The notes under the pieces are model-generated. The model ran no database searches. It saw only the letters and a list, made by a program, of their open reading frames with translations, and had not been told where the DNA came from. This document shows positions 1 through 64,000 of a stretch of DNA of 64,000 nucleotides, piece by piece; the stretch's first letter is position 1, and each line of letters starts with the position of its first letter. Source of the stretch: Aromatoleum evansii (lineage in GTDB: Bacteria; Pseudomonadota; Gammaproteobacteria; Burkholderiales; Rhodocyclaceae); the NCBI RefSeq assembly GCF_012910805.1, contig NZ_WTVK01000018.1, positions 1 through 64,000 on the forward strand, given 5' to 3'. Position numbers and translations under genes: made by a program.

Positions 1-394
1 CCGTCAGGCGCATCCCGTTGGGGTGGTAGGGGAGCGTCTGGCGGCGCAGGAAGACGAGGTCGGTCTTCTCGCAGTAGTCCACCGGGTGGAGGCCCAGCAG
101 CGTCAGGCGCTTGCCCTCGCGGATGCGTGCGAGGCGGCTGTCGATGGTGTCGGGGTCGACGAGGTCGGGCGCCTCGCCTTCCAGGCCCAGCAGCACGGCC
201 TTGTCGCTGCCGTGGCCCTTGCCGGTGGCCCCCAGCGAGCCGTACAGCTCTGCCTTCACCCGCCGCACGCGCGGCAGGACCCCCGCGTCCTTGAGGCCGG
301 ACGCGAAGGTGAGCGCGGCACGCATGGGCCCCACCGTATGGGAACTCGACGGGCCGATCCCGACCTTGAACATCTCGAATACGCTGATCGCCAT
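1..394 (-). CDS. sdaA: L-serine ammonia-lyase, N-terminal part (cut by window edge)
   Basis: This enzyme deaminates L-serine to pyruvate using a 4Fe-4S cluster. The reverse strand from the ATG at 394 reads MAISVFEMFKVGIGPSSSHT, and GIGPSSSHTVGPM is the family signature of the beta-type domain. The frame stays open to the window edge, so about 131 residues are visible and the cysteine-bearing C-terminal half is missing. It lies 22 bp downstream of glyA on the same strand, so the two are probably co-transcribed. Glycine plus methylene-THF would become serine through GlyA and then pyruvate through SdaA, which drains the last product of betaine demethylation. Sarcosine oxidase genes often sit in such clusters and may follow beyond the edge; that is inference. 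Confidence 0.93.
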   Translation of the reverse strand, partial: MAISVFEMFKVGIGPSSSHTVGPMRAALTFASGLKDAGVLPRVRRVKAELYGSLGATGKGHGSDKAVLLGLEGEAPDLVDPDTIDSRLARIREGKRLTLLGLHPVDYCEKTDLVFLRRQTLPYHPNGMRLT

Positions 395-416
395 GACGGG
401 TCGCTCCGCGGGCCGA

Positions 417-1679
417 TCAGCGGGTGGCCGGATAGACCGGGAAGCGCGCGCACAAGGCCGAGACCTTCTCGCGCACCGCGGCGCTCACCGCCTGGTCGTC
501 GATGTGGTCGAGCACGTCGCAGATCCAGTGGGTGAGCTCCTTGGCTTCGGCTTCCTGCAGGCCGCGCGTGGTGATCGCGGGCGTGCCGATGCGGATGCCG
601 CTGGTGACGAAGGGCGACTGCGGGTCGTTGGGCACGGCGTTCTTGTTCACCGTGATGTGGGCCGCGCCGAGGGCCGCATCGGCCGCCTTGCCGGTGAGGC
701 CCTTGGCGACGAGATCGACGAGGAAGAGGTGGTCGTCCGTGCCGCCGGAGACGATCTTGTAGCCGCGCTCGATGAAGACGCCCGCCATCGCGCGGGCGTT
801 CTTGAGCACCTGCTGCTGGTAGGCGCGAAACTCAGGCTGCAGCGCTTCCTTGAGCGCGACCGCCTTGCCCGCGATGACGTGCATGAGCGGGCCGCCCTGG
901 ATGCCGGGGAACACCACGGCGTTGAGCTTCTTCTCCAGATCCGGGTTGGCGCGCGCGAGGATCAGGCCGCCGCGCGGGCCGCGCAGGGTCTTGTGGGTGG
1001 TGGTGGTGACGACATCGGCGAAGGGGATGGGGTTGGGATACAGGCCCGCGGCGACGAGGCCGGCGACGTGCGCCATGTCGACGAAGAGGTACGCGCCCAC
1101 GGCATCGGCGATCTCGCGGAAGCGCTGCCAGTCGACCACGCGCGAGTAGGCCGAGAAGCCCGCGACGATCATCTTCGGCTTGTGCTCCTTGGCGAGCTGT
1201 TCGACCTGGGCGTAGTCGATCTCGCCGGTCGCTTCATCGAGGCCATACTGGATGGCGTTGTAGAGCTTGCCGGAGAAGTTCACCTTGGCGCCGTGCGTGA
1301 GGTGCCCGCCGTGGGCGAGGCTCATGCCCAGCACGGTGTCGTGCGGCTCGAGCAGCGCCATGTACACCGCGGCGTTGGCCTGCGAGCCCGAGTGCGGCTG
1401 GACATTGGCGAAGTCGGCGCCGAAGAGCAGCTTGGCGCGATCGATCGCGAGCTGCTCGACCACATCGACGTGCTCGCAGCCGCCGTAGTAGCGCTTCGCC
1501 GGGTAGCCCTCGGCGTACTTGTTGGTGAGCACGCTGCCCTGCGCTTCGAGCACGCGCGGGCTGGTGTAGTTCTCCGAGGCGATCAGTTCGATGTGCGATT
1601 CCTGGCGCTCGAACTCGCCCTCCATCGCCGCCTGCAGCTCGTCGTCGAAATCGGCAATGCGGTCGGTCAGTGCAAACAT
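417..1679 (-). CDS. glyA: Serine hydroxymethyltransferase
   Basis: A full-length 420-residue PLP enzyme that interconverts glycine plus 5,10-methylene-THF with serine plus THF in the cytoplasm. Visible signatures are the N-terminal [10 protein letters not shown] segment, the HGGHLTHG substrate loop and the PLP-lysine motif [14 protein letters not shown], with the Schiff-base lysine near residue 230. The ATG at 1679 is preceded by an AGGAGACAG-type ribosome site. The position next to sdaA and inside a betaine/dimethylglycine region suggests a catabolic isozyme (compare glyA1 beside soxBDAG in Pseudomonas) rather than the housekeeping copy. A 21-bp-spaced direct-repeat site about 160 bp upstream links it to the other betaine operons. 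Confidence 0.97.
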
Positions 1680-1841
1680 GGGTCCTGTCTCCTCGGTTTG
1701 TTGGCTGTCGTATGAGCCTTGTGCCGCGACGCAATCGCGGCTTCATGGGAGGAGATGGTAGGAATTCCAGCGACGGGGCCTTTGCCTGTATCCGTCACGC
1801 ACGTGCTCAATTCGGACCGATGCCCACGACGGTATGCGAAA

Positions 1842-1869
1842 TTGCGACACGCATGAAAAGCGCTGCGGG
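1842..1869 (-). promoter_or_regulatory. Candidate AraC-type direct-repeat site upstream of glyA
   Basis: Read toward glyA, a weak half-site CCCGCAG is followed 21 bp later by a perfect GTCGCAA. The same half-site and spacing recur ahead of other operons in this window (7713, 27897, 29045, 48616), with matching orientation relative to the gene. A 21-bp direct repeat is typical of AraC-family dimers. Assignment to the GbdR-like regulator at 49065 is inference. Confidence 0.45.
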
Positions 1870-1905
1870 TCCCACCGACCACGGCGCGGCAGGAAGCACG
1901 GAATC

Positions 1906-2115
1906 GTAGGGCGGGAGCAGCCGAAGGCGTATCCCGCCATGCAGCCCTGGAATACCTTCGGCCGGTGGATCGGCGGGATACGCTGCGCTACTCCCGCCCT
2001 ACGGAAGAAGCAGGGCGTGAACCACGGGATCGTAGGGCGGGAGGAGCCGAAGACGCATCCGGCCAGCGACCGAGGAACCTGCACGACCGAGGAACTGGCG
2101 GGATTACGCTGCGCT
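1906..2115. repeat. Cluster of GTAGGGCGGGAG palindromic intergenic repeats
   Basis: Three copies of a short repeat sit here: GTAGGGCGGGAGCAGCCGAA near 1909, an inverted copy ending CTCCCGCCCTACG near 2008, and GTAGGGCGGGAGGAGCCGAA near 2033. Related units occur at 17627, 20440 and 56993, so this is a dispersed, REP-like family. It fills the downstream half of the 445-bp gap between glyA and the ferredoxin-like gene. The rest of that gap (1680-1905) holds the glyA leader and the direct-repeat site at 1842; I see no gene in it. Confidence 0.75.
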
Positions 2116-2124
2116 ACGCCCGCA

Positions 2125-2808
2125 TCAGGCGACGAACGCCTTCATGTGGAATACCTGCATGTCTGTCGGATAGCGATAGGCCGCGCCGTGGGGACAGGCA
2201 AGGCGGTCGAGGCAGCCGGAGCTCATGCACTGCCGGCCGGCCCCCGAGTGCAGCTGGCTCCGGCACCCGGCGTAGTCGAAGCCCGTACCGGAATACGCGC
2301 CGACCGGACAGGATTTCAGGCACGGCTTTGCGACACAGGCGTCGCACAGATGCACCGCCTCCTCCCCTGCCGCAACCTCGATTTCCGTGTCGAACAGCAG
2401 CGCGCCGCGGTAGGCATGCCACAAGCCGTAGCGTGGATGCATGAGGAGGCCGAGCGGAGACGCGCGCAATCCCTCTGCGCGCATCGCCCATTGCTGGAAC
2501 GGGACGAAAGGTCGGTCCGAAGGCGAAACCGCCCGCGCGCCGACCTGCGCGGCCACGGCACCGATCACCTCGCGCGCCCAGGTGTCGAGCGGGTCGCGCA
2601 GCTCCTTCGGCTGGCGCTCGCGCCATGCCAGGAAATGCGGCCAGGCGGACGCGCCGGCCTGCCCGACCACCACGACCGCGCGTGCCGGACTCCCGGAGGG
2701 ACCCTGCGGCGCACGCTCTTCGGGTCCGCAATTGAAGCCGCCGCGCACGATGAGCCCGTGGGCCGAAAGCGCCTCGCCGATCGATATTTCAAACCGTGAA
2801 CTATTCAT
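2125..2808 (-). CDS. Ferredoxin-like iron-sulfur protein of unknown role
   Basis: A 227-residue protein without signal peptide or membrane segment. The C-terminal half carries [20 protein letters not shown] (about residues 157-176), a 4Fe-4S-type cysteine cluster, with more cysteines behind it ([23 protein letters not shown]). The stretch [15 protein letters not shown] resembles the part of epoxyqueuosine-reductase-like proteins before their ferredoxin domain, but a cobalamin-binding catalytic core is not evident. It overlaps the end of folE2 by 8 bp and is co-directional with folE2 and the corrinoid activator. It may therefore pass electrons to the RACo-like protein or to MetF/MetV; that is inference from context only. 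Confidence 0.7.
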
Positions 2809-3610
2809 ATTCCTGTCGGGCGACGCGCTTGTCGCGTTCGATCAGCGCGTAGGCCGAATGATTGTGAATGGACTCGAAGTTCTCCGACTCCACGACGTAA
2901 CGCTCGATGCGCCTCTCGGCATCGAGCAGGCCCGCGACGTCGCGCACCATGTCTTCGACGAATTTTGGATTCTCGTAGGCACGTTCGGTCACGAACTTTT
3001 CATCCGTACGCTTGAGCAGGCCGTAAAGTTCGCACGAAGCCTGGCTCTCGACAAGCCGGACGACTTCCTCGATCCACACGAAGCCACGTGTCTGCGCGGT
3101 GACGGTCACGTGCGAGCGCTGGTTGTGCGCGCCGTATTGCGAGATCTTTTTCGAGCACGGGCACAGGCTCGTCACCGGCACCACGACCTTCATCGTGAAG
3201 ACGTATTCCCCGCCTTCGCGCAGTTCCGCGATGAAGCTGACCTCGTAGTCCATCAGGCTCTGCACGCCGGACACCGGCGCGGCCTTGTTGATGAAATACG
3301 GGAAGCGCAACTCGATCATGCCCGTCTCGGCTTCCAGGCGCGCGACCATCTCGCGCAGCATCGGCCCGATCGACTCGACCGAGATCTCGCGCTCGTTGCC
3401 GTTCAGGATCTCGATGAAGCGCGACATGTGCGTGCCCTTGAAATGCTGCGGCAGGCCGACGAACATGCTGAATTCCGCGACCGTGTGCTGCACGCCCTCG
3501 CTCTTGTCGCGCACGCTCACGGGATGGCGGATCCCCTTGATGCCGACCTTGTCGATGGCGATGCGGCGCTCGTCCTCGGCGTTCTGCACGTCTTCAAGTT
3601 TTTCGCTCAT
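2801..3610 (-). CDS. folE2: GTP cyclohydrolase I type 2 (FolE2/MptA family)
   Basis: The 269-residue product starts [20 protein letters not shown]. The family converts GTP to dihydroneopterin triphosphate, the first step of folate synthesis, and is structurally distinct from FolE1. The metal-site segment [20 protein letters not shown] is intact, as are the IKGIRHPV and [16 protein letters not shown] segments. The ATG at 3610 overlaps the stop of the upstream activator gene (ATGA), so translation is probably coupled. Placement with purU, folD, folC and metF suggests extra folate supply dedicated to methyl-group catabolism. Confidence 0.95.
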
Positions 3611-5649
3611 GTCCCGGCCTCTTCGGATAGGGTACGCTCCCGCCGTCCGCGCCGCGGCCGTCCCGCTGCGCCTTCCCGCTCGCGGACCTTGTTCTCCGGT
3701 AGCTGCACGACCGCGCGCAGGTTCAGGAAGGGATCGGACTTGTGCGGAATCGCCATCGCATCGACGAAATACTGCTGGAAGCTCGGCTCGACCGCCGTCT
3801 CGATCTTGTCGACACGGCGCACGACGGTCTCGATTTCCTCGCGCCGGCCGCGGTTCAGGAGCGCGATGCGCGCGCCCGTCCCCGCCGAATTGCCGACCGC
3901 AGCGACATGATCGAGCGGGCAGTCGGGGATCAGGCCCAGGATCATCGCGTACTTGACATCGATGTGGCTGCCGAAGGCGCCAGCGAGGCTGATCCGCTCG
4001 ACGCGCTCGACACCCATCTTGTCCATCAGCAGGCGTACGCCGGCATACAGCGCGGCTTTCGCGAGCTGGATCGCGCGCACGTCGTTCTGCGTGATCTGCA
4101 GCGTGCGCTCGTCCGTCTCGACGAGCGTGTACGCGAAGGTGCGCCCGTTGGGCGTGATGCGCGGATTGCGCTGCGCGAGCGAACCGTCGATCACGCCGTC
4201 CTGGTCGATGATGCCGGCGAGGTACATCTCGGCGATGACCTCGACGATGCCCGAGCCGCATATGCCGGTGATGCCGGTTGCGGCCGTCGCTGCGGCGAAG
4301 CCCGCTTCGTCCGACCACAATTCGCTGCCGATCACCCTGAAGCGCGGCTCGAGCGTCACCGGATCGATGCGCACGCGCTCCATCGCACCCGGCGCCGCGC
4401 GCTGGCCGCAGCTGATCTGCGCACCCTCGAAGGCGGGCCCGGTGGGGCTGGACGCCGCGAGCAGGCGGGTGCGATTGCCAAGGACGATCTCGGCGTTGGT
4501 GCCGATGTCGACGATCAGCGTCATCGCGTCGGTGAGGTAGGGCGTCTCGGACAGGATCGCCCCTGCCGTGTCCGCCCCGACATGGCCGGCGATGCAGGGC
4601 AGCGCGTAGATGCGCGCGTTGGGGTGGATGTGGAGATCGATCTCGGTCGCCCACAGGCCGGTCACCGCCTCGTCGGTCGCCAAGGCAAACGGCGCGCCGC
4701 CAAGTTCGATCGGGTTAATCCCGAACAGGAGGTGGTGCATGATCGGGTTGCCGACGAAGGTCGCTTCGAGGATATCGACAACCCGGATGCCCGCCTCGGC
4801 CGCGAGTTCGGAGGCCAGCCCGTTGAGCGCCGCGCGCACCTCGCGTGTCATCTCGCCGTCGCCACCCGGCTTCATCATCACGTAGGAGACGCGGCTCATC
4901 AGGTCTTCGCCGAAGCGGATCTGCGGGTTCATCTTGCCCGCGGACGCGACGACCTCGCCCGTCTGCAGATCGCACAGGTGCGCGGCGATGGTCGTCGAGC
5001 CGACGTCCACCGCCATGCCGTAGACCTTCTCGCGCAGGCCCGGCCACACCGCGATGATGCGTTCGGAATCGACCACGGCGACGGTGACCTTCCATTCGCC
5101 TTGACGGAGGGCAGACTGCAGCTCCTGCACGACGCGGATGTCGGCCTGCAGGTTCGTCAGGCGCCAGTCGAAGTCCAGCGCCTCCTTCAGGCGGCGCAGG
5201 TCGGACGAAGGCACGTGCATGTCCGGCTGCTGCACTTCGACGTAGTACAGCCGGACCGCGGGATCGAGCTCGATGTCGCGCACTTCGGCGCGCTTGCGCA
5301 CGATCTGGCGATGCACCTGACTGTCGGCGGGCACGTCGATCACGACGTCGCCGAGCACGGTCGTCGAGCAGCTCAGGCGTCGGCCGGGGCTCATCGCGCC
5401 GTGGGTCTTTTCCCACGCCTGCTCGTTCTCGCTGCGCTCGCTGAGGTTGCTCGCACAGGAGTTCAAACCGTGCTTGGCGAACTCGCCTTCGCTCAGCACG
5501 ACCTGGCAGCGGCCACAGATGCCACGTCCGCCGCACACCGAGTCGATGTCGACGCCGAGCGCGCGCGCGGCCTGGAGGACCGGCGTGCCGATGGGAAAGC
5601 GGCCGCGCCGTCCGGAGGGGGTGAAGACGACGAGGGCGTCCTGGGTCAC
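3607..5649 (-). CDS. RACo-like reductive activator of corrinoid protein (2Fe-2S plus ASKHA domain)
   Basis: Proteins of this family reduce inactive Co(II) corrinoid proteins back to Co(I), at the cost of ATP. The 680-residue product has an N-terminal plant-type 2Fe-2S domain with cysteines near residues 39, 45, 48 and 94 ([10 protein letters not shown], then RLSC). A large C-terminal ASKHA (sugar kinase/Hsp70-like) domain follows, with phosphate-binding motifs [13 protein letters not shown] and [14 protein letters not shown] and a late LAGAFGSH segment. I chose the GTG at 5649 because AGGAG lies six bases ahead; an in-frame ATG at 5805 would run through a palindromic repeat. It is coupled to folE2 by an ATGA overlap and lies beside the methyltransferase and corrinoid protein it would serve. 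Confidence 0.9.
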
Positions 5650-5701
5650 GGTGCTCTCCTGGAGGGGTTGGGGTTTTGTTCTTGTTTTGGCTGCATTGAA
5701 T

Positions 5702-5764
5702 ACCGTTCGGGCTGAGCCTGTCGAAGCCCTGTCAATGCCCTTCGACAGGCTCAGGGCGAACGGT
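5702..5764. repeat. CCGTTCGGGCTGAGCCTGTCGAAG inverted repeat
   Basis: A 63-bp near-perfect palindrome. ACCGTTCGGGCTGAGCCTGT is mirrored by ACAGGCTCAGGGCGAACGGT around a short centre. The same family occurs at 56839-56880. It is a dispersed intergenic palindrome in the 175-bp gap between the methyltransferase and activator genes, and may act as a transcript-stabilising hairpin. A fragment of another repeat (CCTTCAAAGGGGAGGAA, 5799-5815) follows; its larger copies are at 25573 and 61477. Confidence 0.8.
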
Positions 5765-5824
5765 GGTATTTGAAGGCGGCCGGGCGAGCTCTCCCTCGCC
5801 TTCAAAGGGGAGGAAACCAGCTAA

Positions 5825-6736
5825 TCAAGCCTCCACCCGCCGACGCCGCGTCTCGCGCCGCCCGCGCACTTCACCGCCCTCGCCCGCCGGCGGCACTTCA
5901 CGGAACTTGCGGATCCAGCGCATGCAGTCCTGGTCATGCCCCATCAGCACGTCCGCGCCCATGATCGCGGTCATGATCTCGGTGTGCAGCGGGTTGGTGA
6001 TCGCCGAAGTCATGCCCGAGGCGATCGCCATGCTCATGAAGGCGGCATTGACGCCGTTGCGGTTGGGCAGGCCGAAGCTGACGTTCGAGGCGCCGCAGGT
6101 GGTGTTCACCTTCAACTCCTTCTGCAGGCGATGGCACAGCTCGAACACCTGGCGGCCGGACGTGGGCACCGCGCCGATCGGCATCACCAGCGGATCGACG
6201 ACGACGTCGCAGGCGGGGATGCCGTAGTCGGCCGCGCGATTGACAATCTTGCGCGCGATCTCGAAGCGCACGTTGGGATCCTGCGAGATGCCGGTTTCGT
6301 CGTTGCTGATCGCGACCACCGCTGCACCGTACTTTTTCACCAGCGGCAGCACCGTCTCCAGGCGGTCTTCCTCGCCGGTCACGGAGTTCACCAGCGCCTT
6401 GCCCTTATAGACCGAGAGGCCGGCCTCGAGCGCGGCGACGATCGAGGAGTCGATCGACAGCGGCACGTCGGTCAGCGACTGCACCAGCTTGACGGTCTCA
6501 GCCAGGATCGCCGGCTCGTCCGCGAGCGGGATGCCCGCATTAACGTCGAGCATGTGCGCGCCGGCCTCGAGCTGCGCCTGAACGTCGGAGATCACGCGGG
6601 AGAAATCGCCCGCCGCCATCTCGGCCGCGAGCAGCTTGCGGCCGGTCGGATTGATGCGCTCGCCGATGACGACGAAGGGACGCTCGAAGCCGATGACGAC
6701 TTCCTTCTTGTGCGAACTGATTACGGTGTCGGTCAT
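5825..6736 (-). CDS. Methyltetrahydrofolate:corrinoid methyltransferase
   Basis: A pterin-binding TIM-barrel enzyme of the AcsE/MtgA/MtrH-like group that moves a methyl group between a corrinoid protein and THF. The 303-residue product begins MTDTVISSHKKEVVIGFERP. Family signatures are VIGERINPTGRK, the DVNAGIP segment, the LSIDSS loop, NSVTGE and the NTTCGASNVSFGLPNR segment. The ATG at 6736 has AGGATGG upstream; an in-frame ATG farther up lacks support. The C-terminal tail is arginine-rich. It lies immediately downstream of the corrinoid protein gene on the same strand, an arrangement typical of partner proteins. In a catabolic setting it would deliver methyl groups to THF for oxidation by MetF/MetV. 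Confidence 0.93.
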   Translation of the reverse strand: MTDTVISSHKKEVVIGFERPFVVIGERINPTGRKLLAAEMAAGDFSRVISDVQAQLEAGAHMLDVNAGIPLADEPAILAETVKLVQSLTDVPLSIDSSIVAALEAGLSVYKGKALVNSVTGEEDRLETVLPLVKKYGAAVVAISNDETGISQDPNVRFEIARKIVNRAADYGIPACDVVVDPLVMPIGAVPTSGRQVFELCHRLQKELKVNTTCGASNVSFGLPNRNGVNAAFMSMAIASGMTSAITNPLHTEIMTAIMGADVLMGHDQDCMRWIRKFREVPPAGEGGEVRGRRETRRRRVEA

Positions 6737-6812
6737 TTTTCCATCCTTTGTGGATTGCGGGCGCCGGATAGCGGCACCGCGCGTATGTGCTTCTTGTCGT
6801 TGTGGAGGCGCA

Positions 6813-7511
6813 TCAGGCCGCGCGCCGCTGCTGGATAAGGGCCTTGGCGGTCTCGACCGCCACGCCCGCATCGCGGCAGTAAGCATCCGCCCCCACCGCC
6901 TTGCCGAAGGCCTCGTTCAGCGGCGCGCCACCCACCAGCACGATGTAGTCGTCGCGCAGGCCCTTTTCCTTCAGCGTGTCGATCACGACCTTCATGTAGG
7001 GCATCGTCGTCGTCAGCAGCGCCGACATCCCCAGGATGTCCGGCTTGTGCTTCTCCAGTTCCTCGATGTAGGTCTCCACCGGGATGTTGATGCCGATGTC
7101 GATCACCTCGAAGCCCGCCCCTTCCATCATCATCGCCACCAGGTTCTTGCCGATGTCGTGGATGTCGCCCTTCACCGTGCCGATCACGATCTTGCCCACT
7201 GTCTCCGCACCGGTGTCCGCCAGCAGCGGACGGATGATCTCCATGCCGCCCTTCATCGCGTTGGCCGCCATCAGCACTTCGGGCACGAACAGGATGCCGT
7301 CGCGGAAATCCACGCCCACGATACGCATGCCTTCGACCAGCGCCTCGTCGAGCACCCGGCTCGCGCTCCAGCCGCGCGACAGCAGGATGTTGGTCGCCTC
7401 CACGATCTCCTCGCGCAGGCCGTTGTACAGGTCGTCGTGCATCTGCTCGATGAGCTCGTCGTCGGGCAGCGATGCCAGGTCGAAATCTTCGTCCTCGAAT
7501 TGCTCCGCCAT
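6813..7511 (-). CDS. Corrinoid (cobalamin-binding) methyl-carrier protein, copy 1
   Basis: A 232-residue B12 protein of the MttC/MtbC type. A helical cap (about residues 20-100) precedes a Rossmann-like B12 domain with the cobalt-ligand motif GDIHDIGKN (His118), then INIPVETYIEE, MSALLTTTMPYM and VLVGGAPL. The acidic N-terminus MAEQFEDEDFDLASLPDDEL is unusual for the family. Such proteins accept a methyl group from a substrate-specific methyltransferase and give it to the adjacent MTHF:corrinoid enzyme. A second copy at 13146 differs at only four residues (E6D, M24V, E34D, L185M). No MttB-type substrate methyltransferase is in the window. Confidence 0.95.
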   Translation of the reverse strand: MAEQFEDEDFDLASLPDDELIEQMHDDLYNGLREEIVEATNILLSRGWSASRVLDEALVEGMRIVGVDFRDGILFVPEVLMAANAMKGGMEIIRPLLADTGAETVGKIVIGTVKGDIHDIGKNLVAMMMEGAGFEVIDIGINIPVETYIEELEKHKPDILGMSALLTTTMPYMKVVIDTLKEKGLRDDYIVLVGGAPLNEAFGKAVGADAYCRDAGVAVETAKALIQQRRAA

Positions 7512-7604
7512 GGTCGTCTTCTCCTTCAAATCGTTGCGGGTGCCGACCGCAGCGGACCCGATGCGGCACAGGTTAGGGCGGCGCCCCGCAACTGGCAGGC
7601 ATCT

Positions 7605-7632
7605 CAACGACCCCGCCATGTCCAAACGCGAC
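7605..7632 (-). promoter_or_regulatory. Candidate 21-bp direct-repeat site upstream of corrinoid gene copy 1
   Basis: Read toward the gene, GTCGCGT is followed 21 bp later by GTCGTTG. The segment also includes the imperfect palindrome TGTCGCGTTTGGACA. The same arrangement is preserved ahead of copy 2 (13937-13964), where only spacer bases differ. The half-site is a weaker form of the GTCGCAA repeat seen elsewhere in the window. Confidence 0.35.
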
Positions 7633-7712
7633 AGGCTTATGCAGCTCCTTATGCAGCCCCTCATACCGCCCATTCGCGGCTAGCGAGCTTGCCCGTCAGC
7701 AATGACGGGACT

Positions 7713-7740
7713 GTCGCCTCACGACCCGAAGCCGTCGCAA
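7713..7740 (+). promoter_or_regulatory. Candidate AraC-type direct-repeat site upstream of the 7912 operon
   Basis: GTCGCCT and GTCGCAA stand 21 bp apart, about 170 bp ahead of the plus-strand gene at 7912, in the same orientation relative to the gene as the other sites. The 400-bp divergent gap 7512-7911 holds this site, the site at 7605 and the segment AAGAAGACTAAATTGCGC. The last resembles GGAAGACTAAATTGGGCG ahead of purU. No gene is visible in the gap. Confidence 0.45.
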
Positions 7741-7911
7741 CCAGACAAGCGAAGGTCGGAAAGAAGACTAAATTGCGCATACATCAATCTGCGGATGTTG
7801 TAAGGAGACGCCGCGGTGGAGGTCACACCGGCGGGGTGACACCACAACAACAAGCTCCATGGCCCATGCCGCCTTAGGAGCACCTGCCCCATCAACTTTC
7901 TCCAGACCTTC

Positions 7912-8199
7912 ATGACCCCCTCGGATTTTGTCGGACTCGTCGGTGTGATCGCCTGTCTCGTCGCATACGCCGGCCTGCAGATGGGCCGCCTCCAGCACGA
8001 CGACCTTCGCTACATCGGACTGAACATCCTCAGCCCCGCCTGCCTGCTGGTCTCGCTGATGCATGACTTCAACCTCGCGGCCGTGATCACCCAGGTGCTA
8101 TGGCTCGGCCTGAGTCTCATCGGCCTGTTGCGGGCGATGTACGCGCGCAGCCGCAAGACGGAACGCCTGGGCGCCAAGTGCGCGGAAACCGAAACCTGA
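7912..8199 (+). CDS. Small integral membrane protein (CBU_0592-like)
   Basis: A 95-residue protein with three to four hydrophobic stretches: DFVGLVGVIACLVAYAGLQM, then YIGLNILSPACLLVSLMHDF, then AAVITQVLWLGLSLIGLL. A charged cytoplasmic tail follows. The spacing and the tyrosine/asparagine-containing first loops recall the CBU_0592 membrane domain family, whose function is unknown. No strong Shine-Dalgarno sequence precedes the ATG. It lies 13 bp ahead of the hydantoinase-like gene on the same strand, so the two probably form an operon driven by the direct-repeat region at 7713. A link to betaine metabolism is inference from position. Confidence 0.65.
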   Translation: MTPSDFVGLVGVIACLVAYAGLQMGRLQHDDLRYIGLNILSPACLLVSLMHDFNLAAVITQVLWLGLSLIGLLRAMYARSRKTERLGAKCAETET

Positions 8200-8212
8200 C
8201 CGGGAGACAAGA

Positions 8213-10252
8213 ATGGGCCTGATGCTGGGTATCGATACGGGCGGCACCTTCACCGACGCCGTGCTCGTCGACGAGCGGCGCGAAGTGATCGCTGCCGCCA
8301 AACAGCTGACGACGCGCTACGACCTGACCGTCGGCATCGCACGCGCGATCGACAGCCTGCCGCCCGAATCCCTTTCCAACGTCTCCCTCGTCTCCCTGTC
8401 GACCACGCTGACGACGAACTCCGTCGTCGAAGGCAAAGGTTCGCCCGTCTGCGCGCTGCTGATCGGCTACGACGAGCGCCAGGTGCGGAACAGCGGGCTC
8501 GCGGAGCTGCTCGGCCCCGAGACGATCGTCACGATTGCCGGCGGACACGATGCCGGCGGCGCGGAAGCCGCACCGCTCGACGAAGAGGCTGTGCGCAACG
8601 CAATCCTGAACTGGCGCGACAAGGTGTCGGCCTTCGCCATCTCGGCGACCTTCAGTGTGCGCAACCCACGTCACGAAGTACGGGTGCGCGAAATCGTGCA
8701 GGAACTCTCGCGCAAGCCGGTGACCTGCGGGCATGAGCTCGCGTCCTCGCTCGGCGCGCCGCGTCGCGCGGCGACGGTGGCACTCAATGCGCGCATGATC
8801 ACCCACGTCCAGCGCCTCATCGAGTCGGTGGAGGCCATCCTGGCCGCGCGCGGCATCGACGCCCCGCTGATGATCGTCAAGGGCGACGGCTCGCTGATCA
8901 ATGCGCAATCGGCGCTGCAGCGGCCGGTCGGGACGGTGCTGTCCGGCCCCGCGGCGAGCGTGCTGGGCGCCTGTGCGCTGAGCGGACTGCGCGATGCGAT
9001 CGTCGCCGACATGGGAGGCACGACGACCGACATCGCCGTCGTGCGCAACGGGCGGCCGGAACTGAGCTTCGACGGCGCCTTGATCGGCGGATGGCAGCCG
9101 ATGGTCGAGGCGGTGCGCGTGTACTCGATCGGTCTCGGTGGCGACAGCGAGGTCCGCTTCAGCGGCGGCGAAGGGATCGCGATCGGCCCGCGCCGCGTCG
9201 TGCCGCTCAGCCTGCTCGCCGCCGAACATCCGGAAGTGCTGCCCGTCCTCGAGCGTCAGGCGACATCGGCTCCCCACGGCAGCCAACTGCGCTTCGCGCT
9301 GCGCCTGCAGCACGACGAGGCGCTGCTGGCGCGCCTGCCCGACGACGAACGGCAGGCCTGGGAGCGTGTGTCGGTCAAACCCGTGGACATGGAATACGCC
9401 ACCGCGGAGGACCGCCGGCTCGCCCGCGCCCTCGCCCGCCTCGAACGCAAGGGGCTGGTGATCTACAGCGGCTTCACGCCCACCGACGCGGCCCACGTGC
9501 TCGGCATCTCAAGCCATTGGTCCACGCGTGCCGCGGAGCTGGGGGCGCGGATCTGGGCGCGCCAGATGCGGCGCCTGTACGGATGCGGCACGTGGCCCGA
9601 CGGCGACGCGGAAGGCCCGTCACGCGAGGTCTTCGATCTCGTCGTCGACGGCATCAGCCAGAAACTGATCGAGGCCGGGCTGCACGAACAGAACCGGCTC
9701 GCCGCGGCCCAGGCGGACAAGCTCGCGCGGCTGCTCACCGAGATGGTCATGGAACAGCGCCGGGATCCGTCCAAGCCCGCGCTGTTCTCCGTCCAGTTCG
9801 CGGGCGACGCTCCGGTCGTCGCCGTCGGCGGCCCCGCCGCGAGCTACTACCCCGAAGTCGCGCGCGGGTTGCGCACCGGCCTCTACATGCCGCGCTTCGC
9901 GGAAGTCGCGAACGCCGTCGGCGCGGTGCTGGGCGAAGTCGCGCAGCGGGTGCACCTGACGATCACGCAGCCGACGCGGGGCACTTTCCGCGTCTTCGCG
10001 GCCGAAGGGCCGAAGGACTTCACGCAGCTCGGCGAAGCGATCGAATACGCACGTGCGCTCGCCGCCGACGAAGCGGCGAGCCAAGCACGCCAGGCCGGGG
10101 CGGCCTCGGTACAGATCGACTTCGAACAGGACGAGAACAGCGTCAGCAACGAGATCGACGGCGACGTGTTCTTCGAGATGCGGCTCACCGCGATCGCCTA
10201 CGGTCCGCCGTGCCGGCGCACTGATCGCGTCACGCAAGCCGAGCTGGCCTGA
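8213..10252 (+). CDS. Hydantoinase/oxoprolinase family protein (HyuA-like), stand-alone
   Basis: A 679-residue ASKHA-fold protein beginning MGLMLGIDTGGTFTDAVLVD, the N-terminal hydantoinase/oxoprolinase phosphate loop. A second set of motifs (GTVLSGPAASVLGA, IVADMGGTTTDIAVV, IGLGGDSEV) lies around residues 242-310. The family hydrolyses hydantoins or 5-oxoproline with ATP, usually with a HyuB partner. No HyuB gene follows here, and the C-terminal part (about residues 380-600) differs from classical HyuA. Methylotrophic corrinoid clusters often carry such ASKHA proteins, so a part in corrinoid upkeep or in opening an N-methylated ring (for example creatinine-derived) is possible but unproven. 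GGGAGAC supplies the ribosome site. Confidence 0.8.
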   Translation: MGLMLGIDTGGTFTDAVLVDERREVIAAAKQLTTRYDLTVGIARAIDSLPPESLSNVSLVSLSTTLTTNSVVEGKGSPVCALLIGYDERQVRNSGLAELLGPETIVTIAGGHDAGGAEAAPLDEEAVRNAILNWRDKVSAFAISATFSVRNPRHEVRVREIVQELSRKPVTCGHELASSLGAPRRAATVALNARMITHVQRLIESVEAILAARGIDAPLMIVKGDGSLINAQSALQRPVGTVLSGPAASVLGACALSGLRDAIVADMGGTTTDIAVVRNGRPELSFDGALIGGWQPMVEAVRVYSIGLGGDSEVRFSGGEGIAIGPRRVVPLSLLAAEHPEVLPVLERQATSAPHGSQLRFALRLQHDEALLARLPDDERQAWERVSVKPVDMEYATAEDRRLARALARLERKGLVIYSGFTPTDAAHVLGISSHWSTRAAELGARIWARQMRRLYGCGTWPDGDAEGPSREVFDLVVDGISQKLIEAGLHEQNRLAAAQADKLARLLTEMVMEQRRDPSKPALFSVQFAGDAPVVAVGGPAASYYPEVARGLRTGLYMPRFAEVANAVGAVLGEVAQRVHLTITQPTRGTFRVFAAEGPKDFTQLGEAIEYARALAADEAASQARQAGAASVQIDFEQDENSVSNEIDGDVFFEMRLTAIAYGPPCRRTDRVTQAELA

Positions 10253-10253
10253 G

Positions 10254-10398
10254 TAGTCGGTGAACCGCGGCTGTTCACCGCTCCGCGGGAGACTCACACC
10301 GAACTTGCCGAGCCAGTCCGCCCAGTCGATACGCGGCCGGTACCGCTCCTCGAAGTGCAGCAGCGTGGCGGTGCTCAGCGACTGCGGCGTCGCATTCG
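10254..10398 (-). pseudogene. Remnant of a GcvA-type LysR regulator (C-terminal end only)
   Basis: The reverse strand can be read as SLSTATLLHFEERYRPRIDW, then ADWLGKFGVSLPRSGEQPRF and TDYS. This is the late substrate-binding-domain segment of GcvA-like LysR regulators. No start, DNA-binding domain or remaining body is present, and homology stops at the end of the hydantoinase-like gene, so this is a fragment left by rearrangement. The rest of the 370-bp gap (10399-10622) shows no convincing gene. An intact regulator of the same family is at 41104. Confidence 0.6.
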
Positions 10399-10622
10399 AG
10401 GAGCTCCAGCGCAGCGGCCCCCTCCTCTGCCGAGATCGCGCTTCTGGCCGCGCGCGGCGAAGCGACGTACGGGAGCCTCAAGCACGCCGCGTAAGCGCTT
10501 GATAACTCGGCAACGAGTGCCGTTCGGGGGAAGCCGCTCCGCCCTTTACGGATCGATTGCCCTTCGACAAATCCATTGCAGGCTTGGCGAAGGGCTTGGG
10601 CGTTGTCATCCTGCGGCGTCGG

Positions 10623-11651
10623 TCAGGCCTCCATCGCCTCCCGTAGAAGCTGCCGGTCACGCCCCGGATACCACGGCACGCGTCCCTCAAGCACTCCGGA
10701 GCTCTGGATGATTTCCGCGACCGCCTCCTCCTGACGGTAGGCCATCACATGCACCCCGGAGACGCCTTCGATCTCGCGGATCTCCTGGATCAGGTCGATG
10801 CACAGCTTCCGGCCTTCGGCCTTCTGCTTCTCGGCACCGGCCAGGCGCTTGATGACGCTGTCCGGAATATGGACGCCGGGCACGTGCTCGCGGATCCAGG
10901 TCGCGCTCTTGGCGGACGCGAGCGGGCCGACGCCGGGCATGATGAACACACGGTTCGGCCCTTCGAGCAGGCCCAGGTCGCGCACCTGCGCCATGAAGAT
11001 CTTCAGGCGCGGGATGTCGTAGCAGTACTGCGTCTGGATGAACTGCGCGCCGGCCGCGACCTTCTTCGCGAGCCGATGCGGACGCCAGTCGAAGGGCGGC
11101 GCGAAGGGGTTCTCGGCCGCGCCGAGGAACACGCGCGGCGGCGTGTCGAGCTTGCGGCCGCTCTGGAAGCGGTGCTCGTCGCGCATCGCGCGGGCGATCT
11201 CCAGCAGCGACATCGAGTCGAGATCGAACACGGGCTTGGCCTGCGGATGGTCGCCCGCCTGCACGCCGTCGCCGGTCAGGCACATGATGTTGGCCACACC
11301 CATCGCGGCGCCGCCGAGGATCTCGCCCTGGATGGCGATGCGGTTGCGGTCGCGGCAGGAGATCTGCATCACCATCGCGTAGCCGCGGCGCGTCAGCAGC
11401 GAGCACACGCCGACGCTGGACATGTGGCAGTTCGCCCCCGAGCCGTCGGTTGCGTTGATCGCGTCGACGTAGCCGTCGAAGATCGCGGCGCGCTTGAACA
11501 CTTCGTCGGGATCGGCCGAATCGGGCGGGTCGATCTCGGAGGTCACCGCGAACTTACCCGCGCGCAGCACGCGCTCCAGGCGGCCCGGTGAAACGTGGCC
11601 GGGCAGGATCGGCAGTCCTTCGCCGGGTGTCGGTTCGTCGTCGAAAATCAT
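10623..11651 (-). CDS. metF: Methylenetetrahydrofolate reductase family protein
   Basis: A 342-residue TIM-barrel flavoprotein that interconverts 5,10-methylene-THF and 5-methyl-THF. Typical elements are FAVTSEIDPPDSADPD at the N-terminus, the DGSGANCHMSS segment, MQISCRDRNR, the GDGVQAGDHPQAKPVFDLDS loop and the AQFIQTQYCYDI strand. It is longer than a classical MetF because of N-terminal and C-terminal extensions. Its ATG overlaps the stop of the upstream MetV-like gene (ATGA), matching the MetV-MetF pairing known from acetogens. In a demethylation pathway it would run in the oxidative direction, turning the methyl-THF made by the corrinoid methyltransferase into methylene-THF. Confidence 0.9.
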   Translation of the reverse strand: MIFDDEPTPGEGLPILPGHVSPGRLERVLRAGKFAVTSEIDPPDSADPDEVFKRAAIFDGYVDAINATDGSGANCHMSSVGVCSLLTRRGYAMVMQISCRDRNRIAIQGEILGGAAMGVANIMCLTGDGVQAGDHPQAKPVFDLDSMSLLEIARAMRDEHRFQSGRKLDTPPRVFLGAAENPFAPPFDWRPHRLAKKVAAGAQFIQTQYCYDIPRLKIFMAQVRDLGLLEGPNRVFIMPGVGPLASAKSATWIREHVPGVHIPDSVIKRLAGAEKQKAEGRKLCIDLIQEIREIEGVSGVHVMAYRQEEAVAEIIQSSGVLEGRVPWYPGRDRQLLREAMEA

Positions 11652-12121
11652 TTCTGCTCTCCCTGCGGTGCGCGTTTCTCGGCGATCTGGCGCACCACGC
11701 GCAACCAGGACGAGGTGTCGCGGAAGCGGTTATCGACGGGCTTCTGCACCACGTGGATCTTCGTGCCGGACTTCATGTGTTGGCTCCCGGCCCAGGCCTC
11801 CGCCCACACGCACTTCATCTCCGGCTTGACCTCGCAATGGCCGTTCGCCCGCACGCCGCCGCAGGGGCCGTTGCGCAGTGTCTTGGGGCAGTTCATCGGA
11901 CAGGACATGCCGGTCGAACTCAGCGCGCACTGGCCGCACATCTTGCAGTCGAACAGGAAACCCTTGACGGCCCTCTCGACCCTCGCGACGGGTCCTTCCG
12001 CGCGCGCGTATCCGATGCGGCGCCACAGCGGATCGAGCCGCGCGATGACCGGCTCGAAGGCGTTGTAGATCATCTCGAAACCCCGTGAGTGTCGGACCAC
12101 CCACCGGCGTACTGCGTACAT
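11648..12121 (-). CDS. metV: MetV-like methylenetetrahydrofolate reductase C-terminal domain protein
   Basis: A 157-residue cysteine-rich protein starting MYAVRRWVVRHSRGFEMIYN. The central FDCKMCGQCALSSTGMSCPM, followed by NCPKTLRNGPCGGV, is the signature of the MTHFR C-terminal/MetV family, which partners MetF and binds a metal or Fe-S centre. A second cysteine pair follows (GHCEVKPEMKCVWAEAW). AGGAG lies eight bases before the ATG. Coupling to metF by a 4-bp overlap indicates co-translation. A MetVF complex may take electrons from ferredoxin-like donors instead of NAD(P)H; the donor here is unknown. Confidence 0.87.
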   Translation of the reverse strand: MYAVRRWVVRHSRGFEMIYNAFEPVIARLDPLWRRIGYARAEGPVARVERAVKGFLFDCKMCGQCALSSTGMSCPMNCPKTLRNGPCGGVRANGHCEVKPEMKCVWAEAWAGSQHMKSGTKIHVVQKPVDNRFRDTSSWLRVVRQIAEKRAPQGEQK

Positions 12122-12185
12122 GAATGTCTCCTTCGTCCGCCACCGTCGTTGGCGCGGCAGCGTGGATGTTTGTCGATGTCGTTTT

Positions 12186-12503
12186 CTAGTTCGCGGCGTC
12201 CTGCGCGACCGCCACGCCCTTCGCACGGACCAGGGTTTCGAGGTCGCCGTCGCTGTATCGCGCTTCGATGCGCTCGGCCTCGGCGGAAGCTTCGGCCTGC
12301 AGGTCGCTTCCGCACTCGCGCGGCGGCTGCCGCTGCCAATCCTCGAGATAGGCCTCGGAACTACCCTTGCCGGCGCGCATCGCCGCCCGGTCGATTGCGA
12401 CCTGGAAACGCTCCGAGAGCTGCACCTTTGCGCTCTCCCGGCCGTTCTTGACGATCACCTGCGCAGGGATGTCACGCCACTGCACAACAATCAGCTTTGC
12501 CAT
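12186..12503 (-). CDS. Virulence-factor-domain small protein, function unknown
   Basis: A 105-residue soluble protein starting MAKLIVVQWRDIPAQVIVKN. It matches the small family annotated as virulence factor (PF13769-like), which recurs in corrinoid/folate clusters of methylotrophic alpha- and betaproteobacteria. The middle is rich in basic and acidic residues (GKGSSEAYLEDWQRQPPREC), with no catalytic motif I can name. Its start overlaps the end of the DUF1638 gene by 13 bp, and metV follows after 64 bp, so it belongs to the metF operon. The family name should not be taken as a role in virulence. Confidence 0.7.
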   Translation of the reverse strand: MAKLIVVQWRDIPAQVIVKNGRESAKVQLSERFQVAIDRAAMRAGKGSSEAYLEDWQRQPPRECGSDLQAEASAEAERIEARYSDGDLETLVRAKGVAVAQDAAN

Positions 12504-13123
12504 GAATCCTGCTCCCTGCGGGCATCGCGCCCCGGCTGTCTGTGGAAGCGGACGACGGCCCCTTCGAGGTCGCCGTAGCCCGTGAATTGATGATGGAATT
12601 CGAGGTCGAGCCTTCTGGCGGCGTCCCGCGCCTGCTCCAGCAGCTGCGCGTCCTCCGACTGGGCGAGGTACACAAGCCGGCGGTAGTTGCCGAAGTACTG
12701 CGACGCGAGTTCCGGGTGGCGCTCGATGCCGAGCTCCCGGATCACCAGCCGCTCGAAGTGGCGCACGAGGAAATCCGTCAGGTAGAAACTGCCCGGTTCG
12801 GCATCGGCGAGCGCCGTGAAGGCCGGAGTGCCAGCGTAGAACTCGTAGCAATGCGCGCCCGGCAGGCGCTCGATGCCCTCCTCTTCGAGCACGCGGTCGA
12901 GCAGCCCCCCGGTGCCGCAGTCGGCATAGCCGACGAGGATGCGGGCGAAGCGCAGTCGGCTCGCCCGGATCTGCTCGCGCACCGCCTCGGGGATGCGGTC
13001 CGGGCGGTTATGGAGGTCCGCCGGCAGGCAATGCAGCTGCACGTGCTGCCAGCCGTTCGCGGCGATCACGGCCTTCAGCTCGCGTGCAAGCGCACCGCAG
13101 GCGATGATCAGGACGGGCTCCAT
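12491..13123 (-). CDS. DUF1638 domain protein
   Basis: A 210-residue protein starting MEPVLIIACGALARELKAVI. The ACGALA N-terminal loop, the LHCLPADLHNRPDRIPEAVR segment and the YADCGTGGLLD motif define DUF1638. The conserved cysteines and histidine (ACGAL, LHCLPA, DCGTGG) suggest metal or cofactor binding, but the reaction is not known. It lies 22 bp downstream of corrinoid protein copy 2 and overlaps the next gene, so it sits inside a corrinoid-protein/DUF1638/MetV/MetF operon. That association recurs in betaine- and methylamine-using bacteria, and a role in corrinoid methyl transfer or cofactor handling is the likeliest inference. Confidence 0.85.
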   Translation of the reverse strand: MEPVLIIACGALARELKAVIAANGWQHVQLHCLPADLHNRPDRIPEAVREQIRASRLRFARILVGYADCGTGGLLDRVLEEEGIERLPGAHCYEFYAGTPAFTALADAEPGSFYLTDFLVRHFERLVIRELGIERHPELASQYFGNYRRLVYLAQSEDAQLLEQARDAARRLDLEFHHQFTGYGDLEGAVVRFHRQPGRDARREQDSWQS

Positions 13124-13145
13124 GCCAGCGCCTCGTTGTCGGGAA

Positions 13146-13844
13146 TCAGGCGGCGCGCCGTTGCTGGATGAGCGCCTTGGCAGTCTCGACGGCCACGCCC
13201 GCATCGCGGCAGTAGGCATCCGCCCCCACCGCCTTGCCGAAGGCCTCGTTCAGCGGCGCGCCACCCACCAGCACGATGTAGTCGTCGCGCATGCCCTTCT
13301 CCTTCAGCGTGTCGATCACGACCTTCATGTAGGGCATCGTCGTCGTCAGCAGCGCCGACATGCCCAGAATGTCCGGCTTATGCTTCTCCAGTTCCTCGAT
13401 GTAGGTCTCCACCGGGATGTTGATGCCGATGTCGATCACCTCGAAGCCCGCCCCTTCCATCATCATCGCCACCAGGTTCTTGCCGATGTCGTGGATGTCG
13501 CCCTTCACCGTGCCGATCACGATCTTGCCCACTGTCTCCGCACCGGTGTCCGCCAGCAGCGGACGGATGATCTCCATGCCGCCTTTCATCGCATTGGCCG
13601 CCATCAGCACTTCAGGCACGAACAGGATGCCGTCACGGAAATCCACACCGACGATGCGCATGCCTTCGACCAGCGCCTCGTCGAGCACCCGGCTCGCGCT
13701 CCAGCCACGCGACAGCAGGATGTTGGTCGCCTCCACGATCTCGTCGCGCAGGCCGTTGTACAGGTCGTCGTGCACCTGCTCGATGAGCTCGTCGTCGGGC
13801 AGCGATGCCAGGTCGAAATCTTCGTCGTCGAACTGCTCCGCCAT
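13146..13844 (-). CDS. Corrinoid (cobalamin-binding) methyl-carrier protein, copy 2
   Basis: A 232-residue near-twin of the protein at 6813. It has the same GDIHDIGKN cobalamin-ligand motif and the same C-terminus, with only four changes (D6, V24, D34, M185). Identity is also high at DNA level and continues about 120 bp upstream, which shows a recent duplication or ongoing gene conversion. This copy heads the DUF1638/virulence-factor/metV/metF operon, whereas copy 1 heads the methyltransferase/activator/folE2 operon. The duplication may simply supply both operons with the same regulated promoter. Functional divergence looks unlikely with so few changes. Confidence 0.95.
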   Translation of the reverse strand: MAEQFDDEDFDLASLPDDELIEQVHDDLYNGLRDEIVEATNILLSRGWSASRVLDEALVEGMRIVGVDFRDGILFVPEVLMAANAMKGGMEIIRPLLADTGAETVGKIVIGTVKGDIHDIGKNLVAMMMEGAGFEVIDIGINIPVETYIEELEKHKPDILGMSALLTTTMPYMKVVIDTLKEKGMRDDYIVLVGGAPLNEAFGKAVGADAYCRDAGVAVETAKALIQQRRAA

Positions 13845-13936
13845 TTCGTCTTCTCCTTCAAGTCGTTGCGGGTGCCGACCGCAGCGGACCCGATGCGGCA
13901 CAGGTTAGGCGTAGCCCCTCGAACTGGCAGGCGTCT

Positions 13937-13964
13937 CAACGACCCGCTCATGTCCAAACGCGAC
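13937..13964 (-). promoter_or_regulatory. Candidate 21-bp direct-repeat site upstream of corrinoid gene copy 2
   Basis: Read toward the gene, GTCGCGT and GTCGTTG are 21 bp apart, the same pair as at 7605-7632. The TGTCGCGTTTGGACA palindrome is retained while neighbouring bases have changed. This is compatible with selection, though it may only reflect the recent duplication. Confidence 0.35.
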
Positions 13965-14010
13965 ACCGCGGACCGCCCGCGATCGCCGCCATCGTCAGCA
14001 CTGGCGCGGT

Positions 14011-14038
14011 GTCGTGCGGCGATCAGAACTCGTCGTAA
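14011..14038 (+). promoter_or_regulatory. Candidate direct-repeat site upstream of purU
   Basis: GTCGTGC and GTCGTAA are 21 bp apart, about 125 bp ahead of purU and oriented toward it. The following bases CCAGAC match those after the 7734 half-site. The 318-bp divergent gap 13845-14162 contains this site, the copy-2 corrinoid site and GGAAGACTAAATTGGGCG. No gene is visible in it. Confidence 0.35.
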
Positions 14039-14162
14039 CCAGACAGGCGAGCGCTGACCGGAAGACTAAATTGGGCGACGGCCAACAGTTGCGGCCACCC
14101 AGGGATCAGGAGCCGCCTCGCACGACCGGGGCGGACACAACGCTACATTCAGGAGACGCGCG

Positions 14163-15044
14163 ATGTCGGTAATGACCGAAGGCAAGAACATTTACGTACT
14201 CAAGGCGAGCTGCAAGGGCGTGATCGGCACGGTCGCGCGCATCTCGTCCTTCCTGGCCGAGCGCCATTGCTACATCATGGAAATGCAGCAGTTCGACGAG
14301 ATCCTGACCGGGCGCTTCTTCGTGCGCACGGTGTTCTCGACCGAGCCCGGCCGCACGCCGTCCTTCGACGCACTGAAGCAGGCCTTCGGCGAGGAGCTGC
14401 CGCGCGCGGAGGAAGACTTCACGTGGGAGATGCACGACACCCTGGTTCGCCCGAAAGTGCTGCTGATGGTGTCGAAGTTCGACCATTGCCTCGACGACCT
14501 GCTCTACCGCATGCGCACGGGCGAATTGAAGATGCAGGTGCCCGCCATCGTGTCGAATCACCCGGACCTCAAGCGTCTCGCCGACTGGTACGGCATCCCC
14601 TTCCATCACCTGCCGGTGACGCCCGAGACGAAGGCAGCGCAGGAGGCGCGTCTGCTCGAGATCGTCGCCGAGACCGGCTCCGATCTGGTTGTGCTCGCAC
14701 GCTACATGCAGGTGCTGTCCGAGGACCTGTGCCACAAGCTCTCTGGCCGCGCGATCAACATCCACCACTCCTTCCTGCCCGGCTTCAAAGGCGCCAAGCC
14801 CTACCACCAGGCGCATGACCGCGGCGTGAAGCTGATCGGCGCAACCGCGCACTACGTGACGTCCGACCTCGACGAGGGCCCGATCATCGAGCAGGCCGTC
14901 GAGCGCGTCGATCACACCTACCAGCCGGAACACCTCGTCGCCGTCGGCCGCGATACCGAATGCCTCGCCCTCGCCCGCGCCGTCAAGTACCACATCGAGC
15001 ACCGCGTGTTCCTCACGGGGAACAAGACCGTCGTGTTCCGTTGA
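14163..15044 (+). CDS. purU: Formyltetrahydrofolate deformylase
   Basis: A 293-residue enzyme that hydrolyses 10-formyl-THF to formate plus THF, recycling free THF when C1 units are in excess. It has an N-terminal ACT domain ([20 protein letters not shown]) and a formyltransferase-like catalytic domain with [40 protein letters not shown] and [19 protein letters not shown], including the expected catalytic His and Asp. AGGAGA precedes the ATG. In Pseudomonas a purU paralogue sits in the sarcosine oxidase operon; here it leads purU-folD-folC, consistent with dissipating methyl groups from betaine as formate. Confidence 0.96.
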
Positions 15045-15058
15045 GCGGGGAGAGCCGG

Positions 15059-15964
15059 ATGAAAGCCGAGATCATCGACGGCAAGCAAGCTGCCGAACGC
15101 CTGCGCACCGAGATCGGACGCCAGGTCGTGCGCCTGCGCGAACAACACCTCCTCACCCCCGGCCTCGCCGTCATCCTCGTCGGCGAGGATCCGGCGAGCC
15201 AGGTCTACGTCCGCAACAAGGCGCGTCAGGCGCGCGAAGCCTCGATGGCCTCGTTCGAGTACCGCCTGCCCTACAGCGTGCCCCAGGAAAAGGTGCTGGA
15301 ACTGATAGCCCGGCTCAACGAGGACCCGGCCGTGCACGGCATCCTCGTCCAGCTGCCCCTGCCGCCGCAGGTCGACGCCGACCGGATCATCAACGCGATC
15401 CGCCCGGAGAAGGACATCGACGGCTTCCACCCCGTCAATGCGGGCGCCCTGGCGACCGGTGGCGACGGCATGGTGCCCTGCACGCCGCTGGGCTGCCTGA
15501 TGCTGCTCAAGCACCGGCTGGGTGACCTGTCCGGCCTGCGCGCGGTCGTGCTGGGGCGTTCGAACATCGTCGGCAAGCCGATGGCCGCGCTGCTGCTGCG
15601 GGAGAGCTGCACGGTGACGATCGCGCATTCGAAGACGCGCGACCTCGCCGACGAATGCCGCCGCGCCGACATCCTCGTCGCCGCCGTGGGCCGGCCCCGC
15701 ATGGTCCCCGGCGACTGGATCAAGCCGGGCGCGACGGTGATCGACGTGGGCATCAACCGCATCGACACACCGGACGGCAAGGGCCGCCTCGTCGGCGACG
15801 TGGACTTCGACAGCGCCGTCGAGGTTGCCGGTGCCATCACGCCGGTTCCGGGCGGCGTCGGGCCAATGACCATCGCCTGCCTGCTGCTCAACACGCTGGA
15901 AGCTGCCTGCCGCCAGCACGGCCTCCCCGTGCCGCAGGGACTCATGGAGGCCGCGTGGGGATGA
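15059..15964 (+). CDS. folD: Methylene-THF dehydrogenase / methenyl-THF cyclohydrolase
   Basis: A 301-residue bifunctional enzyme that converts methylene-THF via methenyl-THF to 10-formyl-THF, producing NADPH. Diagnostic segments are [20 protein letters not shown], the YRLPYSV catalytic region, [11 protein letters not shown], the DGFHPVN turn, the Rossmann loop [14 protein letters not shown] and the final [23 protein letters not shown] precedes the ATG at 15059. It follows purU by 14 bp and overlaps folC by 4 bp, so a single transcript would oxidise methylene-THF to formate and regenerate THF. Confidence 0.96.
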
Positions 15965-17316
15965 GCTTCCCGACCGAAGACGTCGCAGCGGCCACAGCCC
16001 AGCCGCTGCGCCACGCCGACGACCTCGCCCGGCTGATCGACGCGCTCGTCGCGGCCGAGCCGCTCCGCCCCTGCCCACCGGCCGCGCTCGCGCTGCAGCC
16101 GGTGGGCGAGTTGCTTGCCCGCATCGGCAACCCGGAGCGGGCGCTGAGGTGCATCCACGTCGCGGGGTCCAAAGGCAAGGGCAGCACGGTCCTGCTGTGC
16201 GAGGCGATCCTCGGCGCCGCCGGCCTGCGGGTCGGCAGCTACACCTCGCCGCACCTGCAGCGGTACAGCGAGCGCTATCGCGTCGGCGGTCGGGAGATCG
16301 GCGAAGCGGAGTTCGTCGCCGCGGCCGAGCGCGTCCGTCCGCATCTCGCCGCGCTGCTGAGCGATCCGCACCCGCCGGGGTTCTTCGATTTCGCGACGGC
16401 AATCGCCTTCGATCTGTTCGAGAGCGAGCGCGTCGACGTCGCGCTGATCGAGGTCGGGCTCGGCGGACGGCGCGATCCCACCAACGTCATCTCCCCGCTC
16501 GTGTCCTGCATCACCAGCGTCGAGCTCGAACACACGGACCGCCTGGGCACGACGCTGACGGCGATCGCCGGCGAGAAGGCCGGGATCATCAAGCCTTGGA
16601 CCCCGGTCGTGATCGGCGAGCTGCCCCGTGAGGCCTTCGCCGTGGTCGAAACCCAGGCCACCACCTGCGCCGCGCCCTTGCACCGCCTCGGCATCGAGTT
16701 CGCCGCCGAAGTGACGCGGGCCGACGCTGAAGGCCTCGCGCTACGCCTCGACTGCCACCCCTTGGCGCTCGACCTCACCTTGCCGGTGCTGGGCCCCCAT
16801 CTCGCCGGCAACGCCGCGATGGCGCTTGCATGCATCCGCCACGCCGACCTGCTGCCCCTACCCCAGCTCGCGGACGCCGCCCGTCGCGGCCTGGCCCAGG
16901 TCACGCTGCCTGGACGCACCGAGATTCTCCGACGCGCCCCCTGGGTGGTCGCGGACGGTGCCCACACGGAAGCCTCGACGCTCGCCCTGATGCGCTCGCT
17001 CGAGGTGCTCCCGTCCAGCGAGCGTCACATGGTCGTGTCCATCTCGTCCGGCAAGGACCTCGCGACGCTGCTCCCGATTCTCGCATCGAAAGCAGCCTCG
17101 CTTGTAGTGACACGCGCCGACCGCCAACGTTCGCTCGAACCGATCACGATCGCCGACTGGGTCAGGCAGCGCTTTCCCGACCTGCCCGTGCGAATCATCG
17201 ACGACCCGTTGCAGGCGGTGAGGGACACCCTCATCGACCTGCCGCCCGATTCGCTGATGTGCGTCACCGGGTCCGTGTATGCGGCGGGCGCGGCGAGGGC
17301 CGTATTGGCCGCATGA
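15961..17316 (+). CDS. folC: Folylpolyglutamate synthase / dihydrofolate synthase
   Basis: A 451-residue Mur-ligase-type enzyme that adds glutamate to folates. The ATP loop is [19 protein letters not shown], followed by [17 protein letters not shown], the [13 protein letters not shown] segment, [20 protein letters not shown] and [11 protein letters not shown] in the C-terminal domain. The start ATG overlaps the folD stop (ATGA), so translation is coupled. A folC placed in a C1-catabolic operon, apart from the usual accD-folC housekeeping setting, suggests a second copy that keeps the THF pool polyglutamylated. Whether another copy exists cannot be told from this window. Confidence 0.93.
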
Positions 17317-17522
17317 CCCGCTCGCATGCAACGGCTGCAGCGCCGGGCGACGGGTGCCCTTGTCCAACAATGGATCTATCGGACTGGCGGCCCTACGCTC
17401 AAAATCATCGCAGCCGATGCCCGTCGCACGGCGGGCAGAGCTGGCAGGTGTTCGAAGCAAGTGGGGCTCCCGCCATGGCTATGCGCCGGAACCCGGGCTC
17501 CGCTCACCCCAAAGACGCCGCC

Positions 17523-17698
17523 CATCTCGCACTATGGATGCTACGAACCGAGATCCTACGCCCGCCATGCCGTTAAGATGATCGACGTCCTCCGCCCCTC
17601 TGCGTGCCCCGTTGCCGCAATCCCGTAGGGCGGGAGGAGCGCAGCGCATCCCGCCACTCAAACGTTGTCGCGCCGAAGAACACGGGTGTGGCTACGTG
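17523..17698 (+). repeat. 176-bp inverted repeat, left copy, flanking a low-GC unit
   Basis: This stretch is the reverse complement of 20398-20573 with five mismatches, all in the outer third. Each copy starts CATCTCGCACTATGGATGCT and ends GGGTGTGGCTACGTG. Each also contains a GTAGGGCGGGAGGAGCGCAG unit of the dispersed repeat family. Weaker similarity continues about 60 bp inward (ATTGGCTTG, GGCCGG, TCGGCCT). Within the 825-bp gap 17317-18141 I also see a hairpin near 17883-17916 (GCGGACGC paired with GCGTCCGC) whose loop reads TCAACGTAGAGTTCAGG. No gene is evident in the gap. Confidence 0.9.
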
Positions 17699-18103
17699 TG
17701 CCAGCGGTCGATTGGCTTGGCGGCCGGAAGGTGATCGGCCTCAGCCGCCGTTCGCTAGCAGATGCCAGTGCAGCCGCAATACGCCAGTTACCTGCCACTC
17801 CTCCGCGAAGCTGCGACGAGCGGCAGCTTTTCCATCCAGTGAGCAGGGCCAGACGATCCGGAGCGGCCCTTGGCTTTTTAGGAAGCGGACGCTCAACGTA
17901 GAGTTCAGGGGCGTCCGCTGCAGCGGAAAGTTGGAATGCATGACAGGGAAACTGTTTGTAGCTCAATGCGATCATAGTCTTAAAGATCGGCTAGCGATCC
18001 AGCCCACTAAGTCAAGCAGTACTAATAGTCGGAGCTCCCTGCCGTGATACGCAACAAACGCGCCTCGAAGGCTCAACTACCCCACGGGGAGGCAGCCTAG
18101 TGC

Positions 18104-18109
18104 TATGAT
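18104..18109 (+). promoter_or_regulatory. Possible extended -10 element for the three-gene unit
   Basis: TGCTATGAT, an extended -10 with hexamer TATGAT, lies 33 bp before the ATG at 18142. It sits in an AT-rich patch unlike the surrounding DNA. No clear -35 is seen, so this is tentative. Confidence 0.3.
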
Positions 18110-18141
18110 TAATAAGTTAACAGTAGGCTGAGAGCACTACC

Positions 18142-18906
18142 ATGCTGCTACGAGACAACAAATATATATCACAAGCGATCTATGCTGTTCGCTTTCGCGA
18201 ACGTGACGACGGCGTTCGACTAAAGCAGGCGGAGGCAGAGAAAGCGTTTTCGTCATTTATGGGCGGACAGAGCAACCAGACAAACGTCCCGGACAATTTT
18301 GACCCAAACGCTCCGCGAATTGTTTTTCAGGGCAACCATAAAGGGCTTCTGATCAGTCAGCTATCATGCCAATTCGATCAAAACTTTGAGCCGAAGGCTC
18401 TCCCGCTTGATCGACAAGTTGAAACGATCGAAAAGAATGTGCGCGCATTCCACGCACGCCTGCTAGCCTTCAAGGAAGAAAGGACGCTCTCCGAGTCCGC
18501 GTTGATTCTAAGCGTAAACATTCCTTCCGATATCGGATTGCAGAAGCTGCACACGCACCTTGCCGATCGATTCTTGAAAAGCACTCCACTAGGTGAATTG
18601 GCAAGTGTTTCGTTTAAGGTTGGGTATAAGACTGATGACAACCTCTTTCTCAACCTTGAAGCAAATGTCTACGAATTGCGACGAGCAGAGCTCGATCAAA
18701 GCGCACGAGTAAATGCAGCGGTTATTGATATCGCAAGTATTCCTGTCGTTGAGGAAGGCTTCGGAATCAAGATAGATATTAATGACCGCCCCAAGAAAAT
18801 GGCCGACCTCAACTACGTTGTTGAAGGCCCAGATAGGCTACTCGCGACGGCATTTGGATTTGTAAAGGACAAGCTCGACGAAGTTATGGGTCTATCCGCT
18901 AACTAA
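18142..18906 (+). CDS. Unknown protein, first gene of low-GC three-gene unit
   Basis: A 254-residue soluble protein that I do not recognise. It starts MLLRDNKYISQAIYAVRFRE, has no signal peptide or membrane segment, and ends with an alpha-helical stretch (LLATAFGFVKDKLDEVMGL). Its beta-rich layout, with RIVFQGNHKGLLISQLSC in the first third and GFGIKIDINDRP late, faintly recalls the sporadically distributed TIGR04255 group; I regard that as unproven. Codon use is clearly more AT-rich than in neighbouring genes, which suggests transfer. It is followed after 20 bp by a second unknown gene. The sporadic-looking, repeat-bounded setting would fit a defence or toxin-type system. Confidence 0.75.
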   Translation: MLLRDNKYISQAIYAVRFRERDDGVRLKQAEAEKAFSSFMGGQSNQTNVPDNFDPNAPRIVFQGNHKGLLISQLSCQFDQNFEPKALPLDRQVETIEKNVRAFHARLLAFKEERTLSESALILSVNIPSDIGLQKLHTHLADRFLKSTPLGELASVSFKVGYKTDDNLFLNLEANVYELRRAELDQSARVNAAVIDIASIPVVEEGFGIKIDINDRPKKMADLNYVVEGPDRLLATAFGFVKDKLDEVMGLSAN

Positions 18907-18926
18907 CAACGGAGACGCCAAAATCT

Positions 18927-19448
18927 ATGACCTCGATGAAATTTGTAACAACGCAGCAGCTAACAAGTGCGGATGTAAGCCTCGAACGACCGGAAAGATT
19001 TACGCATGACTATCTGCTTCGCATGACTTCTGACAATACGTCGGATTCGTGGAATATCTCATACGCCCGAACTAGCGAGTTGGCAGCAGCATTTCAGTCG
19101 TTGTTTGCTCAAAAGGAATCCGATGTCCAGTCCTTGATATCGGTCGTCCGCTGGCAACATCGTCTGATTGACTACAACTCACACTACGCCGCGTTCCTGC
19201 TCGAGCAAATTTCCGAGGATGAATTTGCTCAGATTGCAGAGGACTACGCTTACGAGCCAAACGATGCGTCGCCGAAAGATCTTTCACAGATAATTTCGAG
19301 AATTATCGATCTTACGGGGATTTCCTATACACCTTCTGAAATGGCAGATTGTTTTCGGTGCAATCACGATGAAGTTTTGGAAGCGTTTAAATTGGCCTCC
19401 GCCAACTTGCCAGAACTGAAGAATATGCTTCCAGATGGTGTCGAATGA
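18927..19448 (+). CDS. Unknown protein, second gene of low-GC three-gene unit
   Basis: A 173-residue acidic soluble protein starting MTSMKFVTTQQLTSADVSLE. GGAGACGCC precedes the ATG; a second in-frame ATG lies three codons later. The body looks mostly helical (ELAAAFQSLFAQKESDVQSL, ISRIIDLTGISYTPSEMADC). The segment SEMADCFRCNHDEVLEAFKL could be a small helix-turn-helix or a cysteine-containing hairpin, but I cannot assign a family. Its last four bases overlap the third gene (ATGA), so the two are translationally coupled and their products probably act together. Confidence 0.72.
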   Translation: MTSMKFVTTQQLTSADVSLERPERFTHDYLLRMTSDNTSDSWNISYARTSELAAAFQSLFAQKESDVQSLISVVRWQHRLIDYNSHYAAFLLEQISEDEFAQIAEDYAYEPNDASPKDLSQIISRIIDLTGISYTPSEMADCFRCNHDEVLEAFKLASANLPELKNMLPDGVE

Positions 19449-19831
19449 GGTCGACGCAGATCTGTCATTCCGTAGAGGGCGAGCGCATTCAACTACAGTG
19501 TCGGAAGTTCTTCGCGCATCCGCCGAGGCGAGACCCGGTGAAAGGGTTGATCTACCCATTCAAAGTTAGCATTCATGGCTTTGCACGAGTAGTAAAGGCC
19601 TATGAATCTGAAAGCTCTCTGTTTCGTAAGTCCTCATTCTGGAAAGTTGACGATGAGATTCATGGCGAAGCACTTGATGGACATAGCAGCAAGCCGATTA
19701 GCAGGCCGACCGTGACGGCAGCTACAGCAACCCACAAAGCCTCTTTTGTGGATATCCGAAACGGTTACGCTCATGTGGAAATCGGCATTCGTGAGCACAT
19801 GTCCAAGATTGCCGACAACGAACAGAAGTGA
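19445..19831 (+). CDS. Unknown protein, third gene of low-GC three-gene unit
   Basis: A 128-residue soluble basic protein starting MRSTQICHSVEGERIQLQCR. It has a predicted mixed alpha/beta make-up and no transmembrane segment. Recognisable only by pattern are YPFKVSIHGFARVVKAYESE and the threonine-rich linker RPTVTAATATH, followed by YAHVEIGIREHMS. No catalytic motif stands out. The ATGA overlap with the preceding gene shows it is part of the same unit. GC content stays lower than the flanks until just after its stop. Confidence 0.68.
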   Translation: MRSTQICHSVEGERIQLQCRKFFAHPPRRDPVKGLIYPFKVSIHGFARVVKAYESESSLFRKSSFWKVDDEIHGEALDGHSSKPISRPTVTAATATHKASFVDIRNGYAHVEIGIREHMSKIADNEQK

Positions 19832-19923
19832 AGAAGTAGGTTCTCGGGAAGTTGAGTCTTTGTTTGCTTTGGATTTTAGACGGCTGTAAGCTCCAATTTG
19901 CGCCTGATCTTATGCGAAATGCA

Positions 19924-20010
19924 TTCTAACGTGAGAATGACCGACGTTGAGCTGTTCCGCGGCGCAGCGTCCAGCGACCAGAGGGAGCGGGGTCGATTGA
20001 CGTGTTAGAC
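19924..20010 (+). other. attC-like imperfect palindrome downstream of the three-gene unit
   Basis: TTCTAAC at the left end pairs with GTTAGAC at the right end. Inner arms AATGACC and GGTCGATT also pair with one unpaired extra base. This is the two-box stem with an extrahelical base expected of integron attC sites, and the right box fits GTTRRRY. The 87-bp length is within the attC range. No integrase gene or second clear attC is in the window, so it may be a relic. The rest of the 923-bp gap 19832-20754 holds the right inverted repeat and no gene I can support. Confidence 0.4.
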
Positions 20011-20397
20011 GAGCCTGTCAATAGATTGAAGAGTTGAACACTATGGCGTGCAGCAGAGCATTGCATGCTACCTCGAGCCGATTGCGCTGAATTTTCCGTA
20101 GCGGAAGGATGACAACTTCGAGTTGCGGCAGAGTCTTTAGTCCATGCACCATTTTCAGTGGCTCCCCAATCGGCAGCTACAGCTCCCCTCAGAAAGCGGA
20201 TATTGACTCGTTAAGGAGTCGACCGACAGCAATGGTCCGGGTCCGTCAGTAGCGCGAACTTCGATGCGGACGTAGCAGCCAACTTTCGGATCTACGACAG
20301 CTAAGCAGCCCGTTGCTGTCTTTGGCGGCGACATGCCCCAACGGCCGGTCAGGCCGACCACCTGCCGGCCAGCAAGCCAATTGACTGTCAGCTCGCC

Positions 20398-20573
20398 CAC
20401 GTAGCCACACCCGTGTTCTTCGGCGCGACAACGTTTGAGTGGCGGGATGCGCTGCGCTCCTCCCGCCCTACGGGATTGCGGCAACGGGGCACGCAGAGGG
20501 GCGGAGGACGTCGATCATCGTAACGTCATAGCGGGCGTGGGGTCTCGGTTCGTAGCATCCATAGTGCGAGATG
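20398..20573 (-). repeat. 176-bp inverted repeat, right copy
   Basis: Reverse complement of 17523-17698 with 171 of 176 positions identical by eye. Together the two copies bound a 3,051-bp segment. The outer edges are sharp (no similarity beyond CATCTCGC), while the inner edges fade over about 60 bp. No transposase gene is inside, so this is either a non-autonomous mobile or invertible unit or a paired copy of a long intergenic repeat. Confidence 0.9.
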
Positions 20574-20754
20574 AGCGTAGACAGTCGCCCACATCCCTGC
20601 ATTTTGTCCAACTCGATCTGGATGACGGCTCCGGCCGAATTGCGCGCCTCCCCCGAACAGCAGCTTTTTCGATGAAGAGGCGCTCCAACCGCGATTGCAG
20701 AGGAAGGGCGAGCCGTAGCCAGCCGCTGTCCGGTTACCGGAAGCGCCTGCAAAC

Positions 20755-22464
20755 TCAGGAAGCCGCGCGCAGCTCGACCGCGCTGCGCTCCGGGCGCCCA
20801 CGCACCGGCGCCTCTCCGGCCACGTAATAGCGTGCCGTGCTGCGCGGCAACGGCGCGCGGCCACGGATGCGATCAGCGATCTTCTCGCCGATCATGATGG
20901 TGGTGGCGTTGAGGTTGCCGGTGATGATCAGCGGCATGATAGACGCATCGACCACGCGCAGCCCGTGCAGGCCGTGTACGCGGCCCTGACCGTCCACGAC
21001 CGCCATGTCGTCCTCGCCCATCCTGCACGAACATGACGGATGGAAAGCCGTTTCCGCACGCGCGCGCACGAAGGCGTCCAGCTCTGCGTCGCTCTCCACG
21101 TCGAACCCGGGGCTGAGCTCGCGGCCGCGGTACGGGTCGAGCGCGGGCTGACTCATGATCTCGCGCGTGATCCGGATGGCATCGCGGAACTCCTGCCAGT
21201 CCTGCGCTGTGCTCATGTAGTTGAAGAGGATGCTCGGGTGCTGGCGGGGGTCCTTCGACTTGACGTGGACACGCCCGCGGCTGGGCGAGCGCATCGAGCC
21301 GACGTGCGCCTGGAAACCGTGCTCGCTCACCGCGTTGCTGCCGTTGTAGTTGATTGCGACCGGCAGGAAGTGGAACTGGATGTTCGGCCACGCGAACTCC
21401 GTGCGCGTGCGGATGAAGCCGCCGGCCTCGAACTGGTTGCTGGCGCCGATGCCCGTGCCGCTGAACAGCCACTGCGCGCCGATCGCGGGCTGGTTCCACA
21501 GCTTGAGCGCCGGATACAGCGACACCGGCTCCTTGCACGCGTATTGCAGGTACATCTCCAGGTGGTCCTGAAGGTTGGCGCCCACGCCCGGCAGGTCGTG
21601 CACCACATTGATGTCGAGGCTGCGCAGCAACGGCGCGGGACCGACGCCGGAGCGCTGCAGGATCTGCGGCGACGCGATCGCGCCCGCGCACAGCAGGACC
21701 TCGCGACGGGCGTGCACGGTGACCGGCTCGCTACTGTCGCCGTGCAGGTAGGCGACGCCAATCGCGCACTTGCCGCTGAAGAGGATGCGGTCGGTGAGCG
21801 CGTGGGTGACGATACTGAGATTGGCCCGCTCGCGTCCCTGGTCGAGGTAGCCGCGCGCGGTGCTGGAGCGTCGCCCTTGCGGCGTCACGGTGCGGTCCAT
21901 CGGCCCGAAGCCTTCCTGCTGGTAGCCATTGAGGTCGCTGGTGCGCGGGAAGCCCGCCTGCACGCCCGCCTCCACCATCGCTTCGAACAGCGGATTGTTG
22001 CCCGGCTTCGGCGTGGCGACGCTGACCGGACCGTCGGCGCCGTGGTAGTCGTCGGCGCCGATGTCGCGCGATTCGGCCTTGCGGAAGTATGGCAGGCAGT
22101 CGAGGTAGGTCCAGTCCTCCAGCCCTCGCGCCGTGGCCCAGTTGTCGAAATCCAGCGCGTTGCCGCGGATGTAGCACATGCCGTTGATCAGCGACGAGCC
22201 GCCCAGCCCCTTGCCGCGCCCGCACTCCATGCGCCGCTTGTTCATGTGCGGCTCGGGGTCCGTCTCGTAGGCCCAGTTGTAGCGGCGGCCCTGCAGGGGG
22301 TAGGCGAGCGCGGCCGGCATCTGGGTGCGGAAGTCCTGGCGATAGTCGGGGCCGCCCGCCTCCAGCAGCAGCACGCTGACGTCGGCGTCCTCGGTCAGGC
22401 GCGCCGCGAGCACGTTGCCGGCGGAACCGGCGCCGATGATGATGTAGTCGTATTCTTTCTTCAC
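20755..22464 (-). CDS. betA: Choline dehydrogenase
   Basis: A 569-residue GMC-family flavoprotein that oxidises choline to betaine aldehyde, normally at the inner membrane with electrons passing to quinone. The N-terminal FAD loop is [20 protein letters not shown], then the GMC signatures [20 protein letters not shown] and [20 protein letters not shown], and the active-site region [20 protein letters not shown] with the conserved histidine. It lies 20 bp downstream of betB on the same strand. The C-terminal tail is longer than in E. coli BetA and rich in Arg and Ala. Choline made into betaine here feeds the gbc and dgc steps encoded farther along. Confidence 0.95.
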
Positions 22465-22484
22465 GTTATCGTCCTCGGGAGGGC

Positions 22485-23957
22485 TCAGAACACCGAGTGG
22501 AATTCGCCGAGTTCGACCTGCACCGACTTCAGCCGCGTGTAGTGCTCCAGCGTCGTGAGACCGTTCTCGCGCCCGATGCCGGACTGCTTGTAGCCGCCCA
22601 CCGGCATCTCGGCCGGCGATTCGCCCCAGGTGTTGATCCAGCAGATGCCGGCCTCCAGGCGATGGATGATGCGGTGCGCGCGGGCGAGATCGCGCGTCAC
22701 GACCCCGGCGGCGAGCCCGTAGTCGGTCGCGTTGGCGCGGCGCACGGCCTCCTCTTCATCGTCATAGACCAGGATGCTCATGACCGGGCCGAAGATTTCC
22801 TCGCGCACGATGGTCATCTCGTCCGTGCAGTCCGTGAACACCGTGGGGGCGACGTAGGCGCCGCGCTCGTATTCACCGGAAACGATCCGCGCGCCGCCGC
22901 ACAGCAGGCGCGCGCCTTCAGCCCTGCCCTTTTCGATGTAGCCGAGCACGCTGTCCATGTGGCTGAAGCTCGAAAGCGGGCCGAAGTTGGTGCTTTCCTG
23001 CATGGGATCACCGACGCGGATGCGCGCCACACGCGCCAGCACGCGCGCCTCGAATTCGCCCTGCAGGGCGCGCGGCACGAACACGCGCGTGCCGTTCGTG
23101 CACACCTGACCGGCGCTGAAGAAGTTCGCCATCACCGCAATGTCGGCGGCACGGTCGAGGTCGGCGTCGGCGCAAATGACGAGCGGCGACTTGCCGCCTA
23201 GCTCCATCGTCACTTCCTTGAGCGTCGAGCCCGACGCGCTGGCCATGACCTTCTTGCCCGTCGCGCTGCCGCCCGTGAAGGAGATCTTGGCGATGCCAGG
23301 GTGCTCGGTCAGCCACTGGCCGACTTTGCGGCCGCTGCCGGTGAGCACATTGAAGACGCCATCCGGCAAGCCGGCCTCGGTGTAGATCTCGGCGAGCTTG
23401 AGGGCTGTGAGCGGCGTGATTTCACTCGGCTTGAAGATCATCGCGTTGCCCGCAGCGAGCGCCGGCGCGGACTTCCACAGCGCGATCTGGATGGGGTAGT
23501 TCCACGCGCCGATGCCGGCGACCACGCCCAAGGGTTCGCGGCGCGTATAGACGAAGCTCGTCTCGCGCAGCGGGATCTGCGCCCCCTCGATCGCCGGTGC
23601 CAGGCCGGCGTAGTATTCCAGCACGTCTGCCCCGGTCGCGATGTCGACGCTGCGCGTCTCGGCGAGCGGCTTGCCGGTGTCCAGCGTCTCGAGCTCGGCG
23701 AGGGCATCGTTGCGCTCGCGCAGAATGGCCACGGCCCGGCGCAGAATGCGCGAGCGCTGCATCGCGGTCATTGCCGCCCACGTCTTCTGTCCCGTCGCAG
23801 CGCTTTGGACTGCGAGGTCAACGTCGGCTCGACTGGCCTGCTGCACGCCCGCCAACACCTCGCCATTGGCCGGATTGACGGTTTCGAAGTTGGCACCGCT
23901 GGTTGCCGCGACATAGCGGCCGTCGATGTAGAGCTGCTGTTCGGTGAAACGGGGCAT
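22485..23957 (-). CDS. betB: Betaine aldehyde dehydrogenase
   Basis: A 490-residue NAD(P)-dependent aldehyde dehydrogenase that makes glycine betaine. It starts [20 protein letters not shown]. The active site is complete: [10 protein letters not shown] with Glu near 252 and [14 protein letters not shown] with Cys near 286. The choline-pathway-type motif [20 protein letters not shown] lies near the C-terminus. It is first in the betBA transcript. In many relatives betI is the first gene of the operon; here betI lies 900 bp upstream, separated by a toxin-antitoxin module. A probable BetI operator is centred about 85 bp upstream of the start. Confidence 0.96.
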
Positions 23958-24034
23958 GACGACTCCTCTGATCGGGTATCCGCGCCGCGCTTCGCACGGG
24001 GCGGGATCTCGGAGCCAAGGCTACGTGCTGGGGA

Positions 24035-24050
24035 TTGAACGCTCAGCCAA
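24035..24050 (-). promoter_or_regulatory. Probable BetI operator upstream of betB
   Basis: Read toward betB the site is TTGGCTGAGCGTTCAA. It matches 12 of 16 positions of the site ahead of the AraC gene (32825) and resembles the one ahead of betI (25497). It lies 78 bp before the betB start. BetI is known to repress bet genes in the absence of choline. Confidence 0.5.
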
Positions 24051-24186
24051 AAAAACGACCGGAGCGGTTCTGCGCGCGACCGCGGAGGATCCGCGGGCTG
24101 GATGCTTGCCTCAACGCCACGCGCCGCAGCGCTCGCCCCGTTTCCCTTTCCATTTTACGAGTAGCTTTTAAGCTACAATGACAATC

Positions 24187-24511
24187 ATGATCGAACTTCT
24201 CCGCTACCAGCGGCGAAGACGGCCGCGAGCCGTTCAGCGAATGGCTCGATACGGTCCGCGACAAGCTGGCTCAGGCGCGTATCCGCGTTCGATTGCGCCA
24301 GGTGCAAGCAGGCAACTTCGGCGACTGCGAGCCGGTCGGCGAAGGGGTAATAGAACTGCGCGTGCATGTCGGGGCCGGATATCGCGTCTATTGCGGACGC
24401 CACGGCAAAGCCGTGGTGCTTCTGCTGTGCGGTGGCAACAAGGGCAGCCAGGTGGCCGACATCAAGCGTGCCAAGGAATTGTGGTCGGAATGGAAACGGA
24501 GGCAAGCATGA
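24187..24511 (+). pseudogene. HigB/RelE-like addiction-module toxin, frameshifted
   Basis: The first eight codons (MIELLRYQ) lie in one frame; the rest (TSGEDGREPFSEWLDTVRDK onward to KELWSEWKRRQA) lies in the next. The joined protein matches the short addiction-module killer family, with the typical RVRLRQVQAGNFGDCEPVGE and VHVGAGYRVYCGRHG segments. The frame break is within CTACCAGCGG near 24208-24217. The toxin stop overlaps the antitoxin ATG (ATGA). Either the toxin is inactive, it is made from an internal start, or the break is a sequencing error. Confidence 0.7.
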
Positions 24512-24837
24512 GCAAACTCAAGGGCACTGTATCGCACCATGAGGCAGAGGTCGCCGAATTGCGCGCCGATCGCGAACTGGCCGTGGCATACCTAAAGGCG
24601 GCGATGGAATCGCTAGATGATCCCGACAATCGAGCGGCCGGCCTGCTCGCTCTGCGGACCGTGGCCGAAGCTTACGGCGGCCTCGGCGCCGTGGCGGCGG
24701 AAGCCGGCATCAGTCGCGAATCCCTCTATCGCACGCTGTCACCGAAGGGCAATCCGACGCTCAAGACCCTGCTGGCCGTCCTCAAGACAGTCGGCATGCG
24801 CCTGTCCGTAGAGCCGGAAGATCACGCACACGCTTGA
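24508..24837 (+). CDS. Addiction-module antidote, XRE-like
   Basis: A 109-residue antitoxin starting MSKLKGTVSHHEAEVAELRA. The C-terminal half is a helix-turn-helix of the putative addiction-module antidote family (GGLGAVAAEAGISRESLYRT, LSPKGNPTLKTLLAVLKTVG). It overlaps the toxin by four bases. GGAGGCAAGC serves as the ribosome site. It would neutralise the toxin and repress its own operon. The pair sits between divergent bet genes, where it looks inserted, and its 3' end is 24 bp from the convergent betI stop. Confidence 0.88.
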   Translation: MSKLKGTVSHHEAEVAELRADRELAVAYLKAAMESLDDPDNRAAGLLALRTVAEAYGGLGAVAAEAGISRESLYRTLSPKGNPTLKTLLAVLKTVGMRLSVEPEDHAHA

Positions 24838-24861
24838 TCGAGCGAACTCGGAAATTCTGAT

Positions 24862-25449
24862 TCAGGCCTTGGCGAGTTGCAGGTCGACGTACTCGTAGGC
24901 GATCTGCAGCGCCTGTTCGGTGTCGAAGGCCTTGCCGGACAATGCGCCGCGCAACCACAAGCCGTCGATCAACGCGGCCAGGCCGCGCGCGGCGGAGCGC
25001 GCGAGCTCCGGGGGCAGCGCGCGACGGAACTCGCCGCACAGGTTCGAGTACAGGCGCCGGTCGTTGATGCGCTGCAGGCGCTGCAGCAAGGGGTGATGCA
25101 TGCTGCTGGCCCAGAAGGCGAGCCAAGTCTTCATCGCTGCGCCGCTCACCTGGCTGGTGTCGAAGTTTCCCTCGATGATCGCGCGCAGATGGGCACGCGG
25201 GTGCGAGTCGGAAAGCGCTGCGCGCCGCGTGCGCACGCCCTCGCCCAGCGCCTGCATCAGGTGGCGCATGGTCGCCTCGATCAGCCCGTTTTTGTCGCGG
25301 AAGTAGTGGCTGATGATGCCGTTCGACACCCCGGCGAGGCGTGCGATGTAGGCGATGCTGGCGTCGCCGAGGCCGACCTCGTCGACCGCCTTGAGCGTGG
25401 CCTCGATCAGCTGCGACCGGCGGATCGGCTGCATTCCGACCTTGGGCAT
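24862..25449 (-). CDS. betI: TetR-type choline-responsive repressor BetI
   Basis: A 195-residue regulator starting [20 protein letters not shown]. The HTH region is [20 protein letters not shown] followed by [20 protein letters not shown], and the ligand domain keeps the BetI pattern [20 protein letters not shown]. BetI blocks bet transcription until choline binds. It is separated from betBA by the toxin-antitoxin module, so it has its own promoter. A TTGAACAGGCAATCAA site 48 bp upstream implies autoregulation. Confidence 0.94.
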
Positions 25450-25496
25450 GAATTCCTCTGACTGGGAACAGGAGGCGAAAGTCTGAAGGGTTTAGC

Positions 25497-25512
25497 TTGA
25501 ACAGGCAATCAA
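25497..25512 (-). promoter_or_regulatory. Probable BetI operator upstream of betI
   Basis: Read toward betI the site is TTGATTGCCTGTTCAA. It differs at two central bases from TTGATTGCACGTTCAA at 32825. An AT-rich patch (AATATAAATA) follows, where a promoter would fit. Confidence 0.6.
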
Positions 25513-25572
25513 TATAAATACAGCCCAGCCCGGAAACGGGCGTGAGCGATGCGATAGTGCTGGCAGAACGGA

Positions 25573-25683
25573 ACTCCCTCCCCTTCAAGGGGAGGGCCGG
25601 GGTGGGGATGGGTGGACTCCGAGGCGGCTGAAGGAAACCCATCCCCATCCTGTCCTTCCCCTTGAAGGGGAAGGAACCTCCTA
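25573..25683. repeat. CCCTCCCCTTCAAGGGGAGGG / CCCATCCCCATCC repeat
   Basis: A 111-bp imperfect palindrome. The outer arms read CCCCTTCAAGGGG and CCCCTTGAAGGGG, and the inner arms GGTGGGGATGGG and CCCATCCCCATCC. A larger copy is at 61477-61725 and a fragment at 5799. It fills most of the gap between betI and the ABC permease gene and may stop transcripts from either side. Confidence 0.8.
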
Positions 25684-25711
25684 ATGGCTCCTGCGTCTCC
25701 GACGCAGGACC

Positions 25712-26548
25712 TCAGGCCTTCGTCGGCCGCGCCACGCCGAAGCTCTCGGTCATCCGGTCGACAATGATCGCGAGCAGCACGACCGCCAGTCCCGACTCAA
25801 AGCCGAGACCGATGTCGAGGCGCGAGATGCTGGTCAGCACGTCGTTGCCGAGACCGCCCGCGCCCACCATCGACGCGATGATCACCATCGACAGCGCCAT
25901 CATGATGGTCTGGTTGATGCCGGCCATGATGGAAGGCAGCGCGCCCGGAATCTGCACCTTGAACAGCAATTGCCAGGGTGTGCAGCCGAAGGTCACGCCC
26001 GCCTCGAGCTGCTCGCTGTTGACCTGGCGGATGCCGAGGCTGGTCAGGCGCACCACCGGCGGCATCGCGAAGATCACCGTCGCCAGCACGCCGGGCACCT
26101 TGCCCAGGCCGAACAGCATCGCCGCCGGAATCAGGTACACGAAGGCCGGCATCGTCTGCATGAAGTCCAGGCTGGGCCGCACGAAGTAGGCCGCAAGCCT
26201 GCTCTTCGCCGTCCAGATGCCGAGCGGCACGCCCACCATCAGGCTGATCAGGGTGGCCGAGATCACCAGTGCGAGCGTGGCCATCGTCGCGTTCCAGAAT
26301 CCGGTGCCGATGATCACCACGACCGCGGCTGCGCAGAACAGCGCGAAGCGCCAGCCCACACGCCGGAATGCGAGGGCCGTCAGCACGACGGCCAGCACCC
26401 AGCTCGGGATGAACATGAGGGCCTGCTCGACGAGTTCGGTCAGGCTGCCGACGAAGGTGCCGAGCGCCCCGAAGGTGCCGCTGTCGTTCTCCAGCAGGAA
26501 ATTCACGGCTTGGTCGGCCCACTCGCCGATCGGTAGAAACTCAGACAT
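25712..26548 (-). CDS. proW: Glycine betaine/choline ABC transporter permease (ProW-like), system 1
   Basis: A 278-residue inner-membrane permease with about six to seven hydrophobic segments. It starts MSEFLPIGEWADQAVNFLLE. The coupling-helix region contains ALPSIMAGINQTIMMALSMV, with the EAA-type loop that contacts the ATPase. The segment GIWTAKSRLAAYFVRPSLDF followed by MQTMPAFVYLIP is typical of ProW/OpuAB. Its start overlaps the end of proV by 8 bp, so the two are co-translated. The second system at 53644 is similar but not identical. Confidence 0.93.
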   Translation of the reverse strand: MSEFLPIGEWADQAVNFLLENDSGTFGALGTFVGSLTELVEQALMFIPSWVLAVVLTALAFRRVGWRFALFCAAAVVVIIGTGFWNATMATLALVISATLISLMVGVPLGIWTAKSRLAAYFVRPSLDFMQTMPAFVYLIPAAMLFGLGKVPGVLATVIFAMPPVVRLTSLGIRQVNSEQLEAGVTFGCTPWQLLFKVQIPGALPSIMAGINQTIMMALSMVIIASMVGAGGLGNDVLTSISRLDIGLGFESGLAVVLLAIIVDRMTESFGVARPTKA

Positions 26549-27755
26549 TGGCCGTCTCCTGTGCCATGTTCCGCAGCAGGATCGTCTGGGTCACGGCGCC
26601 GAGGTAGCGCCGCTCGCCGTCGATGATCGGGAGCGGATAGGGATTCCTGACGATGTTGGAAATGAGTTCGGTCATGCGGGTATCGCCCGGAACGGCCGGG
26701 ATGTCGTCGAGCAGCGCCTGTTCGAGCGTGGTCCTGCCCTCGGCCAGGCAACGCAGCATCGAATCGATCGACACCGTGCCCAGCACCCGCCGCTCCTTGT
26801 CGACGACGAAGCCGTAGTTGCGGCGCATCTGCCGCAGCCGCCCGATCGCCGACTCGAAGCCCGCGTTGAGGTCGGCCGGCGCCTCCATCACGAGGACCTC
26901 GTCCGGGAGGGCGACATCCTTCGCGGTGAGGTAGCGCTTGACGTCCACGCCCTTGAAGAATGCGCGCACATAGTCGTCGGCCGGATTGCGCAGGATCTCG
27001 TCGGGCGAGCCGATCTGCACGACGCGCCCGCCTTCCATGATCGCGATGCGGTTGCCGATGCGGAACGCTTCGTCGAGGTCGTGCGAGACGAAGATGATCG
27101 TGCGCTTGTGCTCCTTCTGCAGCGTCAGCAGGAGCTCCTGCATTTCCGTGCGTTTGAGCGGATCGAGCGCCGAGAAGGCCTCGTCCATCAGCATCAGCGA
27201 CGGATCCACCGCCAGCGCGCGCGCGAGGCCCACACGCTGCTGCATGCCGCCGGAGAGTTCCGCCGGGCGCTTCGCGGCGAAGGCCTTGAGGCCGACCTCG
27301 TCGAGCACCTCCAGCGCGCGCCGCTCGCGTTCCTTGCGCCCCACGCCCGCGACCTCGAGCCCGAACGCGGCATTGTCGAGCACGGTCAGGTGCGGCAGCA
27401 GCGCGAAGGACTGGAACACCATCGCCATGTCGCGCCGGCGCAAGGCGACGAGCTGGGCCTTGCTCATGGTCGCGACGTCCTGCCCGTCGACGAGGATCTG
27501 TCCGGCGGTCGGCTCGATGAGACGGTTCAATAGGCGGATCAGCGTGGACTTGCCCGACCCCGACAGGCCCATGATGACGAAGATCTCGCCTTCATTGACC
27601 GCGAAGTTCGCGTCCTGCACGCCGACGACCATACCCGTCTCTTTGAAGATTTCATCCTTGTGCCGGCCCTTGCGCAGCATCTCCATCGCTATGTCGGGGC
27701 TTCGGCCGAAGATCTTGTGCAGGCCCTTGGCAACGATCTTCTGTTTCATCGCCAC
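26541..27755 (-). CDS. proV: Glycine betaine/choline ABC transporter ATPase (ProV-like), system 1
   Basis: A 404-residue ATPase. The Walker A motif is GLSGSGKSTLIRLLN, the signature LSGGMQQRVGLARALAVDPS, Walker B LMLMDEAFSALDP and the switch histidine VSHDLDE. The C-terminal region (from about residue 280) is a CBS-domain pair, which in OpuA senses ionic strength; here it may be degenerate. The N-terminal KIVAKGLHKIFGRSPDIAME is typical. No substrate-binding gene is in this operon; the ChoX-like gene at 29291 is divergent and 1.5 kb away. A 21-bp direct-repeat site lies about 140-170 bp upstream. Confidence 0.95.
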   Translation of the reverse strand: MAMKQKIVAKGLHKIFGRSPDIAMEMLRKGRHKDEIFKETGMVVGVQDANFAVNEGEIFVIMGLSGSGKSTLIRLLNRLIEPTAGQILVDGQDVATMSKAQLVALRRRDMAMVFQSFALLPHLTVLDNAAFGLEVAGVGRKERERRALEVLDEVGLKAFAAKRPAELSGGMQQRVGLARALAVDPSLMLMDEAFSALDPLKRTEMQELLLTLQKEHKRTIIFVSHDLDEAFRIGNRIAIMEGGRVVQIGSPDEILRNPADDYVRAFFKGVDVKRYLTAKDVALPDEVLVMEAPADLNAGFESAIGRLRQMRRNYGFVVDKERRVLGTVSIDSMLRCLAEGRTTLEQALLDDIPAVPGDTRMTELISNIVRNPYPLPIIDGERRYLGAVTQTILLRNMAQETANV

Positions 27756-27896
27756 GTCCTCTTTTCCATTCTCATGATCGTGTCTCCGTTGGGTTATTGC
27801 TTACCGTCGTCGCTGCTTCACCCCGTGCGCTTCATCGCGGCGGGCGGCGCGCGGGCAGGAAAAGTGTAGGGGGATGGGAAATCGGCAAGACCCGGA

Positions 27897-27924
27897 TTGC
27901 GACCACCAGAATCGGGACTGCGTC
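27897..27924 (-). promoter_or_regulatory. Candidate AraC-type direct-repeat site upstream of proV system 1
   Basis: Read toward proV, GACGCAG and GTCGCAA are 21 bp apart, about 140-170 bp before the start. It has the same layout as the sites at 1842, 29045 and 48616. Confidence 0.45.
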
Positions 27925-28013
27925 AGGAGGACCGGAATCGGCACGCGCATGGAGTACCCCCAGCGAGTCGCGGAGGTCCGGGGCAGCCTTGCGCGTCGCC
28001 CCGGACGACGTCC

Positions 28014-28898
28014 TCAGAACGTCCTCGTCACCGAGAACAGGACCGTGCCCTTCAAGGGGTTGGAGACGTGCATCCTGCCCGAGGAGTCGACGGCGCCCGT
28101 CGTGTAGTTCTCGAACAGGTCGTCCTTATCCCAGGCCTTCGTATAGCCCAGCGACACGGTCCAACCGCCATCGAAGCTCTTGTTCACGGCCACCTTGGCG
28201 TCGCGCCAGTTCGCGAAGCTGAAGCCGCGCACGCGCTGATGGCCGTAGTGGAGCAGCAGGCCGTAGCCGGCGCCGAGGTCGAAGTTGGCGTTGATATCGA
28301 GGTAGCCCGAGCCGCGGCTGTGCCGGTCGCCGGTGCGCGCCGTGGTGCCGAGCGTCTCGTCGTTGAAGCCGAAATAGTCCCGCGTGTAGGTGAGCCAGTA
28401 CTTCACCGTGAGGAACTTGTAGCTGATACTGGGAACGATCTCGCCGTAGTCGTAGCGCACGTCGGCGAAGGCCATCTTCGCGCCGGGATAGACGTAATAG
28501 TAGGCGGTGACCCCGTAACCAATGTCCCCCGCCGTTCCGGCATAGCCTGCGTAAAGATCCCACTCGACGGTGCCGTTCTCGATGAAGCGGTTGCTCACGC
28601 TAGACATCCAGGTGCCGGCGAAGAATCCGCTCGGGTGCGCGTAGTCGAAACCGCCCTGCAGCGCGGGTTTGCCCCAAGTCTGCCGCCAGCCGCGCGAGAC
28701 GTACTGGGAGGTCAACGTGACATTCGCGGAGAGGGCGGACGCGGCGGGCTCCTCGGGTGCGACCGACGCGCCGGCCTGCGGCCCCGCTGCGATCTGCACG
28801 GGATCCGGATCCGCCGATTGCGCGAGCACGGGCGGGGCAATGCCCCACAGCGCCGTTGCGCACAGGCCGAGGACGGAGGCGGTGGTGTGGAATTTCAT
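28014..28898 (-). CDS. TorF-family putative outer-membrane porin
   Basis: A 294-residue protein with a signal peptide (MKFHTTASVLGLCATALWGI, cleavage probably after VLAQ). Alternating beta strands follow, such as LSANVTLTSQYVSRGWRQTW and GYGVTAYYYVYPG, and it ends in SVTRTF with a C-terminal phenylalanine, as in outer-membrane beta-barrels. The SQYVSRGWRQTWGKPALQGG opening is the TIGR02001 (TorF-like) signature. No substrate is known for the group; location between the two halves of a betaine/choline uptake system suggests a small quaternary amine. Perfect 21-bp direct repeats lie about 150 bp upstream. Confidence 0.85.
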   Translation of the reverse strand: MKFHTTASVLGLCATALWGIAPPVLAQSADPDPVQIAAGPQAGASVAPEEPAASALSANVTLTSQYVSRGWRQTWGKPALQGGFDYAHPSGFFAGTWMSSVSNRFIENGTVEWDLYAGYAGTAGDIGYGVTAYYYVYPGAKMAFADVRYDYGEIVPSISYKFLTVKYWLTYTRDYFGFNDETLGTTARTGDRHSRGSGYLDINANFDLGAGYGLLLHYGHQRVRGFSFANWRDAKVAVNKSFDGGWTVSLGYTKAWDKDDLFENYTTGAVDSSGRMHVSNPLKGTVLFSVTRTF

Positions 28899-29044
28899 TA
28901 TTTTTGCTCCTGGCACAGAACATGGAAGGACTTCTTTCGCACCCCCGCTCGCCGTCCAGGTCCGGTCGCAGCCTGTTCGCTCGAGGTCATCCTCCGGGGA
29001 GGCGAGCCGATTATTCGTCGCCAGGAACGGTCGCGCAGACGAGA

Positions 29045-29072
29045 TTGCGACCAGGAAACCCACGTTTGCGAC
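29045..29072 (-). promoter_or_regulatory. Perfect direct repeat GTCGCAA-N14-GTCGCAA upstream of the TorF-like gene
   Basis: Two perfect heptamers 21 bp apart, about 150 bp before the TorF-like gene and about 220 bp before the divergent ChoX-like gene. It is one of the two clearest sites in the window (the other is 48616-48643). The 392-bp divergent gap 28899-29290 holds this site and no gene. Confidence 0.6.
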
Positions 29073-29290
29073 CGGAACAGGGGATCTCCTGCAACACGCC
29101 CGCCACGGGGCGCCGTCACGACAGATCGGGTCGCGCAGAGGGAATCCGAAGGCGAAGCGGCTGGCTATCCTCGGCAGCACCTGTCGGTCCGGAACCGGCA
29201 GCCATAGCGAGCGGCACCCGGGCTGGCGCACACGTGCGCTGCCGGGCGTGTCGCCAGGATTGAATTCCACCGCACCGAAAAGGATCCGTC

Positions 29291-30241
29291 ATGAAGAAAA
29301 TGGTCAACGTCGCCGCTGCCGCCAGCCTGGCTTTCACGGTGTTCGCCACCAACGCCGCCGCCAGCGTCGAGCCGGCCAGCTGCCGCGACGTCCGCTTTGC
29401 CGACGTGGGCTGGACCGACATCACCGCGACGACCGCGCTCGCCTCCACCCTGCTCGAAGGCCTCGGCTACCGGCCCAAGACCACGATCGCCTCGGTGCCG
29501 ATCACTTTCGCCGGCATCAAGAAGAAGCAGATCGACGTCTTTCTCGGCTACTGGTCGCCGTCGATGACCCCGATGATCGAGCCCTTCGTGAAGACGGGCG
29601 ACGTGAAGGTCCTCGATACGCCCAACCTCACCGGTGCGAAGTACACGCTGGCGGTGCCGAAATACGTCGCCGACGCGGGACTGAAGAGCTTTGCCGACAT
29701 CGCCCGCTTCGCCGACAAGCTCGACCGCAAGATCTACGGCATCGAACCGGGCAACGACGGCAACGCGCTGATCGAGAAGATGCTCAAGGAAAACGCTTTC
29801 GGACTGAAGGGCTTCGAGATGGTCGAGTCGAGCGAGGCCGGGATGCTGCTGTCGGTGGATCGGGCGATCCGGCAGAAGAAGTGGATCGTGTTTCTCGGCT
29901 GGGAACCCCACCCGATGAACGTCAAGTTCGACGTGACCTACCTGGAGGGAGGCGACGAGGTTTTCGGGCCGAACTTCGGTGAAGCCAAGGTCTACACCGT
30001 CGTGCCGCCCGACTACATCAACCGCTGCCCCAACGTCGGCCGCCTAGTAAGCAACCTCACCTTCAATACCGACATCGAGAACCGGCTGATGATGCCGATC
30101 GTGGAGAAGAAGAATCCCTCGGCCGTGATCAAGACCTGGCTCAAGGAAAACCCGGCCCAGCTCGACAGCTGGCTCGCCGGCGTCAAGGCCGCGGACGGTA
30201 GCGACGGCCTCGCCTCGGTGAAGGCCTACCTGCAACGCTGA
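29291..30241 (+). CDS. Choline/glycine betaine-binding periplasmic protein (ChoX-like)
   Basis: A 316-residue substrate-binding protein with a signal peptide (MKKMVNVAAAASLAFTVFAT, cleavage after NAAA). Tryptophans suited to an aromatic cage are in place: VGWTDITATTALA, FLGYWSPSMTPM and VFLGWEPHPMN. Together with the CRDVRFADVGW start, this matches ChoX-type choline binders better than ProX. It is transcribed divergently from the TorF/ProVW cluster and followed by a strong terminator. It probably delivers ligand to the system-1 permease encoded at 25712. Confidence 0.9.
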   Translation: MKKMVNVAAAASLAFTVFATNAAASVEPASCRDVRFADVGWTDITATTALASTLLEGLGYRPKTTIASVPITFAGIKKKQIDVFLGYWSPSMTPMIEPFVKTGDVKVLDTPNLTGAKYTLAVPKYVADAGLKSFADIARFADKLDRKIYGIEPGNDGNALIEKMLKENAFGLKGFEMVESSEAGMLLSVDRAIRQKKWIVFLGWEPHPMNVKFDVTYLEGGDEVFGPNFGEAKVYTVVPPDYINRCPNVGRLVSNLTFNTDIENRLMMPIVEKKNPSAVIKTWLKENPAQLDSWLAGVKAADGSDGLASVKAYLQR

Positions 30242-30302
30242 GGATCGGGGGAGGCGGAGTCCCGGCCTCCACCGTCCCGATCGTCTCCCTGCTTCCTCCC
30301 TC

Positions 30303-30337
30303 GGCGCGCGCCCTTCCGAGTCGCGCGCCATTTTTTT
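30303..30337 (+). terminator. Rho-independent terminator after the ChoX-like gene
   Basis: GGCGCGCG and CGCGCGCC form a GC stem around an 11-base loop, followed directly by ATTTTTTT. It separates the binding-protein gene from the SMR gene. A second stem (GGAGGC with GCCTCC, nested in GATCGGG with CCCGATC) lies just ahead, near 30242-30280. Confidence 0.9.
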
Positions 30338-30358
30338 GCACACAGCACGGAGCTCCGC

Positions 30359-30688
30359 ATGGAGTGGCTCTACCTGTCGATCTCGATCCTCGCCGAGGTG
30401 GCCGCCACCACCGCCCTGAAGGCTTCCAACAGCTTTACGCGCCTGCTGCCTTCGCTCGTCGTGGTGACCGGCTACGGCATCTCCTTCTATTTCCTGTCGC
30501 TCGCCATTCAGCGCATCCCGCTGGGCGTCGCGTATGCGATCTGGTCCGCGGTGGGCGTCGTCCTGATTTCCGCCGCAGGCGCCCTGCTCTTCGCCCAGCG
30601 CCTCAGCGCTCCGGTCGTCGCCGGCATGACGCTCATCGTCGCCGGCGTGGTCGTCATCAACGTCTTCTCGCGCGACGGCATCCACTGA
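30359..30688 (+). CDS. Small multidrug resistance (SMR) family transporter
   Basis: A 109-residue four-helix inner-membrane protein starting MEWLYLSISILAEVAATTAL. It carries the membrane glutamate (Glu13) that all EmrE-type exporters need for proton-coupled export of quaternary cations. GISFYFLSLAIQRIPLGVAY and AIWSAVGVVLI match the signature region. EmrE has been linked to export of betaine and choline, so in this island the protein may release excess quaternary amines. That role is inferred. It is convergent with the SulP gene (10-bp gap). Confidence 0.93.
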   Translation: MEWLYLSISILAEVAATTALKASNSFTRLLPSLVVVTGYGISFYFLSLAIQRIPLGVAYAIWSAVGVVLISAAGALLFAQRLSAPVVAGMTLIVAGVVVINVFSRDGIH

Positions 30689-30698
30689 CGAGCACAGC

Positions 30699-32402
30699 CT
30701 ATGGGCTGCTCGTCGCTTGCGGCACGAGTGCCATGATCGCCTCGCGGTCGGTTGCGAGCAGCGCGGCCTCACCCAATTCGGCGCTCAGGCCGGCACGGTC
30801 GAGCACCGCACGGAACTGCCGCTTCACCGCCGACAGCCTCAGCACCACGTCGGCCCGGGCGAGCTCGCGGTGCATCCGGCGCAACATGTCGACTCCGGTG
30901 GCGTCGAGATCGTTGGCAGCCGACACGCACAGCAGCACGGTGCGCACACCGGCGGCAGTGCCGACGCGCTCGAGCACGAAGCGCTCGAGGAGCGGCGCGG
31001 TGACGTAACTCAGCGAGGCGTCGATGCGTACGGCGAGGACGTCCGGCGCCAGCGGTGGCAAGCCATGTGCGAAACGGTCACGCAAGGTGCCGTCGGCGTG
31101 GAGTCCCAACTCGACGATGCGCGGATGCGCGCGACGGTACAGGAAGCACAGCATCGCGGTGACGAAGCCGGCGAGCACGCCCCAATGCAGCTGAGGCATG
31201 CTGGCGAGCGTGGCGGCGAAGCTCACCACGGCGACCAGGCCGTCGTCGCGCGAAATGCGCCACAGTCGCGCGAAGACGCCGAAATCGATGAGCCCCAGGA
31301 CGGGCGCGACGATCACCGCCGCGAGCAGGGCGCGCGGCAGATCGTGGAGGGCGTCGGTGAGGAAGAGCAGGAACACCACGACGCCGGCGACCGCGAAGAG
31401 CGTCGACCAGCCGCTGACGGCACCCGCGAACACATTCAGGGCCGAGCGCGAGAACGAGCCGCTGACCGGGAAGGCACCGCTTGCCCCGCTCACGATCTTG
31501 GCCAGGCCCTGGCCGACGAGTTCCTGATTCTCGTCCCAGCGCCGCGCGCTGCGCTGACTGAGCGCACGGCAACTCGACATCGCTTCGGTAAAGCTCACCA
31601 GGGCGACGATCAGCGCTCCCGGAAGCAGCGCCCGATGCTGCTCCAGACCGAGCGATGGCGGCAGAGCGAGTTGCGGCAGTCCCGCGGGAACGGACCCCAC
31701 CACGGCCCCCCCGCTTCCCGCAAAGCCCAAGGCCGCGCTGATCGCGGTGCCACCCACGCACACCAGGAGAACGCCGGGAAGTCGCGGCGCGAATCGACGC
31801 AGGAGCAGCAGCAGCGCAAGCGCGCCGAAACCGAAGCCCGCGGTCGTCGCGAGCAGGCCCGGGTCGGCGTGCCACGTCGTAGCCAGGCGCCGCGGCCAGT
31901 CGGCATCGACCGCGCCCGCCACGCCGAAGAGCGCCGGCAACTGGGACAGGATGATCGAGAGCGCCGCGGCATTGATGAAGCCGGCGATCAGGGGATTCGA
32001 CACGAAGTTCGCGATCAGACCCAGGCGCAGCGCGCCCAGCAGGAACTGGATCGCGCCAGAATACAGCGCGAGCCAGATCGCCAATGCCACCCAATCGGCG
32101 CTGCCGGGCGTCGCAAGGGGCTGCAGGATCGCGAAGCTCAGGATGCTCGTCAGCGCAACGGGCCCCACGGCGAGGAGCGGCGAAGCGCCCCACAGGACGC
32201 CCACGACGGCGGGCAGCAGCGCCGCGTAGAGGCCCGTCACCGGCGGCATCCCCGCCAGGGTGGCGTAGGCGAGTGACTGCGGGATCAGCACGAGGGCCAC
32301 GGCGAGCCCGGCCCAGGCGTCGCGGCGCAGGGTCTGCGCGCTGGGCCGCGGCCAGCGCAGGAAGGGCAGCAGCCGCAGGAGTCGCGCCCTCGCCGGACTC
32401 AT
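30699..32402 (-). CDS. SulP-family anion transporter with STAS domain
   Basis: A 567-residue inner-membrane transporter with 10 to 12 hydrophobic helices and a C-terminal STAS domain (about residues 450-550). The N-terminal SulP signature reads AVALVLIPQSLAYATLAGMP followed by PVTGLYAALLPAV, and GASGAFPVSGSFSRSALNVF lies mid-protein. I chose the ATG at 32402 because it overlaps the stop of the preceding broken gene (ATGA); a GTG nine bases earlier is also possible. Substrate could be sulfate, bicarbonate or another anion. Choline-O-sulfate breakdown would release sulfate, but no sulfatase gene is present here. Confidence 0.92.
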   Translation of the reverse strand: MSPARARLLRLLPFLRWPRPSAQTLRRDAWAGLAVALVLIPQSLAYATLAGMPPVTGLYAALLPAVVGVLWGASPLLAVGPVALTSILSFAILQPLATPGSADWVALAIWLALYSGAIQFLLGALRLGLIANFVSNPLIAGFINAAALSIILSQLPALFGVAGAVDADWPRRLATTWHADPGLLATTAGFGFGALALLLLLRRFAPRLPGVLLVCVGGTAISAALGFAGSGGAVVGSVPAGLPQLALPPSLGLEQHRALLPGALIVALVSFTEAMSSCRALSQRSARRWDENQELVGQGLAKIVSGASGAFPVSGSFSRSALNVFAGAVSGWSTLFAVAGVVVFLLFLTDALHDLPRALLAAVIVAPVLGLIDFGVFARLWRISRDDGLVAVVSFAATLASMPQLHWGVLAGFVTAMLCFLYRRAHPRIVELGLHADGTLRDRFAHGLPPLAPDVLAVRIDASLSYVTAPLLERFVLERVGTAAGVRTVLLCVSAANDLDATGVDMLRRMHRELARADVVLRLSAVKRQFRAVLDRAGLSAELGEAALLATDREAIMALVPQATSSP

Positions 32403-32815
32403 TTCAGCCACAGGACCATCGCCTTGCCGCCGGCGGCGGCGTTGCCCGGCAACGTGAGCGGCCGATCGATGGCGTGCATGCTTTCCTTGGCGACACCGAT
32501 GGCGTGTTGCCGGGCCGAGTCGACCATCGCGAGGACCTCTTCAGACAGGAGATTACCGAGACGATAGCGCGGATTGATGTAATGGTCGCACGCATAGACG
32601 CCGCAATTGTGCTCGACGAGCAGCGCATGCCCGAGCGCTTCGGCATCGTGCACACCGACCCTTCCACGCCGAGCCCGACGTGCGTGAGCCATTCTAAGTT
32701 CATCTCGACCATGTCGCCCACGTCGTGGGGCACCCACTCGTCGAACGCCGCGACCCACCGTCTCCCAGGCTCGCCGGATCGGCCGACCACGCCGCCAGCA
32801 CGCCACCATGGTCAC
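32399..32815 (-). pseudogene. Frameshifted gene of unknown family ahead of sulP
   Basis: Three pieces that look like one protein lie in different frames: VLAAWSADPASLG, then WVAAFDEWVPHDVGDMVEMN with LEWLTHVGLGVEG, then HALLVEHNCGVYACDHYINP with RYRLGNLLSEEVLAMVDSAR and a normal C-terminus GGKAMVLWLK. At least two frameshifts separate them, near 32770 and near 32660-32690. I do not recognise the family. The final frame overlaps the SulP start by four bases, so the two genes once formed an operon. It occupies most of the 561-bp gap 32403-32963. Confidence 0.6.
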
Positions 32816-32824
32816 CGCTCTTTT

Positions 32825-32840
32825 TTGATTGCACGTTCAA
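32825..32840 (+). promoter_or_regulatory. Probable BetI operator upstream of an AraC-type regulator
   Basis: TTGATTGCACGTTCAA lies within a larger palindrome (CTTTTTTGATTG and CAATTAAAAAAG). It is nearly identical to the site before betI. It is 124 bp ahead of the regulator gene at 32964 and 10 bp upstream of the broken gene on the other strand, so choline could control either. Confidence 0.6.
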
Positions 32841-32963
32841 TTAAAAAAGCGGAAGATGTGCCGAACCGTTCGTCGCTGCACTCGCGACAGACGGTGATCA
32901 AGCAGCAGGAGCCGGACACAAGCATTCCGGCCAACGACAAGAGCACCGGAAGGAGACCACACC

Positions 32964-34013
32964 ATGGCAGCAGCAACGGCAGCGCCGACCTATCGCTTCG
33001 CATTCATCACACTCGACAACTATTCGATGATCGCCCTCTCGAGCGCGATCGAGCCGCTCCGCATGGCCAACTACCTGAGCGGGCGCGAGGTGTACCAGTG
33101 GTCCATCGTCACGCTCGACGGCCAGCCGGCCACCGCAAGCAATGGCGCGTACATGCTGCCGACGGTGTCGCTCGATGACATCGGGCCGGTGAACATCGCC
33201 TTCGTGTGCGGGGGCATCAAGGTCAAGGAAGCGATCACGCCTGCGCTGCTGGCCGCGCTGCGCCGCCTGGCGCAGCGGCACGTGCCGATCGGCGCACTGT
33301 GCACCGGGAGTTACGCGCTCGCGATGGCCGGCGTGCTCGAAAAGCACCCGGTGGCGATCCACTGGGAGAACATGGCCGGTCTGCTCGAAGAGTTCCCCGG
33401 CATCCACGTCACCGAGAAACTCTTCTCGATCGGCGACGACCGCTACACCTGCTCGGGCGGCATCGCGCCGCTGGACCTGATGCTTCACCTGATCAAGGAC
33501 CAGCTCGGACCCGAGATCGCGTTGGCGATTTCGGAGCAGTTCATCGTCGAGCGCGTCCGCGACGACAACGACCGTCAGCGCATCCCGCTGCAGAACCAGG
33601 TCGGCATCTGCCAGGAGAACCTGCTCAAGGTCGCCGCGCTGATGGAGGCCAACATCGAGGAGCCGCTCTCGCTCGACGAGTTGTCCGACGAGATCGGCGT
33701 CTCGCGGCGGCAGATCGAGCGCCTGTTCAAGCGCTACCTCAACTGCGTGCCGACCAAGTACTACCTGGACCTGCGCCTGCACCGCGCGCGCACGCTGCTG
33801 CTGCAGACTTCGATGTCCATCCTCGAAATCGCCATCGCCTGCGGCTTCCGCACGCCGCCGCATTTCGCGAAGTGTTATCGCGATCTCTTCGGCTACCCGC
33901 CGAGCGGCGAGCGCGGGCAGAAGTGCAGGAAGCCGCCGTTCACGCCGGTGCCGCTGCTGGCAACGCCGCGCGCTCAGGCCAGGCCGAGCGTGGACTACTA
34001 TGGAAATGCATGA
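32964..34013 (+). CDS. GlxA-type AraC-family transcriptional regulator 1
   Basis: A 349-residue regulator. The N-terminal DJ-1/PfpI-like domain (about residues 10-200) keeps the pseudo-nucleophile region IGALCTGSYALAMAGVLEKH and HWENMAGLLEEFPGIHV. The C-terminal AraC domain (about 215-320) has the double HTH: LSLDELSDEIGVSRRQIERL and SILEIAIACGFRTPPHFAKC. This is the same class as GbdR, which senses betaine and dimethylglycine. It is preceded by a probable BetI operator and by AGGAGACC. The TRAP operon 190 bp downstream may be its target. Two paralogues are at 42320 and 49065. Confidence 0.92.
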   Translation: MAAATAAPTYRFAFITLDNYSMIALSSAIEPLRMANYLSGREVYQWSIVTLDGQPATASNGAYMLPTVSLDDIGPVNIAFVCGGIKVKEAITPALLAALRRLAQRHVPIGALCTGSYALAMAGVLEKHPVAIHWENMAGLLEEFPGIHVTEKLFSIGDDRYTCSGGIAPLDLMLHLIKDQLGPEIALAISEQFIVERVRDDNDRQRIPLQNQVGICQENLLKVAALMEANIEEPLSLDELSDEIGVSRRQIERLFKRYLNCVPTKYYLDLRLHRARTLLLQTSMSILEIAIACGFRTPPHFAKCYRDLFGYPPSGERGQKCRKPPFTPVPLLATPRAQARPSVDYYGNA

Positions 34014-34203
34014 GCGCATTCCGGTGCGCCGGCAACCCTCCTTTCACTAATTCCGTGCATGAAGCCATAAGGTTTACCTTATCCCAAACTCCTGAAAGAC
34101 CTCGCTTGCCGCGTCGGATCAGCGAAACGTAATCTCCGCCCACAGCATCACTAAAGAAGAGCGGCTACCGCCCTCTCGATACGATCCATCCAGGAGGAGA
34201 CTC

Positions 34204-35218
34204 ATGTTCAAGCTGAAAGGCATCGCTGCCGTCGCGACCGCAATCGCAATGCTGCTTCCCATCTCGGCGCAGGCAAGCGACAAGAGCTACAAGCTGGTGC
34301 TGGCCGCCGAATCGGGCGACCGCAACTCCGTGAACGGCAAGGCCGTGGCGAGCTGGGCCTCGATGATCAAGGAGAAGTCGAAGGGCCGCATGAAGGTCAA
34401 CGTCTTCTACCAGGGCGAACTCGGCGGCCAACAGGAAATGTTCGATCAACTGGTCAAGGGCAACATCCACATGATGCTGACCTGGCCGCAGACCTCCTAC
34501 GACAAGCGCATCGTCGTCAACTACATTCCCTACCTGGTGCTGGACTGGGATGACGCCATCAAGTCCTACGGCCAGGACGGCTGGCTGGCTGCGCAAGATC
34601 ATGGACCCGGTATACAAGGATATCGGCCTGAAGTATTTCGGCCCCTTCCCCGAAGGCTTCGGTGGGATCGGCACCAAGGGCCGTTACGCGACAAGCGTCG
34701 AGAAGGCGAAGGGCATCAAGGTCCGTTCGCAGCCGATCTTCCCGCTGCCGCAGACCGTGCAAGCCATGGGATTCGAGGCCGTGCCGATCGACTGGGCCGA
34801 AGTGTACACGTCGATCCAGACGGGCGTCGTGGACGGCGATTCGTCCAACGTGATCTATTGGGATTACGAGTATTTCCGCGACCAGCTCAACTACTTCGTG
34901 CAGTCCTCGCACAATTTCGCGTCCTACTCGCTGCTGATGAACGGCGCGACCTGGGACAAGATGGACGCCGAAGACCGCGGCATCATCGAATCGGCGGCGC
35001 AGGCGGTGATCGAGCAGCAGTTCAAGAACGCCAAGGCCGAAGACGACAAGTGGGTCGCGGCGGCGCAGAAGGCCGGCATCAAGTACATCGTGCCGACGCC
35101 GCAGGAAAAGGGCGCCTGGGTCGAGCGCGTGCGCAAGACCGTGTGGCCGCAGATCGAGAAGGAACTGGGCTCCGAGATCATGACCCAGGTCCGCGCCAAC
35201 GCCTCGACGCCTAAATAA
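34204..35218 (+). pseudogene. dctP: TRAP transporter substrate-binding protein (DctP), interrupted by a frameshift
   Basis: The first frame encodes a signal peptide and the N-terminal lobe (MFKLKGIAAVATAIAMLLPI to KSYGQDGWL). The second encodes the remainder (RKIMDPVYKDIGLKYFGPFP to VRANASTPK). The break is at three tandem GGCT units (34579-34590); with two units the frame would read GQDGWLRKIMDPVY straight through. The joined protein of about 337 residues is a normal DctP, with the conserved arginine region VRSQPIFPLP. It could be phase variation, a fixed mutation or a base-calling error. The dctQ and dctM genes downstream are intact. Confidence 0.85.
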
Positions 35219-35235
35219 GGCATCCCTCCTGACGT

Positions 35236-35260
35236 CGGGGCTGCGCCCTCCGCAGCCCCG
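35236..35260 (+). terminator. Intercistronic hairpin between dctP and dctQ
   Basis: GGGGCTGCG pairs with CGCAGCCCC around a five-base loop, without a T tract. Such hairpins commonly protect the dctP message or lower expression of the membrane subunits. Full termination is not expected. Confidence 0.55.
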
Positions 35261-35299
35261 CCTGCCGTGCCTCACGTCCCTTCGGGGAAGGAATGCGTC

Positions 35300-35818
35300 A
35301 TGAATATCCTTAAATGCCTCGATGCGCTCGTTGTGCGCATCGTCAACCCGATCCTCGTCCTTATCGGGCTCGCCGTGGCGCTGCTGCTGGCCATCGGCAT
35401 TTTCAGCCGCGCAGTGCTCGGCAAGCCGGTGTTCGGCCTGGAAGAACTCATGCTGCTCTCGGCGATGTGGTTCTACATGCTAGGCGCCGCACTGGCCTCG
35501 CGGGAGCGCTCACACCTGTCCGCCGATTTCGTCCAGGTGCTGACGAGCAATCCCAAAATTCACCGCGCCGCGTCGCTGGTCTCGACGGTGATCTCGCTCG
35601 GGGTGGCCGTCATGTTCGCGACCTGGGCGTGGAATCTGTTCGCCTTCGGTCTCGAGCGCGGTCAGACCACGGCCGTGTTCGGCATCCCGTGGTGGACTGC
35701 GCAAGTCAGCCTCCTTGTTGCATCCATCGCATTCGTGATTTACCTGATTCGCGACCTGATCCTCGAGTTGTCGGGCGCCAACATTTCGCCGGGCGATCCG
35801 TCGTCCCCGATGGAGTGA
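35300..35818 (+). CDS. dctQ: TRAP transporter small permease (DctQ)
   Basis: A 172-residue protein with four hydrophobic helices, starting MNILKCLDALVVRIVNPILV. The VFGLEELMLLSAMWFYMLGA segment followed by LASRERSHLSADF is the DctQ signature (SxxRERxH). The ATG at 35300 is preceded by GGGGAAGGA; a longer upstream start would run into the hairpin. It is followed six bases later by dctM. Together with DctP it would take up a carboxylate-bearing solute using the sodium gradient. Confidence 0.93.
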   Translation: MNILKCLDALVVRIVNPILVLIGLAVALLLAIGIFSRAVLGKPVFGLEELMLLSAMWFYMLGAALASRERSHLSADFVQVLTSNPKIHRAASLVSTVISLGVAVMFATWAWNLFAFGLERGQTTAVFGIPWWTAQVSLLVASIAFVIYLIRDLILELSGANISPGDPSSPME

Positions 35819-35824
35819 TCTGAC

Positions 35825-37123
35825 ATGGAAGCTCTCATTGCCATTGTTGCCGTCGTCGTGATGATGATGATTGGCGTGCCCGTCGTCTTCTCCTTCGCGG
35901 GGATGACGCTGATCCTGTCGCTGCTGTACGACGTCGACATTTCCTCCCTGATGACGACCGGGTTCTGGTCGATCAATTCCGTCATCCTGGTGGCGCTGCC
36001 GCTGTTCGTGATGACCGGCTACCTGATGCAGACGGGTGGCATCGCCAAGCGCCTGGTCGATTTCGTCGAAGCGATGGTCGGTCGGTCGCGCACCGGCATG
36101 GGCACCTCGATGGTGGTCGCGTGCGGCATCTTCGGCGCGATCTCGGGCACGGCCTCGGCGGCCGTCGCCTCCATCGGTTCGATCATGATCGACCCCATGG
36201 AGCGCCATCGCTATTCCCGCGGTTATGCCAGCGCCCTGCTGGCGCTTTCGTCGCTGCTCGGCCTGCTGATTCCGCCCTCGATCACAATGATCCTGTACGC
36301 GGTCGTCACCCGCCAGTCGGTCGCCGCCTGCTTCCTCGCGACCGTCGGTCCCGGCATCCTGCTGATGATCCTGCTGTCGATCCTCAATGCCATCCATGTG
36401 AAGCGGCATCTCGGCGGCAACGACGCCAAGACGCCATGGCGCCAGCGTCTCGCCGAAACGGCCAGCACCGGCTGGAAGGCGATCCCCGCACTGATGCTGC
36501 CGGTGATCATCCTCGGCGGCATCTACGGCGGCGTGTTCACGCCCACCGAAGCCGCCGCCGTCGCCGTCGTGTATGCGATCCCCGTGGGCCTGTTCGTGTA
36601 TCGAGAGCTCGACCTGCGCAAGGTTGCGCTGGCCGTCGTCGAGGCCGCCAAGACCACCGGCGTGATCATGATCATCCTGGTCTTCTCCTTCGTCGCGAGC
36701 CGCATCTTCACCCTCGAAGGCGTGCCGCAACAGCTCACCGACCTGCTGCTGGAGAACTTCTCCGATCCCGTCATCATCCTGCTGATGGTCAACATCTTCC
36801 TGATCCTGATCGGCATGATCATGGATGACGTCAGCGTGATCGCGATCGTGAGCCCGCTGATGGTGCCGGTGATGGCCGAGATCGGGGTCGATCCGGTGCA
36901 CTTCGCCGCGATCATCGGCACGAGCGTGGTGATCGGCGCGAACAGCCCGCCCATGGCCCCGATTCTCTTCATGTCGTGCCGCGTCGGCAACGTGGGGATG
37001 GCCGGTGTCACACGCCCTGCCCTCTACTTGATGGCCTTCGGCGCGTTTCCGGTGATGCTGGTCACGACCTACTGGTCACCGCTCGCGCTCTACCTGCCGC
37101 GAATGTTCGGCTTCGTCCAGTAG
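35825..37123 (+). CDS. dctM: TRAP transporter large permease (DctM)
   Basis: A 432-residue membrane protein with about 12 hydrophobic helices, starting MEALIAIVAVVVMMMIGVPV. Family markers are VACGIFGAISGTASAAVASI, LLIPPSITMILYAVVTRQSV and GGIYGGVFTPTEAAAVAVVY. It catalyses sodium-driven import with DctP and DctQ. The three genes lie directly upstream of the DapA-family and aldehyde dehydrogenase genes on the same strand, so the imported solute is probably the substrate of that pathway. Confidence 0.95.
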   Translation: MEALIAIVAVVVMMMIGVPVVFSFAGMTLILSLLYDVDISSLMTTGFWSINSVILVALPLFVMTGYLMQTGGIAKRLVDFVEAMVGRSRTGMGTSMVVACGIFGAISGTASAAVASIGSIMIDPMERHRYSRGYASALLALSSLLGLLIPPSITMILYAVVTRQSVAACFLATVGPGILLMILLSILNAIHVKRHLGGNDAKTPWRQRLAETASTGWKAIPALMLPVIILGGIYGGVFTPTEAAAVAVVYAIPVGLFVYRELDLRKVALAVVEAAKTTGVIMIILVFSFVASRIFTLEGVPQQLTDLLLENFSDPVIILLMVNIFLILIGMIMDDVSVIAIVSPLMVPVMAEIGVDPVHFAAIIGTSVVIGANSPPMAPILFMSCRVGNVGMAGVTRPALYLMAFGAFPVMLVTTYWSPLALYLPRMFGFVQ

Positions 37124-37217
37124 CCGCCCAGCCGTCCCCCACCCGGCAACTTCCACAACCATGACGCCGCGGGCCCATGGAGGCCCCCCGTGCGTCCTGA
37201 ACAAGGATGAAACAGAC

Positions 37218-38138
37218 ATGAACTCCAGCTTCAAGCTCGAAGGCATCTACACCCCGGTCGTCACGCCGATGCTGGCCGACGGCTCGTTCGATCTCGACGC
37301 CTTGGCCGCTCTCGTCGAGCATCTCGTCGAGAAAGGCGTGCATGGCATCATCTCCGGCGGCTCGACCGCCGAGAACTACGCCGAGACGGTCGAGGAACGC
37401 CTCGAACTCGCGCGCTTCATCAAGGAGCGCCTCAAGGGCCGCCTCCCGGTGATCGTGGGCACCGGCGCAATGCGCACGCCCGACAGCATCGCCCTTGCCA
37501 GCGGTGCGCGCGACATGGGCGCGGATGCGATCCTGCTCGGTACCCCGCCCTACTCGGTGCCCACCGAAGCGGAAAACGCCATCAACGCGCTGGCGATCGA
37601 CAGCGCCGCGGGCCTGCCGGTCATCCTCTACAACTACCCGGCGCGCATGGGCGTCGAGATGGGGACGTCCTTCCTCGACCAGGTGTGCGCCTCGTCGGGC
37701 AACATCGCCGGCATCAAGGAAAGCTCGGGCGACATCAACCGCCTGCACCTGCTCGCGCTCGACTACCCGCAGATCCAGATGTCCTGCGGCATGGACGACC
37801 AGGCGCTGGAGTTCTTCGCGTGGGGCGCGCGCAGCTGGATCTGCGCCGGCTCGAACTTCCTGCCTGAAGAGCATGTGTTCCTGTACGAGACCTGCGTGCT
37901 CAAGGGCGACTTCGCCAAGGGCCGCCGCATCATGGCCGCGATGATGCCGCTGATGCGCGTGCTCGAGCAGGGCGGCAAGTTCATCCAGTGCGTGAAGCAC
38001 GGCACCGAGGTCGCCGGCCTGCGCGCCGGTCCCGTTCGCCCGCCGCTGCAGGGGCTGAACGACGAGGAAAAAGCCGCGCTCGCGGCCGTCCTCGCCACCC
38101 TCAAGCCGACCATCGCCGCCATCAAAGCGGAGGGCTGA
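37218..38138 (+). CDS. Dihydrodipicolinate synthase family aldolase/lyase
   Basis: A 306-residue class I aldolase-fold enzyme starting MNSSFKLEGIYTPVVTPMLA. The Schiff-base lysine is in NIAGIKESSGD (Lys167) and the helper tyrosine in VILYNYPARMG (Tyr138). The GGSTAENYAET loop differs from DapA's GTTGE, pointing to a non-DapA member such as a 1-pyrroline-4-hydroxy-2-carboxylate deaminase, KDG-type aldolase or related lyase. The ATG at 37218 was preferred over the longer reading because the latter runs through the intergenic stretch. It is followed by an aldehyde dehydrogenase, so the two probably act in sequence on the solute imported by the TRAP system. Confidence 0.85.
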   Translation: MNSSFKLEGIYTPVVTPMLADGSFDLDALAALVEHLVEKGVHGIISGGSTAENYAETVEERLELARFIKERLKGRLPVIVGTGAMRTPDSIALASGARDMGADAILLGTPPYSVPTEAENAINALAIDSAAGLPVILYNYPARMGVEMGTSFLDQVCASSGNIAGIKESSGDINRLHLLALDYPQIQMSCGMDDQALEFFAWGARSWICAGSNFLPEEHVFLYETCVLKGDFAKGRRIMAAMMPLMRVLEQGGKFIQCVKHGTEVAGLRAGPVRPPLQGLNDEEKAALAAVLATLKPTIAAIKAEG

Positions 38139-38141
38139 GCG

Positions 38142-39632
38142 ATGAGCATCCTGCTGACCCGCGAAGAATACGAGCATATCGCCCGCAACCTCGCGCTGCC
38201 GCACGAGGCCTTCATCGACGGTGCATTCCGTCCGGCCATCTCGGGCAAGACCTTCCGCACGGTGAATCCGGCGACCGGTGCGGTGCTGACCGACATCGCC
38301 GCGTGCGCCGCCGAGGACGTCGATCTCGCCGTGGCGAGCGCCCGCACCGCCTTCGATGACGGCCGCTGGTCCGCGCTCCGCCCCGGTGAGCGCAAGGAAG
38401 TCCTGCTGCGCCTGTGCGAGCTGATGGCGCGCGACGCCACCGAGCTCGCCGTCATGGAGAGCCTCGACAGCGGCAAGACAATCTTCGACTGTACGACGAT
38501 CGACGTGCCCGAGACGATCCATTGCCTGCGCTGGCATGCGGAGCTGATCGACAAGATCTACGATCAGGTCGCACCTGCGTCGGACAATCACGTCGCGATG
38601 GTGGTGCGCGAGCCCGTCGGCGTCGTCGGCCTCGTGCTGCCGTGGAACTTCCCGCTGCTGATGCTGGCGTGGAAGATCGGCCCCGCGCTGGCGGCCGGCT
38701 GCTCCGTCGTCCTCAAGCCCGCCGCGGAAACCTCGCTCACGGCCCTGCGCGTCGCGCAGCTCGCGCACGAAGCCGGCGTTCCGCCGGGTGTGCTCAACGT
38801 CGTGCCCGGCAGCGGCAGCGCAGTGGGCGAGCCGCTCGGCCGGCATCCGGACGTGGACATGGTCTCCTTCACCGGCTCCACGGTCACGGGCCGGCGCTTC
38901 CTGCACTACTCGGCCGACTCCAACCTCAAGGAAGTCGTGCTGGAGATGGGCGGCAAGAACCCCTGCGTCGTGATGGACGACGCCGAGGAGCTCGACGTGG
39001 TCGCCGCGCATGTGGTGAACGGCGCGTTCTGGAACATGGGCGAGAACTGCTCGGCCGCGTCGCGCCTGATCGTGCACAAGGACATCAAGGGCGCGCTCCT
39101 GGAGAAGGTCAAGGCGCTCGCCGCCGAATGGAAGGTCGGTGATCCGCTCGACCCGACGGTGCGCGTCGGCGCACTGGTGTCGAAGACCCACTTCGACAAG
39201 GTGTGCGGCTACATCGCCGCGGCGAAGCAGGAGGAGATCGTCGTGGGCGGGAGGTCGATCGGCGGCGCCTTCGTCGAACCGACGATCGTGGACGTCGGCA
39301 GCAACGACACCGTGCTCGCGCGCGAGGAGATCTTCGGGCCCGTGTTGTCCGTGATCACCGTGTCGAGCTTCGACGAGGCGATCGCGGTCGCGAACGATAC
39401 CGAGTACGGCTTGGCAGCGTCACTGTTCACGGCCAACGCCAAGCGCGCGATCCGCGGCGCACGCGCCATCCGCGCCGGCACGGTGACCGTCAACAGCTTC
39501 GGCGAAGGCGACATCGCCACGCCGTTCGGCGGTTACAAGCAATCCGGATTCGGCGGCCGCGACAACTCGATCCACGCCCACGACCAGTACACGCAGCTGA
39601 AGACGATCTGGCTAGACCTGAACGTCGCTTAG
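38142..39632 (+). CDS. NAD(P)-dependent aldehyde dehydrogenase (PuuC-like)
   Basis: A 496-residue enzyme starting MSILLTREEYEHIARNLALP. The active site is complete, with VLEMGGKNPCVV (Glu268) and NMGENCSAASRLIV (Cys303). The ENCSAASRL form is common in gamma-glutamyl-aminobutyraldehyde and related semialdehyde dehydrogenases. The start is three bases after the previous stop, so expression is coupled. It may oxidise a semialdehyde (for example alpha-ketoglutaric semialdehyde, if the DapA relative is a hydroxyproline-pathway deaminase). That assignment is inference; the classical proline racemase-like epimerase is absent. Confidence 0.93.
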   Translation: MSILLTREEYEHIARNLALPHEAFIDGAFRPAISGKTFRTVNPATGAVLTDIAACAAEDVDLAVASARTAFDDGRWSALRPGERKEVLLRLCELMARDATELAVMESLDSGKTIFDCTTIDVPETIHCLRWHAELIDKIYDQVAPASDNHVAMVVREPVGVVGLVLPWNFPLLMLAWKIGPALAAGCSVVLKPAAETSLTALRVAQLAHEAGVPPGVLNVVPGSGSAVGEPLGRHPDVDMVSFTGSTVTGRRFLHYSADSNLKEVVLEMGGKNPCVVMDDAEELDVVAAHVVNGAFWNMGENCSAASRLIVHKDIKGALLEKVKALAAEWKVGDPLDPTVRVGALVSKTHFDKVCGYIAAAKQEEIVVGGRSIGGAFVEPTIVDVGSNDTVLAREEIFGPVLSVITVSSFDEAIAVANDTEYGLAASLFTANAKRAIRGARAIRAGTVTVNSFGEGDIATPFGGYKQSGFGGRDNSIHAHDQYTQLKTIWLDLNVA

Positions 39633-39745
39633 GACTTGGGCAGGGACTGATCGCACATCGCAACTGAGGACCAGGTGGAACGGCGGCGGTGCAAACCGTC
39701 GCCGGATTGCCGGGACTGTTCTCCTTCCTCGGACGAGCAACGGAA

Positions 39746-41092
39746 ATGACCAAAGAGTATTCTGCAACACGCCTGCCGAAACACGCGGGGCCGGCCGCCT
39801 GGGACGAAATCCTCGGCCCGCGCACACCGAATCCCGCGCTCGACGGGGACCGCAGCTGCGATTTCGCGATCATCGGCGCCGGTTTTGCCGGCCTGTACGC
39901 GGCACGCCGGCTCGCGCAGCTCAATCCCGGCGCGCGCATCGTCCTGCTCGACGCGGGCTGCATCGGCAAGGGCGGCACGGGGCGCAATTCGGGCTTCATG
40001 ATCGATCTGCCCCACGAGCTGACGTCGTCGAACTACGCCGGAGCCGACGAGGGCTCGGACAGCAGCCTCATCGCGCTCAATCGCTGGGGCATCGATTACG
40101 CGCGCCAGGCGGTCGTGGAGTACGGGATCGACCCGAATTATTTCGACCCCGCCGGCAAGGTCAACGGCGCAGCCGCCGAGGCCAGCCACGCGCAGAACCT
40201 GAGCTACGCCAAACACCTCGAAAGCCTGGGCGAACCGTACGAGCTGCTCGACGAGAAGAGCATGTTCGAGCTTACGGGTAGCCGTTACTACCGTTCGGGC
40301 CTCTTCACCCCCGGCACCGTGATGCTGCAGCCCGCGGGCTACGTGCGCGGCCTCGCGCGCGGCCTCGCGCCGGTCGTCGACATCTACGAGAACACGCCGG
40401 TGACGGGCTTCCGGCGTGAAGGCGCGACGTGGCGCGTTGCAACACCGCGCGGCACGATCACTGCCGGCAAGCTCATCCTCTCGAACAACGGACACATCGA
40501 AAGCTTCGGCATCAAGCGCGGACGCCTGATGCACATCATGCTCTTCGCGTGCATGACCGAAGAGCTCGGTCCGGAAGTCCTCGCAAGGCTCGGCGGCCGC
40601 AGCCGCTGGGGCGTCACGCCCTCCGACCCGATGGGCACGACGATGCGCCGGATCGACGCCGGCCAGGGCGGCAACCGCATCGTCACGCGCACCTGCGCGG
40701 AATTCCGTCCCGACATGGAATCCACCGAGCACGGCATGCGCCGCGCGACGGAGGTGATGCGCGGCAAGTTCGACGCGCGCTTCCCGAACCTCTCCGACGT
40801 GAAGATGGCCTACGTGTGGTCCGGCCACCTGTGCCTGTCGAAGAACAGCGTGTCGGTGACCGGCGAGATCGACGACGGCGTCTTCGCGGCCTGCGTCCAG
40901 AACGGCCTGGGCAGCATGCGCGGCACGCTCACGGGGATCTGCGCGGCGGAGCTCGCGAGCGGCGTGTCCTCACCAGTCACGGCCTTCTTCGCCAGGGAAC
41001 CCGAGCCCCCGCGCCTGCCGCCCGAGCCCATCGCCGCAATCGGCGCGAATGCCGTGATCCGGTGCAAGGAATGGCTGGCGCGGAAGGAATAG
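39746..41092 (+). CDS. FAD-dependent amine/amino-acid oxidoreductase (DAO family)
   Basis: A 448-residue flavoprotein starting MTKEYSATRLPKHAGPAAWD. The dinucleotide loop is CDFAIIGAGFAGLYAARRLA and the flavin contact GGTGRNSGFMIDLPHE. The GxxR-SGF pattern matches the PuuB/glycine-oxidase-like subgroup. An upstream in-frame GTG would add 19 residues without a ribosome site. It probably oxidises a secondary or tertiary amine, giving the aldehyde used by the preceding dehydrogenase. The tail (PPRLPPEPIAAIGANAVIRC) is proline-rich and may be non-conserved. Confidence 0.85.
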   Translation: MTKEYSATRLPKHAGPAAWDEILGPRTPNPALDGDRSCDFAIIGAGFAGLYAARRLAQLNPGARIVLLDAGCIGKGGTGRNSGFMIDLPHELTSSNYAGADEGSDSSLIALNRWGIDYARQAVVEYGIDPNYFDPAGKVNGAAAEASHAQNLSYAKHLESLGEPYELLDEKSMFELTGSRYYRSGLFTPGTVMLQPAGYVRGLARGLAPVVDIYENTPVTGFRREGATWRVATPRGTITAGKLILSNNGHIESFGIKRGRLMHIMLFACMTEELGPEVLARLGGRSRWGVTPSDPMGTTMRRIDAGQGGNRIVTRTCAEFRPDMESTEHGMRRATEVMRGKFDARFPNLSDVKMAYVWSGHLCLSKNSVSVTGEIDDGVFAACVQNGLGSMRGTLTGICAAELASGVSSPVTAFFAREPEPPRLPPEPIAAIGANAVIRCKEWLARKE

Positions 41093-41103
41093 GAGCAGTC
41101 GAA

Positions 41104-42120
41104 ATGCCGGTGCAGACGGCGCCTATTGTGCTGGAAAGGGGGCGCTGGTTAAATCGGCCCATGGTCTACAAACGGCGCTACCTCCCCTCGCTCGGGGCTT
41201 TCGCGACCTTCGAGGTTGCGGCCAAGCATCTGAGCTTCACGCTTGCCGGCAATGAGCTGAACGTCACGCAGGCGGCGATCAGCCAGCAGATCCGCGGCCT
41301 GGAAAAAGCGCTCGGGACAGTGCTGTTCGTGCGCAAGCACAACAGCCTTGAGCTGACGGCCTCCGGCCAGACCATCCTCGCCGCGGTGAGCAGCGGGCTC
41401 GACCGGCTGTGCGAGGCGATCGAGAGTCTCCACCAGCCGGAAGAAAGGCCCGTCATCACCTGTTCCGGCACCAACGGGGCCATCACCTACTGGTTCAAGC
41501 CCTACGTCGACCGCTTCCGAGAGCTTCACCCCGAAGCCCGCTTCGTCCTCCTGGCGTCGGACGAAGACGACACGCTCCGCAATTTCGACGAAGTCGACAT
41601 TTCGCTGATTTGCGGAAATGAACGCTGCGACGTGGGCGAGACCCTGCATTACGTCTTTCCCGAAATCGTCGAGCCGGTTTGCAGCCCCGAGTATTTGCGC
41701 CTCCATGGGCCGTTTACGGACCCTTCCAGCCTCGCCAACGCCGAATTGCTCACCCTGCATCCGAAGCACTGGTCGTCGGAAGCGATCGGATGGTTCCCGA
41801 TCACCTGGAACGACTGGTTTTCCTCGCGCGGCATCGAGGCGCCGGATCGGCAACCGTGCGTCGTCAGCAACAATTACCCACTCCTCCTCGACGCGGCCGT
41901 CGCGGGCCAGGGCGTCGTCCTCGGCTGGCACCATCTCGTGCGGCCCCTGGTTGCCAGCGGAAAACTTCGTACCCTCTTCGACGCCCCGCTTCGCGTCGAC
42001 CGCGGCAACTACCTCAAGGTGAATAAGTCGTCGCGCGACAAACCGGGCGTGCAGGAATTCATCGATTTCATCCTGTCCGATCTCGCGCAAACGGAACAAG
42101 GACGCCTGCCGCGCCCGTGA
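41104..42120 (+). CDS. LysR-family regulator (GcvA-like) of the adjacent catabolic operon
   Basis: A 338-residue regulator. The HTH reads SLGAFATFEVAAKHLSFTLA, then GNELNVTQAAISQQIRGLEK; the substrate domain ends PGVQEFIDFILSDL. The ATG at 41104 has AGGAG seven to eight bases ahead, so I prefer it. An ATG at 41161 gives the usual short GcvA N-terminus but lacks a ribosome site. It is co-directional with the oxidoreductase operon and starts 11 bp after it, so it may be autoregulated within it. A truncated relative is at 10254. Confidence 0.9.
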   Translation: MPVQTAPIVLERGRWLNRPMVYKRRYLPSLGAFATFEVAAKHLSFTLAGNELNVTQAAISQQIRGLEKALGTVLFVRKHNSLELTASGQTILAAVSSGLDRLCEAIESLHQPEERPVITCSGTNGAITYWFKPYVDRFRELHPEARFVLLASDEDDTLRNFDEVDISLICGNERCDVGETLHYVFPEIVEPVCSPEYLRLHGPFTDPSSLANAELLTLHPKHWSSEAIGWFPITWNDWFSSRGIEAPDRQPCVVSNNYPLLLDAAVAGQGVVLGWHHLVRPLVASGKLRTLFDAPLRVDRGNYLKVNKSSRDKPGVQEFIDFILSDLAQTEQGRLPRP

Positions 42121-42319
42121 AGCTCGGCCCCCGAGTCGCGGCTTTTCCTCTCCGGCAATACCTCGCCGCATAAGGCCGGCCTTTTGTACAAGGCCTGAAA
42201 ATCCTCCATTGCCGCGTTTATCCGGGCGCCCTTACTCTCCCCGATGTCCCGGATAGAAACGCAAAAACAGAATTCCCGGGACTTTCGCCATGACGTCCGC
42301 CACGTCATGAAGCTGAAAA

Positions 42320-43390
42320 ATGGGGACAAAAATGGACGGAGTCATTCATCAAAGCCAGCGCTGCTTCGAGAGCCGCCTGCGTCACGGCAATCTGGCCTAC
42401 GTCGAAAGACGCGCACCCGGGCCCGATTCGACGCCGATCACGCGACGGGTCGTGTTCGTGCTGCTCGAACGCTTTTCGGTCATGGCATTCACCAGCGCAG
42501 TGGATGCGATCGTTACCGCCAATCTGGTTGCACGCGAACCCCTGTACCGATTCGAGACCTGCAGTCTCGAGGAATCCACGGTCCATAGCGATCTGGGCAT
42601 CGGGATTTCCGTCGACGGCCGGCTCTCCGCTCTGAACGCGAAGGGCATAGACCTTCTGGTCGTATGCGGGGGCTACCGAGCCACGCTGGAGCCCCGTCGC
42701 GACGTCGTAGACAAGCTGCGCGAAGTTGCGACCAACCGGGCAGCGCTCGGCAGCCTGTGGAACGGCAGCTATCTGCTCGCACACGCCGGTCTCCTCGACG
42801 GCTACGCGTGCACGGTGCATCCCGACAGCCGGGCCGGGCTCGAGGAAAGCTACCCGCGAGTCAGACTGCAGCCGCATCCGTTCGTAATCGACCGTGACCG
42901 CATCTCGTCTGCGGGAGCGAACAGTGCCCTCAGCATGATGTTGGCCGTGCTCCGCCAACATCACGGCGACGAGGTCGTGCGCGGCGTGGAGGACATCCTC
43001 GCCTGCGACCGCCCGGTCGAGGACACGGCGGATTGCCGAATGCGGGGCGTAGGCGAAGACCCCACCCTCCCCGAGGCACTCCGGACGGTTCTTCAGCTGA
43101 TGCAGAACAACGTCGAGGAACCGCTGGAGATCGATGACCTTGCACATCACGCCAGCATCTCGCGCCGACAGATGGACCGCCTGTTCAAGCGCTACATGAA
43201 TGCAACGCCATCGCGCTATTACCTCGAAACCCGCCTGACGCGCGCCCGGCGCCTGCTGCAGCAGACGAGCGAGTCGATCACGAGCATCGCCATCGCGTGC
43301 GGCTTCAGCAATGCGTCCCATTTCAGCCGCTGCTACCGCGAATTCTTCAGCGTCCCACCGTCACGTATGGGCGGCTCGCGGCGTAGTTGA
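42320..43390 (+). CDS. GlxA-type AraC-family transcriptional regulator 2
   Basis: A 356-residue regulator with the GbdR architecture. In the DJ-1/PfpI-like domain the usual LCTG(S/T)YALA turn is replaced by SLWNGSYLLAHAGLL, so the cysteine position is a tryptophan. The AraC domain (about 255-345) is complete: EIDDLAHHASISRRQMDRLF and SITSIAIACGFSNASHFSRC. The first ATG is at 42320; a second at 42332 is possible. It lies 242 bp ahead of the porin gene and may control that gene or the upstream catabolic operon. It is the most divergent of the three paralogues. Confidence 0.88.
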   Translation: MGTKMDGVIHQSQRCFESRLRHGNLAYVERRAPGPDSTPITRRVVFVLLERFSVMAFTSAVDAIVTANLVAREPLYRFETCSLEESTVHSDLGIGISVDGRLSALNAKGIDLLVVCGGYRATLEPRRDVVDKLREVATNRAALGSLWNGSYLLAHAGLLDGYACTVHPDSRAGLEESYPRVRLQPHPFVIDRDRISSAGANSALSMMLAVLRQHHGDEVVRGVEDILACDRPVEDTADCRMRGVGEDPTLPEALRTVLQLMQNNVEEPLEIDDLAHHASISRRQMDRLFKRYMNATPSRYYLETRLTRARRLLQQTSESITSIAIACGFSNASHFSRCYREFFSVPPSRMGGSRRS

Positions 43391-43443
43391 ATACAGTCTA
43401 AATGCATGCTTTTTACAGCATCGTTCAGCAAATTCAAGGCAAC

Positions 43444-43492
43444 GTCGGCTATCACGTCACACATGTCCTGAATGGACGATTACCCGTCCAGC
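43444..43492 (+). promoter_or_regulatory. Possible regulatory triplet of GTC-led repeats upstream of the porin
   Basis: GTCGGCT, GTCCTGA and GTCCAGC begin at 43444, 43465 and 43486, that is, at exact 21-bp steps. A TGGACGATTACCCGTCCA palindrome overlaps the last two. Resemblance to the GTCGCAA repeat is limited to the first bases, so a different AraC-type regulator, perhaps the one just upstream, is more likely. Confidence 0.25.
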
Positions 43493-43631
43493 GCAGAACA
43501 GTCCTCCCTGTGTCCCTTCCATAACATGCGATCTGGGCAATCCGACTGAAGAGCGGATCGAGCGCGAACAGATCTTCGCGCCACCGCCCGGACCACTCCC
43601 GAGGGAGACCACAATGAACGAGGAGATAACG

Positions 43632-44825
43632 ATGAAGCGCTCACCCGCCCGCCTTTCGGCCCTGCCCGCCGTCCTTGCCGGGATCATGGTCGCGTTGGGC
43701 GGCCTTCCCGCCCATGCCGCCGAAGGCGACGGCGAACTCAAGATCGGCGGCGCGATCCGCGCCCGCTACGACTACAAGTTCGACGACGATCCCAACGTCA
43801 GCAAGATGAGCTTCGACACCTTCCGGATCGACGTCAATTACGACTCGTCGACCCTCTTCGGCTCGGCCCAATACCGCTTCTATGGCGGCGCCTACCCCTA
43901 TGACTACACCGACCAGGTCGGCCGCATCAACTTCCCGTCCTGGGCCTGGCTCGGCTACAAATTCGGCCAGGACACCAAGGTCGTGGCCGGTATCAACCAG
44001 GTACCCTTCGGCCTGCTGCCCTATGTCAGCAGCACCTTCTACCAGAGCCTGGTCAACGTCGTCGGCCTGGAGGATGTCCACAATCTCGGCGCCAAGGTGC
44101 AACACAAGTTCGGCCCGCTCGACGTGCAGGTCGGTTACTACCCCAAGGACGGCGGCGACTGGACCGGCACTTCGCGCGACGGCAATCGCTACTCGGTCAA
44201 CGTGGCAAAAGCCGACAGCTATGTGACCGGCGGCAGCGACAACAAGGAGCGCGACCTCTTCGTCGGCCGCGTCGCCTACAAATTCGATCACGGCAGCGAG
44301 GCAAGCTCCGAACTCGGCATCTCGGCGCTGCGCTCGACCCTGCGCAACGAGGACACCGACGACGAAGGTTCGCGCAAGGCCTATGCACTGCACTACGGCG
44401 GCAAGTTCGGCGCGCTCGGCGTGCTGGCCGAAGTGGGCCGCCAGAACATGTCGCCGCGCAACCCAAGTGCGACGGGCAACGACACCGTGACCTTCGGCGC
44501 CTACGACGGCTCCTTCAACGTCGCGTCGAAGACGAAGTTCTACTCGGCCGAAGTGAATTACGCCCTCCCCGGCACTTATGGTCCGGTCAGCGGCATCACG
44601 CCCTACCTCAACTACAGCGTCGTCACGAAGGACAAGTCCGGCTACAAGGACTCGCAGCGCATCATCGCCGGCGCCCACTTCAGCGCGGGTCCGCTGTTCA
44701 TCTACACCGAGATGCGCTGGGGCAAGAACGACCCCTACACCGGCGACTACGTGAGCGGGGTGGCGGCCGGTGGCGAGGACAAGTGGAAGAAGGCGTTCTA
44801 CGCGAACATCGGTTACTACTTCTAA
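43632..44825 (+). CDS. Outer-membrane porin (beta-barrel, phosphate-selective/OprO-like style)
   Basis: A 397-residue protein with a clear signal peptide (MKRSPARLSALPAVLAGIMV, cleavage after AHA). Amphipathic beta strands follow, including AIRARYDYKFDDDPNVSKMS, WAWLGYKFGQDTKVVAGINQ and FGLLPYVSSTFYQSLVNVVG. It ends in FYANIGYYF, giving the C-terminal phenylalanine recognised by BAM. The ATG at 43632 has AGGAG seven bases ahead; the ATG at 43614 would add six residues. The FDTFRIDVNYDSSTLFGSAQ pattern fits the general porin group found near quaternary-amine genes. Substrate is unknown; co-location suggests small zwitterions. Confidence 0.85.
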   Translation: MKRSPARLSALPAVLAGIMVALGGLPAHAAEGDGELKIGGAIRARYDYKFDDDPNVSKMSFDTFRIDVNYDSSTLFGSAQYRFYGGAYPYDYTDQVGRINFPSWAWLGYKFGQDTKVVAGINQVPFGLLPYVSSTFYQSLVNVVGLEDVHNLGAKVQHKFGPLDVQVGYYPKDGGDWTGTSRDGNRYSVNVAKADSYVTGGSDNKERDLFVGRVAYKFDHGSEASSELGISALRSTLRNEDTDDEGSRKAYALHYGGKFGALGVLAEVGRQNMSPRNPSATGNDTVTFGAYDGSFNVASKTKFYSAEVNYALPGTYGPVSGITPYLNYSVVTKDKSGYKDSQRIIAGAHFSAGPLFIYTEMRWGKNDPYTGDYVSGVAAGGEDKWKKAFYANIGYYF

Positions 44826-44837
44826 TCTTCGGCGGCC

Positions 44838-44862
44838 TCGCTGCGCGCGCCCCGCGCAGCGA
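44838..44862 (+). terminator. Hairpin after the porin gene
   Basis: TCGCTGCGC pairs with GCGCAGCGA around a seven-base loop, 13 bp after the stop. There is no T tract, so it may stabilise the message or act with Rho. It stands between the convergent porin and gbcB genes. Confidence 0.5.
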
Positions 44863-44986
44863 AACCGTACAAATCGCCCCGGCCCGACAGGGTTGCGGGG
44901 CGAGTTCGTAGGCGTGCCGCCGTCCCGGTTCGGCGCGCGGCACCGCCCCGGCTGATCGGAACCGGTGCCGCTTTTCCGGGCGGACG

Positions 44987-46093
44987 TCAGCGCTCGATGA
45001 CGAGATCGCTCCGCGGCGTGCTGCAGCAGGGCAGGATCAAGCCCTGATCAATCTCCCTTTGGCGGATGCCCCCGCCATGGACCATGTCCACTTCGCCGGA
45101 CACGAGGCGCGACTTGCAGGTGCCGCACACGCCCTTGGCGCACGACGATGGCAGGCGCAGGCCCGCCGCGCGCGCCGCGTCGAGCAGCTTCTGTCCAGGC
45201 GCGCAAACCACTGTACGGCCGCTTTTCGCGAACTCGACGGTGAAACCGACTGCGTCGGCAGCGCCTGTTTCGTCTGCGCTACCGGCCTCCTCGCCTTCCT
45301 GATCGCCTGACGTGTCGGCGAAGCTGAAGCTTTCCTCGTGATAGTGCTTCATGTCGAAGCCGCCGCCGGCGAGCAAGGCCCGGACAGCTGCCATGTAGGG
45401 CTCCGGTCCGCAGCAGAAGATCTCGCGCTCGCCGAAGTCGGGAGCGATTCGCTTGAGCAGCGAAAGGTCGAGGTAGCCGGTCGGCGAAGACCAGTCGGCC
45501 TCGCTGCCCCGCCCTTCGCACACAAAGGCGGTGCGGAAGCCCGGCTGATTGGTGGCCAGCAGGCTCAACTCCCGCCGGAAAATGATGTCCGCGGGCGTGC
45601 GTGCGCTATGCACGAAGACGACGTCCCGATCCTCGCCCAGGTCGTGGAAACTGCGCGACATGGACATCAGCGGCGTGATCCCGGATCCGCCTGACAGGAA
45701 CAGGTACTTGCCCGCCGGATGCAGGGCGCAGGCGAATTCCCCGCTCGGCCCCAAGGCGCGCACGCTCATGCCCGCGGTGAGGTGATCGTGCAGCCAGTTG
45801 GAGACGAGGCCGCCGGGCACGCGCTTGACCGTGATCGACAGGGTGTCCGGGCGCGTCGGCGAGGACGAGATCGTGTAGCAACGATTGACCGTCTCGCCGT
45901 CGATTTCCAGTTCGAGCGTGAGGAACTGCCCCGGCAGGAAACGAACCAGCCCCGGCGTGCGGGGGCGAAAGATGAAGCTCTTGACGTCGTGCGTCTCATG
46001 GCGAACCTGGCAACAGATCAGGACGTCGTCCTCCTCCGCATTCCACAGGCGCGGCACGGGCTGCCATACATCACGAGTAACAGGTGCGTTCAT
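44987..46093 (-). CDS. gbcB: Glycine betaine dioxygenase reductase subunit
   Basis: A 368-residue three-domain reductase: FAD domain (VNRCYTISSSPTRPD), NAD(H) domain (KYLFLSGGSGITPLMSMSRS, then REIFCCGPEPYMAAVRALL) and a C-terminal plant-type 2Fe-2S domain (RLPSSCAKGVCGTCKSRLVS, last cysteine in LPCCSTPRSD). It passes electrons from NADH to the Rieske oxygenase GbcA, which removes one methyl of glycine betaine as formaldehyde to give dimethylglycine. An acidic insert (GDQEGEEAGSADETGAADAV) links the NAD and ferredoxin domains and is unusual. It follows gbcA on the same strand with a 113-bp gap. Confidence 0.93.
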   Translation of the reverse strand: MNAPVTRDVWQPVPRLWNAEEDDVLICCQVRHETHDVKSFIFRPRTPGLVRFLPGQFLTLELEIDGETVNRCYTISSSPTRPDTLSITVKRVPGGLVSNWLHDHLTAGMSVRALGPSGEFACALHPAGKYLFLSGGSGITPLMSMSRSFHDLGEDRDVVFVHSARTPADIIFRRELSLLATNQPGFRTAFVCEGRGSEADWSSPTGYLDLSLLKRIAPDFGEREIFCCGPEPYMAAVRALLAGGGFDMKHYHEESFSFADTSGDQEGEEAGSADETGAADAVGFTVEFAKSGRTVVCAPGQKLLDAARAAGLRLPSSCAKGVCGTCKSRLVSGEVDMVHGGGIRQREIDQGLILPCCSTPRSDLVIER

Positions 46094-46206
46094 GCTGGAT
46101 ACATCCTCGGATTTCCAGACCCCGCTGCCGTCAGGAACGCGGAAAGCGGGGGGATTTGCGGTTCATGGCGGAAGGCACGGACATTCCGGCTCCCGCCTCG
46201 CGTCGT

Positions 46207-47448
46207 TTATTCCACGGCGGCCTTCAGGCGCCCCACGTACCAGTTGGCGAACTTCTCGACCAGCTCCTCGGTGTAGGGCGAATAGGGGCCCGGCTCGTAG
46301 GCCGGATCGGCGACGCCGCGCTGGGACATCTCGACCAGTTCGCGGTCCTGCTGGTTGGTCGCGCGCCACACTGCGGTGAGCTTGGCGGGATCGTAGTCGC
46401 GCCCTTCCACTGCGTCCTTGTGCACCAGCCACTTCGTGCGCACCAGCGTCTGATCGGGGCCGATCGGCAGCACCGTGAAGGTCACGATGTGGTCGCTCAT
46501 GAAGTGGTGCCAGGAGTTCGGCTGGGTCCAGAACGACAGGCCGCCGAGGTTGCGCTCTCCGAAATTGCCGAGCAGTTTTTGGCAGGCAACCTTGGCGTCC
46601 ATCGTCTGCGACTCGCCGGCCTTGTCGAGCGGCAGGCGCTTGGTGCGGAAACCGGTGACGCAGCTGTCCAGCTCATCGATTTCCGCGGACTTGAGGCCGG
46701 CGGCCTCCCAGCGGGCATGCTCACGCTCCGTGAGGTCGCGGAAGGCCTGGACCTGCTCGATGTTCGAGGGCGAGGGCTGGTAGCCGAAGCCGTACTCGTA
46801 CAGCGAGATCGTCAGTTCCGGGTGATTGCTCACGCAGTGGTAGCACTCGCGGTTGTTCTCCATGACCAGCTTCCAGTTGCCGGCCTCGACGATCTCATCC
46901 TGCACGGCGATCTTGCAGTCGGCGAGCTGGTGCGGCCCGATGTAGCGGGCCATCGTTTCGCGCATCCGGCTAAAGTCTTCCGGCGGGTTCTCGGCGAGGC
47001 AGACGAAGATGAGCCCCGCGACGCTCTCGACATGGACGCGCTTGAGGCCGCGGCCGGAGGGATCGAAGTCCTCGCCCATGTGCTCGGCGTAGATCAGCTT
47101 GCCGGACAGGTCGTAGGTCCATTGATGGTAGGGACAGACCAGGTTGCCGACGCTGCCCTTGTGGGCGTTGCACAGCTGGGCGCCGCGGTGACGACAGACG
47201 TTGTGGAAGGCACGCAGCTCCATGTCGTCGTTGCGCAACACCACGACCGACGCGCGGCCGAGCTTGACCGTGAAGTAGTCGCCCGGCTCGGGGATGTCGG
47301 GTTCGACCCCGACATAGATCCAGTGCCGTCCGAAGATGGCTTCCATGTCCAGGTCGAAGATCTCCTGGCTGGTGTAGAACTGCGCATCCAGGCTGTGCCC
47401 GGTACGTCGGGCGGCGAGGAGTTCCCTCACCCCGTTGCTCACTTTCAT
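46207..47448 (-). CDS. gbcA: Glycine betaine Rieske dioxygenase, catalytic subunit
   Basis: A 413-residue ring-hydroxylating-type oxygenase starting MKVSNGVRELLAARRTGHSL. The Rieske centre is VCRHRGAQLCNAHKGSVGNL with VCPYHQWTYD (CxH and CxxH). The mononuclear iron site lies in MENNRECYHCVSNHPELTIS (two histidines) plus a downstream carboxylate. It carries out oxygen-dependent N-demethylation of glycine betaine to dimethylglycine in the cytoplasm. Length and motifs match GbcA of Pseudomonas. Transcription is likely from the 569-bp gap upstream, where a weak 21-bp repeat (47518-47545) is seen. Confidence 0.95.
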   Translation of the reverse strand: MKVSNGVRELLAARRTGHSLDAQFYTSQEIFDLDMEAIFGRHWIYVGVEPDIPEPGDYFTVKLGRASVVVLRNDDMELRAFHNVCRHRGAQLCNAHKGSVGNLVCPYHQWTYDLSGKLIYAEHMGEDFDPSGRGLKRVHVESVAGLIFVCLAENPPEDFSRMRETMARYIGPHQLADCKIAVQDEIVEAGNWKLVMENNRECYHCVSNHPELTISLYEYGFGYQPSPSNIEQVQAFRDLTEREHARWEAAGLKSAEIDELDSCVTGFRTKRLPLDKAGESQTMDAKVACQKLLGNFGERNLGGLSFWTQPNSWHHFMSDHIVTFTVLPIGPDQTLVRTKWLVHKDAVEGRDYDPAKLTAVWRATNQQDRELVEMSQRGVADPAYEPGPYSPYTEELVEKFANWYVGRLKAAVE

Positions 47449-47517
47449 GTTATTTCCTCCTCGGTGCAGAAACGTTGGGGTGATATTCCCGCAGGCTGCG
47501 CGACGTCACTTGTGCTT

Positions 47518-47545
47518 TGTGGACGCAATCCAATTCAATTCCGAC
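47518..47545 (-). promoter_or_regulatory. Weak candidate direct-repeat site upstream of gbcA
   Basis: Read toward gbcA, GTCGGAA (6 of 7 matches to GTCGCAA) is followed 21 bp later by GTCCACA (3-4 of 7). It lies 70-97 bp before the gene, a distance similar to the perfect site before 48548. It could be a chance match. Confidence 0.3.
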
Positions 47546-47701
47546 ATGAGGACAGCAGAACCCGGCGACGACCCGGACCGTTCGGCGCGTCCGCGGCGAA
47601 CGCGAGCGCATGGCGGGCGCCATCGGGAACTGCGTGAATTCGCATGATTGATTCGCGGTGAGGTTCAGCCCTCACGAGCGGCGGGAGGCAAGCAACCGTC
47701 A

Positions 47702-48080
47702 GTGGGAGCCGGCTTCAGCCGCGAATACGCACGCTGGAGGACATCTGCTGCCGATTCGCGGCTGAAGCCGCTCCCACAGGAAGCCAAATCGGCCGTTCGT
47801 GCGATCGTCCGTCGCAGCTTCCTGTCAGTTGAGCAGGCGCGGGCGGATGGCGAAGATGCAGTGGTCGAAGCCGACAGCGCCGCATTGTGTTGTCCGTGGG
47901 AGCGGCTTCAGCCGCGAATACGCACGCTGGAGGACATCTGCTGCCGATTCGCGGCTGAAGCCGCTCCCACAGGAAACCAAATCGGCCGTTCGTGCAATCG
48001 TCCGTCGCAGTGTCCTGTCAGTTGAGCAGGCGCGGGCGGATGGCGAAGATGCAGTGGTCGAAGCCGTCGGCGCCGCATTG
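47702..48080. repeat. Tandem duplication (about 186 bp twice) covering the 3' end of the V4R-like gene
   Basis: 47702-47887 and 47896-48080 are nearly identical. Each starts with a GTGGGAGCGGCTTCAGCCGC palindrome, mirrored by GCGGCTGAAGCCGCTCCCAC about 55 bp on, and ends at CGCCGCATTG. The second copy contains the real stop of the V4R-like gene (48018) and its last 20 codons. The first copy holds a detached duplicate of those codons. The palindromes are REP-like and may act as terminators for both gbcA-side and V4R-side transcripts. Apart from this, the gap 47449-48017 holds the weak site at 47518 and no gene. Confidence 0.9.
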
Positions 48081-48548
48081 GGTTTCGCAGCAGATCGTGC
48101 TGAGCGGCTTGCCGGCGTTTTCGCCGATCCAGTCCATCATGCCCGCGAACCAGCCCGCGAACATGTAGCAGGTCCTGGCGGCGCAGGCTTCCGCCTGCGA
48201 GAGGACGAGCGTGGAATGGTCGAGGCGGACGTCGGCCGTGCCGGTGCGGAAGTCGGCCTCGGCGAGGCTGAAGCGACCCCAGCCGCGTGCCGATAGGCGC
48301 TCCAGGTAGTGTTCGAAGAGCTCGACGCCGGCGAGGCCGTGGGCGAACGCTTCCTTTTCGCACCAGTGGCGCGCCGACTTGTAGCTGGCGTGGTAGAGGA
48401 TGTCGCCGTAGCTTTCGTCACCCATGCCCGTCTCCAGGTCCTGCAGGGTATCAAGGCAGAAGCTGCGCGCGGCGAGGCGGATGGACTCATACTCGGCGTC
48501 GGCGCAGCCGTCGTCGTCCTGGTCCTGCCCGGCGCTCATCGAATCCAC
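48018..48548 (-). CDS. V4R-like (4-vinyl reductase domain) protein, possible dgc accessory
   Basis: A 176-residue protein starting MDSMSAGQDQDDDGCADAEY. The second half (CYMFAGWFAGMMDWIGENAG, KPLSTICCETQCGADGFDHC, IFAIRPR) has the pattern of V4R-type small-ligand domains. It resembles the partial protein at 63880 (TQSGAEEGCDYGVFITRPR), which suggests two family members in this island. Cysteines CCETQC and DHC could bind metal or a ligand. A DUF5943/V4R relative lies beside dgcA in Pseudomonas. Function is unknown; a sensory or binding role for methylated amines is inference. Two perfect GTCGCAA repeats lie just upstream. Confidence 0.7.
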   Translation of the reverse strand: MDSMSAGQDQDDDGCADAEYESIRLAARSFCLDTLQDLETGMGDESYGDILYHASYKSARHWCEKEAFAHGLAGVELFEHYLERLSARGWGRFSLAEADFRTGTADVRLDHSTLVLSQAEACAARTCYMFAGWFAGMMDWIGENAGKPLSTICCETQCGADGFDHCIFAIRPRLLN

Positions 48549-48615
48549 CTGTCGATCCTTCCCGTCAGCCTCATTGCATCATTATTCGCACCCCGGCGCG
48601 TCGTGGTCAGTCTGC

Positions 48616-48643
48616 TTGCGACAGGTTTCCGCGAGATTGCGAC
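48616..48643 (-). promoter_or_regulatory. Perfect direct repeat GTCGCAA-N14-GTCGCAA upstream of the V4R-like gene
   Basis: Two perfect heptamers, both preceded by TGT (TGTCGCAA), 21 bp apart and 68-95 bp before the V4R-like gene. It is one of the two best sites in the window. The 516-bp divergent gap 48549-49064, shared with the regulator gene at 49065, contains this site and an AT-rich patch (TATGTTTACAGACATATAGC, 48694-48713) that might hold a promoter. No gene is visible in it. Confidence 0.6.
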
Positions 48644-49064
48644 AGTTTGCTGCGCCCGGACCGTGAAGGCTGGCGAAGGCCGGGAGAAGCCGCTATGTTT
48701 ACAGACATATAGCTCGATCCGCATGGCGCACCAAAAAGAACAAGGCGCCCGCGTGACGCCCCATGCCGGGGCGTGAAACGCGAGGACGACCAACAGGAGA
48801 CACCGATGTTCCATTTCGCCGGGCCAGCCGCCCCAGGGCGTTCCGCGCCCGCCTCTCCCCCGACTCCATCCTGTCCGTCCCTGTGCCGGCGCCGCTCTTG
48901 CGGGAGCGATGTGGCGGGCTGACGCGCGTCTTTCCTGCCGCGCAGCACGCCTCGTCGCACAGAGGCATGGTTCCTGCTGAAGTCGGCATAGCGACTGCAC
49001 CGATGCAAACCGGTCCGCCGCACCAATCGATGTTTGCATTCGCCCAACCTTGAAATCGGAGCAC

Positions 49065-50075
49065 ATGGTGTCCGCCACACTCTCGTCCGTGACCCGCGTC
49101 GGTTTTCTCCTGCTGAACGAATTCACGATGATCGCGTTCTCCAGCGCGATCGAAGTCCTGCGCATGGCCAACCACATCAGTGGCAAGCCCTTGTACAGCT
49201 GGTCCGTGATCTCCACGGACGGTCAGCAGGTGGCCTCCAGCAACGGCCTCGCGCCCACACAGATCGGAACCTACGAGGAATCGGGGCCGTTCGACATGGT
49301 ATTCGTGTGCGGCGGCACCAACGTCACCCGCTTCGTCGATGACAAGGTGCTCGCCCTGCTGCGCCGCATCGCGCACGACAAGGTGATTCTCGGCGGGCTG
49401 TGCACCGGAACCTATGCGCTGGTGAAGGCCGGTCTGCTGAACGGCTACCGCGCGACCATCCACTGGGAGAACCTGAGCGCACTGCGCGAGGCCCACGGCA
49501 GGATCCACTTTGTCGAGGAGCTCTTCGTCATCGACCGCGACCGGATCACCTGTACCGGCGGCATCGCCCCCATCGACATGATGCTCGCCGTGGTGCGCGA
49601 GCGTTGCGGCAAGACCCTCGTTGCGGAAATCTCCGAGCAGTTCATCCTCGAACGGGTGCGCGACAGCAAGGATCGCCAGCACATCCCGCTGGCTGCGCGA
49701 GCGGGTTGCAACCGCAAGGCCCTGGTGGAAGTCGCAGCCCTGATGGAAGCGAACATCGAGGAGCCCCTGTCGCTGGAGGAGTTGTCGCAACTCGCCGGCC
49801 TCTCCCAGCGCCACCTGCAGCGCCTGTTCCGCGAAGCCTTGCAAGTCACTCCCAGCCACTACTACCTGGAATTGCGACTGCGTCGCGCGCGCGAGCTCCT
49901 GCTGCAGACGCAGATGTCCATCACCAACATCACGGTCGCCTGCGGCTTCCAGTCGGCCTGTCATTTCAGCAAGTGCTACCGCGCGCTGTTCGGCAAGCCG
50001 CCCAGCAGCGAGCGGCGGCCGCAGGGGACCGTGGCGGGCGTGGGCAAGCCCGTCGTCCATCATCTGGCGGCATGA
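49065..50075 (+). CDS. gbdR: GlxA-type AraC-family regulator 3, probable GbdR
   Basis: A 336-residue regulator. The DJ-1/PfpI-like domain has VFVCGGTNVTRFVDDKVLAL and GGLCTGTYALVKAGLLNGYR followed by ATIHWENLSALRE. The AraC domain has LSLEELSQLAGLSQRHLQRL and SITNITVACGFQSACHFSKC. GbdR of Pseudomonas activates gbc, dgc, sox and transport genes when betaine or dimethylglycine binds. Closeness to gbcA and the domain match make this the best GbdR candidate of the three paralogues. The ATG at 49065 has CGGAG ahead; a TTG at 49050 is an alternative. A terminator hairpin follows at 50111. Confidence 0.88.
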   Translation: MVSATLSSVTRVGFLLLNEFTMIAFSSAIEVLRMANHISGKPLYSWSVISTDGQQVASSNGLAPTQIGTYEESGPFDMVFVCGGTNVTRFVDDKVLALLRRIAHDKVILGGLCTGTYALVKAGLLNGYRATIHWENLSALREAHGRIHFVEELFVIDRDRITCTGGIAPIDMMLAVVRERCGKTLVAEISEQFILERVRDSKDRQHIPLAARAGCNRKALVEVAALMEANIEEPLSLEELSQLAGLSQRHLQRLFREALQVTPSHYYLELRLRRARELLLQTQMSITNITVACGFQSACHFSKCYRALFGKPPSSERRPQGTVAGVGKPVVHHLAA

Positions 50076-50110
50076 CGCGTCTGCCGGCGGCCTGAGTCCG
50101 GGTCGCTCCA

Positions 50111-50133
50111 GGCTCCGTGCAATGCACGGAGCC
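50111..50133 (+). terminator. Terminator hairpin after the gbdR-like gene
   Basis: GGCTCCGTGC pairs perfectly with GCACGGAGCC around a three-base loop, followed by GTTTCCT. It is 35 bp past the stop. Confidence 0.7.
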
Positions 50134-50202
50134 GTTTCCTATCCTTGTAGCGCAGGGATGCGCAGAGGCCGGTTGTCGAGGAACGATCCGGGAGAGGAAA
50201 CC

Positions 50203-50397
50203 ATGAACAGGCCCAACATCAAGGTGTATCGCCTGGCGGCGTTGTTCGTTCTGGGCATCCTGCTGTTCAACTACCCCCTGATGGCCCTGTTCAATCATCC
50301 GACGCTGGTGGCCGGGATTCCCGTTCTGTACGTGTACGCCTTTGCGGCCTGGGTACTGCTGGTCGCGCTCCTGATCCTGGTGATCGAGCGGACCTAG
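50203..50397 (+). CDS. Small membrane protein preceding the symporter-EAL gene
   Basis: A 64-residue protein starting MNRPNIKVYRLAALFVLGIL with two hydrophobic helices (AALFVLGILLFNYPLMALF and LYVYAFAAWVLLVALLILVI). A loop NHPTLVAGIP joins them. GGGAGAGGAAACC is a good ribosome site. Small two-helix proteins next to sodium:solute symporters (DUF4212/DUF3311-like) are usual partners, and this one is 31 bp from the symporter fusion, so they are probably co-expressed. I cannot assign it to a named family with certainty. Confidence 0.8.
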   Translation: MNRPNIKVYRLAALFVLGILLFNYPLMALFNHPTLVAGIPVLYVYAFAAWVLLVALLILVIERT

Positions 50398-50428
50398 CGC
50401 GGCTGCGCGGCCGCCGGGAGACGCCATC

Positions 50429-53400
50429 TTGCCCACATGGCTCATCGCGGTGGTGGTAGCGGCCTATCTCGGGCTGCTGTTCGCCATCGCCTATCTGGGC
50501 GAACGCGCCGCAGACGCGGGACGCAGCCTGATCGCGAATCCCTATGTCTACGCGCTCTCGCTGTGCGTCTTCCTGACCGCGTGGGGCTTCTACGGCGACG
50601 TCGGCGTCGCCGCGAACTCGGGCATCGCCTACCTGCCGGCGAACATCGGGCCGTGCGTGATGGCTTGCCTGTGGTGGATGGTGCTGCGCAAGATCATCCG
50701 CATCGCCAAGGACAACCGCCTCACCTCGCTGGCCGACTTCATTTCCTCGCGCTACGGCAAGAGCGGCCTGCTCGCGGGGCTCGTGACGGTGATCGCGCTG
50801 CTGGGGGTGACGCCCTACGTGTCGCTGCAGCTCAAGGCGGTGGCGATGAGCTTCCACTTCCTGCGAGGCTATCCGGACGCGCCGGCGACCACGTCGCTCG
50901 TCGACAGCATATGGCACGACACGACCTTCTACGTGACCCTGCTGCTGGCCGCATTCACGGTCGTGTTCGGCACGCGCAAGCTCGATCTCGCCGAGCGGCA
51001 CGAAGGCATGGTCGCCGCGATCGCCTTCGACTCGCTGGTCAAGCTGCTCGCCTTTCTCGCCGTCGGCATCTTCGTCACCTGGGGGCTGTACGACGGCCCG
51101 GGTGATCTCTTCGGCCGTGCAGCCGAGGTGCCGCAGTTCGCCGCACTGTTCACGATCGGCGGTGGCGAGCGCGGCGGACAGTCGCCCTGGGGATCGCTGT
51201 TCGCCATCTACGCCGTCACCATGCTCGCGGTGATGTTCCTGCCGCGGCAGTTCCAGGTGGCGGTGATCGAGAACGTCGACGAGACGCACGTGAATCGGGC
51301 GATCTGGCTGTTTCCGTTGTATTTCCTGCTGTTCGACCTCTTCGTGCTGCCCATCGCCTTCGCCGGCCTGCTGCAGTTCGGCCCCGACGGCGCCGTCAGC
51401 CCGGAGAGCTTCGTGCTCGCGCTGCCGATGGCCGCGCAGCGCGAGGCGCTGGCGCTGCTCGTGTTCGTCGGCGGTTTCGCCGCGGCTACCGGCATGGTGG
51501 TCGTGGAGGTCATCGCGCTGTCGACGATGGTTTGCAACGACCTGGTGATGCCGATCCTGCTGCGCGTGAAGGCGCTGCGCCTGACGGAACGGACCGACCT
51601 GTCGGGCCTGCTGCTGGCGATCCGGCGCATCACCATCGTGGGGGGGCTCCTGCTCGGCTACGCGTATTACCGGCTGGCAGGCGAAGCCTATGCACTGGCG
51701 TCGATCGGGCTGCTCTCGCTGGCAGCGGTGGCGCAGTTCGCGCCCGCCCTGCTGGGCGGGCTGTACTGGAAGGCAGGCACCAAGGCGGGCGCGTTCGCCG
51801 GGCTGGGGGCGGGTTTCGTGGTGTGGCTCTACACGCTGGTGGTGCCCGCCTTCGCGCGGGCGGGATGGCTATCGCCAACGCTGCTCGAGCAAGGCCCCTT
51901 CGGCGTGGGGCTGCTGCGCCCGCTCGCACTGTTCGGCCTGGAGGGGCTCGACGAGACCAGCCATGGGGTGCTGTGGAGCATGTTCGCCAATGTCGGGGCC
52001 TACGTGGCGGTGTCGCTCCTCAGCGAACAGGACAGCGTGGAGCGGACCCAAGCGGCGCTGTTCGTCGACGCATCGAGGCACGATCGCGGTATCGAACGCG
52101 ACTGGGGAGCACGCGGTTCGCTGCCCGACCTGTATGCGCTCATGCAACGTTTCCTGGGTCCGGAGAATGCCCGTCAATCCTTGGCGTCGTATGCGATGCG
52201 GCATGGCCTCGACTGGCCGCGGGAGGTGGACGCCGATCTGGCGCGCTACTGCGAAGCGCAACTGTCCGGCATCATCGGCGCGGCTTCAGCGCGTCTCGTG
52301 CTCGGCTCGGTGGTGGAGGAAGAGTTCCTGCGCGACACGCTCACCGGCCTTCCGAACCGCGCATTGCTGCTAACCCGTCTCGGCGACGCCCTCGACCGCC
52401 ACCGGCTGGGCAAGGCGCACGGGTTCGCCCTCCTGTTCATCAGCCTGGACCGCTTCCGACTCATCGGTGACAGCCTGGGCGCAACCGTCGCCGACGAGTT
52501 CCTGATTGCGGTCGCACGCAGCCTGGGCTCCGGGCTCCGCCCCGGTGACACGGCGGCCCGCCTGGGCGGCGAGAATTTCGCGCTCCTGCTCGACGAAACC
52601 AGCGATGTCACGGAGGCGATACGCTTCGCGGAGCGCCTCCAGACCGAGTTGGCGGCCGGCTTCAACGTGGACGGGCACGCGCTGTTCTCGTCGGCGAGCG
52701 TGGGGATCGCCCTCGGCCGGCCCGACTACGCAGACCCCGCCGACATCCTGCGTGACGCGGAGACGGCCGCGCACAACGCCACGCGGCGCGGTGGTGCGTG
52801 CCAGGAGGTCTTTGCCGCCGACATGCGCGAGCGCGTGGTCGCCCTGCTCGACATGGAGACGCAGTTGCGCCGGGCGGTTTCACGCGGCGACGAGTTCCGC
52901 GTCTACTACCAGCCCATCGTCGACCTGCCCACCGGCCGGTTGGCCGGGTTCGAAGCGCTGGTGCGGATGCGCCGGGCCGACGGTACGCTGGTGCCGCCAG
53001 GCGAGTTCATTCCGCTCACCGAGGAGACCGGTCTCATCGTGTCGATCGGCCGCTGGGTGCTGGCCGAAGCCTGCCGACAGATGCAGGACTGGCAACGGCG
53101 TTTTCCGGAGCGCGCGGCCGGGAAGATCAGCGTGAACCTCGCCGGCCGGCAGTTCGTGCAGCCGGACCTGCTCGAGCAGATCCGTGCGGTGCTGGCCGAA
53201 ACCGGCCTCGACGCGGGCAGTCTCAAGCTGGAGGTGACCGAGACGCTGCTGATGGAGCACGCCGAAGCGGCGGCCGCCGTGCTGACGAAACTGCGCGCAC
53301 TCGGAATCGAACTCCTGATGGACGACTTCGGCACCGGCTACTCGTCGCTGTCATACCTGCACCGCTTCCCGCTCGACACCCTGAAGGTCGACGCCTCCTT

Positions 53401-53626
53401 CGTGCGCCGCATGGACACGGACCAGGCGGCGGACGATATCGTCCAGACGATCGTCACCCTCGCCCGCACGCTCGGTATGAGCGTGATCGCCGAAGGGGTC
53501 GAGACCGCGGCCCAACTGGCCCGGCTGCGGGCCTTGGGGGTCGATTATGGCCAAGGATATTACTTTGGCCAGCCGCTCGACGCAGAAGCCGCCGAGCGGA
53601 TGATCAGCACTGCGCCGACCTGGTGA
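50429..53626 (+). CDS. Sodium:solute symporter fused to degenerate GGDEF and EAL domains
   Basis: A 1,065-residue membrane protein with a TTG start at 50429 behind GGGAG. About residues 1-520 form a sodium:solute symporter-type domain with some 12 to 14 helices ([40 protein letters not shown]). Next comes a GGDEF-like domain (about 620-780) whose motif reads [13 protein letters not shown], so cyclase activity is doubtful. The EAL domain (about 810-1060) is complete: [54 protein letters not shown] and GYYFGQP. This suggests a transport-coupled receptor that breaks down cyclic di-GMP when a solute (betaine, choline or another) binds. Fusions of symporter and histidine kinase (CbrA) are known; the EAL version is less familiar. 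Confidence 0.9.
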   Translation: [1065 protein letters not shown]

Positions 53627-53643
53627 TCCGCGGGTCCGGGGCG

Positions 53644-54513
53644 TCAGGACTCCTGCCCCTGGCCCCCTTTCCGACGTGCGATCCGCTCTTCCTTCCGCAC
53701 GCCGAAGCTTTCGGTAAGACGATCGAGGATGATCGCGAGCAACACCACCGCGAGTCCGGACTCGAAGCCCAGTCCGATGTCGAGGCGCTGGATACTGGCG
53801 AGGACGTTGTTGCCCAGGCCGCCGCCACCGACCATCGACGCGATGATCACCATCGACAGCGCCATCATGATCGTCTGGTTGATGCCGGCCATGATCGAGG
53901 GCAGCGCGCCGGGAATCTGGATCTTGAGCAGCACCTGCAGCGGCGTGCAGCCGAAGGTGATGCCGGCCTCGACCTGCTCCTTGTTGACCTGGCGGATGCC
54001 GAGCGCGGTCAGGCGGACCACCGGCGGCATGGCGAAGATCACCGTCGCCAGGACCGCCGGTACGCGCCCGAGTCCGAACACCATCGCCGCCGGGATGAGG
54101 TAGACGAAGGCCGGCATGGTCTGCATGAAGTCCAGCACCGGCCGCAGCAGGTAGTTGATCCGCCGGTTGAGCGCCGCGGCGATGCCCAGCGGTATACCGA
54201 CCAGGAGGCTGATGAGCGTCGCCGCGATGATCAGCGCGAGCGTGACCATCGTTGCCGGCCAGAAGCCGGTGCCGATGATGACGACGAAGGCCGCCGCTGC
54301 GACGACCGCGAACTTCCAGCCGAGGCGCCAGAATCCCAGCGCGACGAACATGCCCGCGAGGAGCCAGTCCGGCACCAGTTGCAAGAGCTGCTCGGTCAGC
54401 GCCGTCATGTCCCCGACGACGTCGCCCAGGTTCTCCAGCACCCCGTGGTCGTTTTCGAGGATGAAGTTGATAGTTTTCTCGGCCCATTCGCCGATCGGCA
54501 GGAAATCACGCAT
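53644..54513 (-). CDS. proW: Glycine betaine ABC transporter permease (ProW-like), system 2
   Basis: A 289-residue permease starting MRDFLPIGEWAEKTINFILE, with the same overall pattern as system 1. The EAA-type loop is in ALPSIMAGINQTIMMALSMV, and the helix GIAAALNRRINYLLRPVLDF is followed by MQTMPAFVYLIP. The C-terminus is extended by a charged tail (EERIARRKGGQGQES). It overlaps proV system 2 by 8 bp. It is convergent with the symporter-EAL gene, 17 bp apart. As part of proX-proV-proW it imports glycine betaine or a relative. Confidence 0.93.
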   Translation of the reverse strand: MRDFLPIGEWAEKTINFILENDHGVLENLGDVVGDMTALTEQLLQLVPDWLLAGMFVALGFWRLGWKFAVVAAAAFVVIIGTGFWPATMVTLALIIAATLISLLVGIPLGIAAALNRRINYLLRPVLDFMQTMPAFVYLIPAAMVFGLGRVPAVLATVIFAMPPVVRLTALGIRQVNKEQVEAGITFGCTPLQVLLKIQIPGALPSIMAGINQTIMMALSMVIIASMVGGGGLGNNVLASIQRLDIGLGFESGLAVVLLAIILDRLTESFGVRKEERIARRKGGQGQES

Positions 54514-55717
54514 GGCTGAGTTCTTCCTTCGCCATCTTCTTGAGCAGGATCGTCTGGGTGACCGCGCCGATGTAGTGGCCCTGCGACTCGATCACCGGCA
54601 GCGGATAGGGCATCTTCACGATGCGGCAGATCAGCTCGCGCAGGTTGAGGTTGCCATTGACCGGCGGGAGGTCGGTCAGCAGCGCGTGGGAGAGTTCGGT
54701 GGAGCCGGATTCGAGCGAGCGGATCATCGAGTCGATGGAGACGGTGCCGACGAGCTTGTGCTCGCCATCCACGACGAAACCGTAATTGCGCCGCGCCGCG
54801 CGCAAACGCTCGATCGCGCCGTGGAAACCGTCCGCGAAATCGCCGTGCGCCTTGAATACCGGCACCGCATCGGCGTCGGCGATGTCCTTGGCGGACAGGT
54901 ACTTGTTCACATCCACCCCGTTGAAGAAGGCCCGCACGTATTCGTCGGCGGGGTTGCGGATGATTTCGTCGGGCGTGCCGATCTGCACGATGCGCCCGCC
55001 TTCCATGATGGCGATGCGGTTGCCGATGCGGCAGGCCTCGTCGAGATCGTGGGAGACGAAGATGATCGTGCGCTGCTGTTCGCGCTGCAGGTCGAGCAGC
55101 AGGTCCTGCATTTCGGTGCGCTTAAGGGGGTCGAGCGCGGAAAAGGCCTCGTCCATCAGCATCAGCGACGGATCGACGGCCAACGCGCGCGCAAGTCCCG
55201 CGCGCTGCTGCATCCCGCCGCTCAGCTCGCGCGGATAGCGGTTCGCGTAGGCGCCCAGGCCCACCTGTTCGAGCACCTTCATCGCCCGCGCTTCGCGCTC
55301 CTTGCGCGGCACGCCGGAGACCTCGAGCCCGAAGGCGGCGTTCGCGAGCACCGTGAGGTGCGGCAGCAGCGCGAACGACTGGAAGACCATCGCCATGTCG
55401 CGGCGGCGCAGCTTGATGAGCTCGCGCGGGTCCATCGACGCCACATCCTGTCCGTCGACGAGAACCTGCCCGGAGCTGGGCTCGATCAAGCGGTTGAGCA
55501 GGCGGATCAGCGTGGATTTGCCGGACCCGGACAAACCCATGATGACGAAGATCTCGCCCGCGTTGATGTGGAAATTCGCGTTCTGGACACCGACCACCAT
55601 GCCCGTTTCCCGAACGATCCGGTCCTTGTCCTTGCCCGAACGCAGCATCTGCATCGCCACGTCCGGTTTGGGGCCGAAGATCTTGTACAGATCCTTTACT
55701 ACGATCTTTGCTTGCAT
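54506..55717 (-). CDS. proV: Glycine betaine ABC transporter ATPase (ProV-like), system 2
   Basis: A 403-residue ATPase starting MQAKIVVKDLYKIFGPKPDV. Walker A GLSGSGKSTLIRLLN, signature LSGGMQQRAGLARALAVDPS, Walker B LMLMDEAFSALDP, and a C-terminal CBS pair. The ATG at 55717 is used because the longer reading runs over the intergenic stretch between this gene and proX. It is very similar to the system-1 ATPase, so the two systems arose by duplication. The CBS region is variable between them. Confidence 0.95.
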   Translation of the reverse strand: MQAKIVVKDLYKIFGPKPDVAMQMLRSGKDKDRIVRETGMVVGVQNANFHINAGEIFVIMGLSGSGKSTLIRLLNRLIEPSSGQVLVDGQDVASMDPRELIKLRRRDMAMVFQSFALLPHLTVLANAAFGLEVSGVPRKEREARAMKVLEQVGLGAYANRYPRELSGGMQQRAGLARALAVDPSLMLMDEAFSALDPLKRTEMQDLLLDLQREQQRTIIFVSHDLDEACRIGNRIAIMEGGRIVQIGTPDEIIRNPADEYVRAFFNGVDVNKYLSAKDIADADAVPVFKAHGDFADGFHGAIERLRAARRNYGFVVDGEHKLVGTVSIDSMIRSLESGSTELSHALLTDLPPVNGNLNLRELICRIVKMPYPLPVIESQGHYIGAVTQTILLKKMAKEELSHA

Positions 55718-55817
55718 GGTCTCGCGTACCTCCAGCGCACTGCTCCACCCATCAATCGACACCGGTGCCCGCAATGCTGCGAACACCGGTTTTCGCGTCT
55801 GCGCGCAATACGCCGCC

Positions 55818-56708
55818 TTACCGGGCGTCCTTCAACCAGGCTGCAACCATTTCGGGATGGCTCGCAATGTAGGCCGCGGCCTCTTTCTCGTAGGACGATT
55901 CCTTCGCCTTCGCCATGATGCCTTCAAGGTCCGAGAGCGGAATCTTGAAGTTCTTGATGAAGGCCGCCGCTTTCGGGAAGTCCTGGTCGAAGCCCTTGCG
56001 CCCGATCGCGTGGATGGCTTCGGCGCCGCCGAGCGACTTCTTCGGATCCTCGAGGTAGCGCACCTTGTATTTCGAGAACATCCAGTGCGGATTCCACGTC
56101 GTGACGACGATCCAGTCCTTGCGCGCCATCGCGCGATCGAGGGCGACGATCATCGCGGCATCGGAACCCGTGCGCAGGTCGTAGCCGGCGAGGCTGTAGT
56201 CCTTGAGCGCCTGTTCGGAGGCGCGCATCAGGCCAGCACCCGGGTCGATTCCCTGGACCTGGCTCTTTAGCTTCTTCGCCACTTCTGGTTTGTTCAGATC
56301 GGTAATCGACGACAGCTCGGACGCGGGGACATAGTCGGGAACGGCCCAGCCGAGCTTGGCGTTGTCATACAGGATGCCGAGATCGACCAGATCGCCGTTG
56401 AGCTTGTCCCAGTAGGCCTTGTGCGTATTCGGCAACCATGCCATTAACATCACGTCGAGCTGCTTCTTGGCGACGCCCTGGTACTGCAGCCCGATGTCGG
56501 TCATCACCAGCTCGACCTTGTAGCCGAGCCGCTGCTCGAGCAACTGCTTGGCGATGTTGGTCACCGCCTCCGCATCGGACCACGCCGTCCAGCCGATCTT
56601 GATCGTCTTCTGATCGGCGGCCTGGACGCTGCTCGCACCGGCCACCGCCGAAACGATCATCGCAGCGCCGATTGCGTGTTTGAACACTTGCCTCAGTCTT
56701 GAAAACAT
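55818..56708 (-). CDS. proX: Glycine betaine-binding periplasmic protein (ProX/OpuAC-like), system 2
   Basis: A 296-residue binding protein with a signal peptide (MFSRLRQVFKHAIGAAMIVS, cleavage after VQA). The OpuAC-type opening KTIKIGWTAWSDAEAVTNIA carries the two tryptophans of the aromatic cage; further tryptophans lie in VMLMAWLPNTHKAYW and VVTTWNPHWMFSKY. It heads the proX-proV-proW operon. It differs from the ChoX-like protein at 29291, so the two ABC systems probably differ in ligand preference. A moderate 21-bp repeat site lies about 80-100 bp upstream. Confidence 0.93.
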   Translation of the reverse strand: MFSRLRQVFKHAIGAAMIVSAVAGASSVQAADQKTIKIGWTAWSDAEAVTNIAKQLLEQRLGYKVELVMTDIGLQYQGVAKKQLDVMLMAWLPNTHKAYWDKLNGDLVDLGILYDNAKLGWAVPDYVPASELSSITDLNKPEVAKKLKSQVQGIDPGAGLMRASEQALKDYSLAGYDLRTGSDAAMIVALDRAMARKDWIVVTTWNPHWMFSKYKVRYLEDPKKSLGGAEAIHAIGRKGFDQDFPKAAAFIKNFKIPLSDLEGIMAKAKESSYEKEAAAYIASHPEMVAAWLKDAR

Positions 56709-56784
56709 CTACTCCTCCGGTCTGATGTGTCGGGCTCTATGGATTGGCCCGTTGGTGATGAGTCTGTGTGCTGCGAGTCGAGAA

Positions 56785-56812
56785 CTGCGATCCAGCGGGT
56801 GGAACTGCCGAC
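56785..56812 (-). promoter_or_regulatory. Moderate candidate direct-repeat site upstream of proX system 2
   Basis: Read toward proX, GTCGGCA and ATCGCAG (each 5 of 7 matches to GTCGCAA) are 21 bp apart, 77-104 bp before the gene. It is weaker than the sites at 29045 and 48616 but has the same layout. Confidence 0.35.
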
Positions 56813-56838
56813 CGTGTTATCAAGCGGGCAAGTAAATG

Positions 56839-57031
56839 CCGTTCGGACTGGGCCCTTCGACTAGCTCAGGGCGAACGGTAATACCTTAACGAGAAGATCG
56901 GCGAGAATCAGTCTAGGGGTCCGCGGGTCGGGCAATTTACCCATGTGCGACCTCCAGTCGATCTGTTTGCGGCATCGGGCGGAGCAAGGTTTCGTAGGGC
57001 GGGAGGCGTTACGCTCCTCCCGACCTACGGG
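56839..57031. repeat. Two dispersed palindromic repeats in the proX upstream gap
   Basis: At 56839-56880 is CCGTTCGGACTGGGCCCTTC with its mirrored end CAGGGCGAACGGT, the family seen at 5702. At 56993-57031 is CGTAGGGCGGGAGGCGTTAC with CTCCTCCCGACCTACGG, the GTAGGGCGGGAG family seen at 1906, 17627 and 20440. The 381-bp gap 56709-57089 holds these, the repeat site at 56785 and no gene. Confidence 0.75.
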
Positions 57032-57089
57032 TTCGTGCGGTCGTTCGGGGTGCGGCCGTCTCCTCCATCGTCAGAGGTGACTGACGGAC

Positions 57090-57311
57090 TCACGGCACCA
57101 GGATCAGATCGATGGCCCTGCGCACCTCGGGCTGCAGCGTCGTGCCCTCGGCGCACAGGGCGGCGATCAGTTCGGGGAGGCCGTCGACGGGCTGGGCGGC
57201 GCGCACACGCCGCGCCCAGTCGTCGGGCGTTTCGCCCTGCGGCAGCGCAACCCCCAATGCGCCGAGCCGCTCGCGAAAGTCGTCGATATCGACGAGGTCG
57301 GCAAACATCAT
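57090..57311 (-). CDS. Small unknown protein at the end of the dgc/etf operon
   Basis: A 73-residue soluble acidic protein starting MMFADLVDIDDFRERLGALG. AGGAGG lies eight bases before the start, an excellent ribosome site, so I take the gene as real. The composition (ETPDDWARRVRAAQPVDGLP, ELIAALCAEGTTLQPEVRRA) suggests a helical fold with no catalytic residues recognised. It is 73 bp downstream of etfB. It might be an accessory factor for the flavoprotein chain, but that is context only. Confidence 0.7.
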   Translation of the reverse strand: MMFADLVDIDDFRERLGALGVALPQGETPDDWARRVRAAQPVDGLPELIAALCAEGTTLQPEVRRAIDLILVP

Positions 57312-57384
57312 GATGTGGCCCTCCTGAAGGACGAGGAATACTTTACGCCTTTCGACGGTCCGCGATAGTCGCGGTCTCCCGCGC

Positions 57385-58203
57385 TCACCGCAGCACCCCT
57401 TCCTCGCGCAGCAGCTTGAGGATGGCCTCGGCGCCCTGTTGCGCGGAAACGCCTGTGAGCACCTGCCCGCCGCTGCCTTCGGCCTTCGCCGCAGCGGCCT
57501 TGAAGCGGTCGCGGGCGGACGCCGCCTTCACGATCTTGAGGCGCTTCGGGCGCTTGCGCGCTGGCGCCACCGTCCACTCGCGCGCAGCAGCATCGGGCAC
57601 CACCTCGGACGCGACGCGATGCAACTCGCCGCGTTGCGCGGGCCCGAAGGCGCTTTGCCGTGCAGGCTGCGCCGCCGCATCGACCGTCACGACGGCGGGC
57701 AGGCGCACCTTCAGGCGTCGCCGCTGCCCGCGCGGCAGGGCCTGCAGCACCGTCATCGTGTCGCGGTCCACCGACTCGATCTCGGCGAGCCCGGATACCA
57801 GCGACCAGCCGAGGCGTTCGGCGAGGATGAAAGGCACGAGACCAGACCCTTCCCCGGTTTCACCGCGCGCCCCGCACAACACGACGCGCGGGCCGGCGGC
57901 GCGCAGCCAGCTTTCCAGCGCCGGCACGACGTCGGACCCCTCCGGTTGCTGCAGAACGTCTACGGCGCCAGGGCCCATGCCCAGGTAGCCGCGCAGCGCC
58001 GCCTCCGTCTCGGGCGACGAGGCGCCCGCATGCACGAGCGACAGATCCCCGCCTTTCGCCAGCGACAGGCCGATCTCGACCGCGCGCGCGTCGTACTCCG
58101 CGCGCCGCGCCCGGCCGGTCACCGGGTGGCGGCCGACCGAGACCAGGGCGGCGACTTTCAGCGACGGCTCCGTCGCCGCATTTCCATTGCCATCACGCTG
58201 CAT
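57385..58203 (-). CDS. etfB: Electron transfer flavoprotein beta subunit (dimethylglycine pathway)
   Basis: A 272-residue ETF beta-type subunit. The AMP/FAD-domain pattern is seen in VAALVSVGRHPVTGRARRAE and in VVLCGARGETGEGSGLVPFI followed by LAERLGWSLVSGLAEIES. The final segment is Lys/Arg/Ala-rich (RFKAAAAKAEGSGGQVLTGV), and this group is divergent from housekeeping FixA/EtfB. It overlaps etfA by 11 bp. With EtfA it carries electrons from DgcA/DgcB toward the quinone pool. Gene order dgcA-dgcB-etfA-etfB matches the dimethylglycine operon idea from Pseudomonas, though the subunits there may be in another order. Confidence 0.88.
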   Translation of the reverse strand: MQRDGNGNAATEPSLKVAALVSVGRHPVTGRARRAEYDARAVEIGLSLAKGGDLSLVHAGASSPETEAALRGYLGMGPGAVDVLQQPEGSDVVPALESWLRAAGPRVVLCGARGETGEGSGLVPFILAERLGWSLVSGLAEIESVDRDTMTVLQALPRGQRRRLKVRLPAVVTVDAAAQPARQSAFGPAQRGELHRVASEVVPDAAAREWTVAPARKRPKRLKIVKAASARDRFKAAAAKAEGSGGQVLTGVSAQQGAEAILKLLREEGVLR

Positions 58204-59443
58204 TGCGTTGCTCCTTGCGAACGCCTTCGACCATCTCCACCAGCGCGGCGAGCACCTCGCTCGAATCCGCGATCACCGAGAGATCCGCCCGCTTCACCAT
58301 GTCGCAACCGGGATCGGTGTTGATCGCGATGACCTTGTCGCACTGCTGGATGCCCTGCAGGTGCTGGATCGCGCCCGAGATGCCGACGGCCAGATACACC
58401 CGCGCCGTGACCCAGGTGCCGGTCGCACCGACCTGGCGGTGTCGCGGCATGAAACCGTTGTCCACCGCGACGCGGGAGGCGCCTTCCGTCGCGCCGAGCA
58501 CGCGCGCCGCCTGGTGGAAGCCGTCCCAGTCGCGGATGCCGTTGCCGGCCGACAGGATGAATTCCGCTTCCGCGAGCGCCACGCCGGCCGGATCGACCGC
58601 GACCGCGCCGAGATCCTCGACGCGCCGCAGCGGCTGCGGCAGGGCTGCGGGCGGGTCGATCGGCGCCGCGGCGTGCACGGTCTCGCTCACCGGTTCGGCA
58701 CATTCGGGCAGCGCAAGCACGATGCGCGGCAGCTTGCGCGTGACGTCGGTCGTGCCCGCAGCACCACGGCCGGTGCATTGTCCGTCGGCGATCTGCCACA
58801 CCTGGGTCGCCGGCCGCTCGCCGAGACGGGCCGCGAGACGCCGGCCCAGCTCCGCCCCGCCCAGCGGCGAGTCCGGGAACAGCCAGTACCGTGGCTCGTG
58901 CTGGCGCTCGATGCCGCCCAGGGCCGTGAGACGCTGTTCCGGCGCGTAGCCTTCGAAGGACTCGCCGGCGAAGTTCACCACGCGATCGACACCGGCTTCG
59001 CCGAGCGCGTCCTCGCGCGACTCGCAGAAACTCACCAGCAGCACCGCGCCCTGCCCCCCTTCGTCGGCGAGTTGCCGCGCGAGGCCCAGCACGTCGCGGT
59101 CGTGGGCCGACAGGCGGCCGCCGGGCATGTCGGCCATCACCGCGACGATGAACGCGGGCGTGTCGATGCGCACCGGCCGGCGCGACGGCACTGCGGCGGC
59201 TTCCCGCCGCGCGGAGCCCGACGCATGGGCCGTCTGCGCGCCGCTGCGGTCGATGCGGCGGATGCCGTTCGGGCCGATGAAGCCGACCGCGTGCGGATTG
59301 CGCCGGATGATGCCGTTCGGCCCCATCCACTGCGCCACCGCCGCGCCCCCGTTCAGCTGCGCCAGCACGGCCTCGTGCTCGGGATGCAGGCGATTGCGGG
59401 CGATCCACTCGGTGCGCGGATCGCGTCTGACGATTTCACTCAT
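58193..59443 (-). CDS. etfA: Electron transfer flavoprotein alpha subunit (dimethylglycine pathway)
   Basis: A 416-residue subunit, about 100 longer than standard EtfA because of its N-terminus. That extension has two related motifs, WMGPNGIIRRNPHAVG and FIGPNGIRRIDRSG. The C-terminal FAD-binding part is normal: LGATEGASRVAVDNGFMPRH, RQVGATGTWVTARVYLAVGI, SGAIQHLQGIQQCDKVIAIN and TDPGCDMVKRADLSVIADSS. It overlaps dgcB (ATGA) and etfB. Together these form a dedicated electron chain for dimethylglycine oxidation. Confidence 0.92.
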   Translation of the reverse strand: MSEIVRRDPRTEWIARNRLHPEHEAVLAQLNGGAAVAQWMGPNGIIRRNPHAVGFIGPNGIRRIDRSGAQTAHASGSARREAAAVPSRRPVRIDTPAFIVAVMADMPGGRLSAHDRDVLGLARQLADEGGQGAVLLVSFCESREDALGEAGVDRVVNFAGESFEGYAPEQRLTALGGIERQHEPRYWLFPDSPLGGAELGRRLAARLGERPATQVWQIADGQCTGRGAAGTTDVTRKLPRIVLALPECAEPVSETVHAAAPIDPPAALPQPLRRVEDLGAVAVDPAGVALAEAEFILSAGNGIRDWDGFHQAARVLGATEGASRVAVDNGFMPRHRQVGATGTWVTARVYLAVGISGAIQHLQGIQQCDKVIAINTDPGCDMVKRADLSVIADSSEVLAALVEMVEGVRKEQRNAA

Positions 59444-61410
59444 GCCACCACCTCCACTGCGCGTTCCACCTGAACACGCTTGTCCGCGCCCCGCGCCGGC
59501 GCCGGTGCCGCCACCAGCTGCGCCGCGACGAGCTCGGCAATGTCGAGCACTTCCGGGCGCGGCCCGACGACGCCTTCGAGCATCGCCGTGCATTGCGGGC
59601 ATCCGACGGCCACGATGTCGGCCTTCGTCGAATTGATCTCTTCCATGCGCATGTCGGGGATGCGGCGCTTGCCGGGAATGTCGGTGATCGGCGCCCCGCC
59701 GCCACCACCGCAGCAGCGCGAACGGAAGCCGGAGCGTTCCATCTCGACGACCTTGATGCCGATGCCCTTGAGGGCATTGCGCGGCGCTTCATACTCGCCG
59801 TTGTAGCGGCCGAGGTAGCACGGGTCGTGGTAGGTCACGCGGCCACCGGTCCATTCACCCAGCGCGAGCCGCCCCTTCTCCATAAGCTTGGAGATGAAGG
59901 TGCTGTGATGCGTCACCGCGTAGCTCGCGCCAAAGGCCGGGTACTCGTTCTTCAGCACATGGAAGCTATGCGGGTCGCAAGTCACGATCTCGCGGAAGCG
60001 GTACTTCGCGAGCGTCGCCGCGTTACGCACGGCGAGCGTCTGGAAGGTGGCCTCGTCGCCCAACCGACGTGCGACGTCGCCGCTGTCGAGTTCCTCGTTG
60101 CCGAGCACCGCGAAATCCACCTGCGCCGCGCGCAGCACCTTCACGAGGGCCCGCAGCGTGCGCTGGTTGCGCATGTCGAAGGCGCCGTCGCCCATCCACA
60201 GCAGCACGTCGGCGGTGCCGCGCTTCGCCATCAGCGGCAGGTCCAGGTCGGCCGCCCAGTTCATGCGCGATGCAGGATCGAAGCCGCCGGGGTTGTCGGT
60301 GGTCGCGAGGTTCTCCAGCACCTCCCGACCCTTGTTCGGCGTGTTGCCGTGCTCCATCGTCAGGAAGCGGCGCATGTCGACGATCGCATCGACGTGCTCG
60401 ATCATCATCGGGCACTCCTCGACACAGGCGCGGCAGGTCGTGCAGGACCACAGGGTGTCCGCATCGACGAGCGCGCGGCCCTCTCGCAGGACGATCGGGC
60501 TGTGCGCGTCGCCTCCGTGCTCGCCGATCGGCTTGCCAGGGTAAGGTGAGCCCGCATAGGCGGCGTCGGTGCCGCCGGCCAGACCGACGACCATGTCCTG
60601 GATCAGTTTCTTCGGGTTCAGCGGCTGGCCGGCGGCGAAGGCCGGGCACATCGCCTCGCAGCGGCCGCACTGCACGCAGGCATCGAAGCCGAGGAGCTGG
60701 TTCCACGTGAAGTCCGCGGGCTTGCCGACGCCCAGCGGCGCGGTGGCGTCCTTCAGGTCGATCGGCTTGAGACCGGTCGAGCGCCCGCCGCCGAAGCGTT
60801 CGGGCCGGCGGTGGAACGCCAGATGCAGCGCGCCGGCGAAGGCATGCTTCATCGGTCCGCCCCACGTCATGCCGAGGAACATCTCGCTGATGCCCCACGC
60901 GACGATGAGCGTCAGCACCGCGGCGAGCGCCCAGCCGCCGAACGAGGCCGGAAGTACACCGGCCGTCGGCAGCGTGACCAGGAACACGCCGCTCGCGAAC
61001 GCGAAGAGGCTCTTCGGCAGGCGCATCCACGGGCCGCGCGAGAGCCGTGCGGGCGGGTTCTTCCGCCGCGCGGCGACACGCAGCGCGCCCGCGAACATCA
61101 CCGCGGTGGCCGCGAGCAGCGCCCAGCTGAGCAGCCGGCTCTCAAACTGGAAGCCGTGCACCAGGATCAGCAGCACGGCGGCGGCGACGAAACCGCCACC
61201 CGTCGCGACGTGGGTGTTGGCGAACACCTTGTCGCGCGCGACGACGTCGTGGAGGTCCACCAGGTAGCGGCGCGGCATCGCGGCCAGGCCGCCGAGCACG
61301 GAGACTGGCGAGGGGCGTCCCTGGCGCCACAGTCGGATCCGCCGGATGGCGCCCAGCAGGGCCAGCGCCAGCGAGGCGAAGATAAGTATGGGGAGTACTA
61401 CGTCAAGCAT
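59440..61410 (-). CDS. dgcB: Dimethylglycine demethylase subunit B (membrane Fe-S oxidoreductase)
   Basis: A 656-residue protein. The N-terminal 180 residues contain several membrane helices (VVLPILIFASLALALLGAI, FVAAAVLLILVHGFQF). Two ferredoxin-type 4Fe-4S motifs follow: CVQCGRCEAMCPAFAAGQPL and CTTCRACVEECPMMIEHVD. A C-terminal heterodisulfide-reductase-like CCG region (YHDPCYLGRYNGEYE, SRCCGGGGGAPI) completes it. It probably passes electrons from DgcA to the ETF or to the quinone pool. The ATG overlap with etfA and the 390-bp gap to dgcA place it in the dgc operon. It matches DgcB of Pseudomonas. Confidence 0.92.
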   Translation of the reverse strand: MLDVVLPILIFASLALALLGAIRRIRLWRQGRPSPVSVLGGLAAMPRRYLVDLHDVVARDKVFANTHVATGGGFVAAAVLLILVHGFQFESRLLSWALLAATAVMFAGALRVAARRKNPPARLSRGPWMRLPKSLFAFASGVFLVTLPTAGVLPASFGGWALAAVLTLIVAWGISEMFLGMTWGGPMKHAFAGALHLAFHRRPERFGGGRSTGLKPIDLKDATAPLGVGKPADFTWNQLLGFDACVQCGRCEAMCPAFAAGQPLNPKKLIQDMVVGLAGGTDAAYAGSPYPGKPIGEHGGDAHSPIVLREGRALVDADTLWSCTTCRACVEECPMMIEHVDAIVDMRRFLTMEHGNTPNKGREVLENLATTDNPGGFDPASRMNWAADLDLPLMAKRGTADVLLWMGDGAFDMRNQRTLRALVKVLRAAQVDFAVLGNEELDSGDVARRLGDEATFQTLAVRNAATLAKYRFREIVTCDPHSFHVLKNEYPAFGASYAVTHHSTFISKLMEKGRLALGEWTGGRVTYHDPCYLGRYNGEYEAPRNALKGIGIKVVEMERSGFRSRCCGGGGGAPITDIPGKRRIPDMRMEEINSTKADIVAVGCPQCTAMLEGVVGPRPEVLDIAELVAAQLVAAPAPARGADKRVQVERAVEVVA

Positions 61411-61476
61411 TCGTCTCTCCTAGTAGGACGTTGCTCTCTTGATGAAACGGAACAGATGCCGCGAGCCGCGGACGAC

Positions 61477-61725
61477 TCCCTCCCCTTCAAGGGGGCGGAA
61501 GCGGGGTTTCGGGGAGCCCTGCTCCCCGCCGCCGGAGCGGCGGAGCGAAGCGGAGACTCCTGGGTTGGGGTGGGGATGGGTGGACTCCGCAGCGCCAGTA
61601 AGAAACCCATCCCCATCCTGTCCATTCCAAGGCCGGCTTTGCACAGCCGGCCCGCTCGGACGGCGCGAAGCGATGCTTCGCGAAACCCCGTCCTCGCCCC
61701 CTTGAAGGGGAAGGAACCTGCTAAT
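61477..61725. repeat. Large copy of the CCCTCCCCTTCAAGGG / CCCATCCCCATCC repeat between dgcA and dgcB
   Basis: The outer arms (TCCCTCCCCTTCAAGGGGGC and CCCCCTTGAAGGGGAAGGAA) and inner arms (GGGGTGGGGATGGG and CCCATCCCCATCC) match the element at 25573. This copy carries two extra palindromes, CCGCCGGAGCGGCGG near 61530 and GGCCGGCTTTGCACAGCCGG near 61629. It fills most of the 390-bp gap 61411-61800, which has no gene, and splits an operon that is compact in relatives. It may lower dgcB expression relative to dgcA. Confidence 0.82.
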
Positions 61726-61800
61726 CGCACCGTGCGAACTCCACAAGACCGCGCCGGACCGTGCGCAATTACGTCAGCTTCGACCAAGACCTCCGCGTAC

Positions 61801-63870
61801 TCAGAAGTCCTTGCACAGCCGCAACGCATCCAGGATGGCCGCATGCGTATTCCGCTGCGACACGCAGTCGCCGATGCGGAACAGCAGGTAGCCATCACCC
61901 TTCTCCGCAAGGCAGGACTGCGGCTGGATCGCGAAGAGCTCCTCGATGTTCACCTGGCCCTTGTTGCGCGAACCCGGCTTCAGCTCGTAGTACAGCTTCT
62001 CGTCCGGCCGCACGCCGTTTTCGACCACGATCTGGTCGACGACCCGCTCTTCCTTTGCACCGGTGTATTCGTTCTCCAGCACCGCGACCAGCTTGTCGCC
62101 TTCCCGATACACCTTCTCCAGCATCAGGTCCCCGGTCATGATCACTTCCTTGGGGTACAGGCTGCGGTAGTAGGTCGGGAAGGTCGTGCCGCCGATCGCC
62201 ACACCCGGCTTGATGTCGTCGGTGACGATCTCGACCTTGGCGCCCTTGTCGGCGAGGTAGTCCGCGACCGACATGCCGGAGAACTCGCAGATCGTGTCGT
62301 ACACCAGCACGTTCTTGCCCGGCGCGACCCGGCCTTCGAGGACATCCCAGCTGCTCACGACCAGCCCTTCGGCGGCGCCCCAGTGCGGGTTCTGCTCGAG
62401 GAAGGGATGGGCCCCCACCGCCAGCACGACGACGTCGGGCCTCAGGTCCATGATCGTCGCCGCATCCGCCCCAACGCCCAGGCGCAGGTCGATCTTCAGG
62501 CGTGCGAGCTCGAGCTGGTACCAGCGCGTGATGCCCGCCATCTGGTCGCGCTGCGGCGCCCGGGCGGCAATCGAGATCTGGCCGCCCAGCGCGTCCTTCT
62601 TCTCGAACAGCGTCACGTCATGGCCGCGCTCGGCCGCGACGCGCGCCGCTTCCATGCCGGCCGGCCCGCCACCGACGACGACTACCTTGCGCTTCGGCCC
62701 CGTCGATTTCTCGATGATGTGCGGCAGCCCCTGATGCTCGCGCGAAGTCGCGGCGTTCTGGATGCACAGCACGTCCAGGCCCTGGTACTGGCGGTCGATG
62801 CAGTAGTTCGCGCCGACGCACTGGCGGATCTGGTCGACCTGGCCCATCTTGATCTTGTTCACGAAGTGCGGATCGGCGATGTGCGCGCGCGTCATGCCGA
62901 CGAGGTCGACGTAGCCGCCTTCGAGGATGCGCTGCGCCTGATTCGGGTCCTTGATGTTCTGCGCGTGGATCACCGGCACCGACACCACTTCCTTGATCCC
63001 GGCCGCCAGATGCAGGAAGGGCTCCGGCGGATAGCTCATGTTCGGGATCACGTTCGCCAGCGTGTTATGCGTGTCACAGCCCGAACCGACGACGCCGATG
63101 AAGTCGAGCAGACCCGTGTCGCTGTAGTACTTGGCGATCTGCTTCATGTCCTCGTGCGTGAGACCGTCCGGGTGGAACTCGTCGCCGCAGATGCGCATGC
63201 CAACCACGAAGTCGCGCCCGACCTCGGCCCGCACCGCCTTCAGCACCTCCATGCCGAAGCGCATGCGGTTCTCGAAGGAGCCGCCCCACTCGTCGTTGCG
63301 CTGGTTCACGCGCGGGCTCCAGAACTGGTCGATCAGGTGCTGATGCACCGCCGACAGCTCCACCCCATCCAGCCCGCCCTCCTTCGCCCGGCGCGCCGCC
63401 TGCGCGTAGTTGCCGATGATGCGCTCGATCTCCTCGGGCTCGATCGTCTTGCAGGTCGCGCGGTGCACCGGCTCGCGGATGCCCGACGGCGACACCAGAT
63501 GCGGCCAGTTCTCGCCGTCCCAGCGCGAGCGCCGGCCCATGTGCGTGATCTGGATCATGATCTTCGCGCCATGCTTGTGCATCGCGTCGGCGAGGTTCTG
63601 GAAGTGCGGGATGATCTTGTCGGTCGACAGATTCACCGATTTCCACCAGCCCTGCGGACTGTCGATCGCGACAACCGAGGAGCCGCCGCAGATGCACAGG
63701 CCGATGCCGCCCTTGGCCTTCTCCTCGTAGTACTTGACGTAGCGCTCGGTGGTCATGCCGCCGTCGGTCGCATAGACCTCGGCGTGCGCGGTGCTGACGA
63801 TGCGGTTGCGGATGGTCAGCTTGCCGATCTGGATCGGCTGGAACAGGGCGTCGAACTGGGCCATGGCCAT
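61801..63870 (-). CDS. dgcA: Dimethylglycine demethylase subunit A (OYE-type flavoprotein)
   Basis: A 689-residue enzyme of the NADH:flavin oxidoreductase/trimethylamine dehydrogenase class. The N-terminal TIM barrel (about 1-380) starts FDALFQPIQIGKLTIRNRIV, with QITHMGRRSRWDGENWPHLV and GVELSAVHQHLIDQFWSPRV. Next is the Fe-S site (CVGANYCIDRQYQGLDVLCI), then an FAD/NAD domain (KVVVVGGGPAGMEAARVAAE). It oxidises dimethylglycine to sarcosine and formaldehyde. AGGAG precedes the first ATG by three bases and the second by nine; the true start may be two codons later. DgcA of Pseudomonas is the match. Confidence 0.94.
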   Translation of the reverse strand: MAMAQFDALFQPIQIGKLTIRNRIVSTAHAEVYATDGGMTTERYVKYYEEKAKGGIGLCICGGSSVVAIDSPQGWWKSVNLSTDKIIPHFQNLADAMHKHGAKIMIQITHMGRRSRWDGENWPHLVSPSGIREPVHRATCKTIEPEEIERIIGNYAQAARRAKEGGLDGVELSAVHQHLIDQFWSPRVNQRNDEWGGSFENRMRFGMEVLKAVRAEVGRDFVVGMRICGDEFHPDGLTHEDMKQIAKYYSDTGLLDFIGVVGSGCDTHNTLANVIPNMSYPPEPFLHLAAGIKEVVSVPVIHAQNIKDPNQAQRILEGGYVDLVGMTRAHIADPHFVNKIKMGQVDQIRQCVGANYCIDRQYQGLDVLCIQNAATSREHQGLPHIIEKSTGPKRKVVVVGGGPAGMEAARVAAERGHDVTLFEKKDALGGQISIAARAPQRDQMAGITRWYQLELARLKIDLRLGVGADAATIMDLRPDVVVLAVGAHPFLEQNPHWGAAEGLVVSSWDVLEGRVAPGKNVLVYDTICEFSGMSVADYLADKGAKVEIVTDDIKPGVAIGGTTFPTYYRSLYPKEVIMTGDLMLEKVYREGDKLVAVLENEYTGAKEERVVDQIVVENGVRPDEKLYYELKPGSRNKGQVNIEELFAIQPQSCLAEKGDGYLLFRIGDCVSQRNTHAAILDALRLCKDF

Positions 63871-63879
63871 TTACTCCTA

Positions 63880-64000
63880 TCAGCGCGGGCGGGTGATGAA
63901 CACGCCGTAGTCGCAGCCTTCCTCGGCGCCGCTCTGGGTCTGCTCGGCGAGCGTGCGCAGCGGGCTGCCGGCGGCGGCCAGGATCTGGTCCATTGCGCCG
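63880..64000 (-). CDS. V4R-like/DUF5943-type protein, C-terminal end (cut by window edge)
   Basis: The last 39 residues visible include DQILAAAGSPLRTLAEQTQS and GAEEGCDYGVFITRPR before the TGA at 63882-63880. The pattern matches the end of the V4R-like protein at 48018 (CETQCGADGFDHCIFAIRPR). In Pseudomonas a DUF5943 gene precedes dgcA in the same operon, which fits here (9-bp gap to dgcA). Most of the gene is beyond the window. Confidence 0.65.
   Translation of the reverse strand, partial: GAMDQILAAAGSPLRTLAEQTQSGAEEGCDYGVFITRPR

Follow-up and report, generated by a model that had tools for sequence, protein, structure and literature searches.

Predicted operators in the window

The 64,000-nucleotide stretch of Aromatoleum evansii DNA analysed here (the window) carries short direct repeats, taken as predicted operators, ahead of genes for choline uptake (choX, proXVW), choline oxidation (betBA) and the betaine oxygenase (gbcAB), as well as ahead of both mtgC copies, which belong to corrinoid betaine demethylation (as does mtgB, whose site lies outside the window), and of the one-carbon genes purU and, within the mtgC2 operon, metVF. 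The operator of mtgC1-MeTr(MtgD-like)-RACo(RamA-like) (7605-7632, minus strand) has a -10 hexamer TAACCT at 7570-7575, scores 36.4-38.5 bits and is found in six of six genus genomes, our own included; that of mtgC2-DUF1638-metVF (13937-13964, minus strand; GTCGCGT/GTCGTTG) has TAACCT at 13902-13907, scores 35.8-39.4 bits and is found in five of five, again counting our own. On the plus strand, 7912 (a CBU_0592 membrane protein) and 8213 (hydantoinase A) are preceded by an operator at 7713-7740 (-10 TAAATT at 7769-7774; 24.2-26.8 bits), kept in five of six genus genomes at 18.7-26.8 bits. A third half-site at 7755-7761 (plus strand) makes three in a row at 21-bp steps, an arrangement also present in G006, G013 and G016. 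The purU operator (14011-14038, plus strand; -10 TAAATT at 14067-14072) scores 15.4-20.7 bits and recurs in all nine genus genomes at 20.7-24.6 bits. Sites 7605 and 13937, like 7713 and 14011, look like copies of one duplicated divergent promoter region and are therefore not independent, so that each pair is counted once. The two MtgC copies themselves are 96% identical, and the divergent promoter copies face 7912/hydantoinase (6813-8199) and purU (13146-14163). The -10 hexamer of mtgC2 (13146-13901, minus strand) abuts the start of the longest open reading frame and in many relatives the alignment begins no earlier than residue 17-31, so that translation probably starts some 25-30 codons further downstream.

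Among the choline and betaine genes, betBA is preceded by an operator at 24053-24080 (minus strand; -10 TAGCCT at 24018-24023; 14.9-16.2 bits; five of five genus genomes at 15.2-18.5 bits), and proV1-proW1 by one at 27897-27924 (minus strand; -10 TACACT at 27863-27868; 15.2-15.9 bits; four of six genus genomes). A TorF-family porin gene, whose start lies near 28898 by genus alignment, has a perfect pair at 29045-29072 (minus strand; -10 AATAAT at 29010-29015; 15.4 bits with a rigid and 21.4 bits with a flexible matrix; five of five genus genomes), and the gene of the choline-binding protein ChoX (from 29291) a site at 29109-29136 (plus strand; -10 TATCCT at 29166-29171; 13.6-14.2 bits), found at the same place in five of six genus genomes at 8.8-14.5 bits. 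Further sites precede gbcAB (47518-47545, minus strand; -10 GAATAT at 47483-47488; 14.3-16.3 bits; eight of eight genus genomes at 11.9-19.4 bits), a DUF5943 gene at 48018-48548 (a second perfect pair, 48616-48643, minus strand; -10 AATAAT at 48581-48586; 17.3-18.9 bits; three of three tabulated genus genomes) and proX2-proV2-proW2 (56945-56973, minus strand, with a 22-bp step; -10 TAGACT at 56910-56915; 13.5-14.7 bits; seven of seven genus genomes at 10.1-15.7 bits). A probable operator lies at 43465-43492 (plus strand; GTCCTGA/GTCCAGC; -10 TAACAT at 43522-43527; 15.0-19.7 bits) ahead of a porin-like gene (from 43629) without a Pfam match; it is present in two of four genus genomes and is weak or divergent, and its half-sites lack the G of GTCG. 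The sites of betBA, choX and this porin-like gene had been missed by a first-pass annotation of the window.

Upstream of glyA, a divergent block at 1790-1817 (minus strand; GTCCGAA/GACGGAT) with TACCAT at 1755-1760 is conserved in all eight aligned upstreams, including that of a paralogue. It scores only 7.7 bits here against 21.6 in G007, and thus stays a candidate. The paralogue, a second glyA outside the window (G000:C269:421-1680, L136; 98% match), carries the same conserved upstream block.

Half-site pairs and the matrix scan

The first-pass annotation had proposed a GTCGCAA-N14-GTCGCAA repeat at ten places, and at all ten coordinates the sequences are present as quoted, including the perfect pairs at 29045-29072 and 48616-48643, both on the minus strand. 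No further perfect pair exists in the 5.94-Mb genome, where about 0.002 per 64 kb would be expected (from 17 half-sites). Across 17 genus genomes there are seven perfect pairs in five genomes, each orthologous in position to one of the two perfect sites of the window, against none in 17 for a reversed-pattern control. The 21-bp direct repeat is real. Loose pairs with at most three mismatches are not enriched, either in the window (10 observed, 10.9 expected) or in the genome (802, against 753 for the reversed control), nor are pairs with at most one mismatch (7 against 5), so by half-site matching alone the weaker of the proposed sites are indistinguishable from chance. Judged by the refuting condition set out with the first-pass annotation, half-site matching on its own does not uphold the weak sites; half-site counting was rejected as a test because its signal is not separable from chance.

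We therefore turn to an extended matrix trained on 47 of 53 rows, all from outside the window; the rows dropped were L013, L015 and L023 (best pair judged misplaced), L035 (incomplete) and two window sites. In the own genome it was run over the window plus a further 38 kb of the same contig, over 40 kb of contig C269 and over 160 kb of other stretches. With a rigid 21/29 matrix, nine sites in the window reached 14 bits or more, where shuffles would give 0.125; it missed proV1 and proX2, for which reason a version with one base of play was used; the proV1 operator is found only by this version. At a threshold of 13 bits the flexible matrix gave 12 sites in the window and 0.42 in Markov shuffles, and it gave the same 12 when L008 and L009, the rows nearest to the genus, were removed and the matrix retrained on 45 rows (L008, identical to G015:C24 in length and site, is probably the same contig). 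Real DNA produces more background with the matrix than shuffled sequence does: the 160 kb of other own stretches held about 3.2 matches of at least 13 bits per 64 kb, and the sequence outside the mtgC upstreams at 79 of 80 listed outside loci held 2.96, so that the comparison is one of about 3 with 12 in the window, although the matches in the 79 loci may include other true sites.

All 12 window matches lie upstream of a gene and read in its direction, as had been asserted for the original ten, in a window of which 17.8% is intergenic by our own gene list. When the halves were scored alone, with the -10 term omitted, a step of 21 gave 14 matches of at least 9 bits, 12 of them upstream and correctly directed, while other steps from 14 to 29 gave 0-4 such matches. 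The -10 score has a single peak, at the expected offset, and none for matches in coding DNA. Eight of the ten sites first proposed were recovered by the outside-trained matrix (7605, 7713, 13937, 14011, 27897, 29045, 47518 and 48616) and two were not. The site assigned to proX at 56785 scores below 8 bits, and it is 56945-56973 that is conserved instead; at the one assigned to glyA (1842-1869), the half-site is kept in four of eight aligned upstreams, once as GTCGCTA.

The operator upstream of mtgC in other genomes

Searches of the wider family at E 1e-60 found MtgC in one of 121 genomes and GbdR-like proteins in six of 121, and because both are so scarce there, footprinting relied on the genus and on mtgC-bearing loci. 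The independent set comprised 80 listed loci, out of 583 confirmed, at which other genomes encode a relative of MtgC (among the matches listed, the best one with a species name is from A. toluolicum, at 88%); together with the two window paralogues these gave 82 upstream sequences, three of them shorter than 420 bases. Exact GTCGC pairs occur at a step of 21 in 26 of the 82, and at any other step from 10 to 39 in 0-4. Relaxing the half-site to GTCGY gives a pair at step 21 in 52 of the 80 listed loci against 0-8 at other steps, and requiring in addition a [TA]AnnnT hexamer at promoter distance (GTCGY-N16-GTCGY) leaves 45 of 80 loci at step 21 against 0-1 at the other steps from 12 to 35. The proposal that the corrinoid/folate branch shares its predicted operator with betaine oxidation is supported by these counts.

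The site is unevenly distributed among the listed loci, being present in 11 of 11 from Betaproteobacteria, 20 of 33 from Gammaproteobacteria, 3 of 17 from Alphaproteobacteria, 1 of 8 from Actinomycetota and 10 of 11 unclassified; the 35 of 80 that lack it are made up of 14 alphaproteobacterial, 7 actinomycetotal, 13 gammaproteobacterial and 1 unclassified locus. The sole actinomycetotal positive (L043), whose site is nearly that of the proteobacterial L048, may be a misbinned contig.

An alignment of 50 sites shows T-GTCGC followed by a G-x-x-A-A box, a second copy of the core 21 bp further along, and TAnnnT at position 57, the fixed -10 having come out of the alignment unprompted. The half-site core is (T/G)GTCGC, and the 21-bp period holds with the exception of proX2, where it is 22 bp in five of seven genus genomes. 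The purine/A-rich box downstream of each half-site (columns 10-14 and 32-36) is conserved in the mtgC sites and weaker in the others. The promoter-proximal half-site lies over the -35 position with the -10 at fixed spacing, a geometry that suggests a class II AraC-type promoter.

Conservation across the genus

For each of 50 gene families, the best upstream score was taken from the fetched stretches of nine mtgC-bearing genus genomes. Sixteen operon-leading genes have median scores of 10.7-38.1, one gene has 9.6 (n = 2), and the 33 genes that are internal or unrelated have at most 1.9, among them gbcB, betA, metF, metV, RACo, MeTr, etfA, etfB and folC, and also the TRAP, dapA and aldehyde dehydrogenase genes. 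Sites are absent from single genomes for proV1 (G013 and G007), gbdR (G016 and G015), 7912 (G011), a dipeptidase (G016), the porin (G010 and G015) and choX (G007). Conversely, G012 has unexpected sites before both hydantoinase and DUF1638, G011 has one before hydantoinase, and G007 has one before the 32964 regulator.

Outside the window, a site at C99:67198-67225 lies about 300 nt upstream of gbdR (five of seven genus genomes), another at C99:65590-65617 precedes a dipeptidase-DUF5943-dgc-type operon (five of six), and a third at C99:75481-75508 precedes mtgB, at the same place in eight of nine genus genomes (9.4-19.7 bits). Of the 17 genus genomes, nine have MtgB-type (PF06253) genes, and these are also the nine with close relatives of MtgC. 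The betaine/dimethylglycine genes with an operator are gbcA, the dgc-type operon, betB and proX2; the soxB profile TIGR01373 gave no match at E 1e-60, and its control likewise matched nowhere.

Between 34204 and 43390 the window holds genes for a TRAP transporter, a DapA-like protein, an aldehyde dehydrogenase, an FAD oxidoreductase and a GATase1-AraC regulator (GATR) at 42320, with no sites upstream, which probably makes this stretch a separate regulon under a GATR of its own.

Candidate regulators

Eight proteins of the genome match the GATR at 49050-50075 (plus strand) at E 1e-40, itself included. The only gene above the curated GbdR cut-off of 480 bits is the GbdR orthologue, at C99:65832-66899, 1.8 kb to the right of the window, with 549 bits and its own upstream site. 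Within the window, the GATR at 32964-34013 (plus strand) scores 418.7 bits and the 49050 protein 395.6 bits, both below the cut-off, and a third and more distant GATR (42320-43390, plus strand) scores 289.6 bits and has no site upstream.

In a tree of 63 sequences, 17 of 28 GATRs from the listed outside mtgC loci (Comamonadaceae, other Beta- and Gammaproteobacteria, and unclassified) join the 32964 group and none joins the 49050 group. The 32964 group (23 rows) has an SH-aLRT support of 96, and together with the adjoining 49050 group (31 rows) one of 99; 15 of the tree's 60 inner branches have weak support, and some of the long ones carry a flag. At the 69 listed loci with more than 3 kb to the left of mtgC, all 16 with a 32964-group neighbour have the site. 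Fourteen have the site without a GATR in the fetched stretch, six have it with another GATR, and 33 lack it, six of these with a GATR, the association being inflated by relatedness among the loci.

Residues of the recognition helix contact the DNA core in the AraC family. Every member of the 32964 and GbdR groups has SRRQ in its first recognition helix, whereas the eight rows of the 49050 group all carry either SQRH or SPRH there (SQRHLQR in the 49050 protein); since most of the more distant 42320 group also has SRRQ, the helix does not single out one regulator. Nor is any close regulator group common to all nine site-bearing genus genomes, where the types of unfetched proteins were judged from their match rows. 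In G007 the 32964 type is the sole representative of the three close groups (there is no 49050 orthologue), and the mtgC, purU and gbcA sites are kept, those of proX and mtgB being weaker; G010, G016 and G012 lack the 32964 type, have the 49050 and GbdR types, and retain the mtgC/purU sites. Such differing sets suggest that more than one GATR can probably serve the sites. The most likely readers, as judged from sequence, would be GbdR itself (C99:65832-66899) and the 32964-type regulator, with probable overlap between the two.

A probable shared switch and its alternatives

The repeat, its 21-bp step and the promoter geometry support the suggestion of the first-pass annotation that an AraC-family (here GATase1-AraC) protein would bind a direct-repeat operator. 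We consider it very likely that the repeats would act as operators for GATase1-AraC activators of the GbdR/CdhR/ArgR kind, working in class II mode with a betaine-related ligand. In the mechanism that we infer, two direct half-sites 21 bp apart, each a T-GTCGC followed by a G-x-x-A-A box, would form the operator, with the box of the second half-site at the -35 position and a -10 hexamer (TAnnnT) at a fixed distance; betaine, dimethylglycine or a related compound would be the trigger, and the bound dimer would act in the class II manner, bringing RNA polymerase to the promoter. The betaine breakdown and B12-dependent demethylation routes are probably turned on together in this way by regulators of known type. 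We lean, though only slightly, towards the further idea that the 32964-type GATR subfamily next to mtgC is a dedicated switch for B12-dependent betaine demethylation in Beta- and many Gammaproteobacteria, which in this genus would have merged with the GbdR regulon through the shared operator, so that the first demethylations by GbcAB, which needs oxygen, and by MtgBC, which does not, are co-induced.

That the pairs are chance occurrences of GTCG, abundant in GC-rich DNA and picked out near interesting genes, would agree with the loose pairs, which match shuffles and the reversed control; it is contradicted by the step-specific enrichment in independent genomes, the fixed -10 and the gene-by-gene conservation, and we regard it as extremely improbable. 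The first-pass annotation had named the protein at 49065 (the 49050 GATR) as the natural candidate, in effect a master regulator of all the sites. It is GbdR-like, adjoins gbcAB and has an orthologue in eight of nine site-bearing genus genomes, but this candidacy is weak: the protein falls short of the GbdR cut-off (395 against 480 bits), is absent from G007, has no site at its own promoter, belongs to a group whose recognition helix is altered in every row, and has no close counterpart among the 28 GATRs of the outside mtgC loci, all of which makes so broad a role for it very unlikely.

A more serious contender is a set of parallel regulons, in which GTCGC is the common target of such GATase1-AraC proteins but every paralogue controls a separate subset and answers to a different ligand, GbdR acting on dgc and itself, 32964 on mtgC, purU and choline uptake, and 49050 on gbcAB. 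Several GATRs do lie on one contig, the site subtypes differ (gbcA GTCGGAATTGA; purU/7912 ccAGACA), and in Pseudomonas aeruginosa the CdhR and GbdR sites are described as overlapping while their action differs (PMC5806209). The persistence of sites despite missing paralogues, namely of the mtgC, purU and gbcA sites in G007 and of the mtgC/purU sites in G010, G016 and G012, argues that the subsets are not tied to one paralogue, and we hold this arrangement to be possible, with perhaps a one-in-three claim on belief.

Relation to known systems

The shared operator resembles several described ones. CdhR has GGTCGC half-sites separated by 15 bp that closely resemble those of GbdR, SouR and ArgR, and the CdhR/caiX operator of P. 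aeruginosa is, like the sites here, a direct repeat with a 21-bp step; CdhR is classed as a class I activator upstream of its promoter (PMC5806209), whereas the present sites adjoin the -10 in the class II manner. The ARG box of Pseudomonas ArgR, TGTCGCN6GNAA in tandem with a 5-bp gap, has the same 21-bp period, although ArgR is a different regulator that responds to arginine (PMC10963909). The P. aeruginosa GbdR regulon shares with the present one a GATase1-AraC regulator with GTCGC-like direct half-sites (PMC5806209), and also glycine betaine catabolism. It differs in that here the B12-dependent branch (mtgB, mtgC, RACo, MeTr and metVF) and several GATRs are also present, the 32964-type GATR being a frequent neighbour of mtgC.

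MtgBCD(E) was reported in 2025 as an aerobic glycine betaine methyltransferase of Ruegeria pomeroyi, and MtgC, MtgB/MttB-type, MeTr-like, RamA-like and DUF1638 proteins occur there as well as here, with GbcAB and a MetH-like frame also present here (PMC12478193). In the part of that text available, which concerns the enzymes, 'AraC', 'promoter', 'GbdR' and 'transcription factor' have no occurrences and no regulator is named. DUF1638 and RamA-like proteins have been connected with B12 reactivation in a paper that puts forward no specific role for DUF1638 (PMC5764234). The open-access literature searched contained no report linking GbdR-type control to corrinoid/mtgC betaine demethylation.

In kind, then, the predicted switch would be an ordinary GATR operator; what would be new is its scope, with B12-dependent demethylation placed under the deeply conserved predicted operator of betaine oxidation. 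Control by GbdR of P. aeruginosa extends to one-carbon genes such as glyA, so that glyA and purU may not be new as targets; mtgB and mtgC appear to be. The conserved operator gives the aerobic MtgBCD route a testable switch and a ready reporter site, makes the regulon traceable across genomes by sequence, and suggests that the cell handles the B12/folate branch as betaine catabolism, rather than only as methionine synthesis. Members of the Aromatoleum group live with and without oxygen, and the placing of the O2-dependent GbcAB and the Mtg system under one operator leads to a clear prediction for the handling of a major osmolyte in both conditions.

Two other genes were recorded alongside this system. 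A GGDEF-EAL protein of 1065 aa (50429-53626, plus strand), without a site, lies near betaine genes in six of the nine mtg-bearing genus genomes, as judged from the fetched stretches. A MtgC-like match (36%) at G000:C88:55622-56113 falls inside a 1245-aa open frame that is probably MetH, so an ordinary methionine synthase seems to coexist with the Mtg system in this genome.
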